A stretch of DNA of 50,492 nt from contig JAFWVV010000036.1 in the NCBI GenBank assembly GCA_017518225.1, positions 1 to 50,492 of the forward strand, in the 5' to 3' direction. Source of the DNA: Oscillospiraceae bacterium. GTDB taxonomy: Bacteria > Bacillota > Clostridia > Oscillospirales > Oscillospiraceae. Below, piece by piece: positions 1-50,492 of this stretch. The translations under genes and the position numbers were made by a program. The first letter of the stretch is position 1; every line of letters starts with the position of its first letter. The notes beneath the pieces are model-generated. The model made no database searches and was not told where the DNA came from. It was given only the letters and a program-made list of their open reading frames with translations.

Positions 1-1
1 G

Positions 2-115
2 GCGGTGACGCGCTACGCGGTGGGCCTGGTGTATCAGCCGGAGGACGGCTTTGATGCGGAGCAGGAATTGGAAGCCCAAAAGAGAATGCTCTATCGGGAA
101 TTTACCACGCGGTAG
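2..115 (+). CDS. C-terminal fragment of an unidentified protein
   Basis: An open frame enters from the left edge and ends at TAG 113-115, giving the last 37 residues of a protein (ends REFTTR). The piece is charged and probably helical, with an acidic stretch followed by Arg/Lys. No motif is recognisable and the start lies outside the window, so no function is proposed. It runs in the same direction as the surface-protein gene but is separated from it by a promoter-like site and a terminator. Confidence 0.45.
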   Translation, partial: AVTRYAVGLVYQPEDGFDAEQELEAQKRMLYREFTTR

Positions 116-163
116 AAAATGCGGAAGTGTATCGGAGAAATCGGAGAAATGCCATGAAACCCC

Positions 164-191
164 TTGACAAAACGGCGAAAATGCGCATAAT
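164..191 (+). promoter_or_regulatory. Candidate sigma-A promoter
   Basis: TTGACA at 164-169 matches the -35 consensus perfectly and is followed after 16 bases by CATAAT (186-191, 5 of 6 matches to -10). Transcription would start near 198, upstream of a strong hairpin terminator and the surface-protein gene. A second TATAAT at 244-249 has no convincing -35. Confidence 0.5.
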
Positions 192-197
192 CGCTGC

Positions 198-315
198 AAG
201 CGGAGCGGGTAAGGGTAGCCATACCCTTTTCTCCGTGCGCCTTTATAATGGAATACACCAAGCGCAACGACAACGCGGGGGCGGTTTGCCCCGCCGTGTC
301 GCTGCGCTTTTTTGC
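198..315 (+). ncRNA. Candidate small RNA or attenuated leader
   Basis: Between the promoter at 164-191 and the terminator at 261-315 lies about 118 nt with no good coding frame. It can fold into a first hairpin near 199-237 (CGGAG with CTCCG outside, GGGTA with TACCC inside) and then the terminator hairpin. It may be a small RNA, or the 5' part of the surface-protein transcript ended by attenuation. I do not recognise a known riboswitch class. The rest of the 116-449 gap (316-449) has no feature I can identify besides the Shine-Dalgarno of the next gene. Confidence 0.3.
261..315 (+). terminator. Strong intrinsic terminator
   Basis: AGCGCAACGACA at 261-272 pairs with TGTCGCTGCGCT at 297-308 with one mismatch. 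A nested GCGGGG/CCCCGC stem sits in the centre and a run of T follows from 308 to 313. It ends whatever starts at the 164-191 promoter, about 135 bases before the surface-protein start. Confidence 0.75.
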
Positions 316-449
316 ATGAACGGGGGTGATTTTTCGTGAGCTTCCTCCACTTTGCCAGCCGGGACGATCCGGCGGGCCCCCATCACGGCGGCCCGGTGAG
401 GGCACGCCTCGACAGAAACCGCAACGAATCGGAAAGCAGGTGCCAACAC

Positions 450-3338
450 ATGAAACACAAAACGAACCGGATCCTGAGCCTTTTCCTCGCCCTCGTGCTG
501 ACGGCGGGGCTGCTGCCTCTTTCGGCGCAAGCGGAGTCTCCCGGAACCTTTTCGGAGCTGCAACAGGAGATTAACCTAACCCCCACCGATGGTACTCTTA
601 AGCTTGAGAAGGATTATAAATTTGAAGACGGTTTTTCCGCCGATGGAATTGTTATTGACAGATCAATGACCATCAAACTGAACGAACATACCATTGACGG
701 CAACGGCATGGCCCGCATCTTCTTTGTCAATAATGAAGTCACGCTTACGCTCGAGGGCCCCGGAACGATCAAGGGAGGAGCGGCTGTTGGAGGCGGCGGC
801 ATCTATGCAGACGCCTACGCGGCGCTTTCCCTGCAGAATGTGGAGATCTCGGGGAATGTCGCCGCAGGAGGCGGCGGCGGCATCTATGCAGGCGACAACG
901 TGACGCTTTCCCTGCAGAACGTGGAGATCTCGGGGAATGTCGCCGCAGGAGGCGGCGGTATCTATGCAGACGCCTACGCGGCGCTTTCCCTGCAGAACGT
1001 GGAGATCTCGGGGAATGTCGCCGCAGGAGGCGGCGGCGGCATCTATGCAGGCGCCAACGCGAAGCTTTCCCTGCAGAACGTGGAGATCTCGGGGAATACC
1101 GCCGATGCACGAGGTGGCGGCGTATTCCTCAGTTCGGGGGCGTGGGGGCTCGAGATCGGCGGCGAAACGATCGTTTCCGGCAATACCGGCGGCGCCGCAG
1201 CAGACAACGTGTATCTGTATGGGCCGCAGCTCACGGTGACCTCCCCATTGACGGGCAAGGCCAAAATCGGACTCTCGCCTGACTCCGACGCAATCAGCTC
1301 TCATTCGACGAATGAGAATTTTGATCGCATGATGCCTCTCGGAACAGGGTTCAACACGCATCATCCGGGGGCTGACATCGAAGCCTTCTTTGTCAGCGAC
1401 GACCAAAGCATATGCATAAGCAATCGTGAGCTAAACAACTACGATATGTTTTGTTCCAGGCACACCCATCAAATGGAGTGTCGGCCGAACCCGGAGAACG
1501 GGGCCGAGCTTGAGTACGTATGCACAGCGGGATCCTGCCCGATGCCCTCCCCCTTCGCGAAGCTGACCCTCGTGGCCGAAAATCGCGTTTACAACGGGCA
1601 GAAGTATGACGATGCGTGGCTGGACGATCTCGCGCAGTTCAATCGGATCACCGGCCTCAACCTCGTGCTTTCTGATGATAACGCGATCTATCTCCACTAC
1701 CATAGTGGAGAGGATACAGGCTTTTCGTTTTCGCCCCTTTTTCCGGGATCGTATTGGGCAGTGTTTGTTGCGAATGGCGATTCCTCTAAAACGATCAGAA
1801 AGAACTTTCAGATCACGCCCGCCCCCCTGACGATCCGGCCCGAGACGCAGACCTGCGCCTACAACGGGGAGCTTCAGGGGCCGGGGGATATTATATATAC
1901 CGATTCGGAGGCCGCGGCGGCCGTCGCGGCTTCGGGCCTGGCGGATGGCGACCGGGTGACTTCCGTCACCATCGACGGCCAGGGACGGGAGATCGGCACA
2001 TACGAGCTGGAAATCACCGGCCTGCGCATCGAGAATTCCGAGGGGGACGACGTAACGGCCTGCTACGCTATCACTTACGAAAAAGGGAGTCTCGTGATCA
2101 AAAAGCCGCTGACCCTCGGCCTCACCATGGACGGCTGGGCGACGGGCGGCAGCGGAAGAGACCCCGTTTACCCCGTTCTCACCGGAAACGATGGGAACGG
2201 CGACGTGACCTATAAATACAAGCCGAAGGGCGCGGACGACGCGGCCTACAGCCCGGACATTCCGACCGCCGCGGGGGATTACACCGTCCGGGCCACGGTC
2301 GCAGAAACGGAATACCACCTCGGCGGCGAGAAAACGGCGGACTTCACCATCAGCCACTTCAGCCTCGAGGGGATAAACCTCAAAGTCAACAAGTCGGAAA
2401 AGAAACATCTCGATTGTAATATAGACTACGTCTGGGACGCCAAGCCGCCGTATGGTTGGGATGCTCTTTCCTCTTCCTTTCTGGAGGACATAGATGGCAA
2501 TACGCTGCCCTGGGACGACGAACCGACCCCCGGCGCGATCCGCTATATGCAGACGTTTGTAAGAGTCCCGACAAATGACGCGGTCGACTTCATCAATCTC
2601 TCCGGGATGAAAAAGGAAGACATTCACATCGTGCAGTGTTCCGATGTGACCGTCAGTGTGCACGAGCTCAAAAGATTCGTGGAAGGAGTCGGAGAAGTCG
2701 GAGAAGACGAAGAAGTCGAAGGTGTTTGGCGGATCTGGGTGCGGTTCAAGGTGGTGCAGAACGAAGCCCCTCCCACCGGCATCACGCTCGACAGCACCGC
2801 CGCGAAGACGGAGTATTTCATCGGCGAGGCGCTTGACGTATCCGGCCTTGTGCTGACGGCAAGCTATTCCGACAACAGCACGAAGAAGATCGACGTCACA
2901 AAGGAGATGGTCTCCGGCTTCGACGGCAGCAAAACCGGCAAGCAGACGCTGACCGTGACCTACGAGGGCTTCGAGGCCAAATATGAGGTCGAGGTGAAGG
3001 CGCAGCAGAACACGCCTACGCCTACGCCTACGCCCACACCGACGCCTAATCCGACGCCTACGCCCACGCCGACGCCGACGCCTATTCCGACGCCGACGCC
3101 TACGCCTACGCCGACGCCTACGCCTACGCCCACACCGACGCCAACGCCGACGCCGACACCGACGCCGACGCCTGCGCCGACACCGGTGCCCACACCCAAG
3201 CCGAGCGAAAAGCCCACCTCGCCCAAAACCGGCGACGAGAGCAATCTGTCGCTGTGGGGCAGCCTTGCGGTGCTGTCTCTGGCCGCGGCGGTCGTCCCGC
3301 TGGCGTACCTGCGCAAGCGCAAAGAACATAATAAATAA
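450..3338 (+). CDS. Large LPXTG-type cell-wall surface protein with beta-helix repeats
   Basis: A 962-residue secreted protein. Start 450 is chosen because it follows AGGTG and opens a clear signal peptide (MKHKTNR, hydrophobic core, SAQA cleavage near residue 28); the frame is open from 336 but that stretch does not look coding. Order of parts: parallel beta-helix/adhesin-like region near residues 60-250 with four almost identical 26-27 residue repeats (118-223); a middle region; two MBG-like Ig domains (about 450-545 and 547-630); a Big_3-type Ig domain (about 772-851); a Pro-Thr spacer (about 855-916); then SPKTGD at 924-929, a hydrophobic helix and an RKRKEHNK tail. This is a sortase sorting signal with Ser in place of the first Leu of LPXTG, a form common in Clostridia. 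Likely a wall-anchored adhesin; the ligand is unknown. No sortase gene lies in the window. Confidence 0.85.
801..1118 (+). repeat. Tandem duplication of a 159-bp coding block
   Basis: Two adjacent copies (801-959 and 960-1118) of a 159-bp block, each holding two beta-helix rungs of 26-27 residues with the core [10 protein letters not shown]. The rung pattern is A-B-A-B: A carries ADAYAAL and B carries AGDN or AGAN. The copies are nearly identical at DNA level, so the duplication looks recent. The length is a multiple of three, so copy-number change keeps the frame and only lengthens or shortens the surface protein. Confidence 0.9.
3013..3198 (+). repeat. Hexanucleotide Pro-Thr microsatellite
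   Basis: A run of imperfect six-base units (ACGCCT, ACGCCC, CCGACG types) encoding about 60 residues of alternating Thr-Pro with single Asn, Ile, Ala and Val interruptions. It forms the extended wall-spanning spacer before the sorting signal. Hexamer slippage would keep the frame. Confidence 0.9.
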
Positions 3339-3339
3339 G

Positions 3340-3412
3340 GCAGACGGTATCCGTCTGCACGTCACCCAAACGGGCGGCGAGGCATAAGAAAAATGCCCCG
3401 CCGCTCGTTTTG
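3340..3412 (+). terminator. Double hairpin terminator after the surface protein
   Basis: A perfect 8-bp stem (GCAGACGG/CCGTCTGC, 3340-3358) without a T run is followed by a longer stem (CGGGCGGCG..GGCA with TGCC..CGCCGCTCG, 3371-3407) and TTTTGT. The second hairpin is the likely terminator and separates this gene from the spoIIIA operon. Confidence 0.7.
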
Positions 3413-3509
3413 TCGATCCCAAAAGCCGCCTCTGTCACTTCTGCAAATCCTTTTTGCTCCGGCATATCTTGGCCGAGCGCGCATAGACTTTGCTGACGGG
3501 AGGGAGACG

Positions 3510-4379
3510 ATGGATTGCTTGGAGCTGGCGCTGCAGCTGTTGCCGCATCGCTATCTGGACAGAGCGCACCGGGAGATGCTGTCCGGTGCCGAAGAGCTGC
3601 GTCTGCGCACGGGACAGGCCTTGACCATGCTGCGCCTTGGCAGAGAATATCCCGTTCCCGGCGAGCCGATCCGCAGGGAGGAGCTTCTGCGCACCTTGGA
3701 AAAGGCGACGGGCGCGTCGCTGCACAGCGCGTCGCAGGCGCTCTCACGCGGTTATATCGACTATCACGGCGTGCGCGTCGGCGTATGCGGTCATGTTGTG
3801 TGCCGGGACGGGCAGGTCACGGGCTTTCGCTCGGTCAGCTCTCTGGCGCTGCGAATTGCGCGGCCATGTCATGGCTGCTGTGACGAAATCTGGCGAAGGA
3901 TGCGGCAGGAGGGCTTTGGAAACGTTTTGATTCTCTCGCCGCCCGGTGGCGGAAAAACGACGGCGCTGCGTGAGCTGATTCGCCTTTTGTCTTTGTCCGG
4001 CTGGCGAATCGGATTGGTGGACGAGCGCGGCGAGGTGGCGGCGATGGAGGCGGGGGAAGCGGGCTATGAGTTGGGCGCGCATTGCGACGTAATCAGCGGC
4101 GTGTCCAAATTGGCAGGAAGCATGATGCTGCTGCGCGGCATGAATCCGCAGTTGATTGCGGTGGACGAAATCACACAGCCGGAGGATCTGGAGGCGATGC
4201 GTGAGATTGTCGGCTGCGGGGTGCGTCTGCTGGCAACGGCACATGCGCGAGAGTTGGGGGACTTGCGGCGAAGGCCGTTGTACGGCAGGCTGCTGGATGA
4301 GCGACTGTTCAGCGAGACGATCCTGATTCGCATGGATGAGACGGGACGCAGTTACCAATGGAGGAGGCTTGGCGCGTGA
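3510..4379 (+). CDS. spoIIIAA: Stage III sporulation protein AA (SpoIIIAA), AAA+ ATPase
   Basis: The 289-residue putative secretion-type ATPase of the SpoIIIA-SpoIIQ channel that links mother cell and engulfed forespore. Start 3510 follows GGGAGGGAG and matches the family length; the frame is open further upstream but that overlaps the preceding terminator. Walker A (PPGGGKT) lies near residue 143, a conserved VDERGEVAA follows, and a Walker B-like LIAVDEI lies near 215. First gene of an eight-gene operon with overlapping ends. By analogy with Bacillus it should be sigma-E controlled; CATATCTT at 3463-3470 resembles a sigma-E -10, but I see no convincing -35. Confidence 0.95.
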   Translation: MDCLELALQLLPHRYLDRAHREMLSGAEELRLRTGQALTMLRLGREYPVPGEPIRREELLRTLEKATGASLHSASQALSRGYIDYHGVRVGVCGHVVCRDGQVTGFRSVSSLALRIARPCHGCCDEIWRRMRQEGFGNVLILSPPGGGKTTALRELIRLLSLSGWRIGLVDERGEVAAMEAGEAGYELGAHCDVISGVSKLAGSMMLLRGMNPQLIAVDEITQPEDLEAMREIVGCGVRLLATAHARELGDLRRRPLYGRLLDERLFSETILIRMDETGRSYQWRRLGA

Positions 4380-4885
4380 GGCTGTTTGGCGCGATATGTG
4401 TGATGCTTGCGGTCTCCGCGTTCGCGTGCTCACTGATATCCAATGAAAAGCGCGCGCTCCGATGTCTCGGCACGCTCTGTTGTGCGCTGGAGCGAATGCG
4501 TGCAGAGCTGACGACACGCCTGTGTCCGACGCAGGATCTGTTGCATGAGGCGGCAAATACCACAGAGGGGGAAACGGCGCAATTCTTTTTTCAAATTCTG
4601 GAAGGGATGGACAGCCTGACGACAAAAAGCTTTGCCGAGCTGTGGCAAGAGGCTGTGGAGACCAGCTTTTCTTTACTTCCCGAAACGGAGAAAAATGCGT
4701 TGATCACGCTTGGCGGATCGCTTGGACGCTATGCGCTGGAAGAACAGCTGTCGGCAATCGACCGTTTTCTGCTCGTGGGTCAGGCCGCTTTTCAGGCGCG
4801 CAGGGCTGCCTTGCCGGACAAGCGGCGCTTGATTGTCGCACTCTGCGAAACAGCGGGTATTTTTCTCTGCCTTCTATTGCTTTAG
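4376..4885 (+). CDS. spoIIIAB: Stage III sporulation protein AB (SpoIIIAB)
   Basis: 169 residues from a GTG start that overlaps the TGA of spoIIIAA (GTGA). The ATG at 4358 is in frame but sits on the Shine-Dalgarno GGAGGAGG (4360-4367), so GTG 4376 is preferred and gives the usual family length. It has an N-terminal membrane helix (about residues 3-19) and a C-terminal hydrophobic helix (IFLCLLLL), with a helical, acidic middle that resembles type II secretion GspF/PilC-like folds. Structural part of the forespore channel in the mother-cell membrane. Confidence 0.92.
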   Translation: MRLFGAICVMLAVSAFACSLISNEKRALRCLGTLCCALERMRAELTTRLCPTQDLLHEAANTTEGETAQFFFQILEGMDSLTTKSFAELWQEAVETSFSLLPETEKNALITLGGSLGRYALEEQLSAIDRFLLVGQAAFQARRAALPDKRRLIVALCETAGIFLCLLLL

Positions 4886-4894
4886 GAGACTTGC

Positions 4895-5089
4895 ATGGAC
4901 ATTGATCTGATTTTCAAGATTGCTGCAGTAGGAATACTTGTGGCTGTGCTCAACATTCTCCTGCAGCGCTCCGGGCGCGAGGAGCAGGCGCTGATGACGA
5001 CAATTACGGCGCTGGTTGTCGTTCTGATGATTGTCGTGCAAAAAATCAGCGAGCTGTTTACGCTGATCAAAACGCTCTTCGGCCTCTGA
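4895..5089 (+). CDS. spoIIIAC: Stage III sporulation protein AC (SpoIIIAC)
   Basis: A 64-residue protein with two membrane helices (about residues 5-22 and 35-50), the normal length for the family. TAGGAGA precedes the ATG. The stop shares its last base with the next start (TGATG), so translation is coupled to spoIIIAD. Membrane subunit of the SpoIIIA channel. Confidence 0.93.
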   Translation: MDIDLIFKIAAVGILVAVLNILLQRSGREEQALMTTITALVVVLMIVVQKISELFTLIKTLFGL

Positions 5090-5475
5090 TGGAACTGATG
5101 ATGCGTGTGGCGGCAGCGGCGCTGTGCGCTCTTGTTGCAGGACTGTTAATCCGGCAAAAGAACCCGGAGCTTGCGTTGACGCTCAGTGTTGGCGCGGTAG
5201 CGGTAATTACGCTGGCGGCGCTGCGCATGGGTACGGGTCTGAACGATCTGCGTGTGCTGCTGCGGGAGCGTTTCGGTCTTAGCGAGATCTATATGCAGCC
5301 AATGCTGAAGTGTCTGGCAACGGCCATTGTGAGCAAGCTGACGGCGGAGCTTTGCCGTGATCACGCACAGACGGCTGCTGCTGCGGCGGTGGAACTGGCC
5401 GGCAGTCTCTGTGCGCTGGGAATTGTAATGCCGCTGCTGGTGACGATGCTGAAGATGGTGGGGGATTTTCTTTGA
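5089..5475 (+). CDS. spoIIIAD: Stage III sporulation protein AD (SpoIIIAD)
   Basis: 128 residues, largely hydrophobic, with about four membrane helices and a short polar central part (RERFGLSEIYMQPMLK). Length and hydropathy match SpoIIIAD. It overlaps spoIIIAC by one base and spoIIIAE by four. Membrane subunit of the forespore channel. Confidence 0.93.
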   Translation: MELMMRVAAAALCALVAGLLIRQKNPELALTLSVGAVAVITLAALRMGTGLNDLRVLLRERFGLSEIYMQPMLKCLATAIVSKLTAELCRDHAQTAAAAAVELAGSLCALGIVMPLLVTMLKMVGDFL

Positions 5476-6572
5476 AAAAAATTGTGATGACCTTGCTTTT
5501 TCTCCCATTTTTTCTGGTGCCGGTTTATGCACAGGACTTGGGCGAAGCGGCGGGGGTGGAGCTGGAAGCTAACGCTGTGCGTGAAGCGCTGCCGGAAGAG
5601 ATTCAGGAGGTCGGCGGGACGCTGGATATGAGCGGGCGTTACGATGGTCTGGGCGCACTGGAACGTCTGTGGAGAAAATTGCTTGAGAACATAAGCGAAC
5701 GCCTGCGCGCCGACGCATGGGAAGCGGTGCGACTTTTGGTGGTTGTTTTATTCTGCTCAGTTTCCGGCAGCTTGATCAAGGAAAAGCGCCAGCAGGAGAT
5801 CCTGGAGCTGTCAGGCTGTGCAGTTGTGTCATTGCTGCTGGCAGGCGGTGTTGACAGCATGGTAAAAGAATGCTTCTCCTCTCTCGTTGAATTGAACGAT
5901 TATGCGCGTGTCGCGCTTCCTGCGGTCTATACGGCGGCAGCGGCCGGCGGCGCCGTCGCTTCTGCTTCGGTACGCTATGCCAGCGCCTGCTTTGCGCTCG
6001 ACTTGATGATGAGCGCAGCGGAAAAGCTGTTGCTGCCGGTGATCAGCGCCCTGATTGCCATGTCCGTCTGCGCGGCTGTGTTTGATAACGCCATGCTTCG
6101 TGCGACCATCAACGGGGCAAAAAAGCTGGCAGCACTGATGATGAGTGGGATGACGATCGCTTTGACTGCCATGCTGTCGGTGACGGGGCTTGTCAGCAGC
6201 GCGGCGGACGCGGCGGCGATTCGTGCGGCAAAGACGGTGATCTCCGCGTCTTTGCCCATCGTTGGCGGGATTATGGCGAATGCGGCCTCGTCGGTTTTTG
6301 CCGCGGCAGATCTGGTAAAAAACTCCGCTGGTGCGTTTGGTATGGTGGCTGTTTGCGCCTTGTGTCTGGCTCCATTTGCCGCGCTGGCTGTGCGCCGGTT
6401 TTTCTTTGGGGTCATTGCGGCCGCTGCGGATATGACGGCAAGCGGACGGATTGCGAGACTGTTTCACGATATGTCCGCTGTTTTGACGCTGCTGCTCGGC
6501 TTGCTCGGCTCGTTTGCGCTTATGCTGTTTTTCTCTGTCGCTGCGGCGCTGCGTTCGGTGGGAACGGCATGA
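5472..6572 (+). CDS. spoIIIAE: Stage III sporulation protein AE (SpoIIIAE)
   Basis: 366 residues, polytopic. The likely start is TTG 5472, which overlaps the spoIIIAD stop (TTGA) and follows GGTGGGGGA; it gives a signal peptide (KKIVMTLLFLPFFLVPVYAQ). An ATG at 5487 is the alternative but would shorten the peptide. After a soluble segment of roughly 70 residues there are about seven Ala/Val-rich membrane helices. Large membrane subunit of the SpoIIIA complex. Its stop overlaps spoIIIAF (ATGA). Confidence 0.93.
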   Translation: MKKIVMTLLFLPFFLVPVYAQDLGEAAGVELEANAVREALPEEIQEVGGTLDMSGRYDGLGALERLWRKLLENISERLRADAWEAVRLLVVVLFCSVSGSLIKEKRQQEILELSGCAVVSLLLAGGVDSMVKECFSSLVELNDYARVALPAVYTAAAAGGAVASASVRYASACFALDLMMSAAEKLLLPVISALIAMSVCAAVFDNAMLRATINGAKKLAALMMSGMTIALTAMLSVTGLVSSAADAAAIRAAKTVISASLPIVGGIMANAASSVFAAADLVKNSAGAFGMVAVCALCLAPFAALAVRRFFFGVIAAAADMTASGRIARLFHDMSAVLTLLLGLLGSFALMLFFSVAAALRSVGTA

Positions 6573-7051
6573 GCGGGGGCATTCGGCTGTTATGTGCGCT
6601 TTCCGTGCTCTGCGGACTTGCGCTCAGTTTAGCGCCGGAGGGCGGCGTCAAACGGATGATGAGCCTGTGCAGTGCGGTTCTTCTGATGCTCTCAATGCTC
6701 AGTTTGATCCGCGATTTGGATATCGGTGCTTATTCGCTGGAGATGGCGCGCTATCGGGAACTGGGACGGGAGATTAGCGCGGAGGGAGAGGACAGCCGCG
6801 CCAGGCTCCAGCGCGCAGTCATAGAAAACGAGTGCGAGCAGTATATTCTTCATAGGGCGGAGAGCATGGAAATCCGGGCGCTTGAGGCGTCGGTTACGGC
6901 GCGTTGGGATTCGACGGGCTGCTGGCTGCCGATTTCCGTAGAGCTGTCAGGCAATGTAAGCGAAGCGGATAGAGAAACGCTGGCGGAATGGATTGAAACG
7001 GATTTGGGAATTGGCAAGGACAAGCAGAGCTGGAGGGAACATGGATCTTAA
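6569..7051 (+). CDS. spoIIIAF: Stage III sporulation protein AF (SpoIIIAF)
   Basis: 160 residues: two N-terminal membrane helices (about residues 4-20 and 27-44) and a soluble C-terminal domain (VIENECEQYILHRAE region followed by beta strands), which in the family is a ring-building-motif domain in the intermembrane space. ATG 6569 overlaps the spoIIIAE TGA; an open frame upstream of this in another phase of spoIIIAE is not coding. The gene overlaps spoIIIAG by 11 bases. Confidence 0.9.
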   Translation: MSGGIRLLCALSVLCGLALSLAPEGGVKRMMSLCSAVLLMLSMLSLIRDLDIGAYSLEMARYRELGREISAEGEDSRARLQRAVIENECEQYILHRAESMEIRALEASVTARWDSTGCWLPISVELSGNVSEADRETLAEWIETDLGIGKDKQSWREHGS

Positions 7052-7361
7052 ATTGTTGATGAAAAAGCTGGCGCCGATCAAATATCCGCTGTTGATTTTG
7101 GCCTTTGGCTTGTTGCTGTTGCTGATGCCGTCCGGAAAAAAACAAGCGCCAGGCGTGGAGGGCGACGCGCAGCTGGCTCAGCTTCTTGCAAGCGCAGAGG
7201 GCGTTGGACAGACGCAGCTGCTGGTCTCTGAGCACGGCGTTGTTATTGTGTGCGAGGGCGCGGAAAACGCGGCGGTGAAGCTGGATATTATTCGCGCCAT
7301 AGGATCATATACTGGTTTCGGAGCCGACAAGATCACCATTTTGCATCTGACGGATCAATGA
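7041..7361 (+). CDS. spoIIIAG: Stage III sporulation protein AG (SpoIIIAG), compact form
   Basis: Only 106 residues, against about 229 in Bacillus subtilis. ATG 7041 follows TGGAGGG. One membrane helix (about residues 14-29), then a soluble part running directly from GVGQTQLLVSEHG (54-66) to VVIVCEGAENAAVKLDII (67-84). In the usual protein a long segment separates these two blocks; in B. subtilis it forms the beta-triangle that builds the large SpoIIIAG ring. Here it is missing, leaving a bare ring-building fold. The neighbours identify it securely: it lies between spoIIIAF and spoIIIAH and the frame is intact. See findings. Confidence 0.88.
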   Translation: MDLKLLMKKLAPIKYPLLILAFGLLLLLMPSGKKQAPGVEGDAQLAQLLASAEGVGQTQLLVSEHGVVIVCEGAENAAVKLDIIRAIGSYTGFGADKITILHLTDQ

Positions 7362-7378
7362 AAGGGGAGGAAAAGATC

Positions 7379-7918
7379 ATGACAAAAACGAAGCGGAGAA
7401 ATTTGACCTTGCTGGCGGTGTTGATGTTCGTCAGCGCGGCGGTACTTCTCAACTGGTCCTACAACAAGCGCTGGGGCAGTCCGGATGCGGAGCTGGTCAG
7501 CGCGCAGGACACGGCGATTGCCGAAGCGGCGTCACGGGCACAAAAGCTCGCGGCATCAGCAGCCGGATATTTTTCAGAGGCGCGGCTGACACGACAGGTG
7601 TCACGTGACGAAGCCTTGCAGCTGCTGCAGACGGCGGCCTCTGCAGAGACCGCATCGCAGGAGACCATCGACTCTGCGATGAACGCGATTTCCGCCATGG
7701 CGACCTCGTCCATGAAAGAATCACAGATTGAAAACCTTCTAATTGCAAAAGACTTTGCCGATTGTGTCGTCTATATCGGCAACGACGCCATCACCGTTGC
7801 TGTTCCTGCGCCGGAGGATGGCTTGAGTGAGGAGGCTGTCGCGCGCATCACCGACATCATCCTTACGGAAACCGCTTACACGGCAGCGCAGCTCAATATC
7901 ATAGAAGTCAAAGGTTGA
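7379..7918 (+). CDS. spoIIIAH: Stage III sporulation protein AH (SpoIIIAH)
   Basis: 179 residues: one membrane helix (about residues 9-25, ending LNWSYNKRW), an Ala/Glu-rich helical linker, and a C-terminal domain with the pattern KESQIENLLIAKDFADCVVYI, typical of SpoIIIAH/YscJ-like ring domains. In the family this domain binds forespore SpoIIQ across the two membranes. ATG 7379 is chosen because GGGGAGG (7363-7369) lies just upstream; an in-frame ATG at about 7358 would contain that site. Last gene of the operon, followed by a terminator. No SpoIIQ gene is in the window. Confidence 0.93.
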   Translation: MTKTKRRNLTLLAVLMFVSAAVLLNWSYNKRWGSPDAELVSAQDTAIAEAASRAQKLAASAAGYFSEARLTRQVSRDEALQLLQTAASAETASQETIDSAMNAISAMATSSMKESQIENLLIAKDFADCVVYIGNDAITVAVPAPEDGLSEEAVARITDIILTETAYTAAQLNIIEVKG

Positions 7919-7921
7919 ACG

Positions 7922-7952
7922 AAAAAGCCCGGAAAAAATCCGGGCTTTTTGT
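7922..7952 (+). terminator. Terminator of the spoIIIA operon
   Basis: AAAAAGCCCGG pairs with CCGGGCTTTTT around a short A-rich loop, ending in T5 at 7946-7950. It starts four bases after the spoIIIAH stop. Confidence 0.9.
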
Positions 7953-7998
7953 CATAAGGGATGAAAAATGTAAAATGAATATTTTTTTCTGTATACAC

Positions 7999-8027
7999 TT
8001 CCATTTTTCTCATATTCATGGTATAAT
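7999..8027 (+). promoter_or_regulatory. Candidate promoter of the asp23-nusB operon
   Basis: A perfect TATAAT (8022-8027) in an AT-rich stretch, 29 bases before the asp23 start. The -35 at 17-base spacing (TTCCAT, 7999-8004) is weak, so the promoter may need activation or rely on the upstream T-rich sequence. Confidence 0.45.
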
Positions 8028-8055
8028 ACTCTGAATTTTAATGGGGAGGCATACC

Positions 8056-8424
8056 ATGAACGACAATTACATCACCTGCCAGGACGAGCTTGGCAGCATC
8101 AATATCTCCGAGGATGTGATCCACAGCCTCGTCCGCACTGCGGTTTCCGAGGTTGAAGGGGTTGCCGCGCTTGCCAACACCGCGGGCGGTGAGCTGGCGG
8201 AGCTGTTGGGGCTGAAAACGGTCACCAAGGGCGTCAAAGTCCAGTTGGACGACAATCAGGCGGTGGTAGACGTCATTATCAGCGTCTGCTACGGCTCCAA
8301 TATTCTTAAGGTCGCCAAAGAAGTGCAGGAAAAGGTGACCGGCCTGATCCAGAACACTACGGGCTTTGAGCGTCCGCAGGTCAACGTCCATGTTTCCGGG
8401 CTGAGCTTTGAGAAAGATAAGTAA
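8056..8424 (+). CDS. Asp23/Gls24 family envelope stress protein
   Basis: 122 residues, equivalent to YqhY of Bacillus, which sits at the same place next to nusB. ATG 8056 follows GGGGAGG (8043-8049). The family pattern is clear: GSINISEDVIHSLVRTAV at the start, then EVEGVAAL, and a C-terminal beta-rich VNVHVSGLSF. No membrane segment. In Bacillus, YqhY is linked to control of acetyl-CoA carboxylase, but the accBC genes that usually precede it are absent here, so only a general envelope or fatty-acid related role is inferred. Confidence 0.9.
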   Translation: MNDNYITCQDELGSINISEDVIHSLVRTAVSEVEGVAALANTAGGELAELLGLKTVTKGVKVQLDDNQAVVDVIISVCYGSNILKVAKEVQEKVTGLIQNTTGFERPQVNVHVSGLSFEKDK

Positions 8425-8442
8425 TCACAGGGGGGATAGGAT

Positions 8443-8913
8443 ATGACAAGGAGCACGGCACGCCATCTGGCCATTCAGCTTTGCTTTGCCTCCGCCGCCT
8501 CCGGCCGCAGTCCGGCAACGCTTGCCGAAGAGTTTTTCAGCGATGAGCATTTTGCCACGCTTTCCGCGGAGGACGAGCTGTATGCAGAGCTTCCGAAAGG
8601 GAAGTATCTCGACTATATTCTTCGTCTCTGCTCGCTCGTTGTGGACAGGCAGGAGGAGCTTGACGCGATGATCGAACGCCATGCCAGGGGCTGGCGTCCG
8701 GAACGTATTTCGCGCACGGCGCTGGCGGTTTTGCGCTGTGCCATCTGTGAGATTCTCTATTTCGATGACGTGCCGGCTGCAGCGGCAATCAATGAGGCGG
8801 TTGAACTCGATAAGCGATATGACGACTCCGAGACGGTCTCTTTTGTCAACGGCGTCCTGGGCGGCTTTGTCCGTGAAACCGAAAACGATAAGCTGCAAGA
8901 GGAACAGACATGA
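8443..8913 (+). CDS. nusB: Transcription antitermination factor NusB
   Basis: 156 residues, all-helical NusB fold. N-terminal TARHLAIQLCFA is the family's RNA-binding opening, and the C-terminal half has the signature RTALAVLRCAICEILYFDD followed by INEAVELDKRY and FVNGVLGG. It works with NusE (S10) on boxA RNA to allow rRNA transcription. The RBS GGGGGGA lies 13 bases upstream. It overlaps xseA by four bases (ATGA). Confidence 0.95.
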   Translation: MTRSTARHLAIQLCFASAASGRSPATLAEEFFSDEHFATLSAEDELYAELPKGKYLDYILRLCSLVVDRQEELDAMIERHARGWRPERISRTALAVLRCAICEILYFDDVPAAAAINEAVELDKRYDDSETVSFVNGVLGGFVRETENDKLQEEQT

Positions 8914-10133
8914 GCGAGCTGCGGCAAAGCTTATCCGTCACAGAGCTCAACGAGCGTATCCGCGGTTTGCTTGAGCTTGATCCGATGCTGGCCAACGTGA
9001 GCGTGTACGGAGAGCTGTCCAACTATAAGATTTATCCCTCGGGTCACCACTATTTTACGCTGAAAGACAGCGAGAGCAGTTTGCGCTGTGTGCTCTTTAA
9101 GGGCAGCGCGCTCAAGCTCCGCTTTCGTCCGGAAAACGGAATGCGCGTCACCTTGAACGGCCGTATTTCCGTCTACAGCCGCGATGGCGCATATCAGCTG
9201 ATCTGTGCGGGCATGACGCCGGAAGGGATGGGCGATCTTCAGATTGCTTTTGAGCAGTTGAAGGCAAAGCTCGCAGCGGAGGGCTTGTTTGATCCTGCGC
9301 ACAAAAAGGCCTTGCCCGCCATTCCGGGGCGCATTGCCATCATCACCTCGTCAGCGGGCGCCGCGATCCACGATATGATCCGCATTCTGGCCCGTCGCTG
9401 GCCGATGGCGAAGATTCTGCTGCTGCCGGTGCGTGTGCAGGGCGTAGAGGCGCCGCCGGAGATTGCCGGCGCGATCCGCTATGCCAACGAGTTTCAGTTG
9501 GCGGATCTGATCATCACCGGACGCGGCGGCGGCTCGATCGAGGATCTTTGGGCTTTTAACGACGAGCGCGTGGCCCGCGCGATTTTTGCCTCGCAGATTC
9601 CGGTAATTTCCGCGGTTGGTCACGAGCCGGACGTGACGATTTCCGACTATGTGGCAGATCGCCGCGCGTCAACGCCGTCCAATGCGGCGGAGATTGCCGT
9701 ACCGGACTGTCTGGAGGTCGAAGAGATACTGCGCTCTTATGAGATCCGCGGCGGACAGGCCTTGAGAAAACGGCTGCAGCAGTTGCGGGAGCGGCTGCAG
9801 AATTATGCCGATAAGCGTGTTTTGACAGATCCGGCCGCCTCGATTGATAATCGCAGGATAACGCTGGATCATACGCGCTCGCGTTTGTGTGCGGCGCAGG
9901 AGCGGATTGTGTTTGGAAAAAAACAGCGCTATGTTCAGCTCGCTTCATCGCTGGACGCCATGAGCCCGCTGCGCGTGCTCTCGCGTGGATACGCTGTGGC
10001 AAGCGATCCGCAGGGGCAGACGCTGCGTTCGGCAAGGCAGCTCCGGTGCGGCGACACGCTGCGTCTGCGTTTTGCGGACGGACAGGCGAACTGCCGGGTG
10101 GAGGAGCTTGAGATAGAGACGGAAAGGGAGTAA
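8910..10133 (+). CDS. xseA: Exodeoxyribonuclease VII large subunit
   Basis: 407 residues, normal length. N-terminal OB-fold (about residues 1-100, with LSVTELNERIRGLLE and VYGELSNYK), then the catalytic domain with the family signature GGGSIEDLWAFN near residue 210 and AVGHEPDVTISDYVADRRASTP, and a C-terminal helical stalk. With XseB it degrades single-stranded DNA from both ends. Coupled to nusB by ATGA overlap; xseB follows after three bases. Confidence 0.96.
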   Translation: MSELRQSLSVTELNERIRGLLELDPMLANVSVYGELSNYKIYPSGHHYFTLKDSESSLRCVLFKGSALKLRFRPENGMRVTLNGRISVYSRDGAYQLICAGMTPEGMGDLQIAFEQLKAKLAAEGLFDPAHKKALPAIPGRIAIITSSAGAAIHDMIRILARRWPMAKILLLPVRVQGVEAPPEIAGAIRYANEFQLADLIITGRGGGSIEDLWAFNDERVARAIFASQIPVISAVGHEPDVTISDYVADRRASTPSNAAEIAVPDCLEVEEILRSYEIRGGQALRKRLQQLRERLQNYADKRVLTDPAASIDNRRITLDHTRSRLCAAQERIVFGKKQRYVQLASSLDAMSPLRVLSRGYAVASDPQGQTLRSARQLRCGDTLRLRFADGQANCRVEELEIETERE

Positions 10134-10136
10134 AAA

Positions 10137-10373
10137 ATGGCGGAAAAGAAAAAAAGCTTTGAGGAATCTATGTTGCGCATTGACGAGATCGTGCGTCATT
10201 TGGAAAAAGGCGATCTGCCCTTGAGCGAGTCGCTGCACTTATTTGAAGAAGGAACGGCGCTGATTCGCGCCTGCGGAGCGATGCTGGACGAGGCCGAACA
10301 GACGGTTGTCAAGCTCAAAAAGGGTGAGGACAGAAGCCCCGTCGAACTGCCGTTTGAGGATGAAAACGCATGA
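10137..10373 (+). CDS. xseB: Exodeoxyribonuclease VII small subunit
   Basis: 78 residues: the family core SFEESMLRIDEIVRHLEKGDLPL followed by a helix ending EEGTALIRAC, which wraps the large subunit. AAGGGAG lies seven bases before the ATG. It overlaps ispA by four bases. Confidence 0.95.
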   Translation: MAEKKKSFEESMLRIDEIVRHLEKGDLPLSESLHLFEEGTALIRACGAMLDEAEQTVVKLKKGEDRSPVELPFEDENA

Positions 10374-11242
10374 CGCGCACAGAGTATTATGCGCTGATTG
10401 ATGATAGGCTGCAGGAATATTTTGATTTGCGTGCGGAGGATTTTCCTTTTGCCGGACTGGCGGAGGCAATGCGTTACAGCCTTCTTGCCGGAGGAAAGCG
10501 CATTCGTGCCATTTTGACGCTTGAGTTTTGCCGCCTTTGCGGCGGTGATATTCAAGCGGCGCTGCCGGTGGCTTGTGCAATTGAAATGCTGCATGCCTAT
10601 AGTCTGATTCACGATGATCTGCCGTGCATGGATAACGACGATCTGCGCCGGGGCAAGCCGACAAACCATGTGGTTTACGGCGAGTGCACGGCAATCTTGG
10701 CGGGAGATGCGCTGCAGGCGGAGGCCTTTGGAACGATTCTTCGTTCCGGGCTGCCGGCGGAGCGGCGTGCAAACTGCGCGGAGGATTTGGCGAACGCCGT
10801 CGGGCTTGAGGGCATGTGCGGCGGACAGTTTCTGGATATGCTCGGTGAGGGAAAGCGCCTGAGTGAGCAGGAACTGGACGAGATCAACGGCCGCAAAACC
10901 GGCGCGCTGCTGACAGCGGCCTGCGGCATGGGCGTCCATGCAGCCGGCGGTACGGAGGAGCAGTGGAAGGCGGCGTCCCTGTTTGGCGCTGTCATCGGTC
11001 ACGCCTTTCAGCTGCGCGACGATATGCTGGACGTGATTGGCTCTGAGCAGGAGCTGGGCAAGCCCATTGGTTCCGATGCACAGGAGCAAAAGAACACCTA
11101 TGTGAGCTTGTGCGGTATGGACGTCTGCGCACAGCGGATCGAACGCTTGAGCGCCTATGCCAAGCAGCTGCTGCGTGAAAACTTCGTGGATACGGCTTTC
11201 TTGTGTGAACTGGTCGATTCTCTTGCTGAGAGAACGAATTAA
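10370..11242 (+). CDS. ispA: Farnesyl diphosphate synthase (polyprenyl synthetase family)
   Basis: 290 residues. Joins isopentenyl and dimethylallyl diphosphate to make C15 farnesyl diphosphate for undecaprenyl and quinone precursors. Visible motifs: GGKRIRAIL near residue 43, the first Asp-rich motif DDLPCMD (about 82-88), GDALQAEAF, KTGALL, and the second Asp-rich motif RDDMLD near 220. It lies just ahead of dxs, so the first enzyme of the MEP pathway and a later prenyl synthase are co-expressed. C15 specificity is inferred from family and context. Confidence 0.92.
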   Translation: MTRTEYYALIDDRLQEYFDLRAEDFPFAGLAEAMRYSLLAGGKRIRAILTLEFCRLCGGDIQAALPVACAIEMLHAYSLIHDDLPCMDNDDLRRGKPTNHVVYGECTAILAGDALQAEAFGTILRSGLPAERRANCAEDLANAVGLEGMCGGQFLDMLGEGKRLSEQELDEINGRKTGALLTAACGMGVHAAGGTEEQWKAASLFGAVIGHAFQLRDDMLDVIGSEQELGKPIGSDAQEQKNTYVSLCGMDVCAQRIERLSAYAKQLLRENFVDTAFLCELVDSLAERTN

Positions 11243-11263
11243 AACAATCGAGGAGCTTTTGGC

Positions 11264-13108
11264 TTGAGTATATTAGAAACAATCCATCGCTCGAACGACG
11301 TTAAAAAGCTGAGGGAAGAGCAACTGCCCGTGCTTTGCGGCGAGCTTCGCGAGATGATTATCAAAACCGTTTCGAAAACAGGCGGGCATCTTTCGTCCAA
11401 TCTGGGCACGGTCGAGCTGACGGTTGCGCTGCACCGCGTCTACAACAGCGAAATTGATCGCATCGTCTTTGACGTAGGGCATCAGAGCTACAGCCACAAG
11501 ATGATAACCGGGCGCGCGCAGCAGTTTTCCACGCTGCGGCAGTTTGGCGGTCTTTCGGGCTTTCCCAAGCCCTATGAGGCCGTGGATGACGCCTGCATTG
11601 CCGGCCACGCCTCCAACGCGGTTTCCGTGGCGCTGGGTATGGCGCGCGCGCGCAGCCGCCTGGGGGATAAATACGACGTTGCGGCAGTTATTGGCGACGG
11701 TGCGATGAGCGGCGGGCTCGCCTATGAGGGGCTGACCAACGCGGCATCGAGCGGCGAGCCGATGGTTATAATCCTCAATGACAATAACATGTCCATCAGT
11801 GAAAACGTGGGCGGAACGGCCAGCCTCTTGCAGCAGATGCGCGCCCGTCCGGGCTATATCAGCTTCAAGCGCTGGTATCGCGAGGCGCTTTCCAAAACGC
11901 CGAAGTTGTATCAATTCAACCATAGCATCAAGGAATGGATCAAATCCCGCGTGCTGCAGGAAAATATGTTTACGGAAATGGGTTTGTACTATCTGGGACC
12001 TGTTGACGGGCATGATCTGCTCAGTCTGGAAACGGCGATCCGTTACGCCCGCGATATGCGCAAAACCGTGCTGCTGCACGTACTTACCAAAAAGGGAAAA
12101 GGCTGCAGCTATGCGTCGCGTGAGCCGGAGCGATATCACGGCCCGGGCAGCTTTGACCCCGTGACTGGTGCGATGCCGGCGGCAAAGCCCTGCTTTTCCA
12201 CAGCGTTTGGCGACGCTCTTTGCGAATTGGCGCAAAAGGAGCCGCGGGTGACGGCGATCACGGCGGCTATGAGCGCCGGAACCGGGCTGGATGCCTTTCG
12301 CGAACGATTTCCCGACCGCTTTTTTGACGTCGGCATTGCGGAAGGGCACAGCGTCTCGATGGCTGCCGGTTTGGCAAAACAGGGACTGATTCCCGTCTTT
12401 GCCGTCTATTCGAGCTTTTTGCAGCGCGCCTATGATATGCTGATACATGACGTTGCGCTGCAGGGGCTGCACGTGGTGCTGGGCGTAGATCGCGCGGGGC
12501 TTGTCGGCAGCGATGGCGAGACGCACCACGGCGTTTTTGACGTCAGTTATCTGTCCTCGGTGCCGGGGATGAGCATTTGGTGTCCTGCCTCCTTTGCGGA
12601 ATTGCGCGAAATGCTTCGCTATGCCGTACTGGAGGAAACCGGACCCGTTGCCGTCCGCTATCCGCGCGGCGGCGAGGGCGCATATACCGATTCTTGTCTC
12701 GAGGAAGAGACTCTTTTGTCCGAGGGCGAGGATTTGACGCTTGTCTGTTATGGCGCTACGGTCAATACGATGCTTTCCGTTGTAGATCGACTGAAGGATG
12801 CGGGCGTATGCGCGGAGCTGATTAAGCTCAACCGCATCCGACCCAATCGCTTCGCGAGCTGTCTGGGCTCTTTGAAAAAAACCGGGCGGCTGCTGGTCGC
12901 GGAGGAGGTATGTGCCGCTGGATGCATCGGCAGGCAGCTGCTGGCGGCCACGGCGGAAGCGGGCTTTGTACCGCAGGCGGTCAAGCTCGTCAATCTGGGC
13001 GACGGCGTTGTCACGCACGGCTCGGTGGAAGAGCTCTTGCAGCTCAAGGGGCTTGACGCCGACAGCATTGCGCGCGCCGCGCTGGAGTTGCTCGGTAAAG
13101 GAGAATGA
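11264..13108 (+). CDS. dxs: 1-deoxy-D-xylulose-5-phosphate synthase
   Basis: 614 residues, starting at TTG 11264 after CGAGGAG. First and rate-limiting enzyme of the MEP isoprenoid pathway: it condenses pyruvate and glyceraldehyde-3-phosphate with thiamine diphosphate. Visible: GGHLSSNLGTVELTVALH, FDVGHQSY, the ThDP/Mg motif GDGAMSGGLAYEGLTNA..ILNDN (about residues 147-175), the pyrimidine-domain block DVGIAEGHSVSMAAGLA near 360, and a transketolase C-terminal domain. With ispH at the far end of the window and ispA upstream, three isoprenoid genes are present. Confidence 0.96.
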   Translation: MSILETIHRSNDVKKLREEQLPVLCGELREMIIKTVSKTGGHLSSNLGTVELTVALHRVYNSEIDRIVFDVGHQSYSHKMITGRAQQFSTLRQFGGLSGFPKPYEAVDDACIAGHASNAVSVALGMARARSRLGDKYDVAAVIGDGAMSGGLAYEGLTNAASSGEPMVIILNDNNMSISENVGGTASLLQQMRARPGYISFKRWYREALSKTPKLYQFNHSIKEWIKSRVLQENMFTEMGLYYLGPVDGHDLLSLETAIRYARDMRKTVLLHVLTKKGKGCSYASREPERYHGPGSFDPVTGAMPAAKPCFSTAFGDALCELAQKEPRVTAITAAMSAGTGLDAFRERFPDRFFDVGIAEGHSVSMAAGLAKQGLIPVFAVYSSFLQRAYDMLIHDVALQGLHVVLGVDRAGLVGSDGETHHGVFDVSYLSSVPGMSIWCPASFAELREMLRYAVLEETGPVAVRYPRGGEGAYTDSCLEEETLLSEGEDLTLVCYGATVNTMLSVVDRLKDAGVCAELIKLNRIRPNRFASCLGSLKKTGRLLVAEEVCAAGCIGRQLLAATAEAGFVPQAVKLVNLGDGVVTHGSVEELLQLKGLDADSIARAALELLGKGE

Positions 13109-13109
13109 G

Positions 13110-13904
13110 ATGAAGAAGATCAGACTCGATCAGCTTGTTTTCGAGCGCGGCTTGACCGAAAGCCGGGAGCGCGCGAAAACGACGGTGATGAGCGGTCTCG
13201 TGTTTGTCAACGGCCAGCGCGCGGACAAGCCGGGTATGGCTGTGCCGCCGGATGCGAGCATCGAAATCCACGGCGAGGCGCTGCCCTTTGTCAGCCGCGG
13301 CGGCTGGAAGCTGGATAAGGCGCTGCGTGTTTTTCCCGTCGATCCGTCCGGGAAACGCTGTATCGACTGCGGCGCATCGACAGGCGGCTTCACGGACGTG
13401 CTGCTGCAGCATGGCGCGGCCAGGGTCTACGCGGTGGACGTCGGCTATGGTCAGCTGGCGTGGAAGCTGCGCACGGACGAGCGCGTGGTTAATATGGAGC
13501 GTACCAATCTGCGCTACGTGACGGAGGAACTGATTCCGGAAAAGCTGGATCTGGCGGTGATGGACGTTTCGTTCATTTCCATTCGTCTGATTTTGCCGGC
13601 GCTGACGCCGCTGCTCAAGGACGCTGCCGATCTGATCTGCCTGATTAAGCCCCAGTTTGAGGCGGGGCGCGAGGAAGTCGGAAAAAAGGGCGTCGTGCGC
13701 GACGAAGTGGTGCACCGCCGCGTGATTCGTGAGATTCTGGATTTTGCGCCCACGTTGGGCTTGACGGTGATGGGACTGGATTTTTCGCCGATCAAGGGGC
13801 CGGAAGGCAATATTGAGTATATCTGTTATATGAAAAACGGCGATTTTCAAGCGCCGGCGCCGGATGTGGACGCCGTCGTAAAAGCCTCGCATGAGGCGTT
13901 GTAA
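13110..13904 (+). CDS. tlyA: TlyA-family rRNA 2'-O-methyltransferase
   Basis: 264 residues from ATG 13110, just after the dxs stop, with AAAGGAG (13098-13104) upstream; the frame is open earlier only inside dxs. N-terminal S4 RNA-binding domain (RLDQLVFERGLTESRERAKTTV..), linker FVSRGGWKLDKAL, then an FtsJ/RrmJ-type Rossmann methyltransferase: SAM motif DCGASTGGFTDVLL near 92, DVGYGQLAWKL, MDVSFIS near 150, and LIKPQFEAG with the catalytic Lys. Equivalent to Bacillus YqxC. Mycobacterial TlyA methylates 16S and 23S rRNA; the exact target here is not known. Confidence 0.93.
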   Translation: MKKIRLDQLVFERGLTESRERAKTTVMSGLVFVNGQRADKPGMAVPPDASIEIHGEALPFVSRGGWKLDKALRVFPVDPSGKRCIDCGASTGGFTDVLLQHGAARVYAVDVGYGQLAWKLRTDERVVNMERTNLRYVTEELIPEKLDLAVMDVSFISIRLILPALTPLLKDAADLICLIKPQFEAGREEVGKKGVVRDEVVHRRVIREILDFAPTLGLTVMGLDFSPIKGPEGNIEYICYMKNGDFQAPAPDVDAVVKASHEAL

Positions 13905-13916
13905 AGAGGTGGTACG

Positions 13917-14762
13917 ATGATAGCGCTTTGCCCGAACCCCTATCGTGATACGGATTGCACGTTTACGAAAAACGTCGATCTGCTGTTAAAAAAGGCCGGA
14001 TTTCAAACGGCGATTTGTCCCATTTTTTATGAGGACGAATGTGAGATTCTTCCGCCGGATATTCAGGCGAAACGGATTGAAGACCTTGCGGCGGACTGCA
14101 GTCTTGCCGTTGTCATTGGCGGTGACGGCACGATGCTCGCTGTCGTGCGCCGCCTGGGTGAGCGTGAGCTGCCGCTTCTGGGCGTCAACCTCGGCACCAA
14201 GGGCTTTATGACGGCTCTTGAGCCGGAAAATATCGCGTTGATTGCGGAGGCGGCCGCCGGGAAATACCATGTCAGCCGGCGTATGATGCTCGACGTGACT
14301 CTTATGCGCGACGGGAAGGAGCTTTGTTTTGACTGTGCGCTCAACGACGTTGTCGTCCATGGCTACGGTGATTGTGTCGGGATCACTGCCTGGTGCGACG
14401 GACAGCGCATGACAAGCTTTTCCGGCGACGGCGTGATTTTATCGACGCCGACCGGCTCGACCGGATACTCCATGTCAGCCGGAGGGCCGATTGTGGAGCC
14501 GGACGCGGAGAACATTATTTTAAGCCCGATCTGCGCGCATGTGATGGGCTCTCGCACCTTTGTGCTGGACCCGGAGCGTGAGATCGTCATTAAAACCGAA
14601 AAATCCCACGGTCGCCGCGCTTATCTTTCTGTGGACGGCAATTCCGTGTTTGATCTGGAAAACGGGGATTTGCTGCGAATCAAACGCTCCGGTCATTATA
14701 CCTTGATGGCCAATATGGGTCTCAAGAGCTTTTATGAAATCGCATTTGAAAAATTAAGATAA
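13917..14762 (+). CDS. nadK: NAD kinase
   Basis: 281 residues; phosphorylates NAD to NADP. Key motif VIGGDGTML near residue 64 (GGDGT holds the catalytic Asp), then GVNLGTKGFMTAL, the NE/D region ALNDVVVHGYG, and the diphosphate-binding loop STPTGSTGYSMSAGGPIV near 180. The strong RBS AGAGGTGG (13905-13912) looks like a T-box core by chance. Its place between tlyA and argR is usual in Clostridia, where it is inserted relative to Bacillus. Confidence 0.95.
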   Translation: MIALCPNPYRDTDCTFTKNVDLLLKKAGFQTAICPIFYEDECEILPPDIQAKRIEDLAADCSLAVVIGGDGTMLAVVRRLGERELPLLGVNLGTKGFMTALEPENIALIAEAAAGKYHVSRRMMLDVTLMRDGKELCFDCALNDVVVHGYGDCVGITAWCDGQRMTSFSGDGVILSTPTGSTGYSMSAGGPIVEPDAENIILSPICAHVMGSRTFVLDPEREIVIKTEKSHGRRAYLSVDGNSVFDLENGDLLRIKRSGHYTLMANMGLKSFYEIAFEKLR

Positions 14763-14775
14763 ATGGGGGAAACAC

Positions 14776-15231
14776 ATGAAACCGGGAAGACAGAATTTGA
14801 TCCTTGAGATTATCAACGAGCAGGATATCGAGACCCAGCATCAGCTTTTGAAGGCTTTGGCTGAGCGTGGCATAAAGAGCACGCAGGCAACGCTGTCCAG
14901 AGATATCAAGGATATGCGCCTCATCAAGCAGATGGGCGCCAACGGGCACTACCGCTACGCTGTCAGTACGGAACAGATCAACGACGAGTTGGCACAGAAG
15001 CTGCGCACGATCTTCCGCGAGAGTGTCACCAGCTTTGACGTAGCACAGAATCTCTTGATCATCAAGACGCTGCCGAGTCTGGCTCCTGCGGCCTGCTCCG
15101 CCATCGAGGCGATGAAGGATCCCGCGCTGGTCGGCGCGCTGGCCGGACATGACACGGCATTTTTGGCGCTGAAGGATACGCAGGCGGCGGAGAAGCTGCG
15201 CCGCGAGATTGAAAGCATCCTCAGTCATTGA
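14776..15231 (+). CDS. argR: Arginine repressor ArgR with altered GDDT motif
   Basis: 151 residues. N-terminal winged helix (residues 1-65; TQATLSRDIKDMRLIK at 37-52 contains the recognition helix) and C-terminal hexamerisation/arginine-binding domain. The family motif GDDT, whose two Asp residues contact arginine, reads GHDT here (residues 124-127; codon CAT at 15148-15150). No arginine genes are near, but argR next to recN is standard in Firmicutes. GGGGGAA lies seven bases before the ATG. DNA binding looks intact; arginine sensing may differ. Confidence 0.94.
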   Translation: MKPGRQNLILEIINEQDIETQHQLLKALAERGIKSTQATLSRDIKDMRLIKQMGANGHYRYAVSTEQINDELAQKLRTIFRESVTSFDVAQNLLIIKTLPSLAPAACSAIEAMKDPALVGALAGHDTAFLALKDTQAAEKLRREIESILSH

Positions 15232-15277
15232 TTTTCACTTTTCACTTTTGCGTTTTGATGGGCGGTGATGGGTTTCC

Positions 15278-16957
15278 ATGCTGCGAGAGCTGTTTATTGA
15301 GAATATTGCGGTCATCGAGCGGGCGGAGATATCCTTCGCTGCGGGCTTGAACGTGCTGACGGGCGAGACCGGCGCGGGCAAATCCATCGTGATTGACGCG
15401 ATCGGCGCGGTGCTGGGCGAGCGCGTGAGCCGCGAGCTGGTGCGCAGCGGCGCAGAGCGCGGCCTTGTGACGGCGGTTTTTGACAAATCCAACGTTGAGG
15501 GCTGGCTGCGCGACAACGAGATCGACGCCGATGACGAGCTGATTTTGCAGCGGCGCATCGGCGCGGACGGGAAAAGCAGCGCGCGCATCTGCGGCATGCC
15601 GGTGACGGCGGCGCAGATCAAGGAGCTGGCGGCGCTTCTCATCGACGTGCACGGGCAAAACGACGGACGGCAGTTGCTGGACGAGCGTATGCACCGCGCC
15701 TACCTGGATCGTTTTGGCGGGCATCAGGACGCGATCGCTGCGTTTTCGACGGAATATCAGGCCTTGAAGACGCTGGATCAAGAGATCGACGCGCTGCAGA
15801 TGGACGAGCTGGAAAAGGAACGACTGAGCGAAAATCTCCGGCAGAGCATCCGCGAGCTGGAGGCGGCGGAGCTGCGTCCGGGCGAGCAGGAGGAGCTGAT
15901 CGCCCGTCGTGATCTGCTGCGAAATGCGGAAAAGCTCACTGAGGCGATCGACGCGGGCTATGCCGGGCTCTATGAGAGCGACGAGAGCGCTGTCAACCAG
16001 GCGCAAAGCGCCGCGTATTACATCCATCGTGCGGCGGATCTTGCGCCTGAGCTGCAGCGTGCGGTGAAGGCGGTGGAGGACGCGGTTTTTCAACTGACCG
16101 ACGCGGCGGAGACCTTGCGCGATCTGCGCGATTCCCTCGACTTTTCGCCCGAGGAATATGATCGTATGGAAACGCGTCTTGCCCTGTTTCGCAAGCTGGA
16201 GCGTCGCTATGCCCGAGACGTTGACGCGCTGCCGGCCTATCTGGACGAGTGCCGCGAGAAGCTGGACAATATCCAGTATGCCGACGAGCGCGTGGAAAAG
16301 CTGAAAGCGCAGAGAGGCGCGCTGCTTGAGCGCTGCCGCAAGGCGGGGCTTTCTTTGCGCCAGGCGCGACAGGCGGCGGCAAAGGCGCTGGAAGTGCGCG
16401 TCGTGCAGGAGCTGCGCGAGCTGAACATGCCTTCGGTGCGCTTTGCGGTGGACTTTGCGCCGATCAAGCATGAGCCGGGCTTTGACGTAAACGGCATGGA
16501 CGAGATCCGCTTTGTGATGTCCGCCAACGCCGGCGAGGCGCTGGGGCGCATCAGCAAGATCGCCTCCGGCGGCGAGATGAGCCGCATTATGCTGGCGCTG
16601 AAGAACGTCTTTGCGGAAAAAGACCCGGTCGACACCTTGATCTTTGACGAGATTGACACGGGCGTGTCCGGCATTGCTGCCCAGCGTGTCGGCGAAAAGC
16701 TCTACAGCGTGTCCCGCGGCAAGCAGGTCTTGTGCGTGACGCACCTGCCGCAGATTGCCGCGATGGCTGACAGCCACTATCGCATCGAAAAAAGCGAGAG
16801 CGAGGGGCGCACCTATACGCGCGTGATTGCGCTCGACCGCGAGGGGAGAAAGCAGGAGCTGGCGCGTCTGCACGGCGGCGATCATATCACGGAAATCACC
16901 CTTGCCAGCGCGGAGGAACAATTGAAGGCCGCGGAGCGTTATAAGGCTGCAAAATAA
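15278..16957 (+). CDS. recN: DNA repair protein RecN
   Basis: 559 residues, full length. An SMC-like ATPase acting early in double-strand-break repair. Walker A GETGAGKS near residue 29, a long coiled-coil middle (about 150-350) rich in Glu, Arg and Leu, ABC signature IASGGEMSRIMLALK near 428, and Walker B LIFDEIDTGVSG near 452. Last gene of the asp23-nusB-to-recN run, 46 bases after argR, and closed by a terminator. Confidence 0.96.
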   Translation: MLRELFIENIAVIERAEISFAAGLNVLTGETGAGKSIVIDAIGAVLGERVSRELVRSGAERGLVTAVFDKSNVEGWLRDNEIDADDELILQRRIGADGKSSARICGMPVTAAQIKELAALLIDVHGQNDGRQLLDERMHRAYLDRFGGHQDAIAAFSTEYQALKTLDQEIDALQMDELEKERLSENLRQSIRELEAAELRPGEQEELIARRDLLRNAEKLTEAIDAGYAGLYESDESAVNQAQSAAYYIHRAADLAPELQRAVKAVEDAVFQLTDAAETLRDLRDSLDFSPEEYDRMETRLALFRKLERRYARDVDALPAYLDECREKLDNIQYADERVEKLKAQRGALLERCRKAGLSLRQARQAAAKALEVRVVQELRELNMPSVRFAVDFAPIKHEPGFDVNGMDEIRFVMSANAGEALGRISKIASGGEMSRIMLALKNVFAEKDPVDTLIFDEIDTGVSGIAAQRVGEKLYSVSRGKQVLCVTHLPQIAAMADSHYRIEKSESEGRTYTRVIALDREGRKQELARLHGGDHITEITLASAEEQLKAAERYKAAK

Positions 16958-16998
16958 AAACGATACCGGGACAAAAGCTGTCCTGGTATCGTTTTTTT
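16957..16998. terminator. Bidirectional terminator between recN and a convergent gene
   Basis: AAAAACGATACCGGGACA pairs with TGTCCTGGTATCGTTTTT around AAAGC, with one G-U pair and T7 on the plus side and A5 before the stem, so it can work in both directions. It ends recN and, read on the other strand, the membrane protein whose stop lies at 17003. Confidence 0.9.
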
Positions 16999-17002
16999 GG
17001 GG

Positions 17003-17533
17003 TTAAATCGGATTATTGGAAATGCTTTTCACCACATAGTCGATATTGGGCACGCATTCAATGGAAAAACCGCGAGGTGAGAAAAGCCTGTTTTGAACAG
17101 AAAAGCCTCTGTACGCTGCAGCGGACAGAAAATGAACAGAGCCGGAACCGTCTGCCCGTGTGCTTACGCGCATCTCCGAAAGGGCATTTTTGTGCAGTAC
17201 GTCAATTTTTCCGTTTTGATTGCGGATGAGCTTCGTTGTTGTAATAGCGTAGTGTGTATGCTTCAAAAGATATAGGCGATGAACGAAACGCCCGATCACA
17301 AGATATAAGCCTACCAAAATAAAGGGAATGCCCCAAAGCCTAAAAAACAGCAGCGCGCCGCTACGCCAGACAACCCATTCCCAGAAAACGGCAAATCCAA
17401 ACCATAAAAGGCTGAAAGGAATCGTAAAGATATCCGAAGCTTCAAAAAGCCTGATGTTTTCCGGACGCCCGAGCCAAAGAACAGAGTCGTCGCCGCTGAT
17501 ATAGGGGCTGAGCCAAGCGCTATCGTAGTCCAT
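17003..17533 (-). CDS. PH-like domain membrane protein of unknown function
   Basis: 176 residues. Acidic N-terminus with SGDDSVLWLGRPE (common at the start of bacterial PH proteins), two adjacent membrane helices (about residues 36-55 and 60-82), then a cytoplasmic beta-rich domain with YAITTTKLIRNQNGKIDVLHKNAL, which resembles the bPH_2/YdbT fold. GGGAGGG precedes the ATG on the minus strand. A single gene with its own promoter. The fold is a guess from pattern; no function is proposed. Confidence 0.7.
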   Translation of the reverse strand: MDYDSAWLSPYISGDDSVLWLGRPENIRLFEASDIFTIPFSLLWFGFAVFWEWVVWRSGALLFFRLWGIPFILVGLYLVIGRFVHRLYLLKHTHYAITTTKLIRNQNGKIDVLHKNALSEMRVSTRADGSGSVHFLSAAAYRGFSVQNRLFSPRGFSIECVPNIDYVVKSISNNPI

Positions 17534-17558
17534 GAAATCCCTCCCTTATCTTTCGGAA

Positions 17559-17587
17559 AGTATAACATTTCATGTATTTGTTGTCAG
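17559..17587 (-). promoter_or_regulatory. Promoter of the PH-like membrane protein
   Basis: On the minus strand CTGACA (17582-17587) and TATACT (17559-17564) are separated by 17 bases and lie 26 bases before the start codon. It points away from the tyrS promoter only 32 bases further on. Confidence 0.65.
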
Positions 17588-17618
17588 ATCATAGGGCAGA
17601 TTCATTGTCCGGGTGCGC

Positions 17619-17647
17619 TTGACAGCATCAAAAAAATGCGTTATACT
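17619..17647 (+). promoter_or_regulatory. Strong promoter of the tyrS T-box operon
   Basis: TTGACA (17619-17624), 17 bases, TATACT (17642-17647): eleven of twelve consensus bases with ideal spacing. Transcription would start near 17654 at the foot of the T-box leader. Confidence 0.85.
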
Positions 17648-17653
17648 CTTAAA

Positions 17654-17940
17654 TAACGCGAGGAAGAACGAGAGTACCATCGCTGCGCGCTGCACAGAGA
17701 GCCCCTGGTTGGTGAAAAGGGGAGAGCCGGGCGTCGGGAATACGGTTTGGAGCGGCACACCGAACATCGTGAAAAACGGTCAGTAGGCTGTGACGGGTGC
17801 GCCCGATAGCGCGCGGGAGTGCTTGTTTTTTTAGCACTCGCTGAGGCCGTTTTTGTGAGAAAACGGCATGCAGAGGTGGTACCGCATTGTGTTGAGAAAA
17901 TGCCCTCTGTCCGAAAGGACAGGGGGCTTTATCATTTTAG
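17654..17940 (+). promoter_or_regulatory. Tyrosine T-box leader
   Basis: A tRNA-sensing leader of about 287 nt. Stem I runs from about 17660 to 17800, with the distal-loop sequence AGAGAGCCCCTGGTTGGTG near 17696-17714 and the likely specifier GAA-TAC-GG with Tyr codon TAC at 17741-17743. The conserved T-box bulge AGAGGTGGTACCGC lies at 17872-17884, and the competing terminator GCCCTCTGTCC-GAAA-GGACAGGGGGC at 17902-17927 is followed by a T-rich stretch. Uncharged tRNA-Tyr should favour the antiterminator. A Tyr specifier fits tyrS downstream. It fills the 17534-17952 gap together with the two promoters. Confidence 0.93.
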
Positions 17941-17952
17941 GGGGTGATAGGA

Positions 17953-18321
17953 ATGAAAATCCGGGAGGAAGCGCTCGCACTTCACGGGCAAGGCTGCAAT
18001 TGCGCGCAAAGCGTGCTGATGGCCTGCGGGAAGTATACCGGGCTGGATGCGGAAACGGCAAAGGCGATCTCCGCGGGCTTCGGCGGCGGTGTGCGCAGCG
18101 GGGAAATCTGCGGCGCGATCAGCGGCGCGGTGATGGCGCTCGGCCTGCGCGAGCAGGACAGGGCGATGATTGCACGCGAGAGCAAGGCCTGTGTGGACGC
18201 GTTTCGTGAGGCCTTTGGCTGTGTTCGCTGTGTGGAGCTGAAGCAAAATGGCGTAAGCTGCGATACCCTCATCGCATTTTGTGCAGAATATATGGAACAA
18301 TGGATGGAAAACAAGGAGTGA
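17953..18321 (+). CDS. C_GCAxxG_C_C family protein
   Basis: 122 residues. The family signature is present: GCNCAQSVL near residues 13-21, a Gly-rich FGGGVRSGEICGAISGAVMALGL near 45-67, then FGCVRCVEL and SCDTLI with paired cysteines. These small proteins probably bind a metal or Fe-S cluster; their function is not established. ATG 17953 follows GGGGTGATAGGA. It is the first gene behind the tyrosine T-box, six bases ahead of tyrS, so it should rise when tyrosine is short. Confidence 0.9.
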   Translation: MKIREEALALHGQGCNCAQSVLMACGKYTGLDAETAKAISAGFGGGVRSGEICGAISGAVMALGLREQDRAMIARESKACVDAFREAFGCVRCVELKQNGVSCDTLIAFCAEYMEQWMENKE

Positions 18322-18327
18322 TTTCAT

Positions 18328-19548
18328 ATGGGAATTTATGAGGAACTCGTCGCGCGCGGTCTGATCGCGCAGGTGACGAACGAGGAAGAGATCAAAAATA
18401 TGATCAACGCCGGCAAGGCGACCTTTTACATCGGCTTTGACTGCACGGCCGACAGCCTGACCGCCGGACATTTTATGGCGCTGACGCTGATGAAGCGCCT
18501 GCAGATGGCGGGAAATACCCCCATCGCGCTCATCGGCGGCGGCACCACCATGGTGGGAGACCCCTCCGGGCGCACGGATATGCGCAAGATGCTCACGCGC
18601 GAGGATATCGACCATAACGCCGCGTGCTTCCGCCGCCAGATGGAGAAGTTTATCGAATTCGGCCCGGGAAAAGCGCTGATGGTCAATAACGCCGACTGGC
18701 TGCTCGACCTGAATTACGTGGAGCTGCTGCGTGAGGTTGGCGCCTGTTTTTCGGTCAACAATATGCTGCGCGCCGAGTGCTACAAACAGCGCATGGAAAA
18801 GGGCCTGAGCTTTTTTGAGTTCAATTACATGATTATGCAGAGCTACGACTTCTACTACCTCTTCCAGCACTATGACTGCAATATGCAGTTTGGCGGGGAT
18901 GACCAGTGGAGCAACATGCTCGGCGGTACGGAGCTGATTCGCAAAAAGCTCGGCAAAGACGCGCACGCGATGACGATCACGCTTTTGACCGACTCGCACG
19001 GTATGAAGATGGGAAAGACCGCAGGCAACGCCGTCTGGCTCGATCCGAACAAGACCAGCCCCTATGACTTTTACCAGTACTGGCGCAACGTGGGCGATGC
19101 CGACGTGCTCAAATGCATCCGTATGCTGACCTTCCTGCCGCTGGAGCAGATCGAGGAGATGGCAAGCTGGGAGGGCAGTCAGCTCAACCGAGCCAAGGAG
19201 ATTTTAGCCTTTGAGCTGACGCAGATGGTGCACGGCGAGGAGGAGGCAAAAAAGGCCGAAGCCTCTGCCAAGGCGCTCTTCACCGGCGGCGGCAGCGCCG
19301 ACGCGCCGACGACGGAGCTGGCCGAGACGGATTTGACGGACGGCGCGGTAGATATTCTGACGCTGCTGGTCAAGACGGGGCTTTGTGCCTCCAAATCCGA
19401 GGCGCGTCGCAACGTCCAGCAGGGCGGCGTGAGCGTGGATGATGAAAAGGTAACGGATATCGCCGCCGTCTACGGCGCAGATACCCTGCGCGCGGGTCTG
19501 CTCGTCAAGCGCGGCAAGAAGAACTTCCAGAAGGTCGTTTTGCGCTGA
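18328..19548 (+). CDS. tyrS: Tyrosyl-tRNA synthetase
   Basis: 406 residues, class I synthetase charging tRNA-Tyr. The N-terminal Rossmann domain aligns without gaps to the well-studied Bacillus enzyme through GFDCTADSL (36-44), but HIGH reads TAGH at 45-48: the first His is Thr. GGGTTMVGDPSGRTDMRK follows; FGGDDQWSN near 190; KMSKS reads KMGKT near 227; the C-terminal S4-type domain (GLCASKSEARRNVQQGGVSVDDEKV) binds the tRNA. Controlled by the T-box upstream. The HIGH change is unusual but the rest is intact, so the enzyme is probably active. Confidence 0.95.
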   Translation: MGIYEELVARGLIAQVTNEEEIKNMINAGKATFYIGFDCTADSLTAGHFMALTLMKRLQMAGNTPIALIGGGTTMVGDPSGRTDMRKMLTREDIDHNAACFRRQMEKFIEFGPGKALMVNNADWLLDLNYVELLREVGACFSVNNMLRAECYKQRMEKGLSFFEFNYMIMQSYDFYYLFQHYDCNMQFGGDDQWSNMLGGTELIRKKLGKDAHAMTITLLTDSHGMKMGKTAGNAVWLDPNKTSPYDFYQYWRNVGDADVLKCIRMLTFLPLEQIEEMASWEGSQLNRAKEILAFELTQMVHGEEEAKKAEASAKALFTGGGSADAPTTELAETDLTDGAVDILTLLVKTGLCASKSEARRNVQQGGVSVDDEKVTDIAAVYGADTLRAGLLVKRGKKNFQKVVLR

Positions 19549-19549
19549 T

Positions 19550-20203
19550 ATGACGCGCAGCTACTATGAGGCCTACGATGAACGCTATCGTCTGGCGCAT
19601 GAGGCCGGCGTTCGCTGGATGGGTGTGACGCCGAGCGGCATTGTGCCGGAAACGGTGAGAAAATACGGCCTCAGGCGAGAACAGCCGATGTTGGAAATCG
19701 GCTGCGGCGAGGGGCGCGACGCCGCGCCCCTGCTGAAAAACGGCTTTGATCTGCTGGCCACCGACGTATCCGGGGAGGCCATCCGTTACTGCCGAGCGCT
19801 GGCGCCGGAATACGCCGAACGCTTTCAAGTGCTCGACTGCCTCAAGGAGCGAATGGAAAAGCGCTTTGATTTCATTTATGCGATCGCCGTGCTGCACATG
19901 CTGGTGCCGGATGAGGACAGACGCGCTTTTTATCGCTTTATCCGCGAGCATTTGACGGAGCAGGGAATCGCGCTCGTCGGCAGCATGGGCGACGGGAAAA
20001 CGGTGCGGCAAAGCGATATCCGCGAGGCCTTTAGCTTACAGGAGAGAGAGGGACTGCTGCTGCCGTCCACCTCCTGCCGGATGGTGGATATGGAGCAGTT
20101 TCGCAAAGAGATCACGGATGCCGGTCTTTGCGTTTTAGAGGACGGGATCTGCACCGTCGAGCCGCAATTTGACCGTATGATGTACGCCGTCATGCGGAGA
20201 TAA
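19550..20203 (+). CDS. SAM-dependent class I methyltransferase
   Basis: 217 residues. SAM-binding motif I MLEIGCGEGRDAAPL near residues 47-61, acidic motif II LLATDVSG near 67-74, and a post-motif DFIYAIAVLHMLV typical of Methyltransf_11/25 families. No second domain shows the substrate. It starts one base after the tyrS stop and ends in a terminator, so it is the third gene of the T-box operon. Its link to tyrosine metabolism, if any, is unknown. Confidence 0.8.
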   Translation: MTRSYYEAYDERYRLAHEAGVRWMGVTPSGIVPETVRKYGLRREQPMLEIGCGEGRDAAPLLKNGFDLLATDVSGEAIRYCRALAPEYAERFQVLDCLKERMEKRFDFIYAIAVLHMLVPDEDRRAFYRFIREHLTEQGIALVGSMGDGKTVRQSDIREAFSLQEREGLLLPSTSCRMVDMEQFRKEITDAGLCVLEDGICTVEPQFDRMMYAVMRR

Positions 20204-20250
20204 CAAAACCGATATCACGCAAAGCTGCTGCTTTGCGCGATATCGGTTTT
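20204..20250. terminator. Bidirectional terminator after the tyrS operon
   Basis: AAAACCGATATC..CGCAAAG and CTTTGCG..GATATCGGTTTT form a long stem of about 19 bp around CTGCTG with one bulged A. T-rich sequence lies on both sides, so it can stop both the tyrS operon and the radical SAM operon converging from the right. Confidence 0.88.
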
Positions 20251-20300
20251 GTACGTTTTTTCAAAAACGCCATGCGCCTTTGTCTGTGAGACTTGTCTGT

Positions 20301-21554
20301 TTACAGCACGATCCGCTCGGGGAATGCTTCTTTTCGCAGGATACCCCACATTTTATCAATATAAGACAAGGTGTAAAAGCTTTCGTAGTAGTGATAGTAA
20401 AACGCGCCTTTGAGCGTCATTTCATAGACGCCGTCGTGTTCATGGACAAAACCCAGGCGTCTGGCAAGCCAAAGCGCAAAGCCGTAGCTTCTTTTCAACG
20501 AAACACCAAAGAATTTTTCAAAATCGTCTGCGTTCACCCTCGTGCTGTAGGCTGTCCAGAAGAGCCAGTAGACCATCCTCTGTCGCGGCGTAAAGCGAAG
20601 GGTCAAGGCTGTGGCGAGCGTGCCGGAATCGATCCTTTCCCGGTAAGACGCAACATCAAAAGTGTTGATCTTGAATTGACCTTTGAAAAGGCTTGTTGCA
20701 GAACAGCCAAAGCCAAGAAAGTTGTCTCTGGTCATAGAGGAATAGCTTGCATCCTCATCATTGGAGAAGGTCCAAATGGAGCGGCGCGAATATCCCCGGC
20801 TCAAACAGTATCGGGTGATGGCGTCCAGCAGTTTCCGCTTTTCTTTTTTTGGCATAGCCGCAATGGGACTGTCTGTAAAGGTAAAATCAATGAACGGGTA
20901 AATGGCAATGTGGTTGGCTCCCAAGGAAAATGCCTCGTCGATATCGGCTCTCAAATCCTCAAAGCTTTGGCCGGGCAACGCAAAAATGAAGTCCATGGAG
21001 ACCGTTTCAAAGCGGACGCGCGCCAAGGCTTCCCTCAAGGCTGCGGCGTCGACGGTTTTTCTGCCAAGGATTTTCTGATACTTGTCGCTGAAGGATTGGA
21101 TGCCGATGCTGATTTTCGTCACGCCCGCAGCCTGTAAGGTCTGCAGCGTTTCCACATTCACATTGTCGGGGTGAAGCTCCAGGCCGATCCCCTCGGTAAT
21201 GATGAAATGCTCGTTGAGCGCATCAATGATTTCTTTGAGACGATTGGCCGCAAGAGCCGGCGTTCCTCCGCCAAAATACAGGCTGCCAACTTTTTTTCGC
21301 CCCGGCTGCTGGCTGCCGACAAGGTGGATTTCCCGGATCAAAGCGTCAATGTAGCTGTCGCACAATGCAGGGGAATACGGCACTTTGCAATAAGGGCAAA
21401 AGTTACAGATGCTTTTGCAAAACGGGATATGTACATACAGACCAAGATTTTCGCATGCTGCATACGGCAGCGACTGGTCATATTCATTTTTGAACGTAAA
21501 AGGTTTCAGGCTATGTGTGAGCCAGATTCTTGTTAAGCTGGTGATAAAACTCAT
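20301..21554 (-). CDS. HemN/HemW-like radical SAM protein of unknown substrate
   Basis: 417 residues. The ATG at 21554 is preferred because TAGGAG lies five bases upstream; an ATG at 21569 has no RBS. N-terminal radical SAM core: LYVHIPFC then cysteines spaced CX3CX2CX2C (CKSICNFCPYC), one more Cys than plain HemW and spaced differently from HemN; then YFGGGTPAL, the GVTKISIGIQSFSD block and DFIFALPGQSFEDL. A C-terminal winged-helix-like region follows, as in the HemN family. It is the second gene of a two-gene operon with another radical SAM enzyme. No other heme gene is near, so a heme role is not assumed. Confidence 0.75.
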   Translation of the reverse strand: MSFITSLTRIWLTHSLKPFTFKNEYDQSLPYAACENLGLYVHIPFCKSICNFCPYCKVPYSPALCDSYIDALIREIHLVGSQQPGRKKVGSLYFGGGTPALAANRLKEIIDALNEHFIITEGIGLELHPDNVNVETLQTLQAAGVTKISIGIQSFSDKYQKILGRKTVDAAALREALARVRFETVSMDFIFALPGQSFEDLRADIDEAFSLGANHIAIYPFIDFTFTDSPIAAMPKKEKRKLLDAITRYCLSRGYSRRSIWTFSNDEDASYSSMTRDNFLGFGCSATSLFKGQFKINTFDVASYRERIDSGTLATALTLRFTPRQRMVYWLFWTAYSTRVNADDFEKFFGVSLKRSYGFALWLARRLGFVHEHDGVYEMTLKGAFYYHYYESFYTLSYIDKMWGILRKEAFPERIVL

Positions 21555-21561
21555 AGTTCTC

Positions 21562-22464
21562 CTAAACATACTTCAGATAGGTGTAAAGCATCTCAAAGAT
21601 GATTTTGGGCTTGCCGCTAAACAAAAGCGTATATTCAGCGACGAAGAAGTATCCGCATTGGCTGCAGAGGCCGGGCACGTCGATGCAGCGCCCGCAGGTG
21701 GATAGCTTTCCGTTTTCCAGAACAACACACTGATGACAGGGCGTAGGAAAACGGTTGTCGATGAGATAGGGAAAGGCGCTTTTCAGATTGAATACCGGCG
21801 CGCCTTCCTTCATCATTTGCGCGATCACATCACAGCACGCGGCCTTTTCTTCCCGGCTCAAAGCCAGATCCTTCGTGTCGGGATATGGCGTATGGAAATT
21901 AAACGATACCGCCCGGACGTGCTTCGTATCGCGAGCCGTTAAGCAAACATCCCGCACGCAGTCTTTGTTGATTTGGTTGATCGCCATGTACAGGCAGATG
22001 TTATCCGCGCTCGCATGGCTGATGTTTTCCATGATAATATCATAGGTGTCTCCGCGAATCTCATTATGGCGCTGCTTGTCGCCGTCCAGACTCAGGAGAA
22101 TCAGATCTGCTTCCGGCAGATCCAGGGGGTAGGTGCCGTTCGTAACGACGTTGACGATCAGAAAGCCCATAGCTTTGGCCTCTATGACCAAATCTCTCAG
22201 CGTACGATTTCCGTCTCTCCATAAAAAGGTTTCTCCGCCGCAGAGGAAAAGAATGCGTATCCCCATATCATACAGCTGCTGCATTTCCCGTCGGATCTGT
22301 TCATAGGGATGGACGATTGCCGTGATGTTGTTGACGGAGCAGTGTTTGCAGTGCAAATTGCATTTATCGGTAATAATCACCGTTCCAAGGATAGGCGCTT
22401 TCTTTTTAAACAGGATCGTTTGAACGCCAAAAGTGGCAAAGTGAAAAAAAGTTGATCGTTTCAT
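21562..22464 (-). CDS. Radical SAM protein with C-terminal cysteine cluster
   Basis: 300 residues. ITDKCNLHCKHC carries the CX3CX2C cluster site near residues 35-42, followed by LFLCGGETFLWRDG (SAM-binding GGE) and a MoaA-like half barrel. The C-terminal part has at least six Cys (CHQC, CGRC, CSQC, near 237-270), suggesting one or two extra Fe-S clusters as in SPASM/twitch enzymes. The last residues are hydrophobic and aromatic (FSGKPKIIFEMLYTYLKYV). First gene of the operon, with its own promoter; its stop codon overlaps the RBS of the next gene. Substrate unknown. Confidence 0.75.
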   Translation of the reverse strand: MKRSTFFHFATFGVQTILFKKKAPILGTVIITDKCNLHCKHCSVNNITAIVHPYEQIRREMQQLYDMGIRILFLCGGETFLWRDGNRTLRDLVIEAKAMGFLIVNVVTNGTYPLDLPEADLILLSLDGDKQRHNEIRGDTYDIIMENISHASADNICLYMAINQINKDCVRDVCLTARDTKHVRAVSFNFHTPYPDTKDLALSREEKAACCDVIAQMMKEGAPVFNLKSAFPYLIDNRFPTPCHQCVVLENGKLSTCGRCIDVPGLCSQCGYFFVAEYTLLFSGKPKIIFEMLYTYLKYV

Positions 22465-22508
22465 ATGGCTCTCCCATGATAGATGCGAAATTCCTGCTCA
22501 CATCGCTT

Positions 22509-22537
22509 ATTGTACATTTTCTCTTTCGTTCATTCAA
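22509..22537 (-). promoter_or_regulatory. Promoter of the radical SAM pair
   Basis: On the minus strand TTGAAT (22532-22537), 17 bases, TACAAT (22509-22514), 45 bases before the start codon and downstream of the nudix terminator. The surrounding 22465-22620 sequence is AT-rich compared with the neighbours. Confidence 0.65.
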
Positions 22538-22572
22538 GAATTGACATAGTTAGTTTACAAATAATTCAAAAT

Positions 22573-22607
22573 AAAAAAGCAGCATCCGGAACAAGCGAGG
22601 ATGCCGC
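22573..22607 (-). terminator. Terminator of the lar-nudix operon
   Basis: Read on the minus strand: GCGGCATCC, an 11-base loop, GGATGCTGC (one G-U pair), then T6. It lies 14 bases after the nudix stop and separates this operon from the radical SAM pair. Confidence 0.88.
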
Positions 22608-22620
22608 TTCTCTAATGATA

Positions 22621-23061
22621 TCAGCCTTGGCGTGTGTGCTTTTTTGTCTGAATTCTGATCAAATGCTCATGCGCCTCATCCAAAATCCGTCGGCTGCTTT
22701 CAAATTGGAAGCGCTGCATAGCATCCTCATAAGCGTATAATTTCGCACTCAACAGCTCTTCTTTTTGAAATACAGGCGTCTGATTTTCATAGAAAGCGAG
22801 AAAATAGACGATCCGCTTGAGCGTGTCCGGCTTGTTTGGAAGCGGGTGCTCGTCTGTGGTGCGAAAACCCGGCAAAAGCGCAACCGTCAATCCGGTTTCT
22901 TCCTTGATCTCACGCAATGCCGTCTCGCGTTCGGTTTCATTGGGCTCCATGTGACCTTTGGGAAAGCCGTAGATCCCCTCTAAATTCTGGATCAGCAGAT
23001 AGCGGATCTCGCCATTTTGCCTGGTATATACCACGGCGCCGCAGCTATTTTCAACGGTCAT
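22621..23061 (-). CDS. NUDIX hydrolase
   Basis: 146 residues. A complete Nudix box, from GHMEPNETERE to LREIKEETGL (about residues 36-58), preceded by GIYGFPK, a pattern typical of diadenosine tetraphosphate hydrolase-type members. AGGAG precedes the ATG. It starts 18 bases after the larE stop and has no promoter or terminator in between, so it is probably the fourth gene of the larBCE operon. It may cleave a dinucleotide related to the cofactor pathway, or only act as a housekeeping Ap4A-type enzyme. Confidence 0.9.
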   Translation of the reverse strand: MTVENSCGAVVYTRQNGEIRYLLIQNLEGIYGFPKGHMEPNETERETALREIKEETGLTVALLPGFRTTDEHPLPNKPDTLKRIVYFLAFYENQTPVFQKEELLSAKLYAYEDAMQRFQFESSRRILDEAHEHLIRIQTKKHTRQG

Positions 23062-23079
23062 CGTTTTTCTCCTGTCTTT

Positions 23080-23886
23080 TCAAAGCAGCGTGTCGTTCAT
23101 GCTGCCGCTGCGAAATCCGGCCAGATCGAGCGTAACGTAGGAAAAGCCGAGATGTTTCAGCGTTTCGTGGGCTTCCAGCCGCAATTTTTCGTCCATCATA
23201 CGGGGAAGCTCCTCCGGCAAAAGCTCGATGCGCGCCGTGTTTCCGTGTACGCGCACGCGGTACTGCGTGAATCCGAGCGAGCGCAGATGTTCCTCGGCAC
23301 ATTCCACGCGCTGAAGCTTTTCCACCGTCAGGCGCTCGCCGTAGACAAAGCGCGAGGCCAGACAGGCAAAGCTGGGCTTTTTCCAGCTTTCCAGGCCGAG
23401 GCGCTGCGAGAGCTGGCGGATCTCCGCTTTGCTCAACTGTGTCTCACGCAGAGGGCTTAAAATGCCGAGCTCCCGGATGGCGCGCATGCCGGGGCGGTAA
23501 TCGCCCTCGTCGTCGAGGTTAGAGCCCTCGGCGAGATGGGAAAAGCCGCGCGCAGCCGTCTTGTTTTTCATCGTCTCAAACAGCGCGCGCTTGCAGAGAT
23601 AGCAGCGATCCGGCGGATTTTCATTTACACCGGGGATCTCCAGCACCTCGGCATAGACCAGCTCGTGGCGTATGCCCTGGCGTTGACAAAAAGCCATAGC
23701 TTCCTCGCGCTCGCGCATCGGAACAAAATCGGAGATCACGGTGAGCGCCAACACGCGCTCGCCCAGCGCCTCCTGCGCCGCCTTCAGCAGAAAGCAGGAA
23801 TCGACGCCGCCGGAAAAGGCGACGGCGAGAGAGCCGTATCCGCGCAGCTTGTCCAGCAGCGACTGATATTTTTCCTCAAGCGTCAT
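23080..23886 (-). CDS. larE: LarE sulfur transferase, three-cysteine type
   Basis: 268 residues from ATG 23886, overlapping larC by 11 bases. LarE turns the pyridinium bis-carboxylate nucleotide into the bis-thiocarboxylate that holds nickel. PP-loop SGGVDS at residues 25-30; GSNLDDEGDYRPGMRA at 121-136; the sulfur-donor region SFACLASRFVYG puts the conserved Cys at 175. A CX2C at C95 and C98 (RCYLC) completes the three-Cys set seen in LarE proteins that carry a 4Fe-4S cluster, instead of sacrificing one protein Cys per sulfur as in Lactobacillus plantarum. This mechanism is inferred from the residues. Confidence 0.92.
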   Translation of the reverse strand: MTLEEKYQSLLDKLRGYGSLAVAFSGGVDSCFLLKAAQEALGERVLALTVISDFVPMREREEAMAFCQRQGIRHELVYAEVLEIPGVNENPPDRCYLCKRALFETMKNKTAARGFSHLAEGSNLDDEGDYRPGMRAIRELGILSPLRETQLSKAEIRQLSQRLGLESWKKPSFACLASRFVYGERLTVEKLQRVECAEEHLRSLGFTQYRVRVHGNTARIELLPEELPRMMDEKLRLEAHETLKHLGFSYVTLDLAGFRSGSMNDTLL

Positions 23887-25054
23887 GCAGCACGGCCTCC
23901 AGCTCCTTGAGACTGAGTTCCCGCTCGCGCGCGATACGGGCGAGATCGTCAAACTCCGCCTTGCGGCGCTCCACGCCATAGCCCTCCGAACGCTTGACGC
24001 GCACCGCCCCGTAGGCGCTTTCGACAATCTCCTCGCCGCGTCGGAGCACGTAGCGGCGGCAGAGGGTCTCCCGCACGCCGATGCTGCTGGTGTGACGGAA
24101 GAGAAGTCTTAGCATCTCGTCGCGTTTTTCCTCGCGGCAAAGACAACTGATAAGCAGGCCGGGGCGCGTCTTCTTCATGCCGATGGGCTCGTACCAGGCG
24201 TCGGCAGCGCCGGCGCGCAGCAGCTCCTTCAGCGCAAAGCCGACGGCTTCCGGGCTCATGTCGTCCACGTTACAGCACAGCTCAATCATGCGCTCCTCAT
24301 CCTCGCCGAGCAGCACGCGCACACAGGAGAGCTGGCCAAAATCTTTTTTGCCGAGCCCGTAGCCCTCGCGCTGTACGCGCATCGGCGGCTGCTGTTCAAA
24401 GCTTGCGGCAAAATGCCGCGCCAGCGCGACGCCCGTCGGTGTGCACAGCTCACCCTCGATGACGCCGGCATAGGAGGGAAGGCTCTCCAGCAGCCGCGCG
24501 GTGGCGGGGGCGGGAACGGGCAGCATGCCGTGCGCTGTACGCACGCTGCCAAAGCCCGTGCAGACGGGGGAGACGATAACACGATCTACGCCGAGGGCGC
24601 GGATCAGCAGACAGGCGGCTGTAATGTCGGCGACAGCGTCCATCGCGCCGAGCTCGTGAAAGTGGACGAGTCCCGGCTCACTGCCGTGCACCTTCGCCTC
24701 CGCCTCGGCGATCGAGCGGTAGACGGCCTTGACGTCTTCGCGCAGGGCGTCAGAAAGCGGCAGCGCGTCCACGATCGCAAAGATCTCATTCAGACCGCGG
24801 TGCTCGTGGTGGTGATGATCGTGATGATCGTGATGATCGTGTGCGCCCTCCTCCTTGCCGTGGATGACCACGGACAGGCGTGATCCGGTGATGGCGTAGC
24901 TTTCCGCGTCGGAGAGCGCAAAGGAAACGCCGGGAATACCAAGCGCGTTGAGCGCCCGGAGCTTTTCTTCGCGATCCTCAAACAGCTCCAGCAACGCGGC
25001 GCAAAGCATATCTCCCGCCAAACCGCGGGAGGCGTCGATAAATAACTGCTTCAT
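23876..25054 (-). CDS. larC: LarC nickel insertion protein, uninterrupted
   Basis: 392 residues. LarC (CTP-dependent cyclometallase) inserts nickel into the pincer nucleotide. N-terminal FIDASRGLAGDMLCAAL, a His-rich loop at residues 72-85 (His and Asp only, plus one Glu) likely binding nickel, then HFHELGAMDAVADI and the C-terminal LarC2 region (NVDDMSPEAVGFALKELL, GMKKTRPG). In L. plantarum the gene is split into larC1 and larC2 joined by frameshifting; here one frame covers both. ATG overlaps the larB stop (ATGA), and the end overlaps larE. Confidence 0.93.
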   Translation of the reverse strand: MKQLFIDASRGLAGDMLCAALLELFEDREEKLRALNALGIPGVSFALSDAESYAITGSRLSVVIHGKEEGAHDHHDHHDHHHHEHRGLNEIFAIVDALPLSDALREDVKAVYRSIAEAEAKVHGSEPGLVHFHELGAMDAVADITAACLLIRALGVDRVIVSPVCTGFGSVRTAHGMLPVPAPATARLLESLPSYAGVIEGELCTPTGVALARHFAASFEQQPPMRVQREGYGLGKKDFGQLSCVRVLLGEDEERMIELCCNVDDMSPEAVGFALKELLRAGAADAWYEPIGMKKTRPGLLISCLCREEKRDEMLRLLFRHTSSIGVRETLCRRYVLRRGEEIVESAYGAVRVKRSEGYGVERRKAEFDDLARIARERELSLKELEAVLHDA

Positions 25055-25809
25055 GCTTTCGACCCCAAATGATTGATGATACTGGCGAGATAGCCCCCGC
25101 CAAAGCCGTTGTCAATGTTGACGACGGATACGCCGCTCGCGCAGGAATTGAGCATACTCAAAAGCGCGGCGATGCCGCCGAGAGAGGCGCCGTAGCCGAT
25201 GCTGGTTGGTACGGCGATCACGGGCACGTCCGCAAGCCCCCCGATGACCGAGGGCAGCGCGCCCTCCATCCCGGCGACGGCAACAATGCAGCGCGCCGTC
25301 ATGATCGGCTCCATGTTCCGCAGCAAGCGGTGGATACCAGACACGCCTACGTCGTACAAACGCTGGACCCGGTTGCCCAGCGCCTCGGCGGTAACGGCGG
25401 CCTCTTCGGCTACCGGGATATCGCTGGTGCCGCCGGTAGCAACGACGATCACGCCGTCGCCGTCCGGCTCCGGCAGAGGGCCGACAAGCCCCACGCGCGC
25501 CTGTGCACGGTAATCAAGCGGATGTGCGACAGCGATTTTTTCCGCTGCCTCCGGCGAAATGCGCGTGATCAAAATGGTGTTCTGTCCGCGCTCCAGCATG
25601 GCGCTGACGATGCCGATGATCTGCTCCGGCGTTTTGCCCTCGCCGTATATGACCTCGGCCACACCCTGCCGCAGCTCGCGATGGTGATCGACCTTTGCGT
25701 AGCCAAGATCCTGAAAAGGCTCGAGCTTGAGGCGCGTCACCGCCTCGCTCGGGCTCAGCGCTCCGTCACGGACGCGCTCAAGAATGTGCAAAATATCCTG
25801 TTGACTCAT
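25051..25809 (-). CDS. larB: LarB, nickel-pincer cofactor biosynthesis carboxylase
   Basis: 252 residues. LarB carboxylates nicotinic acid adenine dinucleotide and releases AMP, giving the bis-carboxylic mononucleotide. N-terminal helical part, then an AIR carboxylase (PurE)-like domain: GTSDIPVAEEAAVTAEALG near 125, LYDVGVSGIHRLL, VAVAGMEGALPSVIGGL and PTSIGYGASLGG. GGAGG precedes the ATG. First gene of larB-larC-larE-nudix. No larA (lactate racemase) is in the window. Confidence 0.94.
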   Translation of the reverse strand: MSQQDILHILERVRDGALSPSEAVTRLKLEPFQDLGYAKVDHHRELRQGVAEVIYGEGKTPEQIIGIVSAMLERGQNTILITRISPEAAEKIAVAHPLDYRAQARVGLVGPLPEPDGDGVIVVATGGTSDIPVAEEAAVTAEALGNRVQRLYDVGVSGIHRLLRNMEPIMTARCIVAVAGMEGALPSVIGGLADVPVIAVPTSIGYGASLGGIAALLSMLNSCASGVSVVNIDNGFGGGYLASIINHLGSKA

Positions 25810-25870
25810 GGTTTTCCTCCGTCATAAAACAAAAACTCTTGCGCATACAATGCGGGGAGGTGGTGTGTGC

Positions 25871-26065
25871 TTGAATAAAAAAGCGCTTCTTTGGCTGATG
25901 GCTGTGCTTGCGTTGTTTGCTGTCAAATGCCTGTGCCCGCCGACGGATGACTTCAAAAGACAGACAGCGGCGTTTTTAGGGCTGCAGGAAGCTTGGGTAC
26001 AGACGCTTGCCCGAGGTGAGCAAGCAGACAGCCGGGACAAACGCGAGGTTTTCTCTATCAAATGA
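25871..26065 (+). CDS. Small membrane-anchored protein, possible SpoIVFA remnant
   Basis: 64 residues from TTG 25871; the RBS is GGGGAGG (25854-25860), and GTG 25865 is an alternative two codons earlier. A positively charged start (NKKALLW), one membrane helix (about residues 4-19), then a short polar tail DDFKRQTAAFLGLQEAWVQTL. Its stop overlaps the start of the M50 protease gene (ATGA), so the two are coupled. In Bacillus the same place holds SpoIVFA, a membrane partner of SpoIVFB with an extra LytM-like domain. This protein has only the anchor and a short juxtamembrane part. Homology to SpoIVFA is inferred from position and layout. Confidence 0.6.
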   Translation: MNKKALLWLMAVLALFAVKCLCPPTDDFKRQTAAFLGLQEAWVQTLARGEQADSRDKREVFSIK

Positions 26066-26640
26066 AAGATCGTTTTTCTGTCAGCCCCGGGGCGCTGATC
26101 CTCGGCGGTCTGGTATTTTATCTGTCCACCGGGCGAACGCTGCGTCTGCTCCTTTGCCCGGTGCTGTTTCATGAGCTTGGGCATTTGCTGGCGGTGTTCC
26201 TCTCAGGCTGTCGACTGACGGCGTTTCGCGTGGAAATCAGCGGCTTGTGCCTTTGTTATACCGGGACGACAGCGCCGTGGCAGGATGCTGTTATTGCAGC
26301 GGCAGGTCCGCTTGCGGGGGCATTCTATGCGCTGGTCGTCCGGTCTTTGGGGGATGACGGCGCCTTATCTGCAGGAATCAGCCTGTTGCTGACGCTGTTT
26401 AATCTGCTGCCGATCCGACCGCTGGACGGCTGGCATATCACGAGCGCGCTTCTGGGCGGAAGAAAGGCTACGCATCTGAGCATCCTTGCGGCGATTGTGC
26501 TCTGTGCAGCGGGTCTGCTTGGCTTGTTGCACGGCTATGGCGCGGCGCTGCTGCTTTCCGGCTGCCTTTTGCTGCTTTCACAAGGGAACAGACCGGATCC
26601 AATCAATTCAACAACTCGCTCAGATCGCCGGTGCGAATGA
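26062..26640 (+). CDS. M50 site-2 protease, SpoIVFB-like
   Basis: 192 residues, polytopic. Zinc motif HELGH near residue 38-42 and the third ligand region NLLPIRPLDG near 113-122, in the order of intramembrane metalloproteases. No CBS or PDZ domain is present. Its size, the coupled small membrane protein upstream and the sporulating host make SpoIVFB (which activates pro-sigma-K in the mother cell) the best guess; another M50 role is possible. The last 38 bases overlap, tail to tail, the HAD gene on the other strand. Confidence 0.8.
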   Translation: MKDRFSVSPGALILGGLVFYLSTGRTLRLLLCPVLFHELGHLLAVFLSGCRLTAFRVEISGLCLCYTGTTAPWQDAVIAAAGPLAGAFYALVVRSLGDDGALSAGISLLLTLFNLLPIRPLDGWHITSALLGGRKATHLSILAAIVLCAAGLLGLLHGYGAALLLSGCLLLLSQGNRPDPINSTTRSDRRCE

Positions 26641-27367
26641 TGTGAAAGCGTCCTTTGGGAAGTCCGGCGCGGATTTCCGGCTCAGAATAATGTCCGGTGT
26701 TGAGGAAAATTCCATCGACGCCGCATTTGGCGGCGATAAGCATATCGCTCGACCAGTCGTTGCCGACGAGGACGGTTTTCTTTTTCTCCAGGCCCTGTTC
26801 GTTGAGTAAATACTCGAAAAAAGCCGCCTCCGGTTTGGCCATGCCGTAATCGGAGGAGAGATAGATCGCGTCAAAATAATCCTGAATTCCCAGCATCTCC
26901 AGCTCGGACACGGTAAAAAGCCGCTGGGCGTTGGAAAGCAGATAGATCCCGCAGCCCTGTGCGCGGATCGCAGTCAAAACGTCCTTGACGCGCGGATAAA
27001 GCAGCAGCCGACGCATGGACAGGCTGCGGAAGGTGGCGGCGATCATTTGCAGCCACATGGCGCGATCTTTTTTTGCGCGAAGGCTGACAAAACAGCGGTG
27101 TTTGGACGGCGCTTCGTCATACAAGCGCAGGAAAACGGTCTCAAGCCGGATTTCCGGATAAAATACGCCGGTATCGGCGCGCAGCTTTTCCCGTTCCTCG
27201 TCGCCGATGCGTTGGTAGGCAACACGCAGCGCCTCCGGGCTGTAATCGGCGCCGCAGCGGCTGTAAAGCTCCGCCATGCGCCGCCAGAGCATACTGTCGT
27301 TTTCATCTGTCGAAATATCGACCAGCGTTCCGTAGAGATCAAAAACATAATTGCGATAGTGCTCCAT
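26603..27367 (-). CDS. HAD-family hydrolase
   Basis: 254 residues from ATG 27367 with CAGGAGG upstream. All four HAD motifs are present: DLYGTLVD (nucleophile Asp near residue 10), LLSNAQ near 128, Lys in MAKPEAAFF near 160, and VGNDWSSDM near 185. The C1 cap is helical, as in YjjG/YsbA-type phosphatases. The substrate cannot be told. Single gene with its own promoter; convergent overlap with the M50 protease gene. Confidence 0.9.
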   Translation of the reverse strand: MEHYRNYVFDLYGTLVDISTDENDSMLWRRMAELYSRCGADYSPEALRVAYQRIGDEEREKLRADTGVFYPEIRLETVFLRLYDEAPSKHRCFVSLRAKKDRAMWLQMIAATFRSLSMRRLLLYPRVKDVLTAIRAQGCGIYLLSNAQRLFTVSELEMLGIQDYFDAIYLSSDYGMAKPEAAFFEYLLNEQGLEKKKTVLVGNDWSSDMLIAAKCGVDGIFLNTGHYSEPEIRAGLPKGRFHIIRTGDLSELLN

Positions 27368-27381
27368 GCTGCGCCTCCTGC

Positions 27382-27426
27382 CGATATACTTTGTTTTAGT
27401 ATATCGCGTACAAGCTTTTTTGTAAA
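27382..27426 (-). promoter_or_regulatory. HAD gene promoter with overlapping palindrome
   Basis: On the minus strand TTTACA (27421-27426), 17 bases, TATACT (27398-27403). The -10 lies inside a perfect 9-bp inverted repeat CGATATACT-N7-AGTATATCG (27382-27406). A repressor bound there would block RNA polymerase, so the palindrome looks like an operator; it could also fold as a 5' hairpin. Confidence 0.6.
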
Positions 27427-27476
27427 GAAAAGTCTTTGTTGGGGTGCCGAAAAATACGGTTTCCTGCGCAATGGGA

Positions 27477-27505
27477 TTGAAAAAGCGAACGAGATACGAT
27501 AAAAT
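27477..27505 (+). promoter_or_regulatory. Promoter of the TIGR03960 radical SAM gene
   Basis: TTGAAA (27477-27482), 17 bases, TAAAAT (27500-27505), 34 bases before the start at 27540. Divergent from the HAD promoter. Confidence 0.65.
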
Positions 27506-27539
27506 GAAACAAACGATCAAGGACGGAGAGTTTTCTTTC

Positions 27540-29375
27540 ATGGATAAAAAACTGGAACGCATCCTGCCGCGTGTGCAAAAGCCCGCGCGCTATACCGGCG
27601 GGGAATATAATCAAATCATAAAGGACAAACGCGAGGTCGAGCTTCGCGTGGCCTTTTGCTTTCCCGACACCTATGAGATCGGCATGTCCAATCTCGGCAT
27701 GAGCATCCTATACCACACGATGAACAGCCTGGATTATGTTTGGTGTGAGCGCGTATTTGCTCCTTGGGGCGATATGTATGAGGAAATGAAAAAAGCGGAT
27801 ATCCCGCTTTATGCGCTGGAAAGCGGCGATCCGACCTCGGATTTTGACGTGCTGGCCTTTTCCATCGGCTACGAGATGGCCTATACGACGGTGCTGGACA
27901 TGCTGGATATGTCGGGCCTGCCGATCCGCAGCAGCGAGCGCGAGAGTCTGCTGCCGCTGGTCGTTGCGGGCGGCACGGCGGCCGTCAACGCAGAGCCTAT
28001 GGCGCCTTTTGTCGATCTTTTCTTCGTCGGCGAGGGCGAGGAGCTGGATAACGAGCTGCTTGCGCTGCTGCGCGTGGCCAAGCGCGAGGGCTGGACGAAA
28101 CGTGCCTTTCTCAGGCAGGCCGCACAGATCGGCGGCGTATATGTTCCTTCGCTCTATGATATCCGCTATCACGAGGACGGTACGCTCGCCGCGATCGAAC
28201 CGCTGGAGGGCGCGCCGGCGCGCGTCGTCAAGCGCATTGTGGAGGATCTGGATGCGTCGCCGTTCCCAACCAATCCGATTGTCCCGTCCACGGAGGTGGT
28301 GCATGATCGCGTCAGCCTCGAGCTGTTTCGCGGCTGTGTGCGCGGCTGCCGCTTTTGTCAGGCGGGCTACGTCTACCGCCCGATCCGTGCGAAAAAACCG
28401 GAGACCTTGATCCGTCAGGGGATCGAGACACTAAAAAATACCGGTTATCAGGACGTGACGCTATTGTCCTTGAGCACAAGCGACTACCGTCCGCTGGAGC
28501 GTCTTTGCGACGGATTGCTGGCATACTGCGAGGAGCGCAGCATCGGCCTGTCTCTGCCCTCGCTGCGCGCCGATAATTTTTCCATCGAACTGATGGAGCG
28601 CCTGCAAAAAGTAAGAAAAAGCGGCCTGACCTTTGCCGTTGAGGGCGGCAGCCAGCGCCTGCGTGACGCGATCAACAAGAATGTGACGGAAGAGGATTTG
28701 CTCAACACCTGCCGCATTGCCTTCGCCGGCGGCTGGAACAGCGTGAAGCTCTATTACATGCTTGGCCTGCCGACGGAGACCGACGAGGACATCGTCGGCA
28801 TCGCGGAGATGGCCAATCAGGTGCTGCACTGCTGGCGGCAGCATGCCAAAAACAAAAACCGCGGCGTGAAGATTACCATTTCCACCTCCTGCTTCATTCC
28901 CAAGCCGCACAGTCCCTTCCAGTGGGAAGCACAGATTTCGGTGGAAGAGTATTTGCGGCGCGTGAATCTGCTTCGCTCCTCGATCACGGCAAAAAACGTT
29001 ACCTATAACTGGCACGACGCGGAGACGAGCCTGATCGAGGCGGTGCTCTCGCGCGGCGACCGCCGGATCGCGGATGCGATCGAGCTGGTCTGGCGGCGCG
29101 GCGGGCGGCTGGAGGCCTGGTCGGATTACTTTACTGTGGAGCGCTGGATGCAGGCCTTTGCCGATACGGGCGTGGATCCGTATTTCTACACCCTGCGGGA
29201 GCGCCCGGTGGACGAGATCCTGCCCTGGGATATGATCGACGTTGGCGTGCGCAAGGCGCATCTGGTGCGCGAGCGTGAGAAGTGCTATGCGTCTGAGCTC
29301 TCGCCGGACTGCCGCCGGCAATGCATGGCCTGCGGCGCGACCAAACTGCTGAAGGAGCGTGGCTGTGATGAATGA
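27540..29375 (+). CDS. TIGR03960-family B12-binding-like radical SAM protein
   Basis: 611 residues from ATG 27540 (GGAG 11 bases upstream); earlier in-frame starts fall upstream of or on the promoter. N-terminal Rossmann-like half with FPDTYEIGMSNLGMSILYHTMN, then a radical SAM domain with ELFRGCVRGCRFCQAGYVYRP (CX3CX2C) near residue 260 and GLTFAVEGGSQRLRDAINK. This family is always paired with the TIGR03936 protein that follows; the pair's reaction is not well established. The end has a Cys-rich CRRQCMACG. Confidence 0.92.
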   Translation: MDKKLERILPRVQKPARYTGGEYNQIIKDKREVELRVAFCFPDTYEIGMSNLGMSILYHTMNSLDYVWCERVFAPWGDMYEEMKKADIPLYALESGDPTSDFDVLAFSIGYEMAYTTVLDMLDMSGLPIRSSERESLLPLVVAGGTAAVNAEPMAPFVDLFFVGEGEELDNELLALLRVAKREGWTKRAFLRQAAQIGGVYVPSLYDIRYHEDGTLAAIEPLEGAPARVVKRIVEDLDASPFPTNPIVPSTEVVHDRVSLELFRGCVRGCRFCQAGYVYRPIRAKKPETLIRQGIETLKNTGYQDVTLLSLSTSDYRPLERLCDGLLAYCEERSIGLSLPSLRADNFSIELMERLQKVRKSGLTFAVEGGSQRLRDAINKNVTEEDLLNTCRIAFAGGWNSVKLYYMLGLPTETDEDIVGIAEMANQVLHCWRQHAKNKNRGVKITISTSCFIPKPHSPFQWEAQISVEEYLRRVNLLRSSITAKNVTYNWHDAETSLIEAVLSRGDRRIADAIELVWRRGGRLEAWSDYFTVERWMQAFADTGVDPYFYTLRERPVDEILPWDMIDVGVRKAHLVREREKCYASELSPDCRRQCMACGATKLLKERGCDE

Positions 29376-30030
29376 AAAACTGAGACTGCGCTTTGAAAAG
29401 ACGGGGCGGGCGATCTATATCTCCCATCTCGATCTGATGCAGACCATGCAGCGCGCCTTTTCACGCGCGGGCTACGCGCTGAAGTATTCCGAGGGCTATA
29501 ATCCGCACCCGCAGATCTCGATCGCGCTGCCGCTTTCGGTGGGAGCGGCAAGCTGCTGTGAGCTGATGGATTTTCGCCTGGCGCAGGAGGCGGAGCTTTC
29601 GGACATGCCGGCGCGCTTAAGCGCCGTGCTGCCGGAGGGGATTTGCGTCCTCGAAGCCTACGAGGCGCAGCGCAAATGCGCGGAGATCAAGTGGCTGCAG
29701 ATCGAGGGGCGCTTTGACTACGACGAGCGCGACGGCGCGGCGATGTGCGAGGCCTTGCGCAGCTTCTATTCCCGCGAACAGATCGTGATCACCAAAAAGA
29801 CCAAGCGCGGTATGGGCGAGACCGATATCCGGCCCGCGATTCAAAGCTTGGTTTTTCGTGCGACGGAGGACGGCGTTGGCCTGTCCGGGCGCATCAGCGC
29901 GCAGGAGCCGACGCTCAATCCGGAGCTTTTGGCCGAAGCGCTGCGTCAGCTCACACCGGAGATTGCCCCCGATTTTGCGGCCTTTACCCGCGTCGAGACC
30001 TATGACGCTGCCGGAGAAATCTTTCGCTGA
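29368..30030 (+). CDS. TIGR03936-family (DUF2344) radical SAM-associated protein
   Basis: 220 residues. ATG 29368 is ten bases after AAGGAG; GTG codons at 29359 and 29365 are closer. Family core: LRLRFEKTGRAIYISHLDLMQT then YSEGYNPHPQISIALPLSVG. No Fe-S motif of its own. It overlaps its radical SAM partner by eight bases and very likely works with it. In many Clostridia a ribonuclease G-type gene follows; here it is a PPOX protein instead. Confidence 0.92.
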   Translation: MNEKLRLRFEKTGRAIYISHLDLMQTMQRAFSRAGYALKYSEGYNPHPQISIALPLSVGAASCCELMDFRLAQEAELSDMPARLSAVLPEGICVLEAYEAQRKCAEIKWLQIEGRFDYDERDGAAMCEALRSFYSREQIVITKKTKRGMGETDIRPAIQSLVFRATEDGVGLSGRISAQEPTLNPELLAEALRQLTPEIAPDFAAFTRVETYDAAGEIFR

Positions 30031-30046
30031 AAGGAGAAGCGCCCCT

Positions 30047-30526
30047 ATGGAATTTCGACCACTGAAAAGTAAGGTCAATGCTATAAGTGAAGAAGAATGT
30101 CTGCAGTTGCTGCGGGAGGAAAAGCGCGGTGTGCTGAGTGTGCTCGGCGACGGCGGCTATCCCTATGCAACGCCCATGAACCACTATTATCACGACGAGG
30201 ACGGCTTTCTGTATTTCCACTGCGGGCGGAGTGGCCACAGAATCGACGCGCTGGAGCGCGACGACCGGGTGTCTTTCTGCTGCTACAGCGCAGCGCCTCC
30301 GGCAGACGGCGGGTGGGCGATGCGCGTCAAAAGCGTTGTTGCGTTCGGGCGGATGGAAGTCATTGACGACAGGGGATTGGTCTGCGATATTGCGGCTCGT
30401 ATGTGCCGGAAATTTACCGATGACGAGAGCTTCATTGAACGGGAAATTGAGCGCTCCGCTGATGCGACGCTGCTCATGCGTTTTCGGATTGAGCATATCA
30501 GCGGAAAACAGGTGACAGAGGACTGA
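30047..30526 (+). CDS. Pyridoxamine 5'-phosphate oxidase-like flavoprotein
   Basis: 159 residues from ATG 30047 with AAAGGAG upstream. A PPOX split-barrel of the NimA/nitroimidazole-resistance type: ECLQLLREEKRGVLSVLGDGGYPYATPMNHYY, then FHCGRSGHRIDAL and VSFCCY. Such proteins bind FMN or F420-like flavins and reduce small molecules. 16 bases after the DUF2344 gene, so probably in the same transcript. Substrate unknown. Confidence 0.88.
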   Translation: MEFRPLKSKVNAISEEECLQLLREEKRGVLSVLGDGGYPYATPMNHYYHDEDGFLYFHCGRSGHRIDALERDDRVSFCCYSAAPPADGGWAMRVKSVVAFGRMEVIDDRGLVCDIAARMCRKFTDDESFIEREIERSADATLLMRFRIEHISGKQVTED

Positions 30527-30553
30527 AAAAGCTTGAAAAGCTGAAAAAAGCAC

Positions 30554-30582
30554 TTGCATTTGTGAGAAAACTATGTTAATAT
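30554..30582 (+). promoter_or_regulatory. Promoter of rplS
   Basis: TTGCAT (30554-30559), 17 bases, TAATAT (30577-30582), in an AT-rich stretch. It gives a leader of about 93 nt before rplS. Confidence 0.65.
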
Positions 30583-30588
30583 ACTAGG

Positions 30589-30682
30589 GCTTGCGATTTT
30601 GCAGGCATGGAATCAGGCGGTCCGCTGTCGCGGTGCACCGGCATCCTACGATACGAACGTCTTTATGAAAGAAGGATCAACT
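30589..30682 (+). promoter_or_regulatory. Candidate rplS (L19) leader RNA
   Basis: A non-coding leader with a small stem at its start (GCTTGC/GCAGGC, 30589-30606) and GC-rich pairing segments (GGTCC, CGGTGCACCG) before the RBS GAAGGA. L19 genes in Firmicutes often carry an autoregulatory leader. I cannot match the consensus by eye, so this rests on position and length. Confidence 0.3.
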
Positions 30683-31024
30683 ATGGATCTCGTCAAAATT
30701 CTCAGCGAGCAGTACACCAAGCCCGAGCTGCCGGAGATGAACGTCGGTGATACCGTGCGCGTTCTCGTCCGTGTCAAGGAAGGCAACCGCGAGCGCAACC
30801 AGGCTTTTGAAGGCACCATCATTGCCAAGAAGCATGGCGGCATCAATGAGACCATCACCGTCCGCCGCATTTCCTACGGCGTCGGCTGCGAGAAGGTCTT
30901 CCCGGTGCATTCTCCCTCCATCGTCTCTGTGACCACCGTTCGTCGCGGTAAGGTCCGTCGGGCGAAGCTGTATTACCTGCGCGACCGCGTGGGCAAGAAG
31001 GCCAAGGTCAAGGAGAGACTGTAA
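30683..31024 (+). CDS. rplS: 50S ribosomal protein L19
   Basis: 113 residues, standard length, located at the 30S-50S interface. Family sequence is plain: [39 protein letters not shown] is spread over residues 43-82, ending in a basic tail. Expressed alone from its own promoter and closed by a terminator; the usual trmD-rimM neighbours are not here. Confidence 0.97.
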
Positions 31025-31033
31025 GCAATAGCA

Positions 31034-31068
31034 TGAAAAAAGAGATCGGGCTGCCGGTCTCTTTTTTT
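31034..31068 (+). terminator. Terminator of rplS
   Basis: AAAAAAGAGATCGG, loop GCTG, CCGGTCTCTTTTTTT: a stem with one wobble pair and T7, ten bases after the stop. Confidence 0.88.
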
Positions 31069-31069
31069 G

Positions 31070-31099
31070 TTGCGTTTTTCATTCGTTTTGGTGTATAAT
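31070..31099 (+). promoter_or_regulatory. Promoter of the lepB-rbgA-rnhB-yraN operon
   Basis: TTGCGT (31070-31075), 18 bases, perfect TATAAT (31094-31099), directly after the rplS terminator. Confidence 0.65.
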
Positions 31100-31133
31100 A
31101 CCATGAAATCCTTTGCACAAGGAGATATTGATA

Positions 31134-31697
31134 ATGGCAAAGAAAAAAATGACAAAGGCGGAGCGCGCGCTGGCAGAGCAGAAGGAAAGCTACGACTGGA
31201 TCCAGAGCATCATCTCCGCGCTGATTATCTGCATCATGCTGTTTTTGTTTCTGTTTCGGATTATGGACGTCAGCGGAAGCTCCATGGTGCCAACGCTGGA
31301 AGACGGCAATAAAATGCTGGTATCGAACTTGTTTTATAAGCCCAAGCCGGGCGACGTGGTGATTTTCAAAACCGACGATTACGATCCGGACAAGGCCCTG
31401 GTGAAGCGTGTGATCGCGACAGAGGGCATGGTTGTGAACATTGATTTTGACGAGGGCGTTGTGTACGTCAATGACCAGCCTATCCAAGAGGACTATATTG
31501 CGGAGATTACCCGCATCAAGGAAGACTTTATGGGGCCGTGGACTGTGCCGAAGGGCTGTGTGTTCGTCATGGGCGACAACCGCAACAAGTCCACCGACAG
31601 CCGAGACAAACGCATTGGCAACGTGGACGAGCGGGAGATCATCGGCCGCGCCTATGCGGTCATCTATCCGCTCAGCGAGTGGAAGTGGATCAAATGA
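31134..31697 (+). CDS. lepB: Type I signal peptidase
   Basis: 187 residues, from ATG 31134 after AAGGAG. One N-terminal membrane helix (about residues 20-40), then catalytic Ser in SGSSMVPTL near 47, the catalytic Lys in LVKRVIA near 88, and box [12 protein letters not shown] near 150. Bacillus SipS type with a single anchor. Removes signal peptides outside the membrane; one client could be the surface protein at 450-3338. Its stop overlaps the rbgA start (ATGA). Confidence 0.95.
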
Positions 31698-32593
31698 TAG
31701 ATAAAAACGTCTACGAGAGCATGAATATCCAATGGTTTCCGGGTCACATGACCAAGGCTCAGCGGATGATCGAAGAGAATATCAAGATGGTCGATGCGGT
31801 CTGCGAGCTGCTGGACGCACGAATTCCACGCGCCAGCCGGAATCCCGACATTGACCGTCTGGCGGCCGGAAAGCCGCGGCTGGTGATTTTAAACCGCTGC
31901 GATCTGGCTGATCCGGCCATTACTGCGCGCTGGCGGAAGCATTACGAGCAGCAGGGCCTTTCTGTTTTGGAGACCGACGCGAAAAGCGGAAAAGGCATCA
32001 AGGGCTTTGGCCCCGCCGTGCGCGCGCTTCTGGCGGACAAGCAAAAGGAATATGAGGCGAAAGGGCAGATTGGCCGCCCGCTGCGGCTGATGATTCTCGG
32101 CATCCCGAACGTCGGAAAATCCACCTTTATCAACAAGGTCGCCGGGCGCAAGGCTGCGATCGCCGGAGATAAGCCCGGCGTGACACGCGGCAAGCAGTGG
32201 ATCCACATTGACGCGGGACTTGATCTGTTGGATACGCCGGGCATCCTCTGGCCGAAATTTGACAGTCAGGAGGTCGGGGAGCTTCTGGCGATCACCAATG
32301 CCATCAAAGCTGAGGTGCTGGACAAGGAGACCCTTGGGGCGAACTTCATGCTGCGCCTGCGTCAGATGTATCCGCATGCGCTCATGGAACGCTATAAGTT
32401 CGAGCCGTCCCCTGCGATGAATGGCTTTGAGCTCTTGGAGGAAGCGGCAAAGAAGCGCGGCTTTCTTGTGTCGCGCGGCGAATACGACCTGGAGCGCATG
32501 GCGAATACGCTTTTGAGCGAGTATCATGACGGAAAGCTTGGGCGATTAAGTCTGGAGGAACCAAATGACGGAGCTTTGGACGCTGGAAAATGA
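31694..32593 (+). CDS. rbgA: Ribosome biogenesis GTPase RbgA (YlqF)
   Basis: 299 residues from ATG 31694; ATG 31721 ([10 protein letters not shown], the usual family beginning) is a good alternative. Circularly permuted GTPase: G4 ILNRCD comes first (near residue 68), then G1 [10 protein letters not shown] near 136, G2 region, and G3 DTPG near 182. A C-terminal helical domain binds the late 50S intermediate. Needed for 50S assembly in Bacillus. Between lepB and rnhB as in many Firmicutes; overlaps rnhB by 29 bases. Confidence 0.94.
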
Positions 32594-33167
32594 GATCTAT
32601 GACAGCGGCGTGCGACTGCTTTGCGGGGTGGACGAGGCCGGACGCGGCCCTTTGGCCGGGCCGGTCTGCGCTGCGGCGGTGATTTTGCCGCGCGGCTGTA
32701 TGATCGAGGGGCTGAATGACTCCAAGAAACTTTCGGAAAAAAAGCGCGAAGCGCTGTATGATGTGATTTCAGAGAAGGCGCTGGACACTTCGATTGCCTT
32801 TGCCTCGGTAGAAGAGATCGAAGAACGGAACATCCTTGGGGCGACCTTTCTGGCGATGAATCGTGCGATCGCAGGGCTTTCCACGAAGCCGGAGCTTGCG
32901 CTGATCGACGGCAACCGCAACAGCGGCATTGAGACGCCGAGCCGCTGTGTGATACAGGGCGACGCCTGCTGTGCGGATATTGCGGCAGCCTCGATTTTGG
33001 CCAAGGTAACGCGAGACCGGCTGATGCTGCGTCTGGCGGAGGAATATCCGATGTACGGATTTGAAAAGCACAAGGGATATGGAACGGCGGCTCACTACGC
33101 GGCGCTGCGGGAATACGGTCCGTCGCCGGTGCATCGGCCGAGCTTTTTGAGGAAAAAACACGAATGA
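32565..33167 (+). CDS. rnhB: Ribonuclease HII
   Basis: 200 residues. Removes ribonucleotides from DNA-RNA hybrids. [15 protein letters not shown] (catalytic Asp and Glu near residues 22-23), [19 protein letters not shown] with the third acidic residue near 113, and the C-terminal [24 protein letters not shown] is five bases before ATG 32565. Overlaps yraN by four bases. Confidence 0.96.
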
Positions 33168-33526
33168 GCGATAACCGTTCCGGCGCGTGGGGTGAAGCAC
33201 AGGCCAGACGATATCTGCGTCTGCGCGGCTGGCGCATTGTTGAAACAAACTATAGTTGCCGCTTTGGTGAGATCGATCTGATTGCGCGACGCGGCGAAAT
33301 TCTTGCCTTTGTTGAGGTTAAAACGCGAAAAAGCGAGCGCTATGGTGAAGCACGTGAATTTGTGACGGCCGCGAAACAGCAGCGTATCGTTGCGACAGCC
33401 TCGATGTATTTGCAAGAGCATCCGAGCGAGCTGCAGCCGCGTTTTGATGTGATCGAGGTCTATGCGCCCGCGGGTCTTATTACGGCAAGGCCGCGCATTC
33501 ATCACATTGAGGATGCATTTTGCTGA
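33164..33526 (+). CDS. yraN: YraN family (UPF0102) endonuclease-like protein
   Basis: 120 residues. Holliday-junction-resolvase-like fold with the motif GEIDLIARRGEILAFVEVKTRKS (Asp and Glu-x-Lys of the PD-(D/E)XK type, about residues 36-58), preceded by GEAQARRYLRLRGWRI. Last gene of lepB-rbgA-rnhB-yraN, its usual place. The reaction is not firmly known. Confidence 0.92.
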   Translation: MSDNRSGAWGEAQARRYLRLRGWRIVETNYSCRFGEIDLIARRGEILAFVEVKTRKSERYGEAREFVTAAKQQRIVATASMYLQEHPSELQPRFDVIEVYAPAGLITARPRIHHIEDAFC

Positions 33527-33564
33527 CGGATAAAAAGATATGTACCCGGCCGGGCCGGGCAGGC

Positions 33565-33741
33565 TCAGCAGGTGCCGCGAGGGCAGAAGGTGGAGCAATA
33601 GGTTTCTCCTTTGGTGCTGGCCTTTTCATTCTGCACACTGATGCGCGCTGCGCTGCAGCGGCAGTCGATGGTATTGTACTTGCACGCCGTCACGTCACAG
33701 CCTACGCCGGGAAGGATTTCGCTTTTCTTTTTGTCGTTCAT
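33565..33741 (-). CDS. DUF1540 small cysteine-rich protein
   Basis: 58 residues from ATG 33741 with CAGGAGG upstream. The pattern GCDVTACKYN, CRCSAARISV and TYCSTF matches DUF1540 with six or seven Cys, probably a metal-binding fold of unknown role that is common in spore-formers. A possible promoter on the minus strand (TTGTCC, 18 bases, TAAAAT, near 33788-33820) is weak. Convergent with yraN. Confidence 0.85.
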   Translation of the reverse strand: MNDKKKSEILPGVGCDVTACKYNTIDCRCSAARISVQNEKASTKGETYCSTFCPRGTC

Positions 33742-33834
33742 GCTGCGCCTCCTGAATTGATCGAAGATTGTTGCCTTTTTAGCATGTGCAGATGACAGTA
33801 TTTTATTCATTTTATTAGGAAACGGACAAATACT

Positions 33835-34521
33835 ATGGCCTTGTATGCGATTGGAGATTTGCATTTATCCCAGCGAGGAATCAAGCCCATGGGGATTTTT
33901 GGCGAAGAGTGGGAAAATCATGCCGAAAAGCTGACCTGTGGCTTTTCTTGTGTTGGGGACAACGATTTGACGGTGCTCTGCGGCGATCTCTGCTGGGGAA
34001 TGAGCATGGCGGATTCTCTGGAGGATTTTCAATTTGTTGATCGTCTGCCCGGTAAGAAGCTGCTGCTGAAGGGCAATCACGACTATTGGTGGAGCACAGC
34101 CGCAAAGGCGAGACGTTTTTTTGAAGAAAAAAATATTTCAACCATTGATATTCTTCATAACAACTGCTTTTTTTATGAGGATTACGCGATCTGCGGCACG
34201 CGCGGCTGGTTTTATGAGGAAGAGACCGGCGGCGAGCATGATAAAAAAATCATGCTGCGCGAGATTGGGCGACTGGAGACGTCGCTGAAAGCGGCTGGAG
34301 ATAAAAAGAAGCTGGTGTTTCTCCATTATCCGCCGATTTTTGGGAAATATGAATGTAAAGAGATCCTGTCGCTGTTGGATCAATATGGCGCAGAAATCTG
34401 CTGTTACGGCCATATCCACGGCAAGGGATGCCGCATGGCCTTTAACGGCTGGCGCGGTGCGGTGGAGTATCGACTGGTATCTGCCGACCATTTGGGCTTC
34501 TGTCCGCAGAGAATCCTGTAA
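33835..34521 (+). CDS. Calcineurin-like metallophosphoesterase
   Basis: 228 residues. Five metal-binding motifs in order: AIGDLHL (5-11), VLCGDLCWG near 47, KGNHDYWW near 79, LVFLHYPPI near 160 and CCYGHIHGKG near 189. The order matches class III phosphoesterases of the YkuE/UDP-diacylglucosamine hydrolase type, but the substrate is unknown. RBS AGGA is 12 bases upstream. A single gene between the divergent DUF1540 gene and tig. Confidence 0.9.
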   Translation: MALYAIGDLHLSQRGIKPMGIFGEEWENHAEKLTCGFSCVGDNDLTVLCGDLCWGMSMADSLEDFQFVDRLPGKKLLLKGNHDYWWSTAAKARRFFEEKNISTIDILHNNCFFYEDYAICGTRGWFYEEETGGEHDKKIMLREIGRLETSLKAAGDKKKLVFLHYPPIFGKYECKEILSLLDQYGAEICCYGHIHGKGCRMAFNGWRGAVEYRLVSADHLGFCPQRIL

Positions 34522-34537
34522 ATTCAAGAAAAAGCCA

Positions 34538-34566
34538 TTGATTTTATTGGACATATCTGATATAGT
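34538..34566 (+). promoter_or_regulatory. Promoter of tig
   Basis: TTGATT (34538-34543), 17 bases, TATAGT (34561-34566), 42 bases before the trigger factor start. No CtsR or CIRCE-type operator is visible. Confidence 0.65.
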
Positions 34567-34607
34567 AGCAAAGCTTGATAGGCACATAAAGAGGAAGGAG
34601 ATCAATC

Positions 34608-36116
34608 ATGATCGTCAAGAACGTAGAGAAAAAAGAAAACAACACTGCTGTTTTTTCCGTGGAGTCCGATGCGGCAGAATTTGAAGCTGCCGTCCAGGCT
34701 GCATATCTGAAAAACAAATCTCAAATATATATTCCCGGCTTCCGCAAAGGAAAGGCCCCCCGTCAGATCGTCGAGGGCATGTATGGCCATGAGGTCTTCT
34801 ATCAGGACGCGCTGGACGAGCTGGCGCCCAAGGCTTATGAGCTTGGCCTGAAGGAAGCTGAGCTGCGTGTGGTTGGCGCGCCCAGCATCACTGAGGTAAA
34901 CATCACCGACGAGCGCACCGCCGCCTATACCTTCTCTGTGGAGCTGTATCCCGTTGTCACTCTTGGCCAGTACAAAGGGCTGAAGGCGGAAAAGGCTTCC
35001 GTAAAGGTGAGCGCCGCGGACGTGGACGAGGAGATTGAGCGCATCCGCAAGCGCAATGCCCGCCAGATCAGCGTGGACGATCGCGCTGCGCAGATGGGCG
35101 ACACCGCAAAGATCGACTTTGACGGCTATCTCAACGGCGAGCGTTTTGAGGGCGGCAAGGCCGAAGGCTATTCGCTGAAGCTGGGCTCCGGCTCCTTCGT
35201 TCCCGGTTTTGAGGAGCAGCTTGTCGGCATGAAGCTCGGCGAGGAGAAGGACATCGACATCACCTTCCCGGAGGAATACACCCCCGAGCTTGCCGGCAAG
35301 GCCGTGGTTTTCAAAATTAAGCTGCATGAGTTGACCGTGGACGAGCTGCCCGCGCTGGATGATGATTTTGCTCAGGACGTGTCCGAGTTCGATACGCTCA
35401 AGGAGTACAAGGAAAGCGTCCGCAAGGATCTGGAGAAGAAAGCTGAGGAGAAGGCGGAGAGCGATTTCCGCAGTGAGATCATGCGCCAGGCTGTGGAGAA
35501 TCTGGACGTCACCGTTCCCGAAGCGATGATCGCGGAAAAGGCAGAGGAGATCCTGCGTAATTATGCGTCCAACTTCGGAATGAACAGCCGCGAAATGAGC
35601 CTCGACCAGCTTAAGCAGATGATGGGTCTGGACGACGCCTCCATGAATCAGACCATCCGTCCCGCCGCCGAGTTCCAGGTCAAGAACGACCTGCTGCTCG
35701 AGGCTGTGATCGATGCGGAAAAGATCGAGTGCAGCGAGGAAGAGACGAAGGAATACCTCAACAAGATCGCTGAGAACTATGGCGTCAAAGCGGAAGAAAT
35801 CGAAAGCTACTTCGGCAAGGACTTTATCGAGGCCGAGCAGAAGAAAGAGAAGGCTGCCAATCTGATCTTTAAGAGCGCCAAGGCCGGCAAGGCGACGAAG
35901 GCTGCCAAGGTGGAAAAGGCTGAGGAAAAGGCCGAGAAGCCTGCCAAGGCTGCCAAGACCGCCAAAACCGCTAAAACCGAAGAGAAAGAGCCGAAGGCGA
36001 GCAAGACGACAAAGACTGCCAAGACTGCCAAGACAGAAAAGACGGAAGAAAAGGCGGAAAAACCCGCCAAGGCTGCCAAGACGACAAAGACGACCAAGAA
36101 AACAGCCGAAGAATAA
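34608..36116 (+). CDS. tig: Trigger factor with long Lys/Ala-rich tail
   Basis: 502 residues, about 70 more than usual. Ribosome-binding domain with the signature GFRKGKAPR near residues 44-52; FKBP-type prolyl isomerase domain (about 155-245; GDTAKIDFDGYLNG, GSGSFVPGFEEQLVGMKLGEEKDI); helical chaperone domain to about 424. The extra tail from about 425 is almost only Lys, Ala, Thr and Glu and holds a repeated EEKAEKPAKAAKT-type unit. It binds nascent chains at the ribosome exit. The strong RBS AAGGAG precedes ATG 34608. First gene of tig-clpP-clpX-lon. Confidence 0.95.
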   Translation: MIVKNVEKKENNTAVFSVESDAAEFEAAVQAAYLKNKSQIYIPGFRKGKAPRQIVEGMYGHEVFYQDALDELAPKAYELGLKEAELRVVGAPSITEVNITDERTAAYTFSVELYPVVTLGQYKGLKAEKASVKVSAADVDEEIERIRKRNARQISVDDRAAQMGDTAKIDFDGYLNGERFEGGKAEGYSLKLGSGSFVPGFEEQLVGMKLGEEKDIDITFPEEYTPELAGKAVVFKIKLHELTVDELPALDDDFAQDVSEFDTLKEYKESVRKDLEKKAEEKAESDFRSEIMRQAVENLDVTVPEAMIAEKAEEILRNYASNFGMNSREMSLDQLKQMMGLDDASMNQTIRPAAEFQVKNDLLLEAVIDAEKIECSEEETKEYLNKIAENYGVKAEEIESYFGKDFIEAEQKKEKAANLIFKSAKAGKATKAAKVEKAEEKAEKPAKAAKTAKTAKTEEKEPKASKTTKTAKTAKTEKTEEKAEKPAKAAKTTKTTKKTAEE

Positions 36117-36179
36117 AGACGAAGACCAAGGGATATGCTCTTTGAGATAAGCTGATATCGGAAAGGGGAGTATCATACA

Positions 36180-36761
36180 ATGAGTTTAGTTCCATATGTT
36201 GTCGAGCAGACCAGTCGCGGAGAGCGCTCTTATGATATCTATTCGCGCCTGCTTAACGACCGGATTATCATGCTCAGCGAGGAGGTCAACGACACCACCG
36301 CGAGCCTGATCATTGCGCAGCTGCTGTATCTGGAAGCACAGGATCCCGATAAGGACATCCAGTTTTACATCAACAGCCCCGGCGGCAGCGTCACCAGCGG
36401 ACTTGCGATTTACGACACGATGCAGTATATCAAGCCGGACGTTTCAACGATCTGCGTGGGTATGGCGGCTTCCATGGGTGCATTTCTGCTCTCTTCGGGC
36501 GCCAAGGGCAAGCGTATTGCGCTGCCCAATGCCGAGATCATGATCCATCAGCCCTCCGGCGGCAGCCGCGGTCAGTGCACCGATATTCAGATTCAGGCGG
36601 AGCAGATTCAAAAAATCAAGAATCGTCTGAACGGAATTCTGGCAGAAAATACCGGGAAAAGCGTGGAAGAGGTCGAGCGTGATTGCGAGCGTGACTATTT
36701 CATGACCGCCGAGGAAGCGCAAAGCTACGGCCTGATCGACAAGGTCATCTATAAGCGTTAA
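36180..36761 (+). CDS. clpP: ATP-dependent Clp protease proteolytic subunit
   Basis: 193 residues. Ser protease with triad Ser in [11 protein letters not shown] near 97, His in MIHQPSGG near 122 and Asp in [12 protein letters not shown] near 171. [21 protein letters not shown] is the substrate-strand region. GAAAGGGGAG precedes the start. Forms tetradecamers capped by ClpX, whose gene follows. Confidence 0.97.
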
Positions 36762-36789
36762 GCAGCAAGCTTTGCTTCATATCTTATCC

Positions 36790-36825
36790 GGAGCGCGGGG
36801 AGGGCCTTGGCCCGCCTCGCGTTTC
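36790..36825 (+). other. GC-rich hairpin between clpP and clpX
   Basis: CGCGGGG..GGGCC pairs with GGCCC..CCTCGCG with one mismatch around a small loop. No real T run follows (GTTTCC), so it is more likely an RNA-stability or partial-attenuation element than a full terminator. Confidence 0.5.
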
Positions 36826-36856
36826 CGGCATCAGTAAAACAGGAATGGAGAAGAAC

Positions 36857-38113
36857 ATGGCAAGGAATGAAGACAGGAGGAGCATCCGCTGCTCGTTTTG
36901 CGGAAAACCCCAGACGCTTGTTAACCGTTTGATTGCAGGAAACAACTGCTGTATCTGTGACGAATGTGTGCGCATGTGCGCCGATATCATGGCGGATGGT
37001 GGAGAAAGCGCGGCACGCGTAGTTCCCGGAAAAGAACCGGCTCTCGCTTTTGAAAAGCTGCCGAAACCCCAGCAGATCAAGGCGCGGCTGGACGAATATG
37101 TGATCGGCCAGGAGCGTGCGAAGATCGTGCTGTCCGTGGCGGTATATAATCACTATAAGCGCATTCTCAACAACGGCGGAAAAAACGAGGTAGAGCTGCA
37201 GAAAAGCAATATTTTGCTGATCGGACCGACCGGCAGCGGCAAAACGCTGTTTGCTCAGACCATGGCAAAAATGCTGGATGTACCCTTTGCGATTGCGGAC
37301 GCCACGACCCTGACAGAGGCAGGCTACGTCGGCGAGGACGTGGAAAACGTGATCTTAAAGCTGCTTCAGGCCGCGAATTTCAACGTGGAGCGCGCACAAT
37401 GCGGCATTATTTATATTGATGAGATTGACAAGATCGCCCGTAAAAGTGAAAACACCTCTATTACCCGTGACGTATCCGGCGAGGGGGTACAGCAGGCGCT
37501 GCTGAAGCTGCTGGAAGGAACGATCGCCAATGTGCCGCCGCAGGGCGGGCGCAAGCATCCGCACCAGGAGTTTATCCACGTGGACACAACAAACATCCTG
37601 TTTATTTGCGGCGGCGCGTTTGACGGGCTGGATAAAATCATCGAAAAGCGCACGAACAAGAAGAGCATGGGCTTTGGCGCGGATATCGCCAGCAACGCGG
37701 AGCGTGATCTGGGCAGCATCCTTTCGCAGGTGCAGCAGCACGATCTGCTCAAGTTCGGCATTATCCCCGAGCTGATCGGCCGTCTGCCGGTTGTGGCTTC
37801 GCTGGATTCGCTTAAGCGTGAAGATCTGGTACGCATTCTGACAGAGCCGAAAAACGCCATGACCAAGCAGTATCAGGCGCTGATGAGCTTTGACGGCGTC
37901 GAGCTTGCATTTGATCCGAAGGCGCTGGAGGCGGTTGCCGACAGCGCGATTGAGCGGAAAATCGGCGCGCGCGGTCTGCGCGGCGTCATGGAAAAGGTGA
38001 TGACCGACGTCATGTATACCGTCCCATCCGACAGCAGCGTTAAAAAGGTCACCATTACCGCGGATTGTGTCAATTCGGACAAAAGCCCGATCATTGAGCG
38101 TGTTAATGATTGA
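36857..38113 (+). CDS. clpX: ATP-dependent Clp protease ATP-binding subunit ClpX
   Basis: 418 residues from ATG 36857 (GGAG at 36848-36851); ATG 36845 is too close to any RBS. N-terminal C4 zinc finger ([17 protein letters not shown]; residues about 11-40), AAA+ core with Walker A GPTGSGKT near 120, Walker [11 protein letters not shown] near 182, and sensor II region near 370. Unfolds tagged substrates and feeds ClpP. Confidence 0.97.
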
Positions 38114-38172
38114 TTTTCTAAAACAGACGGCAATGCTTTGTCGTTTTTATGCCTCTTGAAAGGAGGTTTCCC

Positions 38173-40587
38173 ATGAGCGAAACAAACGAAAAAAATATCA
38201 GAACGATTCCCTTGCTTGCGTTGCGCGGTTTGATTATTTTTCCGCAGATGCTTCTGACTTTTGACGTGGAGCGCGCCGCGTCTCTTGCGGCGATCAGCGC
38301 GGCAAACAAGGGGGATCATTTGATCTTCCTCAGTGCGCAGAAGGATATTTCGGTGGATGTTCCGCTGGAAAAAGATATCTATGCGGTGGGTACGGTGTGC
38401 CGTATTCGTCAGCAAATCCGCGGCGGTCGTGCCGGCTGCCGGCTGATGGTCGAGGGCTTATATCGCGCACGGGCAATCAGTATGGACACGGACGGTAAAG
38501 GCTATGCTGCGGTGATAGAGCCCTTGGAGGAGAAAGCGGAGCGTCTCAGCGCTGCGCGCCGTGAGGCTATGATGCGCAATGCTCTCGCATTGTTTCACGA
38601 GTACCTGCAAATGAATCAGAACATGATGAACGAGCAGTTGTTGAATGTGCTGGCGCATCCGGATGCCGCTTACGTCGCCAATTACATCGCTCAGCATTTG
38701 CGAGTTTCCGTTGACGCGCGGCAGGAGATTTTAGAGGAATGCCAGCTCAGTAAACGTCTGGCTGCCATCAGCCGCTTGCTTGCCAATGAGCTGAATATCC
38801 TCAGCATTGAACAGCAGCTCAATGAGGCGACGCAGGAGGCGATGGAGCGCAATCAGCGTGAGTACTACCTGCGAGAAGAGCTCAAGGTCATCCAGGCTGA
38901 GCTTGGAGAAGACGCCGGTGCAGACGACTTCGGCGAATATCGTCGCCGCATAGAGGCGCTTGCCGCACCGAAAGCGGTGCAGGAAAAGCTGAAGAAGGAG
39001 CTGTCGCGTCTGCAAAAGCAGCCGTTTGGGTCTTCCGAAGCTGCGGTGCTGCGCGCCTACATAGAGACTGTGCTGGAATTGCCCTGGGGCGTGAAGACCG
39101 AGGAAACGCTCGATCTGAAAAAGGCACGAAAGATTTTGGACGAGGAACATTTCGGGCTGGAAAAGGTCAAGGAACGCATTTTGGAGTATCTATCTGTTCG
39201 TCAGCTGACGCCGGAACTCAAGGGCGGTCTGTTATGCCTCGTCGGCCCTCCGGGCACCGGTAAAACCAGCATTGCGATGAGCATCGCGCATGCGACAAAC
39301 CGCAAATTGGTAAGGCTGTCGCTGGGCGGCGTACACGATGAAGCGGAAATCCGCGGACATCGAAAAACCTATATTGGATCCATGCCGGGTCGCATTATGA
39401 ATGGCGTCATGCAGGCAAAATCATGCAATCCGCTGATGGTTCTCGATGAGATCGACAAACTTGGCGCGGATTATCGCGGTGATCCCTCCGCGGCACTGCT
39501 GGAAGTGCTCGACGCGGAACAGAACGGCAGCTTTCGCGATCATTTTCTCGAGATTCCCTTCGATTTGTCCGAGGTCTTTTTCATCACGACCGCCAATACG
39601 ACGGATACCATTCCGCGGCCCTTGCTTGACCGTATGGAGATCATTGAACTGAGCTCCTATACCGACGAGGAGAAGCTGGAGATCGCAAAGCGTCACCTTC
39701 TGCCCAAGCAAAGGAAAAAGCATGGTCTCCGGGCAAATCAGCTGCGCGTCAGCGACGAAGTCCTGCGCGAGATTATTTGCGGCTATACCCGTGAATCCGG
39801 TGTGCGCCGTCTGGAGCGTGAGCTTGCTTCCTTGTGCCGTAAAACCGCTGCGCGGATTGCTGAAGGAAGCTGCAAAAGTCTCAATGTCAGACAAGAACAG
39901 CTGGAAGCGCTGCTGGGGCCGGTGAAGTACAAGCGCGACGAGCAAAGAGCGCAGGATGAAATCGGTCTCGTACGCGGCCTTGCCTATACCAGCGTCGGCG
40001 GGGAAGTGCTGGACGTGGAGGTTGCTGTTGTCGACGGCAGCGGGAAGCTGGAGCTGACCGGAAACCTTGGCGACGTTATGAAGGAATCTGCGCACGCGGC
40101 CTTGACCTACATCCGCAGCCGTGCACAGACGCTCGGCGTCGATCCGGAGTTCTATAAGAAGAAAGATATCCACATCCATTTTCCGGAGGGAGCGGTGCCG
40201 AAGGACGGCCCGTCCGCCGGTATTACCGTGACGGTTGCGTTGGTTTCCGCCCTGACAGGAGCGCCGGCGCGCCGTGATGTTGCGATGACCGGTGAGATCA
40301 CGCTGCGTGGACGCGTGCTGCCCATCGGCGGCCTGAAGGAGAAGACGATGGCGGCGCTGCGCGCCGGTATGCATACGGTGATTCTGCCGGCAGACAATTT
40401 GCCGGATTTGGCGGAGATCGATCCGACGGTACGAGCGGCGCTGCACTTTGTCCCGACCGATCATGTGGACAAAATTCTTGACATAGCGCTGGTGCGTGAG
40501 TATGCAGACTGTGACGATATCCTCTTTTCCCGGCAAGGCTTAAGTGCATATACCACAGATACGGCAGGTGCGACATGCAGAGCTTGA
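38173..40587 (+). CDS. lon: ATP-dependent protease Lon
   Basis: 804 residues from ATG 38173 with AAAGGAGG upstream. N-terminal LON substrate domain (TIPLLALRGLIIFPQM), coiled middle, AAA+ module with Walker A GPPGTGKTS near 362 and DEIDKLG, then the protease domain with catalytic Ser in PKDGPSAG near 682 and Lys in KEKTMAAL near 724. Soluble LonA type. Starts 59 bases after clpX and overlaps ysxC by 13 bases. Confidence 0.97.
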   Translation: MSETNEKNIRTIPLLALRGLIIFPQMLLTFDVERAASLAAISAANKGDHLIFLSAQKDISVDVPLEKDIYAVGTVCRIRQQIRGGRAGCRLMVEGLYRARAISMDTDGKGYAAVIEPLEEKAERLSAARREAMMRNALALFHEYLQMNQNMMNEQLLNVLAHPDAAYVANYIAQHLRVSVDARQEILEECQLSKRLAAISRLLANELNILSIEQQLNEATQEAMERNQREYYLREELKVIQAELGEDAGADDFGEYRRRIEALAAPKAVQEKLKKELSRLQKQPFGSSEAAVLRAYIETVLELPWGVKTEETLDLKKARKILDEEHFGLEKVKERILEYLSVRQLTPELKGGLLCLVGPPGTGKTSIAMSIAHATNRKLVRLSLGGVHDEAEIRGHRKTYIGSMPGRIMNGVMQAKSCNPLMVLDEIDKLGADYRGDPSAALLEVLDAEQNGSFRDHFLEIPFDLSEVFFITTANTTDTIPRPLLDRMEIIELSSYTDEEKLEIAKRHLLPKQRKKHGLRANQLRVSDEVLREIICGYTRESGVRRLERELASLCRKTAARIAEGSCKSLNVRQEQLEALLGPVKYKRDEQRAQDEIGLVRGLAYTSVGGEVLDVEVAVVDGSGKLELTGNLGDVMKESAHAALTYIRSRAQTLGVDPEFYKKKDIHIHFPEGAVPKDGPSAGITVTVALVSALTGAPARRDVAMTGEITLRGRVLPIGGLKEKTMAALRAGMHTVILPADNLPDLAEIDPTVRAALHFVPTDHVDKILDIALVREYADCDDILFSRQGLSAYTTDTAGATCRA

Positions 40588-41165
40588 ATGTTAATCGAGC
40601 GGAGTTTATCAAATCGGCTGCATCCAGTGCGCAGTTTATGGCGAGCAGCGTGCCCGCAGTGGTTTTTGCAGGCAAGTCCAACGTCGGAAAATCATCTGTG
40701 ATCAATCGTCTGCTCAACCGTAAAAATTTTGCTCGTGTCGGTGCGTCTCCGGGAAAAACCATTCATGTAAATTATTTTTTAATCGATGAAAAGCTCTATT
40801 TTGTCGATTTGCCCGGCTATGGATATGCGAAGGTCTCCCAATCCGAGCGTCAGCGCTGGGGACGATTGATGGAAGAATTTTTCTCGGATCCGTCGCGTAT
40901 GCAGCTCGGCGTTATGATCGTCGATGCACGACATAAGCCAACCGCGGACGACGTGACGATGGCCTCCTGGTTCCTTGCTGCAGGCTGCCGATTCGTCGTT
41001 GTTGCCAACAAGCTGGACAAACTGAAAAAAAGCGAGATTGAGCCTAATCTTCACTTGATACGGCAGACGCTTTCTTTGCCGGAGGAAGTCCGACTGATTC
41101 CTTTCTCCGCGGAGAAAGGAGCGGGGAAAGAGCTCTTGTTGTCCGAGATTGTATCTTTGATTTGA
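40575..41165 (+). CDS. ysxC: Ribosome biogenesis GTP-binding protein YsxC/EngB
   Basis: 196 residues. TRAFAC-class GTPase: G1 GKSNVGKSS near 34, G2 with SPGKTIHVNYF, G3 DLPGYGYAKV near 79, G4 NKLDK near 145, G5 near 176. Needed for 50S assembly. It follows lon as in Bacillus. Confidence 0.96.
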   Translation: MQSLNVNRAEFIKSAASSAQFMASSVPAVVFAGKSNVGKSSVINRLLNRKNFARVGASPGKTIHVNYFLIDEKLYFVDLPGYGYAKVSQSERQRWGRLMEEFFSDPSRMQLGVMIVDARHKPTADDVTMASWFLAAGCRFVVVANKLDKLKKSEIEPNLHLIRQTLSLPEEVRLIPFSAEKGAGKELLLSEIVSLI

Positions 41166-41172
41166 CGTGTGG

Positions 41173-41213
41173 CAATAGCAGGACGATTTTTTCGTCCTGC
41201 TATTGTGTTTTTT
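41173..41213 (+). terminator. Terminator of the tig-clpPX-lon-ysxC run
   Basis: A perfect 14-bp stem CAATAGCAGGACGA/TCGTCCTGCTATTG around T5, then TGTTTTTT, seven bases after the ysxC stop. Confidence 0.92.
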
Positions 41214-41240
41214 GATTTTTTTTGGTAAACTGTCTATATA
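41212..41240 (+). promoter_or_regulatory. Candidate promoter of the M50-scpAB operon
   Basis: TTGATT (41212-41217), 17 bases, TATATA (41235-41240). The predicted RNA start (about 41247) falls on or just before the gene's possible start codons, which is unusual. See findings. Confidence 0.5.
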
Positions 41241-41258
41241 TTGGGGGTGTTCAAACCG

Positions 41259-41948
41259 GTGTGGAATGAAATCATAAACGGCTTTGATTTTGCGCCCTTG
41301 CTCCGTATCCTGTATAGTGCGATCCCGGCCTTGATCTGCATCACCCTGCATGAATTGAGTCACGGCGCCGTAGCCTTTCTTCTGGGCGACCCAACGGCGA
41401 AAAATGCCGGACGACTGACGCTAAATCCGATTCGGCATCTGGATATTATGGGCTTTTTGATGCTCGTTGTTGCACGTGTTGGATGGGCAAAGCCTGTGCC
41501 TGTAGATATGCGCTATTTTAAGCATCCCAAAAGGGGAATGGCGTTAACGGCATTAGCCGGACCGCTTTCCAATATCCTCATTGCGGCTGTTTTTCTGCTG
41601 CTTTTCGGTTTTTGCTTTCCCTTTGTATCGTATAGCCAGAACGGAACGATGCGTGTGATCTGTGAGCTCTTATATCTGACCGCGCAATTGAGCGTTGGTC
41701 TTGCGCTCTTTAATCTGCTGCCGATCCCTCCGCTTGATGGCTCAAAGGTGTTGTTTTCCGTGATGCCGGATAAGGGCTATTTATGGCTGATGCGCTATGA
41801 ACGCTATGGAATGCTTTTGCTGATTGCGCTTGCCTATGCGGGCGTGACGGGAAGATTTCTGGGCGTCGCGATTGATAAGCTTGTCTCATGGCTGATGCCG
41901 CTGGCCGAATGGGGCTATCGACTCTGCCTATCTTTCAATTTCGTGTGA
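41259..41948 (+). CDS. M50 site-2 protease family membrane protein
   Basis: 229 residues if GTG 41259 is used (GGGGGTG at 41243-41249 is the only RBS-like site); GTG 41247 and TTG 41241 are in frame. About six membrane helices, zinc motif TLHELSHGAVAF and third ligand in NLLPIPPLDGSKV. No PDZ domain. This YwhC-like class often precedes scpA in Clostridia. Substrate unknown. It is the second M50 protease in the window, and is distinct from the SpoIVFB-like one. Confidence 0.88.
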   Translation: MWNEIINGFDFAPLLRILYSAIPALICITLHELSHGAVAFLLGDPTAKNAGRLTLNPIRHLDIMGFLMLVVARVGWAKPVPVDMRYFKHPKRGMALTALAGPLSNILIAAVFLLLFGFCFPFVSYSQNGTMRVICELLYLTAQLSVGLALFNLLPIPPLDGSKVLFSVMPDKGYLWLMRYERYGMLLLIALAYAGVTGRFLGVAIDKLVSWLMPLAEWGYRLCLSFNFV

Positions 41949-41953
41949 GTAAT

Positions 41954-42745
41954 ATGGAAAATCCAAGTTTCTTTCTGGAGGGCATCGTTCAGGACAAAAA
42001 CGGTCTGCAGGATTTTGAGGGGCCGCTCAGTCTCGTTTTGATGCTGCTTCAAAAAAACAAAATAGAGATTCGCGATATCAAAATTGCGGAGATCGTCGAT
42101 CAATATCTCGCTTATCTCGATGAGATGGAGCGAATGGATCTCGAGGTCGCCAGCGAGTTTGTCCAGATGGCGGCGCATCTGCTGTATATCAAAACAAAGA
42201 TGCTGCTGACAAACGACGAGGAGGAGCTGAGCGAGCTGGAGGAACTGAAGCTTGCGCTGGAGCGTTTGCAGAGCAAAAGCGTGTATGAAGCGGTGCGTGA
42301 CCTTGTGCCAACGCTGCATAAGATGTCTGAAAAAGGCTTGCTGCTGTTCTCCAAGCCGCCGGAACCGCTGCCACGCACCGGGCGTGAGTATGAATATCGC
42401 CACGAGCCCAGGGATTTGCTGCGTGCGTTGCTGCGCGTATATTCCCGCGGCGTAAAGGTTCCGGAGAGCGATTTGCTGAGTTCGGCGATTCCCAGGCGAA
42501 TTACATACAGCGTTCGCGATAAAAGTCGTCAGCTGATCGAGAGGCTGCGCCGCAACAACAGCTCGCTGCGCGCGCTCTATTATGACTGCGCCAGCCGTAC
42601 AGAGCTGGTTGCGACCTTTCTCGCCGTGCTGGAGCTTTGCAGCACGGGGAGTATAAAACTCATTCGCACCGACGAAGATTATTCCGTGGAGTTTGTCGGC
42701 GGCGATGTGGATAAAATCTTGGAACGGATCGAAGAACAGACATGA
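41954..42745 (+). CDS. scpA: Segregation and condensation protein A
   Basis: 263 residues, the kleisin of the Smc-ScpAB condensin. N-terminal LEGIVQDKNGLQDFEGPLSLVL and LLQKNKIEIRDIKIAEIVDQYL bind the Smc neck, and the C-terminal winged helix (ELVATFLAVLELCSTGSIKL) binds the Smc head. ATG 41954 lies five bases after the M50 stop with no clear RBS; GTG 41945 overlaps that stop and may also be used by coupling. Overlaps scpB (ATGA). Confidence 0.94.
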   Translation: MENPSFFLEGIVQDKNGLQDFEGPLSLVLMLLQKNKIEIRDIKIAEIVDQYLAYLDEMERMDLEVASEFVQMAAHLLYIKTKMLLTNDEEELSELEELKLALERLQSKSVYEAVRDLVPTLHKMSEKGLLLFSKPPEPLPRTGREYEYRHEPRDLLRALLRVYSRGVKVPESDLLSSAIPRRITYSVRDKSRQLIERLRRNNSSLRALYYDCASRTELVATFLAVLELCSTGSIKLIRTDEDYSVEFVGGDVDKILERIEEQT

Positions 42746-43338
42746 TGGATTTGATTTCTGCCCTTGAGGCGGTTCTGTTTGCAGCGGGCGAACCGCTGCC
42801 CGTGGCGCGATTGTCGCTGGTTTTCGGCGTTGAACAACAGGAGATAGAGCTTGCAGCCAATGAACTGATCGAGCGCTACGAGCACGAGGGGCGCGGGATG
42901 CGGATTGTGCGTATGGACGCGAAGCTGCAGATGTGCTCTGCACCGGAATTTGCCGCTCTGATCACAAAAACGCTTGAACAGCGAAAGCCGCCAATGCTTT
43001 CGCAGTCGGCGCTGGAAACGATGGCGATCGTCGCCTATTTCCAACCCGTAACCCGCGCTTATATCGATCAGGTGCGCGGCGTTGACAGCTCGTATACTGT
43101 CGGCGCATTGACGGAACGCGGCTTGATCGAGCCCTGCGGTCGTTTGGACGTGCCCGGCAGACCGACGCTCTTCCAGACGACAGATCTGTTTTTGCGCACG
43201 ATGGGTGTTGAGAAGCTCGAGGATCTGCCTGTGCTGCCGGATTTGAGCCAGGGAGAAGGCGTCGAGCAGCTGCAAAAGAGCATTGAGGCTTTGGAGCAGG
43301 CGGAAAATACTCAAATCAGCATCGACGAGGTCGAGTAA
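42742..43338 (+). CDS. scpB: Segregation and condensation protein B
   Basis: 198 residues: two winged-helix domains; AVLFAAGEPLPVARL at the start and LSQSALETMAIVAYFQPVTRAYIDQVRGVDSSYTV in two blocks near 85-120 are typical. C-terminal tail acidic. Dimerises on ScpA in the condensin. Confidence 0.95.
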   Translation: MMDLISALEAVLFAAGEPLPVARLSLVFGVEQQEIELAANELIERYEHEGRGMRIVRMDAKLQMCSAPEFAALITKTLEQRKPPMLSQSALETMAIVAYFQPVTRAYIDQVRGVDSSYTVGALTERGLIEPCGRLDVPGRPTLFQTTDLFLRTMGVEKLEDLPVLPDLSQGEGVEQLQKSIEALEQAENTQISIDEVE

Positions 43339-43377
43339 GACGGTATTCTAATATTTTTGCATAAAGGAGGGGCGACC

Positions 43378-44106
43378 ATGATTGGATGGATTATTCTGGC
43401 GATTTTTGCATCCTTGCTCATCGGCTTGTGTCTGATTCGCGTTGGTATTGCCGCCTCCTATGAAGAAAAAGTCTTTTCTCTGGATGCCAAAGTGGCGGGC
43501 GTCAACATTCAGGTCTTTCCGAAAAAAGAAGACGACGATAAGAAAAAAGAAGACAAAGAGGAAAAACCAAAAAAGAAGAAAGAAAAGCCGGAAGACGGGA
43601 AGAAAAAGAAAAAAGGATTGCCTTTTGGGTTTTCCAAAGAGGAGCTTTTTGACCTGATTAAGGACTTGCTGATTCGGGCCGGCCGCTTTCCGCGCAAGAT
43701 CCGTGTCGATTATTTTAAGCTCTATTTGCTTGTGGCTGGAAAAGACCCCTATGCGACGGCCAGAACCTACGGTACGGTCAACGAGGCGCTGTCGATCCTC
43801 CTCCCGCTTGCAAAAAACAGCTTTTGCGTGAAGCGATCCAGTGTTCGTACAGAGATTGACTTCATCCGCGATTCCATGGAGATTGAGGCAGCTTTGTCGC
43901 TCTCCATCCGCATTGGGCAGATTCTCGGCTTTGGATTATCGCTCACATTCAGCGCCTTGCGAGCCTTTTTGAAGAGTAAGCGACGGCAGAGAAAAGAGGC
44001 ACGTGCGGAGAAAAAACAGCTGCAAACCGACCCGGAGATTCCGGATAAACATGAAGTTATGAGCAACAATGAGCAGATAGAGGAAAGGAAGGTCGCAAAT
44101 GGATAA
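43378..44106 (+). CDS. DUF2953 membrane protein with Lys/Glu-rich segment
   Basis: 242 residues from ATG 43378 with AAAGGAGG upstream. N-terminal membrane helix (about 2-20), a highly charged block of some 35 residues near 45-80 made of Lys, Glu, Asp and Pro, then the DUF2953 part with KIRVDYFKLYLLVAGKDPYATARTYGTVNEAL. C-terminal region again basic and helical. DUF2953 genes sit before ytfJ in many spore-formers. Function unknown. Overlaps ytfJ by eight bases. Confidence 0.85.
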   Translation: MIGWIILAIFASLLIGLCLIRVGIAASYEEKVFSLDAKVAGVNIQVFPKKEDDDKKKEDKEEKPKKKKEKPEDGKKKKKGLPFGFSKEELFDLIKDLLIRAGRFPRKIRVDYFKLYLLVAGKDPYATARTYGTVNEALSILLPLAKNSFCVKRSSVRTEIDFIRDSMEIEAALSLSIRIGQILGFGLSLTFSALRAFLKSKRRQRKEARAEKKQLQTDPEIPDKHEVMSNNEQIEERKVANG

Positions 44107-44488
44107 CAAAAACCCGATCGGCGAACTGATGCAGAGCACGATGGAGAATGTGCGCAACATTCTCAAGGTAGACACGGTTGTTGGTGATCCCATTTTTACG
44201 CCCGATGGCATTACGCTGGTTCCGGTATCTCGTATCAGCGTTGGTTTTGGCGGCGGCGGCGTGGAGTTTGGCAACAAGAAAGGTCTGGAAGCGCGCCCTT
44301 ACGGCGGCGGAAACGCTACGGGTGTGAAAATTGACCCGATTGGTTTTCTTGTCATCAAGGACGGGAACGTACGCATGGTCAATATTCTTCCTGCTGCAAA
44401 TACAACGGTGGATCGCATCATTGATCTTGTACCGCAGGTCATTGATCGCGTTGAGGGATTTATCAACAAGCAGAACGAGAATTCATAA
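44099..44488 (+). CDS. ytfJ: GerW family sporulation protein YtfJ
   Basis: 129 residues. Family pattern: NPIGELMQSTMENVRNILKVDTVVGDPI near the start, GITLVPVSRISVGFGGGG and GVKIDPIGFLVI. YtfJ (GerW) is a sporulation protein needed for germination with L-alanine in Bacillus. AGGAAAGG precedes ATG 44099. Followed by a hairpin that contains the next gene's RBS. Confidence 0.94.
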   Translation: MDNKNPIGELMQSTMENVRNILKVDTVVGDPIFTPDGITLVPVSRISVGFGGGGVEFGNKKGLEARPYGGGNATGVKIDPIGFLVIKDGNVRMVNILPAANTTVDRIIDLVPQVIDRVEGFINKQNENS

Positions 44489-44508
44489 TCCTTTTCTTTC
44501 AAGGCCAT

Positions 44509-44547
44509 AATAAGCACTGCCCAAAGATAGAAAGGGTGGTGCTTATT
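44509..44547 (+). promoter_or_regulatory. Hairpin enclosing the dacF ribosome binding site
   Basis: AATAAGCACTGCCC (44509-44522) pairs with GGGTGGTGCTTATT (44534-44547) over 14 bp, including two wobbles, around an 11-base A-rich loop. The GGG of the dacF Shine-Dalgarno is in the stem and the TTG start (44548) abuts it. TTTTG follows, so it might also act as a weak terminator for ytfJ. Confidence 0.65.
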
Positions 44548-45594
44548 TTGAAACAATGGATATCGCTGTTGCTGGCAGCCCTTGTGCCGCTGTCAGCCAT
44601 TGCGCCTGCCGCTGCGAACGACACGCCGAAGGTATCGGCCAAAAGTGCTGTTGTCATGAGCGAGAATGGCGATCTGCTTTTTGCCCATGACGAGGATTTG
44701 CTGCTGCCGATGGCCAGCACAACCAAGCTGATGACGGCGCTGCTTGTCGCTGAGCGCCGCGACTTGGACGAGAAAATTGAGATTGACGCCGCGTGGTGCG
44801 GTCTCGAGGGCTCTTCCATGTATCTGCGCCCGGGACAGCTCTATACGATCCGCGAGCTTTTGACGGGTTTGCTGCTTGTCTCCGGTAACGATGCAGCCAG
44901 GGCGCTTGCCTGCATAACGGCAGGGGACGAGTTGTCCTTTGCGGCGTTGATGAACGACAGGGCGGCCACACTTGGCATGAGCAGAAGCCATTTTATGAAT
45001 CCACACGGCTTGAATGAGCCGGAGCATTATTCCACGGCGCATGATTTAGCGGTTTTGATGCGGGCTGTGATGGAGCAGCCGGCGCTTGCGGAGATCCTTG
45101 GCATGAGCAGCGCCACGGTCGGAGAGCAGCAGATCCATAATCACAACAAGCTTTTGCGTCGATGCGTCGGCTGTCTGGGAGGCAAGACCGGGTATACCGC
45201 TGTCGCCGGACGCTGCCTGGTCAGCTGCGTGGAGCGCGACGGTATGCGCCTGTTTTGCGTTACCTTGTCTGATCCCAATGACTGGAACGATCATGTCTGC
45301 CTATACGACTGGGCGTATTCTCGTTTTGAAATGCGACAGCTTGACGGCAAAAGCTTTGGCTATGAGCTTCCCGTCTTTTCCGGCGTTGAAAGCTCTGTGC
45401 GGGCAATCCCGGCGCAGGAAATCCGTTTTTTGCTGCCAAAAGGGGCGCAGCCGCAGTATGTTTTGAACCTGCCGATGTATTGCTTCGCGCCTGTGCGGGG
45501 CAATGCGCTTGCAGGAAAGCTTGTGGTACAGTTGGACGGAAGAATTCTGGCAGAAGCTGAGATGGTTTATGAGAAAACGATCCCGGTGAAGTAG
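44548..45594 (+). CDS. dacF: D-alanyl-D-alanine carboxypeptidase (DacF-like)
   Basis: 348 residues from TTG 44548 (AAAGGGTGG upstream; GTG 44536 would overlap that site). Signal peptide (KQWISLLLAALVPLSAIAPAAA), then a penicillin-binding peptidase S11 domain: active Ser in ASTTKLM near 55, SGNDAARAL near 112 and KTGYT near 215. A C-terminal beta domain follows. Trims the terminal D-Ala of peptidoglycan stem peptides, in cortex or wall. DacF rather than DacA or DacB is suggested by the sporulation neighbours and length, not proven. Confidence 0.9.
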   Translation: MKQWISLLLAALVPLSAIAPAAANDTPKVSAKSAVVMSENGDLLFAHDEDLLLPMASTTKLMTALLVAERRDLDEKIEIDAAWCGLEGSSMYLRPGQLYTIRELLTGLLLVSGNDAARALACITAGDELSFAALMNDRAATLGMSRSHFMNPHGLNEPEHYSTAHDLAVLMRAVMEQPALAEILGMSSATVGEQQIHNHNKLLRRCVGCLGGKTGYTAVAGRCLVSCVERDGMRLFCVTLSDPNDWNDHVCLYDWAYSRFEMRQLDGKSFGYELPVFSGVESSVRAIPAQEIRFLLPKGAQPQYVLNLPMYCFAPVRGNALAGKLVVQLDGRILAEAEMVYEKTIPVK

Positions 45595-45604
45595 GGGAAT
45601 GAAA

Positions 45605-46306
45605 ATGGCGGAACGGATTCAAAAAATATTGGCTGCGGCGGGGCTGATGTCCCGCCGCGCCGCGGAGGAAGCGATTTTGGCAGGCCGGGTGAGTGTCAAC
45701 GGCCGAACAGCTGCGCTCGGTGAGCGCGCTGAGGCGGACGATGTGATCGCCTTGGACGGATTTACGCTGATTGAGCCGGAAAAAAAGCGTTATTTGATGC
45801 TTCATAAGCCGCGCGGCTATGTGACGACGCTGCGGGATGAAAAGGGCAGGAAAACAGTTGTTGAGCTCCTGAACGGCGTAAACGCCCGGGTATATCCGGT
45901 GGGGCGGCTCGATCTCAATTCCGAGGGACTGCTGCTGCTGACAAACGACGGCGATTTTGCAAACCGTGTTATGCATCCCTCCGGCGATATCAGCAAAACC
46001 TATCTCGTGTGGGTGCGCGGTGCGGATCTCCCGCATGCGGCAGAGCGGCTGTCGCGTCCGATTGCGCTGGATGGCGTCAAATTACGCCCTGCGAGGGTTC
46101 GAAGCATCAAGCTCAACCAAGACGATGCCTTGCTTTCCGTGACGATTTTTGAGGGGAGAAACCGTCAGATTCGACGGATGTGTGAAAGCTGCGAGCTTCA
46201 TGTGACGCGCCTTGTGCGCGTCTCGGAGGGAAAGCTTCAGCTGGGCGAGCTGCCGCTCGGGCAGTGGCGTGAGCTGACGGATGAGGAAATACACTATTTT
46301 GACTGA
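45605..46306 (+). CDS. rluB: RsuA/RluB-type pseudouridine synthase
   Basis: 233 residues from ATG 45605 (TAGGGGA six bases before); ATG 45599 is too close. N-terminal S4 domain (RIQKILAAAGLMSRRAAEEAILAGRVSVNG in its first 50 residues) and catalytic domain with GRLDLNSEGLLLLTNDGDFANR, where the Asp is catalytic. Modifies a uridine in rRNA; RluB (23S) is the usual call for this context. Confidence 0.92.
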   Translation: MAERIQKILAAAGLMSRRAAEEAILAGRVSVNGRTAALGERAEADDVIALDGFTLIEPEKKRYLMLHKPRGYVTTLRDEKGRKTVVELLNGVNARVYPVGRLDLNSEGLLLLTNDGDFANRVMHPSGDISKTYLVWVRGADLPHAAERLSRPIALDGVKLRPARVRSIKLNQDDALLSVTIFEGRNRQIRRMCESCELHVTRLVRVSEGKLQLGELPLGQWRELTDEEIHYFD

Positions 46307-46319
46307 CAGGCATACATAT

Positions 46320-47579
46320 ATGGAAGACAGAAAACAACAGGATTTTGATCTCGTCGTCATCGGCGGCGGCGCGGCGGGGCTGATGTGCGCGGCAACGGCA
46401 GGCGAACATGGACTTCGTGTGCTGGTGCTTGATTCCAATGAGAAGCTTGGCAGAAAGCTGCGCATCACCGGCAAAGGCCGCTGCAACCTGACAAACAACT
46501 GTGATATTAAGACCCTGCTGGCCAATATTCCGGGCGACGGACGCTTTCTCTACAGCTCGCTCAACGCCTTCTCGCCGCGCGATACGATGGACTGGTTTTC
46601 CGAGCGCGGTCTGGCTTTGAAAACCGAGCGCGGCAACCGTGTATTTCCGGTCTCCGACAGAGCTGACGACGTGGCCGAGACCTTGATCCGCGTCTGCAAA
46701 GGAAACGGCGTCGTCTTTCGCCGGGCAAAGGCGCGCGCCCTTCATAGCGAGAATGGCGCGATTAAGGCGGTCATTGCGGAGAACGGGCGTATCAACTGCC
46801 GGGCAGCGGCGGTCTGTACAGGCGGCTTGTCTTATCCGCTCACCGGCTCAACGGGGGACGGCTATCGCTTTGCCAGATCTTTTGGACATACGGTGACGGA
46901 ACTCTCGGCCTCTTTGGTGCCGCTGGAGAGCGACGACGACTGGTGTGAGCAGATGCAGGGGTTTTCCCTGAAAAATGTTGAGCTGTCTGCTTATGAGGAT
47001 GATCGCTTGATTTATCGCGAGCTGGGAGAAATGCTTTTTACGCACTTTGGGGTGTCGGGGCCGTTGGTGCTCTCCGCCAGCGCACATATGAAGCGCTTTG
47101 AACGCTGCAGCTATCGGTTGTCGATTGATTTGAAGCCGGGGCTGGACGACAAAAAACTGGATGCAAGGCTTTTGCGAGATTTTCAGACCTACGGAAAACG
47201 CGCGTTTAAAAACGCGCTGGATGATTTGGCCGGACAGTCTATGATTCCGGTGTTGGTGCGCTTGTCCGGCATCGACGAAAATAAACACGCCAATGAATTG
47301 ACGCGCGAGGAACGCCTGCGCTTTTTGTCCTTGCTCAAGCATTTTCCCGTTTCCATTCGTGGAAAGCGTCCGGTTGACGAGGCGGTTGTTACCGCCGGCG
47401 GCGTCAGCCTCAAGGAGATTGACCCGCGCACGATGGAATCTAAACTGATTCGCGGTCTGTTTTTTGCCGGGGAGGTTTTGGATCTGGACGCCTATACCGG
47501 AGGCTTTAATTTGCAAATCGCATGGACGACCGGCCACGCCGCCGGACTTGCCATTGCACATAGGGAGGAAGAAAAATGA
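46320..47579 (+). CDS. NAD(P)/FAD-dependent oxidoreductase (HI0933/BaiN-like)
   Basis: 419 residues from ATG 46320; an ATG at 46281 inside the previous gene is less likely. FAD-binding Rossmann motif VVIGGGAAGLMCAATAGEHG near 10-29, RITGKGRCNLTN near 50, and the C-terminal TGGFNLQIAWTTGHAAGLA near 395. Family HI0933-like, with a member (BaiN) linked to bile-acid reduction in Clostridium scindens; most members sit, as here, in a cmk-ispH housekeeping run, so a bile-acid role is not assumed. Overlaps cmk by four bases. Confidence 0.9.
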   Translation: MEDRKQQDFDLVVIGGGAAGLMCAATAGEHGLRVLVLDSNEKLGRKLRITGKGRCNLTNNCDIKTLLANIPGDGRFLYSSLNAFSPRDTMDWFSERGLALKTERGNRVFPVSDRADDVAETLIRVCKGNGVVFRRAKARALHSENGAIKAVIAENGRINCRAAAVCTGGLSYPLTGSTGDGYRFARSFGHTVTELSASLVPLESDDDWCEQMQGFSLKNVELSAYEDDRLIYRELGEMLFTHFGVSGPLVLSASAHMKRFERCSYRLSIDLKPGLDDKKLDARLLRDFQTYGKRAFKNALDDLAGQSMIPVLVRLSGIDENKHANELTREERLRFLSLLKHFPVSIRGKRPVDEAVVTAGGVSLKEIDPRTMESKLIRGLFFAGEVLDLDAYTGGFNLQIAWTTGHAAGLAIAHREEEK

Positions 47580-48262
47580 ACGGACACCTTGCCATCGCTA
47601 TTGACGGCCCCAGCGGCGCAGGAAAGAGCAGCCTTGCCAGACGCGCGGCCGCCCACTATGATTTTATTTATGTGGATACCGGCGCGATCTACCGCTGCGT
47701 CGGACTGGCGGGTTTTCGCAACGGCGTGGATACGCGCGACGCCGCGGCGGTAGAGCGCATTCTGCCGCAGCTTCAGATTCGCATGAAATATAATGAGGCA
47801 GGGGAGCAGCGAATGTATCTGGGCGAGGAGGATGTTTCGGCGGATATCCGCCTGCCGGAAATCTCGATCTGCGCGTCGAACGTATCTGCACATCCCTCTG
47901 TCCGCGCCTTTTTGCTGGAGATGCAGCGGAAAATGGCTCGCGAAAACAACGTGATTATGGATGGGCGCGATATCGGCACCGTCGTTTTGCCTGATGCAGA
48001 ACTGAAGATCTTTTTAACGGCGAGCAGTACTGCGCGCGCACAGCGCCGCCTGCTGGAACTGCACAGCAAGGGCGTAGAGACAAGCTTGGAAGAGGTACTG
48101 AAGGATATCGAGCTGCGCGATTATCAGGACAGCCATCGTGCCGAAGCGCCTCTGCGGCAGGCGGAGGACGCCGTACTGCTGGACACGACGGAAATTGACT
48201 TCGATCAAAGCTTTCTCTGCCTTTGCCGGATTATTGAGGAAAGGCTTGGGATAAGGGCTTGA
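47576..48262 (+). CDS. cmk: Cytidylate kinase
   Basis: 228 residues. Phosphorylates CMP and dCMP. P-loop GPSGAGKSSLAR near 11-22, YVDTGAIYRCVGL near 34, MDGRDIGTVV near 125, and the LID region RAQRRLLEL near 150. Adjacent to the S1 gene, as in most bacteria. Overlaps ispH-rpsA by four bases. Confidence 0.96.
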   Translation: MNGHLAIAIDGPSGAGKSSLARRAAAHYDFIYVDTGAIYRCVGLAGFRNGVDTRDAAAVERILPQLQIRMKYNEAGEQRMYLGEEDVSADIRLPEISICASNVSAHPSVRAFLLEMQRKMARENNVIMDGRDIGTVVLPDAELKIFLTASSTARAQRRLLELHSKGVETSLEEVLKDIELRDYQDSHRAEAPLRQAEDAVLLDTTEIDFDQSFLCLCRIIEERLGIRA

Positions 48263-50301
48263 AAACCATTATTCAGGCGGAGAGCGCGGGCTTCTGTTTT
48301 GGTGTCAAGCGCTCTGTGGAGCTGGCGGATAAGCTGCTGGCTGAACGCGGTGAAATCGCATGTTTGGGCGAGCTGATTCATAATCGGCAAGTTGTGGATG
48401 AGATGGCGTCACGCGGTATGCGCGTGATTACTGCGCCCAACGAACTCAAAAAAGGTGATTGCGTGATGATTCGCGCTCACGGCGTATCGAAGAGCGTCAT
48501 TGACGGTCTCCGGCAAAGCGGTGTGGATTTCATTGACGCAAGCTGTCCAAGGGTTAAGGCGATTCACAGCATTGTCGAAACGGCTGCGCGCGATGGACGC
48601 TTTGTTGTGATTCTCGGCACAAAAAATCACCCGGAGGTTGAAGGGATTTGCGGCTGGTGCGGGGAGCACACCGTCGTTGAAAACGCCGATGAACTGGAAG
48701 ATTTTCTGCTAAAAAATGGAGATGTCTGTCAAAGACCGCTTCAGATGGTTGTTCAAACGACGCAAACACAAAATAATTTCTCAGAATGCGCTAAAATCTT
48801 AAAAAAAAGATGTACAAACGCGAAAATATCTGATACAATATGCTCTGCTACGTCTACGCGGCAGAAAGATGCGGCCGATTTGGCGTCTCAATGCGAGGCC
48901 ATGGTCGTGATTGGCGGAAAGCACAGCGCAAACAGCATCCATCTGGCAGAGATTTGCCGGGAGCGCTGCTCCCAGGTGCAATTTGTTGAGTCAGCAGAGG
49001 AGCTGGATCTCGCTGCTCTTGATGCTTGCCATACCGTGGGGCTCACGGCGGGCGCATCTACCCCAGCGTGGATAATTAAGGAGGTAAGAAACAAAATGGA
49101 CGAACTGAACGAGATCAAAGTGGAAGAATCCGCAGAGCCGAAGGAACTGAGCTTCGACGAAATGCTGGAGGAGACCCTCAAAACCATATATAATGGGGAC
49201 AAGGTGAAGGGCCTGGTTGTCGGTATTAACGGCACGGAGATCAGTGTGGATCTCGGCGCAAAGCATGCCGGCTTCATTCCCACGTCCGAATTTACGGATG
49301 ACGGAATCAAGGTTGAGGACGCGGTAAAGGTCGGCGACGAGATTGAGGCGATTGTTGTCCGCGTCAACGACGTGGAGGGCACGGCCCAGCTGAGCAAGAA
49401 GCGTCTGGATGCTGCCAAGACCTGGAACGATGTCGAAGCGGCTGTCGAGGACGGTACGATTCTTGAGGGTGTTGTCACCGAAGAGAACAAGGGCGGCGTT
49501 GTTGTCAATGTCAAGGGTGTGCGCGTGTTTGTTCCCGCTTCTCAGACCGATCTGCCCCGCGAGGCTGATTTGGCCGAGCTGCTGAAGAAGACCGTCCGTC
49601 TCAAGATCACGGAGGTCAACAAGGCTCGCAAGCGTGTTGTCGGCTCGATCCGCCGCGTTGCTCAGGCTGAGCGCCGTGCGCTGACCGAGGCCATTTGGAA
49701 CGAGATTGAGATCGGCAAGAAGTACCACGGCACGGTCAAGTCTCTGACCAGCTACGGCACCTTCGTCGATATCGGCGGCATTGACGGCATGGTTCATGTC
49801 TCCGAACTGAGCTGGGGTCGTATCCACCAGCCCTCTGAGGTCGTTTCCGTTGGTGACGAGATCGACGTCTACGTCATCAATTTCGATCGTGAGAAGCGTA
49901 AGATTTCTCTCGGCTATAAGGATCCCGACGCCAATCCCTGGAGTCTGTTCACCGGCAAGTATGCCGTGGGCGACGTGGCTCCCGTTAAGATCGTCAAGCT
50001 GATGGACTTCGGCGCCTTTGCCGAGGTTGTTCCCGGCGTTGACGGCCTGATCCACATCTCCCAGATTGCCAACCGTCGCATTGGCAAGCCCGGCGACGTG
50101 CTGACCGTCGGCGATGAAGTCGAGGCGAAGATCACTGCGATCGACGAGGACAAGCACAAGGTTTCTCTGTCCATTCGTGCCCTGTCTGAGCCGGAGCCGG
50201 CCGAATATTTTGACGAGGACGAGGAAGAAACTGAGGATCAGATCGAGGTCGAAGTGCTTGAAGAGGATGCTGCTCCTGCCGATACGACGGAGGAAGCCTA
50301 A
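48259..50301 (+). CDS. ispH-rpsA: IspH reductase fused to ribosomal protein S1
   Basis: 680 residues from TTG 48259. N-terminal IspH (4-hydroxy-3-methylbut-2-enyl diphosphate reductase, last MEP step): Fe-S cysteines in FCFGVKR near 13, SCPRVKA near 96 and CSATSTRQ near 195, and closing GASTPAWIIKEVRNKM near 265-280. From residue 316 there are four S1 RNA-binding motifs (about 316, 398, 485 and 570), then an acidic tail. This fusion is known in Clostridia. Odd: a strong Shine-Dalgarno and ATG at the domain border, and a promoter-like site inside ispH; see next entry. Confidence 0.95.
   Translation: MKTIIQAESAGFCFGVKRSVELADKLLAERGEIACLGELIHNRQVVDEMASRGMRVITAPNELKKGDCVMIRAHGVSKSVIDGLRQSGVDFIDASCPRVKAIHSIVETAARDGRFVVILGTKNHPEVEGICGWCGEHTVVENADELEDFLLKNGDVCQRPLQMVVQTTQTQNNFSECAKILKKRCTNAKISDTICSATSTRQKDAADLASQCEAMVVIGGKHSANSIHLAEICRERCSQVQFVESAEELDLAALDACHTVGLTAGASTPAWIIKEVRNKMDELNEIKVEESAEPKELSFDEMLEETLKTIYNGDKVKGLVVGINGTEISVDLGAKHAGFIPTSEFTDDGIKVEDAVKVGDEIEAIVVRVNDVEGTAQLSKKRLDAAKTWNDVEAAVEDGTILEGVVTEENKGGVVVNVKGVRVFVPASQTDLPREADLAELLKKTVRLKITEVNKARKRVVGSIRRVAQAERRALTEAIWNEIEIGKKYHGTVKSLTSYGTFVDIGGIDGMVHVSELSWGRIHQPSEVVSVGDEIDVYVINFDREKRKISLGYKDPDANPWSLFTGKYAVGDVAPVKIVKLMDFGAFAEVVPGVDGLIHISQIANRRIGKPGDVLTVGDEVEAKITAIDEDKHKVSLSIRALSEPEPAEYFDEDEEETEDQIEVEVLEEDAAPADTTEEA
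48811..49098 (+). promoter_or_regulatory. Internal promoter and internal start for a free S1 protein
   Basis: TGTACA (48811-48816), 17 bases, TACAAT (48834-48839) in an AT-rich part of ispH. Then AAGGAGGT (49078-49085) lies 10 bases before an in-frame ATG (49096), exactly at the border of the IspH and S1 parts. Use of that ATG would give a separate S1-like protein of 401 residues. The Shine-Dalgarno also encodes the conserved IKEV of IspH, so chance cannot be excluded. Confidence 0.45.
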
Positions 50302-50325
50302 TCCGCTTATTATTCAAATTAAAAC

Positions 50326-50354
50326 GACAGCCGACTCTCAAAGAGTCGGCTGTC
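50326..50354 (+). terminator. Hairpin after ispH-rpsA
   Basis: Perfect 13-bp stem GACAGCCGACTCT/AGAGTCGGCTGTC with loop CAA, 24 bases after the stop. No T run follows, so it may protect the RNA end instead of terminating. Confidence 0.6.
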
Positions 50355-50364
50355 AGACCGTAGA

Positions 50365-50400
50365 CAAACCCGCTTTAGGCTGAGGCCGAAAGCGGGTTTG
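50365..50400 (+). terminator. Second hairpin after ispH-rpsA
   Basis: Perfect 12-bp stem CAAACCCGCTTT/AAAGCGGGTTTG with an inner GGC/GCC, followed by TTGCG. It is symmetric and could act on either strand. Confidence 0.6.
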
Positions 50401-50449
50401 TTGCGTAGATGTTGAAAAAATCGGTGAGGAAGTCCAAAACAAGCTGAAA

Positions 50450-50488
50450 AAGCGAGGGAATAGGGCGGTTTTTCCACCGCTTTTTTGC
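50450..50488 (+). terminator. Third hairpin with T run near the window end
   Basis: AAAAAGCG (outer) pairs with CGCTTTTT, and an alternative inner stem GCGGT/ACCGC lies at 50465-50480; T6 follows. The most classical terminator of the three. Nothing else is seen in 50302-50492. Confidence 0.65.
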
Positions 50489-50492
50489 TAAC

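Follow-up and report, generated by a model that had tools for sequence, protein, structure and literature searches.

In Bacillus subtilis, SpoIIIAH pairs with SpoIIQ. Among the rings compared here, only those of SpoIIIAG and of ring-building motif (RBM) 3 of FliF carry, to our knowledge, an insert of the kind discussed below. These rings contain 23 copies of FliF RBM2, 24 of PrgK and of PrgH, 30 of SpoIIIAG and 34 of FliF RBM3, and the SpoIIIAG ring has a cylindrical beta-barrel (accessible sections of PMC8092281). In FliF RBM3 (flagellar S-ring, beta-collar), an insert is predicted between strands 1 and 2 of the motif (excerpts of PMC4768692). The accessible part of a review covers the operon order and membrane anchoring of B. 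subtilis SpoIIIAG and attributes most of the 30-mer ring's cup to the insertion (PMC6934232). An earlier note on the present DNA had credited a beta-triangle, formed by this insertion, with making the 30-subunit ring; this goes further than that part of the review, and the oligomerising fold is the ring-building motif itself. The name beta-triangle comes from that note, and no paper pairing the term with SpoIIIAG was found in the literature searched. SpoIIIAG helps to build the channel that feeds the developing spore; the cargo of this A-Q channel is still debated (accessible part of PMC12251134).

In the window, by which we mean the whole analysed stretch of 50,492 nucleotides, Pfam and NCBIfam profiles together with open reading frames (ORFs) identify a full spoIIIA operon, running in order from spoIIIAA to spoIIIAH on the forward strand (Table 1). 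The spoIIIAG gene lies where an orthologue is expected, between spoIIIAF and spoIIIAH, and its start overlaps the 3' end of spoIIIAF, which stops at 7051. These two flanking genes are each detected at 138 of 139 loci; the spoIIIAF of the window itself gives an insignificant Pfam hit only (E 0.16) and no hit in the NCBIfam search. Two minor features adjoin the operon. Just upstream of spoIIIAA, at 336-3338, lies an ORF of 1000 aa with GGGIYA-type repeats and a long Thr-Pro tract, whose C-terminus (SPKTG followed by a hydrophobic tail) resembles that of a sortase-anchored surface protein. Directly after spoIIIAH, at 7920-7950, a terminator-like hairpin followed by a T run is visible by eye.

Table 1. 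Genes of the spoIIIA operon and parts of the short SpoIIIAG, in window positions.
Feature	Position	Strand	Basis or remark
spoIIIAA	3393..4379	+	TIGR02858, E 1.6e-55; start uncertain, profile match from ORF residue 67 on
spoIIIAB	4358..4885	+	TIGR02833, E 1.5e-9
spoIIIAC	4895..5089	+	TIGR02848, E 2.7e-23, above cut-off
spoIIIAD	5089..5475	+	TIGR02849, E 1.9e-9
spoIIIAE	5472..6572	+	TIGR02829, E 7.6e-23
spoIIIAF	6569..7051	+	Position, and profile matches to same-place ORFs in relatives
spoIIIAG, insert-less form, 106 aa	7041..7361	+	ORF, ATG at 7041, TGA ending 7361, frame open; TIGR02830 match to residues 65-101 only
Probable transmembrane segment of SpoIIIAG (N-terminal, hydrophobic, residues 14-30)	7080..7130	+	Reading of the sequence; aligned with the long-form anchor
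GVGQTQLLVS, the block preceding the deletion point; by homology, strand 1 of the ring-building motif	7200..7229	+	Profile alignments
SEHG turn in place of the beta-triangle insert	7227..7238	+	Block-gap measurement across genomes
GVVIVCEGA...KITILHL; by homology, the ring-building motif from strand 2 through helix 2 to strand 3	7236..7349	+	Profile alignments
spoIIIAH, 179 aa	7379..7918	+	Pfam PF12685, E 5e-30

The SpoIIIAG of this operon has the 106 residues given in the earlier note, and the block GVGQTQLLVS is indeed joined almost directly to the next one, GVVIVCEGAENAAVKL (7236-7283), with the two residues EH between them; the gap amounts to 3 when it is counted between the patterns applied to all genomes. 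The protein shares with B. subtilis SpoIIIAG (structure 5WC3) the homologous blocks on either side of the insert, the place in the operon and the N-terminal anchor, which is recognizable by its hydrophobic residues and by alignment with the long forms. It has no insert between strands 1 and 2, where the B. subtilis protein carries about 63 residues that correspond to the beta-triangle and cup. Two separate stretches of 5WC3 (5wc3_A), chain residues 41-71 and 135-170, are matched by a profile of the short forms (E 6.9e-4 overall), so that about 63 residues (72-134) are left without a counterpart as the insert, and 3 residues stand in their place. A mixed profile of short and long forms matches the same chain in one piece (E 1.8e-10) with extra residues at the insert site, and the alignment of the short with the long profile (E 2.4e-39), which contains one large gapped stretch at that site, establishes the homology of the ring-building core to long SpoIIIAG. 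Alignment with B. subtilis and with relatives from the family, a check proposed from the start, finds the insert gone rather than merely short.

A phmmer search of PDB sequences with the 106-aa protein gives no match, and no Pfam family is found at E 1, thus no PF12685 match either, whereas the neighbouring SpoIIIAH does match that family. The TIGR02830 equivalog profile scores 22.6 bits and stays below its curated cut-off of 147.7 bits; since the long relative L102, the one long form scored in full, also remains below it at 67.1 bits, the cut-off does not separate short from long. At E <=1e-3, TIGR02830 matches 62 of 67 short forms (best E 2.7e-9), and all 65 of the 65 long forms match (best E 4.2e-41).

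The distribution of the short form was followed by counting the residues between the two pattern-matched blocks, with one locus per genome. The 195 genomes with a gap value, a sample that over-represents the genus of the window (g1) with 32 genomes, comprise 55 with a gap of <=3, 4 with 8-11, 4 with 14-35 and 132 with >=36. Five gaps (L005, L008, L009, L050, L129) were set by hand after sequence inspection; for L076, where the pattern had matched within the insert, 39 was entered, and for L247 and L245, on account of their long match spans, 52. Later counts by eye (about 40, 52 and 56 for L076, L247 and L245) leave the classes unchanged. Two further genomes, G349 and G482, gave no gap value and stand outside the 195; both have the insert by eye. 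Within the genus, SpoIIIAG is matched in 44 of 61 genomes including that of the window, with no internal stop in any of the 44; the gap is <=3 in 32/32 genomes measured from DNA, again including the window's, and the other 13 matched genomes have match spans that by eye are too short for an insert. The loss of the insert from an operon otherwise intact and with an open frame, as first noticed in the window, is in this way a conserved form of the genus.

In the family as a whole, SpoIIIAG is matched in 151 of 200 genomes, and DNA was obtained from 83 genera. The long insertion, which the earlier note had ascribed to the known SpoIIIAG proteins, is the usual state in this family but not a universal one, as the gap is <=11 residues in 58 of the 138 genomes measured, 32 of these 138 belonging to the window's own genus. 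Complete loss is seen in the family genera g1, g102, g51, g106, g15, g73, g42, g40, g94, g95 and g6 and, outside the family, in g367 of another family (G695, L269), while near-complete loss is found in g84, in g80 and in one of the two g20 members obtained. Partial reduction to 22-26 residues occurs in three other families of the class (L170 and L171 of f15 g200, L172 of f55 g284, L173 of f4 g115). SpoIIIAG is matched in 204 of 291 genomes of the class sample, 206 of 245 of the order sample and 168 of 199 of the phylum sample; among the matches listed, the insert is present by eye except in the window's own genome, in the reduced genomes just named and possibly in G942, a genome of the phylum sample whose perhaps reduced SpoIIIAG lies at a contig end.

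In 43 of the 55 genomes with a gap of <=3, the turn in place of the insert reads S[DE]xG, and in 54 of the 55 it starts with S; its final G is found in 55/55, being required by the pattern used. The end point is convergent, the same kind of turn recurring in separate lineages, as SDNG or SENG in g6 and as TDKG in g367. In many long forms Ser or Thr and Gly already flank the insert, so that a deletion joins both strands via about the shortest possible hairpin.

The most likely interpretation of these sequence comparisons is that the short protein is a working SpoIIIAG that forms a ring without a cup, deletion having reduced the insert to a tight turn, mostly S[DE]xG. The remaining protein would consist of a membrane anchor and a linker, followed by a single ring-building motif without interruption, on the plan of the equivalent part of SpoIIIAH. 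It would still contribute a ring to the A-Q channel, anchored in the membrane of the mother cell, and this ring would lack the vertical beta-barrel, or cup; fold and ring are here deduced from profiles. The cup would then be dispensable in the short-form lineages, or made redundant by something else. A compensating insert was sought in SpoIIIAE, SpoIIIAF and SpoIIIAH, and none of the three shows growth in aligned length when the main clade of short forms, described below, is compared with the long forms of the family (medians 326 versus 326, 148 versus 146 and 176 versus 189, respectively).

Aligned with SpoIIIAH, the short profile runs through 51 columns with no break where the insertion used to be (hhalign probability 81, E 1.2e-5), whereas the long profile aligns over 32 C-terminal columns only (probability 5.7). 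The unbroken alignment indicates that, once the insert is gone, the ring-building motif is continuous and follows the SpoIIIAH plan, strand-turn-strand-helix-strand; it supports the initial description of the protein as a bare ring-building domain, whatever the size of the ring. SpoIIIAH differs in being longer N-terminally and in being encoded by a separate gene of the same operon. FliF, compared by description only, keeps its strand 1-2 insert, which the short SpoIIIAG does not. A shortened insert is likewise retained, unlike in the short form, by neighbouring genera of the same family and with the same operon, where it has 39-41 residues.

From few cases, the comparison of ring copy numbers makes a smaller ring thinkable, and it is possible, if doubtful, that the channel has no SpoIIIAG beta-barrel at all and either a ring nearer the 23-24-fold symmetry of the insert-free motifs or a mixed ring with SpoIIIAH. 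Should the channel lack the barrel, the cup would be a removable add-on, lost outright on about three occasions and almost entirely on three more.

The unbroken alignment with SpoIIIAH could also be taken to mean that the short protein forms no ring of its own and, with its motif now SpoIIIAH-like, joins or caps the ring of SpoIIIAH (or SpoIIIAF) as one of its subunits. The linker between anchor and motif is also shorter in the main short clade, with a median of 26 residues against 37 in the long forms of the family. The core similarity to SpoIIIAH, however, follows simply from the presence of a ring-building motif in each, some short-form genomes have a long linker, and the short profile has no useful similarity to SpoIIIAF (probability 2.1); we regard such a role as unlikely. 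A shortened linker was also considered as a second consistent change of the short form and was rejected, as it ranges from 16 to 47 residues among the short-form genomes.

A protein that has lost so much may alternatively be decaying, the insert having disappeared along with the channel or with sporulation in gut lineages. Part of the genus fits this description: 17 of its 61 genomes have no SpoIIIAG match, and among these SpoIVA is absent in 16 and a full-length SpoIIQ-like protein in 13. Three of them (G200, G214, G250) lack SpoIIIAG, SpoIVA and the SpoIIQ-like protein although each is more than 90% complete, which makes a loss of sporulation in parts of the genus probable. Moreover, the dN/dS of SpoIIIAG in the genus (median 0.29, maximum 0.63, 364 pairs with dS<2) lies above that of SpoIIIAH (0.12, 226 pairs), the one protein with which it was compared. 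These values nonetheless show that short SpoIIIAG is under purifying selection in the genus, and its frame is open in all 44 matches. Core identity relative to that of SpoIIIAE in same-genus pairs gives log ratios of 0.24-1.26 in 10 short genera and of 0.25-1.69 in 14 other genera (one of which, g200, includes partly reduced forms), and since the two ranges are the same, the core is not visibly relaxed. SpoIIIAG is also usually kept together with other spore genes: a full-length SpoIIQ-like protein (E<1e-60) is found in 41 of the 44 genus genomes with SpoIIIAG versus 4 of the 17 without, and SpoIVA in 38 of 44 versus 1 of 17, which leaves 3 and 6 carriers, respectively, without these proteins. 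Finally, a dozen genera would hardly have ended up with the same 3-residue turn through decay, and we consider decay very unlikely as an explanation of the short form.

The genome of the window itself carries SpoIVA and a SASP gene as well as a SpoIIQ-like protein, which we take to be SpoIIQ; this protein begins with a hydrophobic segment, and its M23 domain contains HNGID and HLHF, presumably the metal-binding motifs. Within the family, the GerM-type domain (PF10646) has a patchy distribution (120 of 200 genomes) and is absent in the four members of the genus sampled (G000, G004, G109, G174). Genomes with short SpoIIIAG carry it less often, in 11 of 29 cases against 89 of the 122 other matched family genomes, which were taken as long though not all were measured (Fisher p 0.0008), and the channel may thus differ in more than one part. 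When kinship is allowed for, 5-6 independent pairs remain and the sign test is not significant, and for this reason a link between GerM and short SpoIIIAG is not claimed.

The history of the cup-less SpoIIIAG was traced on a tree of SpoIIIAE, SpoIIIAF and SpoIIIAH. Of the 188 genomes that had all three proteins, 115 rows were picked from six families of the order, with up to 10 for the window's genus, 2 for each other genus of the family and 1 per genus elsewhere; G021 and G172 were dropped as too short, the window was added, and the single genome of family f80 is not among the rows. The resulting alignment of 116 rows and 656 columns gave, by a quick method, an unrooted tree on which short, intermediate and long forms require 7 changes, compared with about 30 for shuffled labels. 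Strongly supported branches alone force at least 6 changes between long and not long. The main short clade comprises 23 rows (SH-aLRT 95) and shares one strongly supported part of the tree with the neighbouring genera g54, g35, g88, g79, g4, g70, g23 and g67, which are those with the trimmed inserts; in the family's remaining long forms on this tree, the insert measures 43-59 residues.

A single origin of the completely short forms of the family is rejected (p-AU 0.006). Separate losses in g94 and g95, which were also considered, are unsupported, as placing these genera with the main clade has the higher likelihood (p-AU 0.70). On the simplest count, the insert was lost completely three times (in the main clade together with g94 and g95, in g6 and in g367) and nearly completely three times (in g84, in g80 and in G181). 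Several long branches are of unsure place, among them G181 and the neighbours of both f79 rows, and the separateness of the f79 loss rests on the family label and the quick tree, not on the AU test. The loss had at first been taken as peculiar to one lineage; instead, a clade of about 8-10 genera has it, and several other lineages seem to have lost the insert independently.

Change counts on an unrooted tree cannot tell gain from loss, and the insert-less form might in principle be ancestral, with the insert gained repeatedly. The insert is widely present outside the family, which makes loss the simpler reading: the class and phylum matches listed carry it, save the window's own genome and a few partly reduced ones. 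The inserts of the family also align with that of B. subtilis, and several long-form genera near the main short clade have trimmed ones, so we judge an ancestral short form to be highly improbable. An assembly or sequencing error, for which one could cite the fragmented state of the window's genome (1.91 Mb in 84 contigs, 86% complete), has a negligible chance of explaining the short gene, as the insert is absent in all 32 measured genomes of the genus and, by eye, in separately named assemblies; its absence is not an assembly artefact.

No description of an insert-less SpoIIIAG was found in the literature searched, most of it outside subscription, and the form may be noted in subscription papers. 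Deletions of the cup segment that recur naturally, with the rest of the operon kept, amount to ready-made constructs, with which one can ask whether the cup serves ring assembly, transport or only contact with other parts. Because the loss is repeated and the rest of the protein is kept, nature may already have tested the need for a cup.

Gene-calling rules tuned to long SpoIIIAG may miss the short form. A published predictor of sporulation for gut genomes counts annotated spoIIIAG among its 16 informative genes (accessible part of PMC12536801), and our guess is that this predictor overlooks genomes with short SpoIIIAG. The carriers form a group of bacteria from gut and rumen. Scanning named genomes yields 46 loci with short forms by eye, titled Oscillospiraceae, Ruminococcaceae, Clostridiales, Eubacteriales or Clostridia, and in one case 'Candidatus Scatomorpha'; all named carriers are uncultured or metagenome-assembled, and many of the 46 loci bear rumen or gut sample names.
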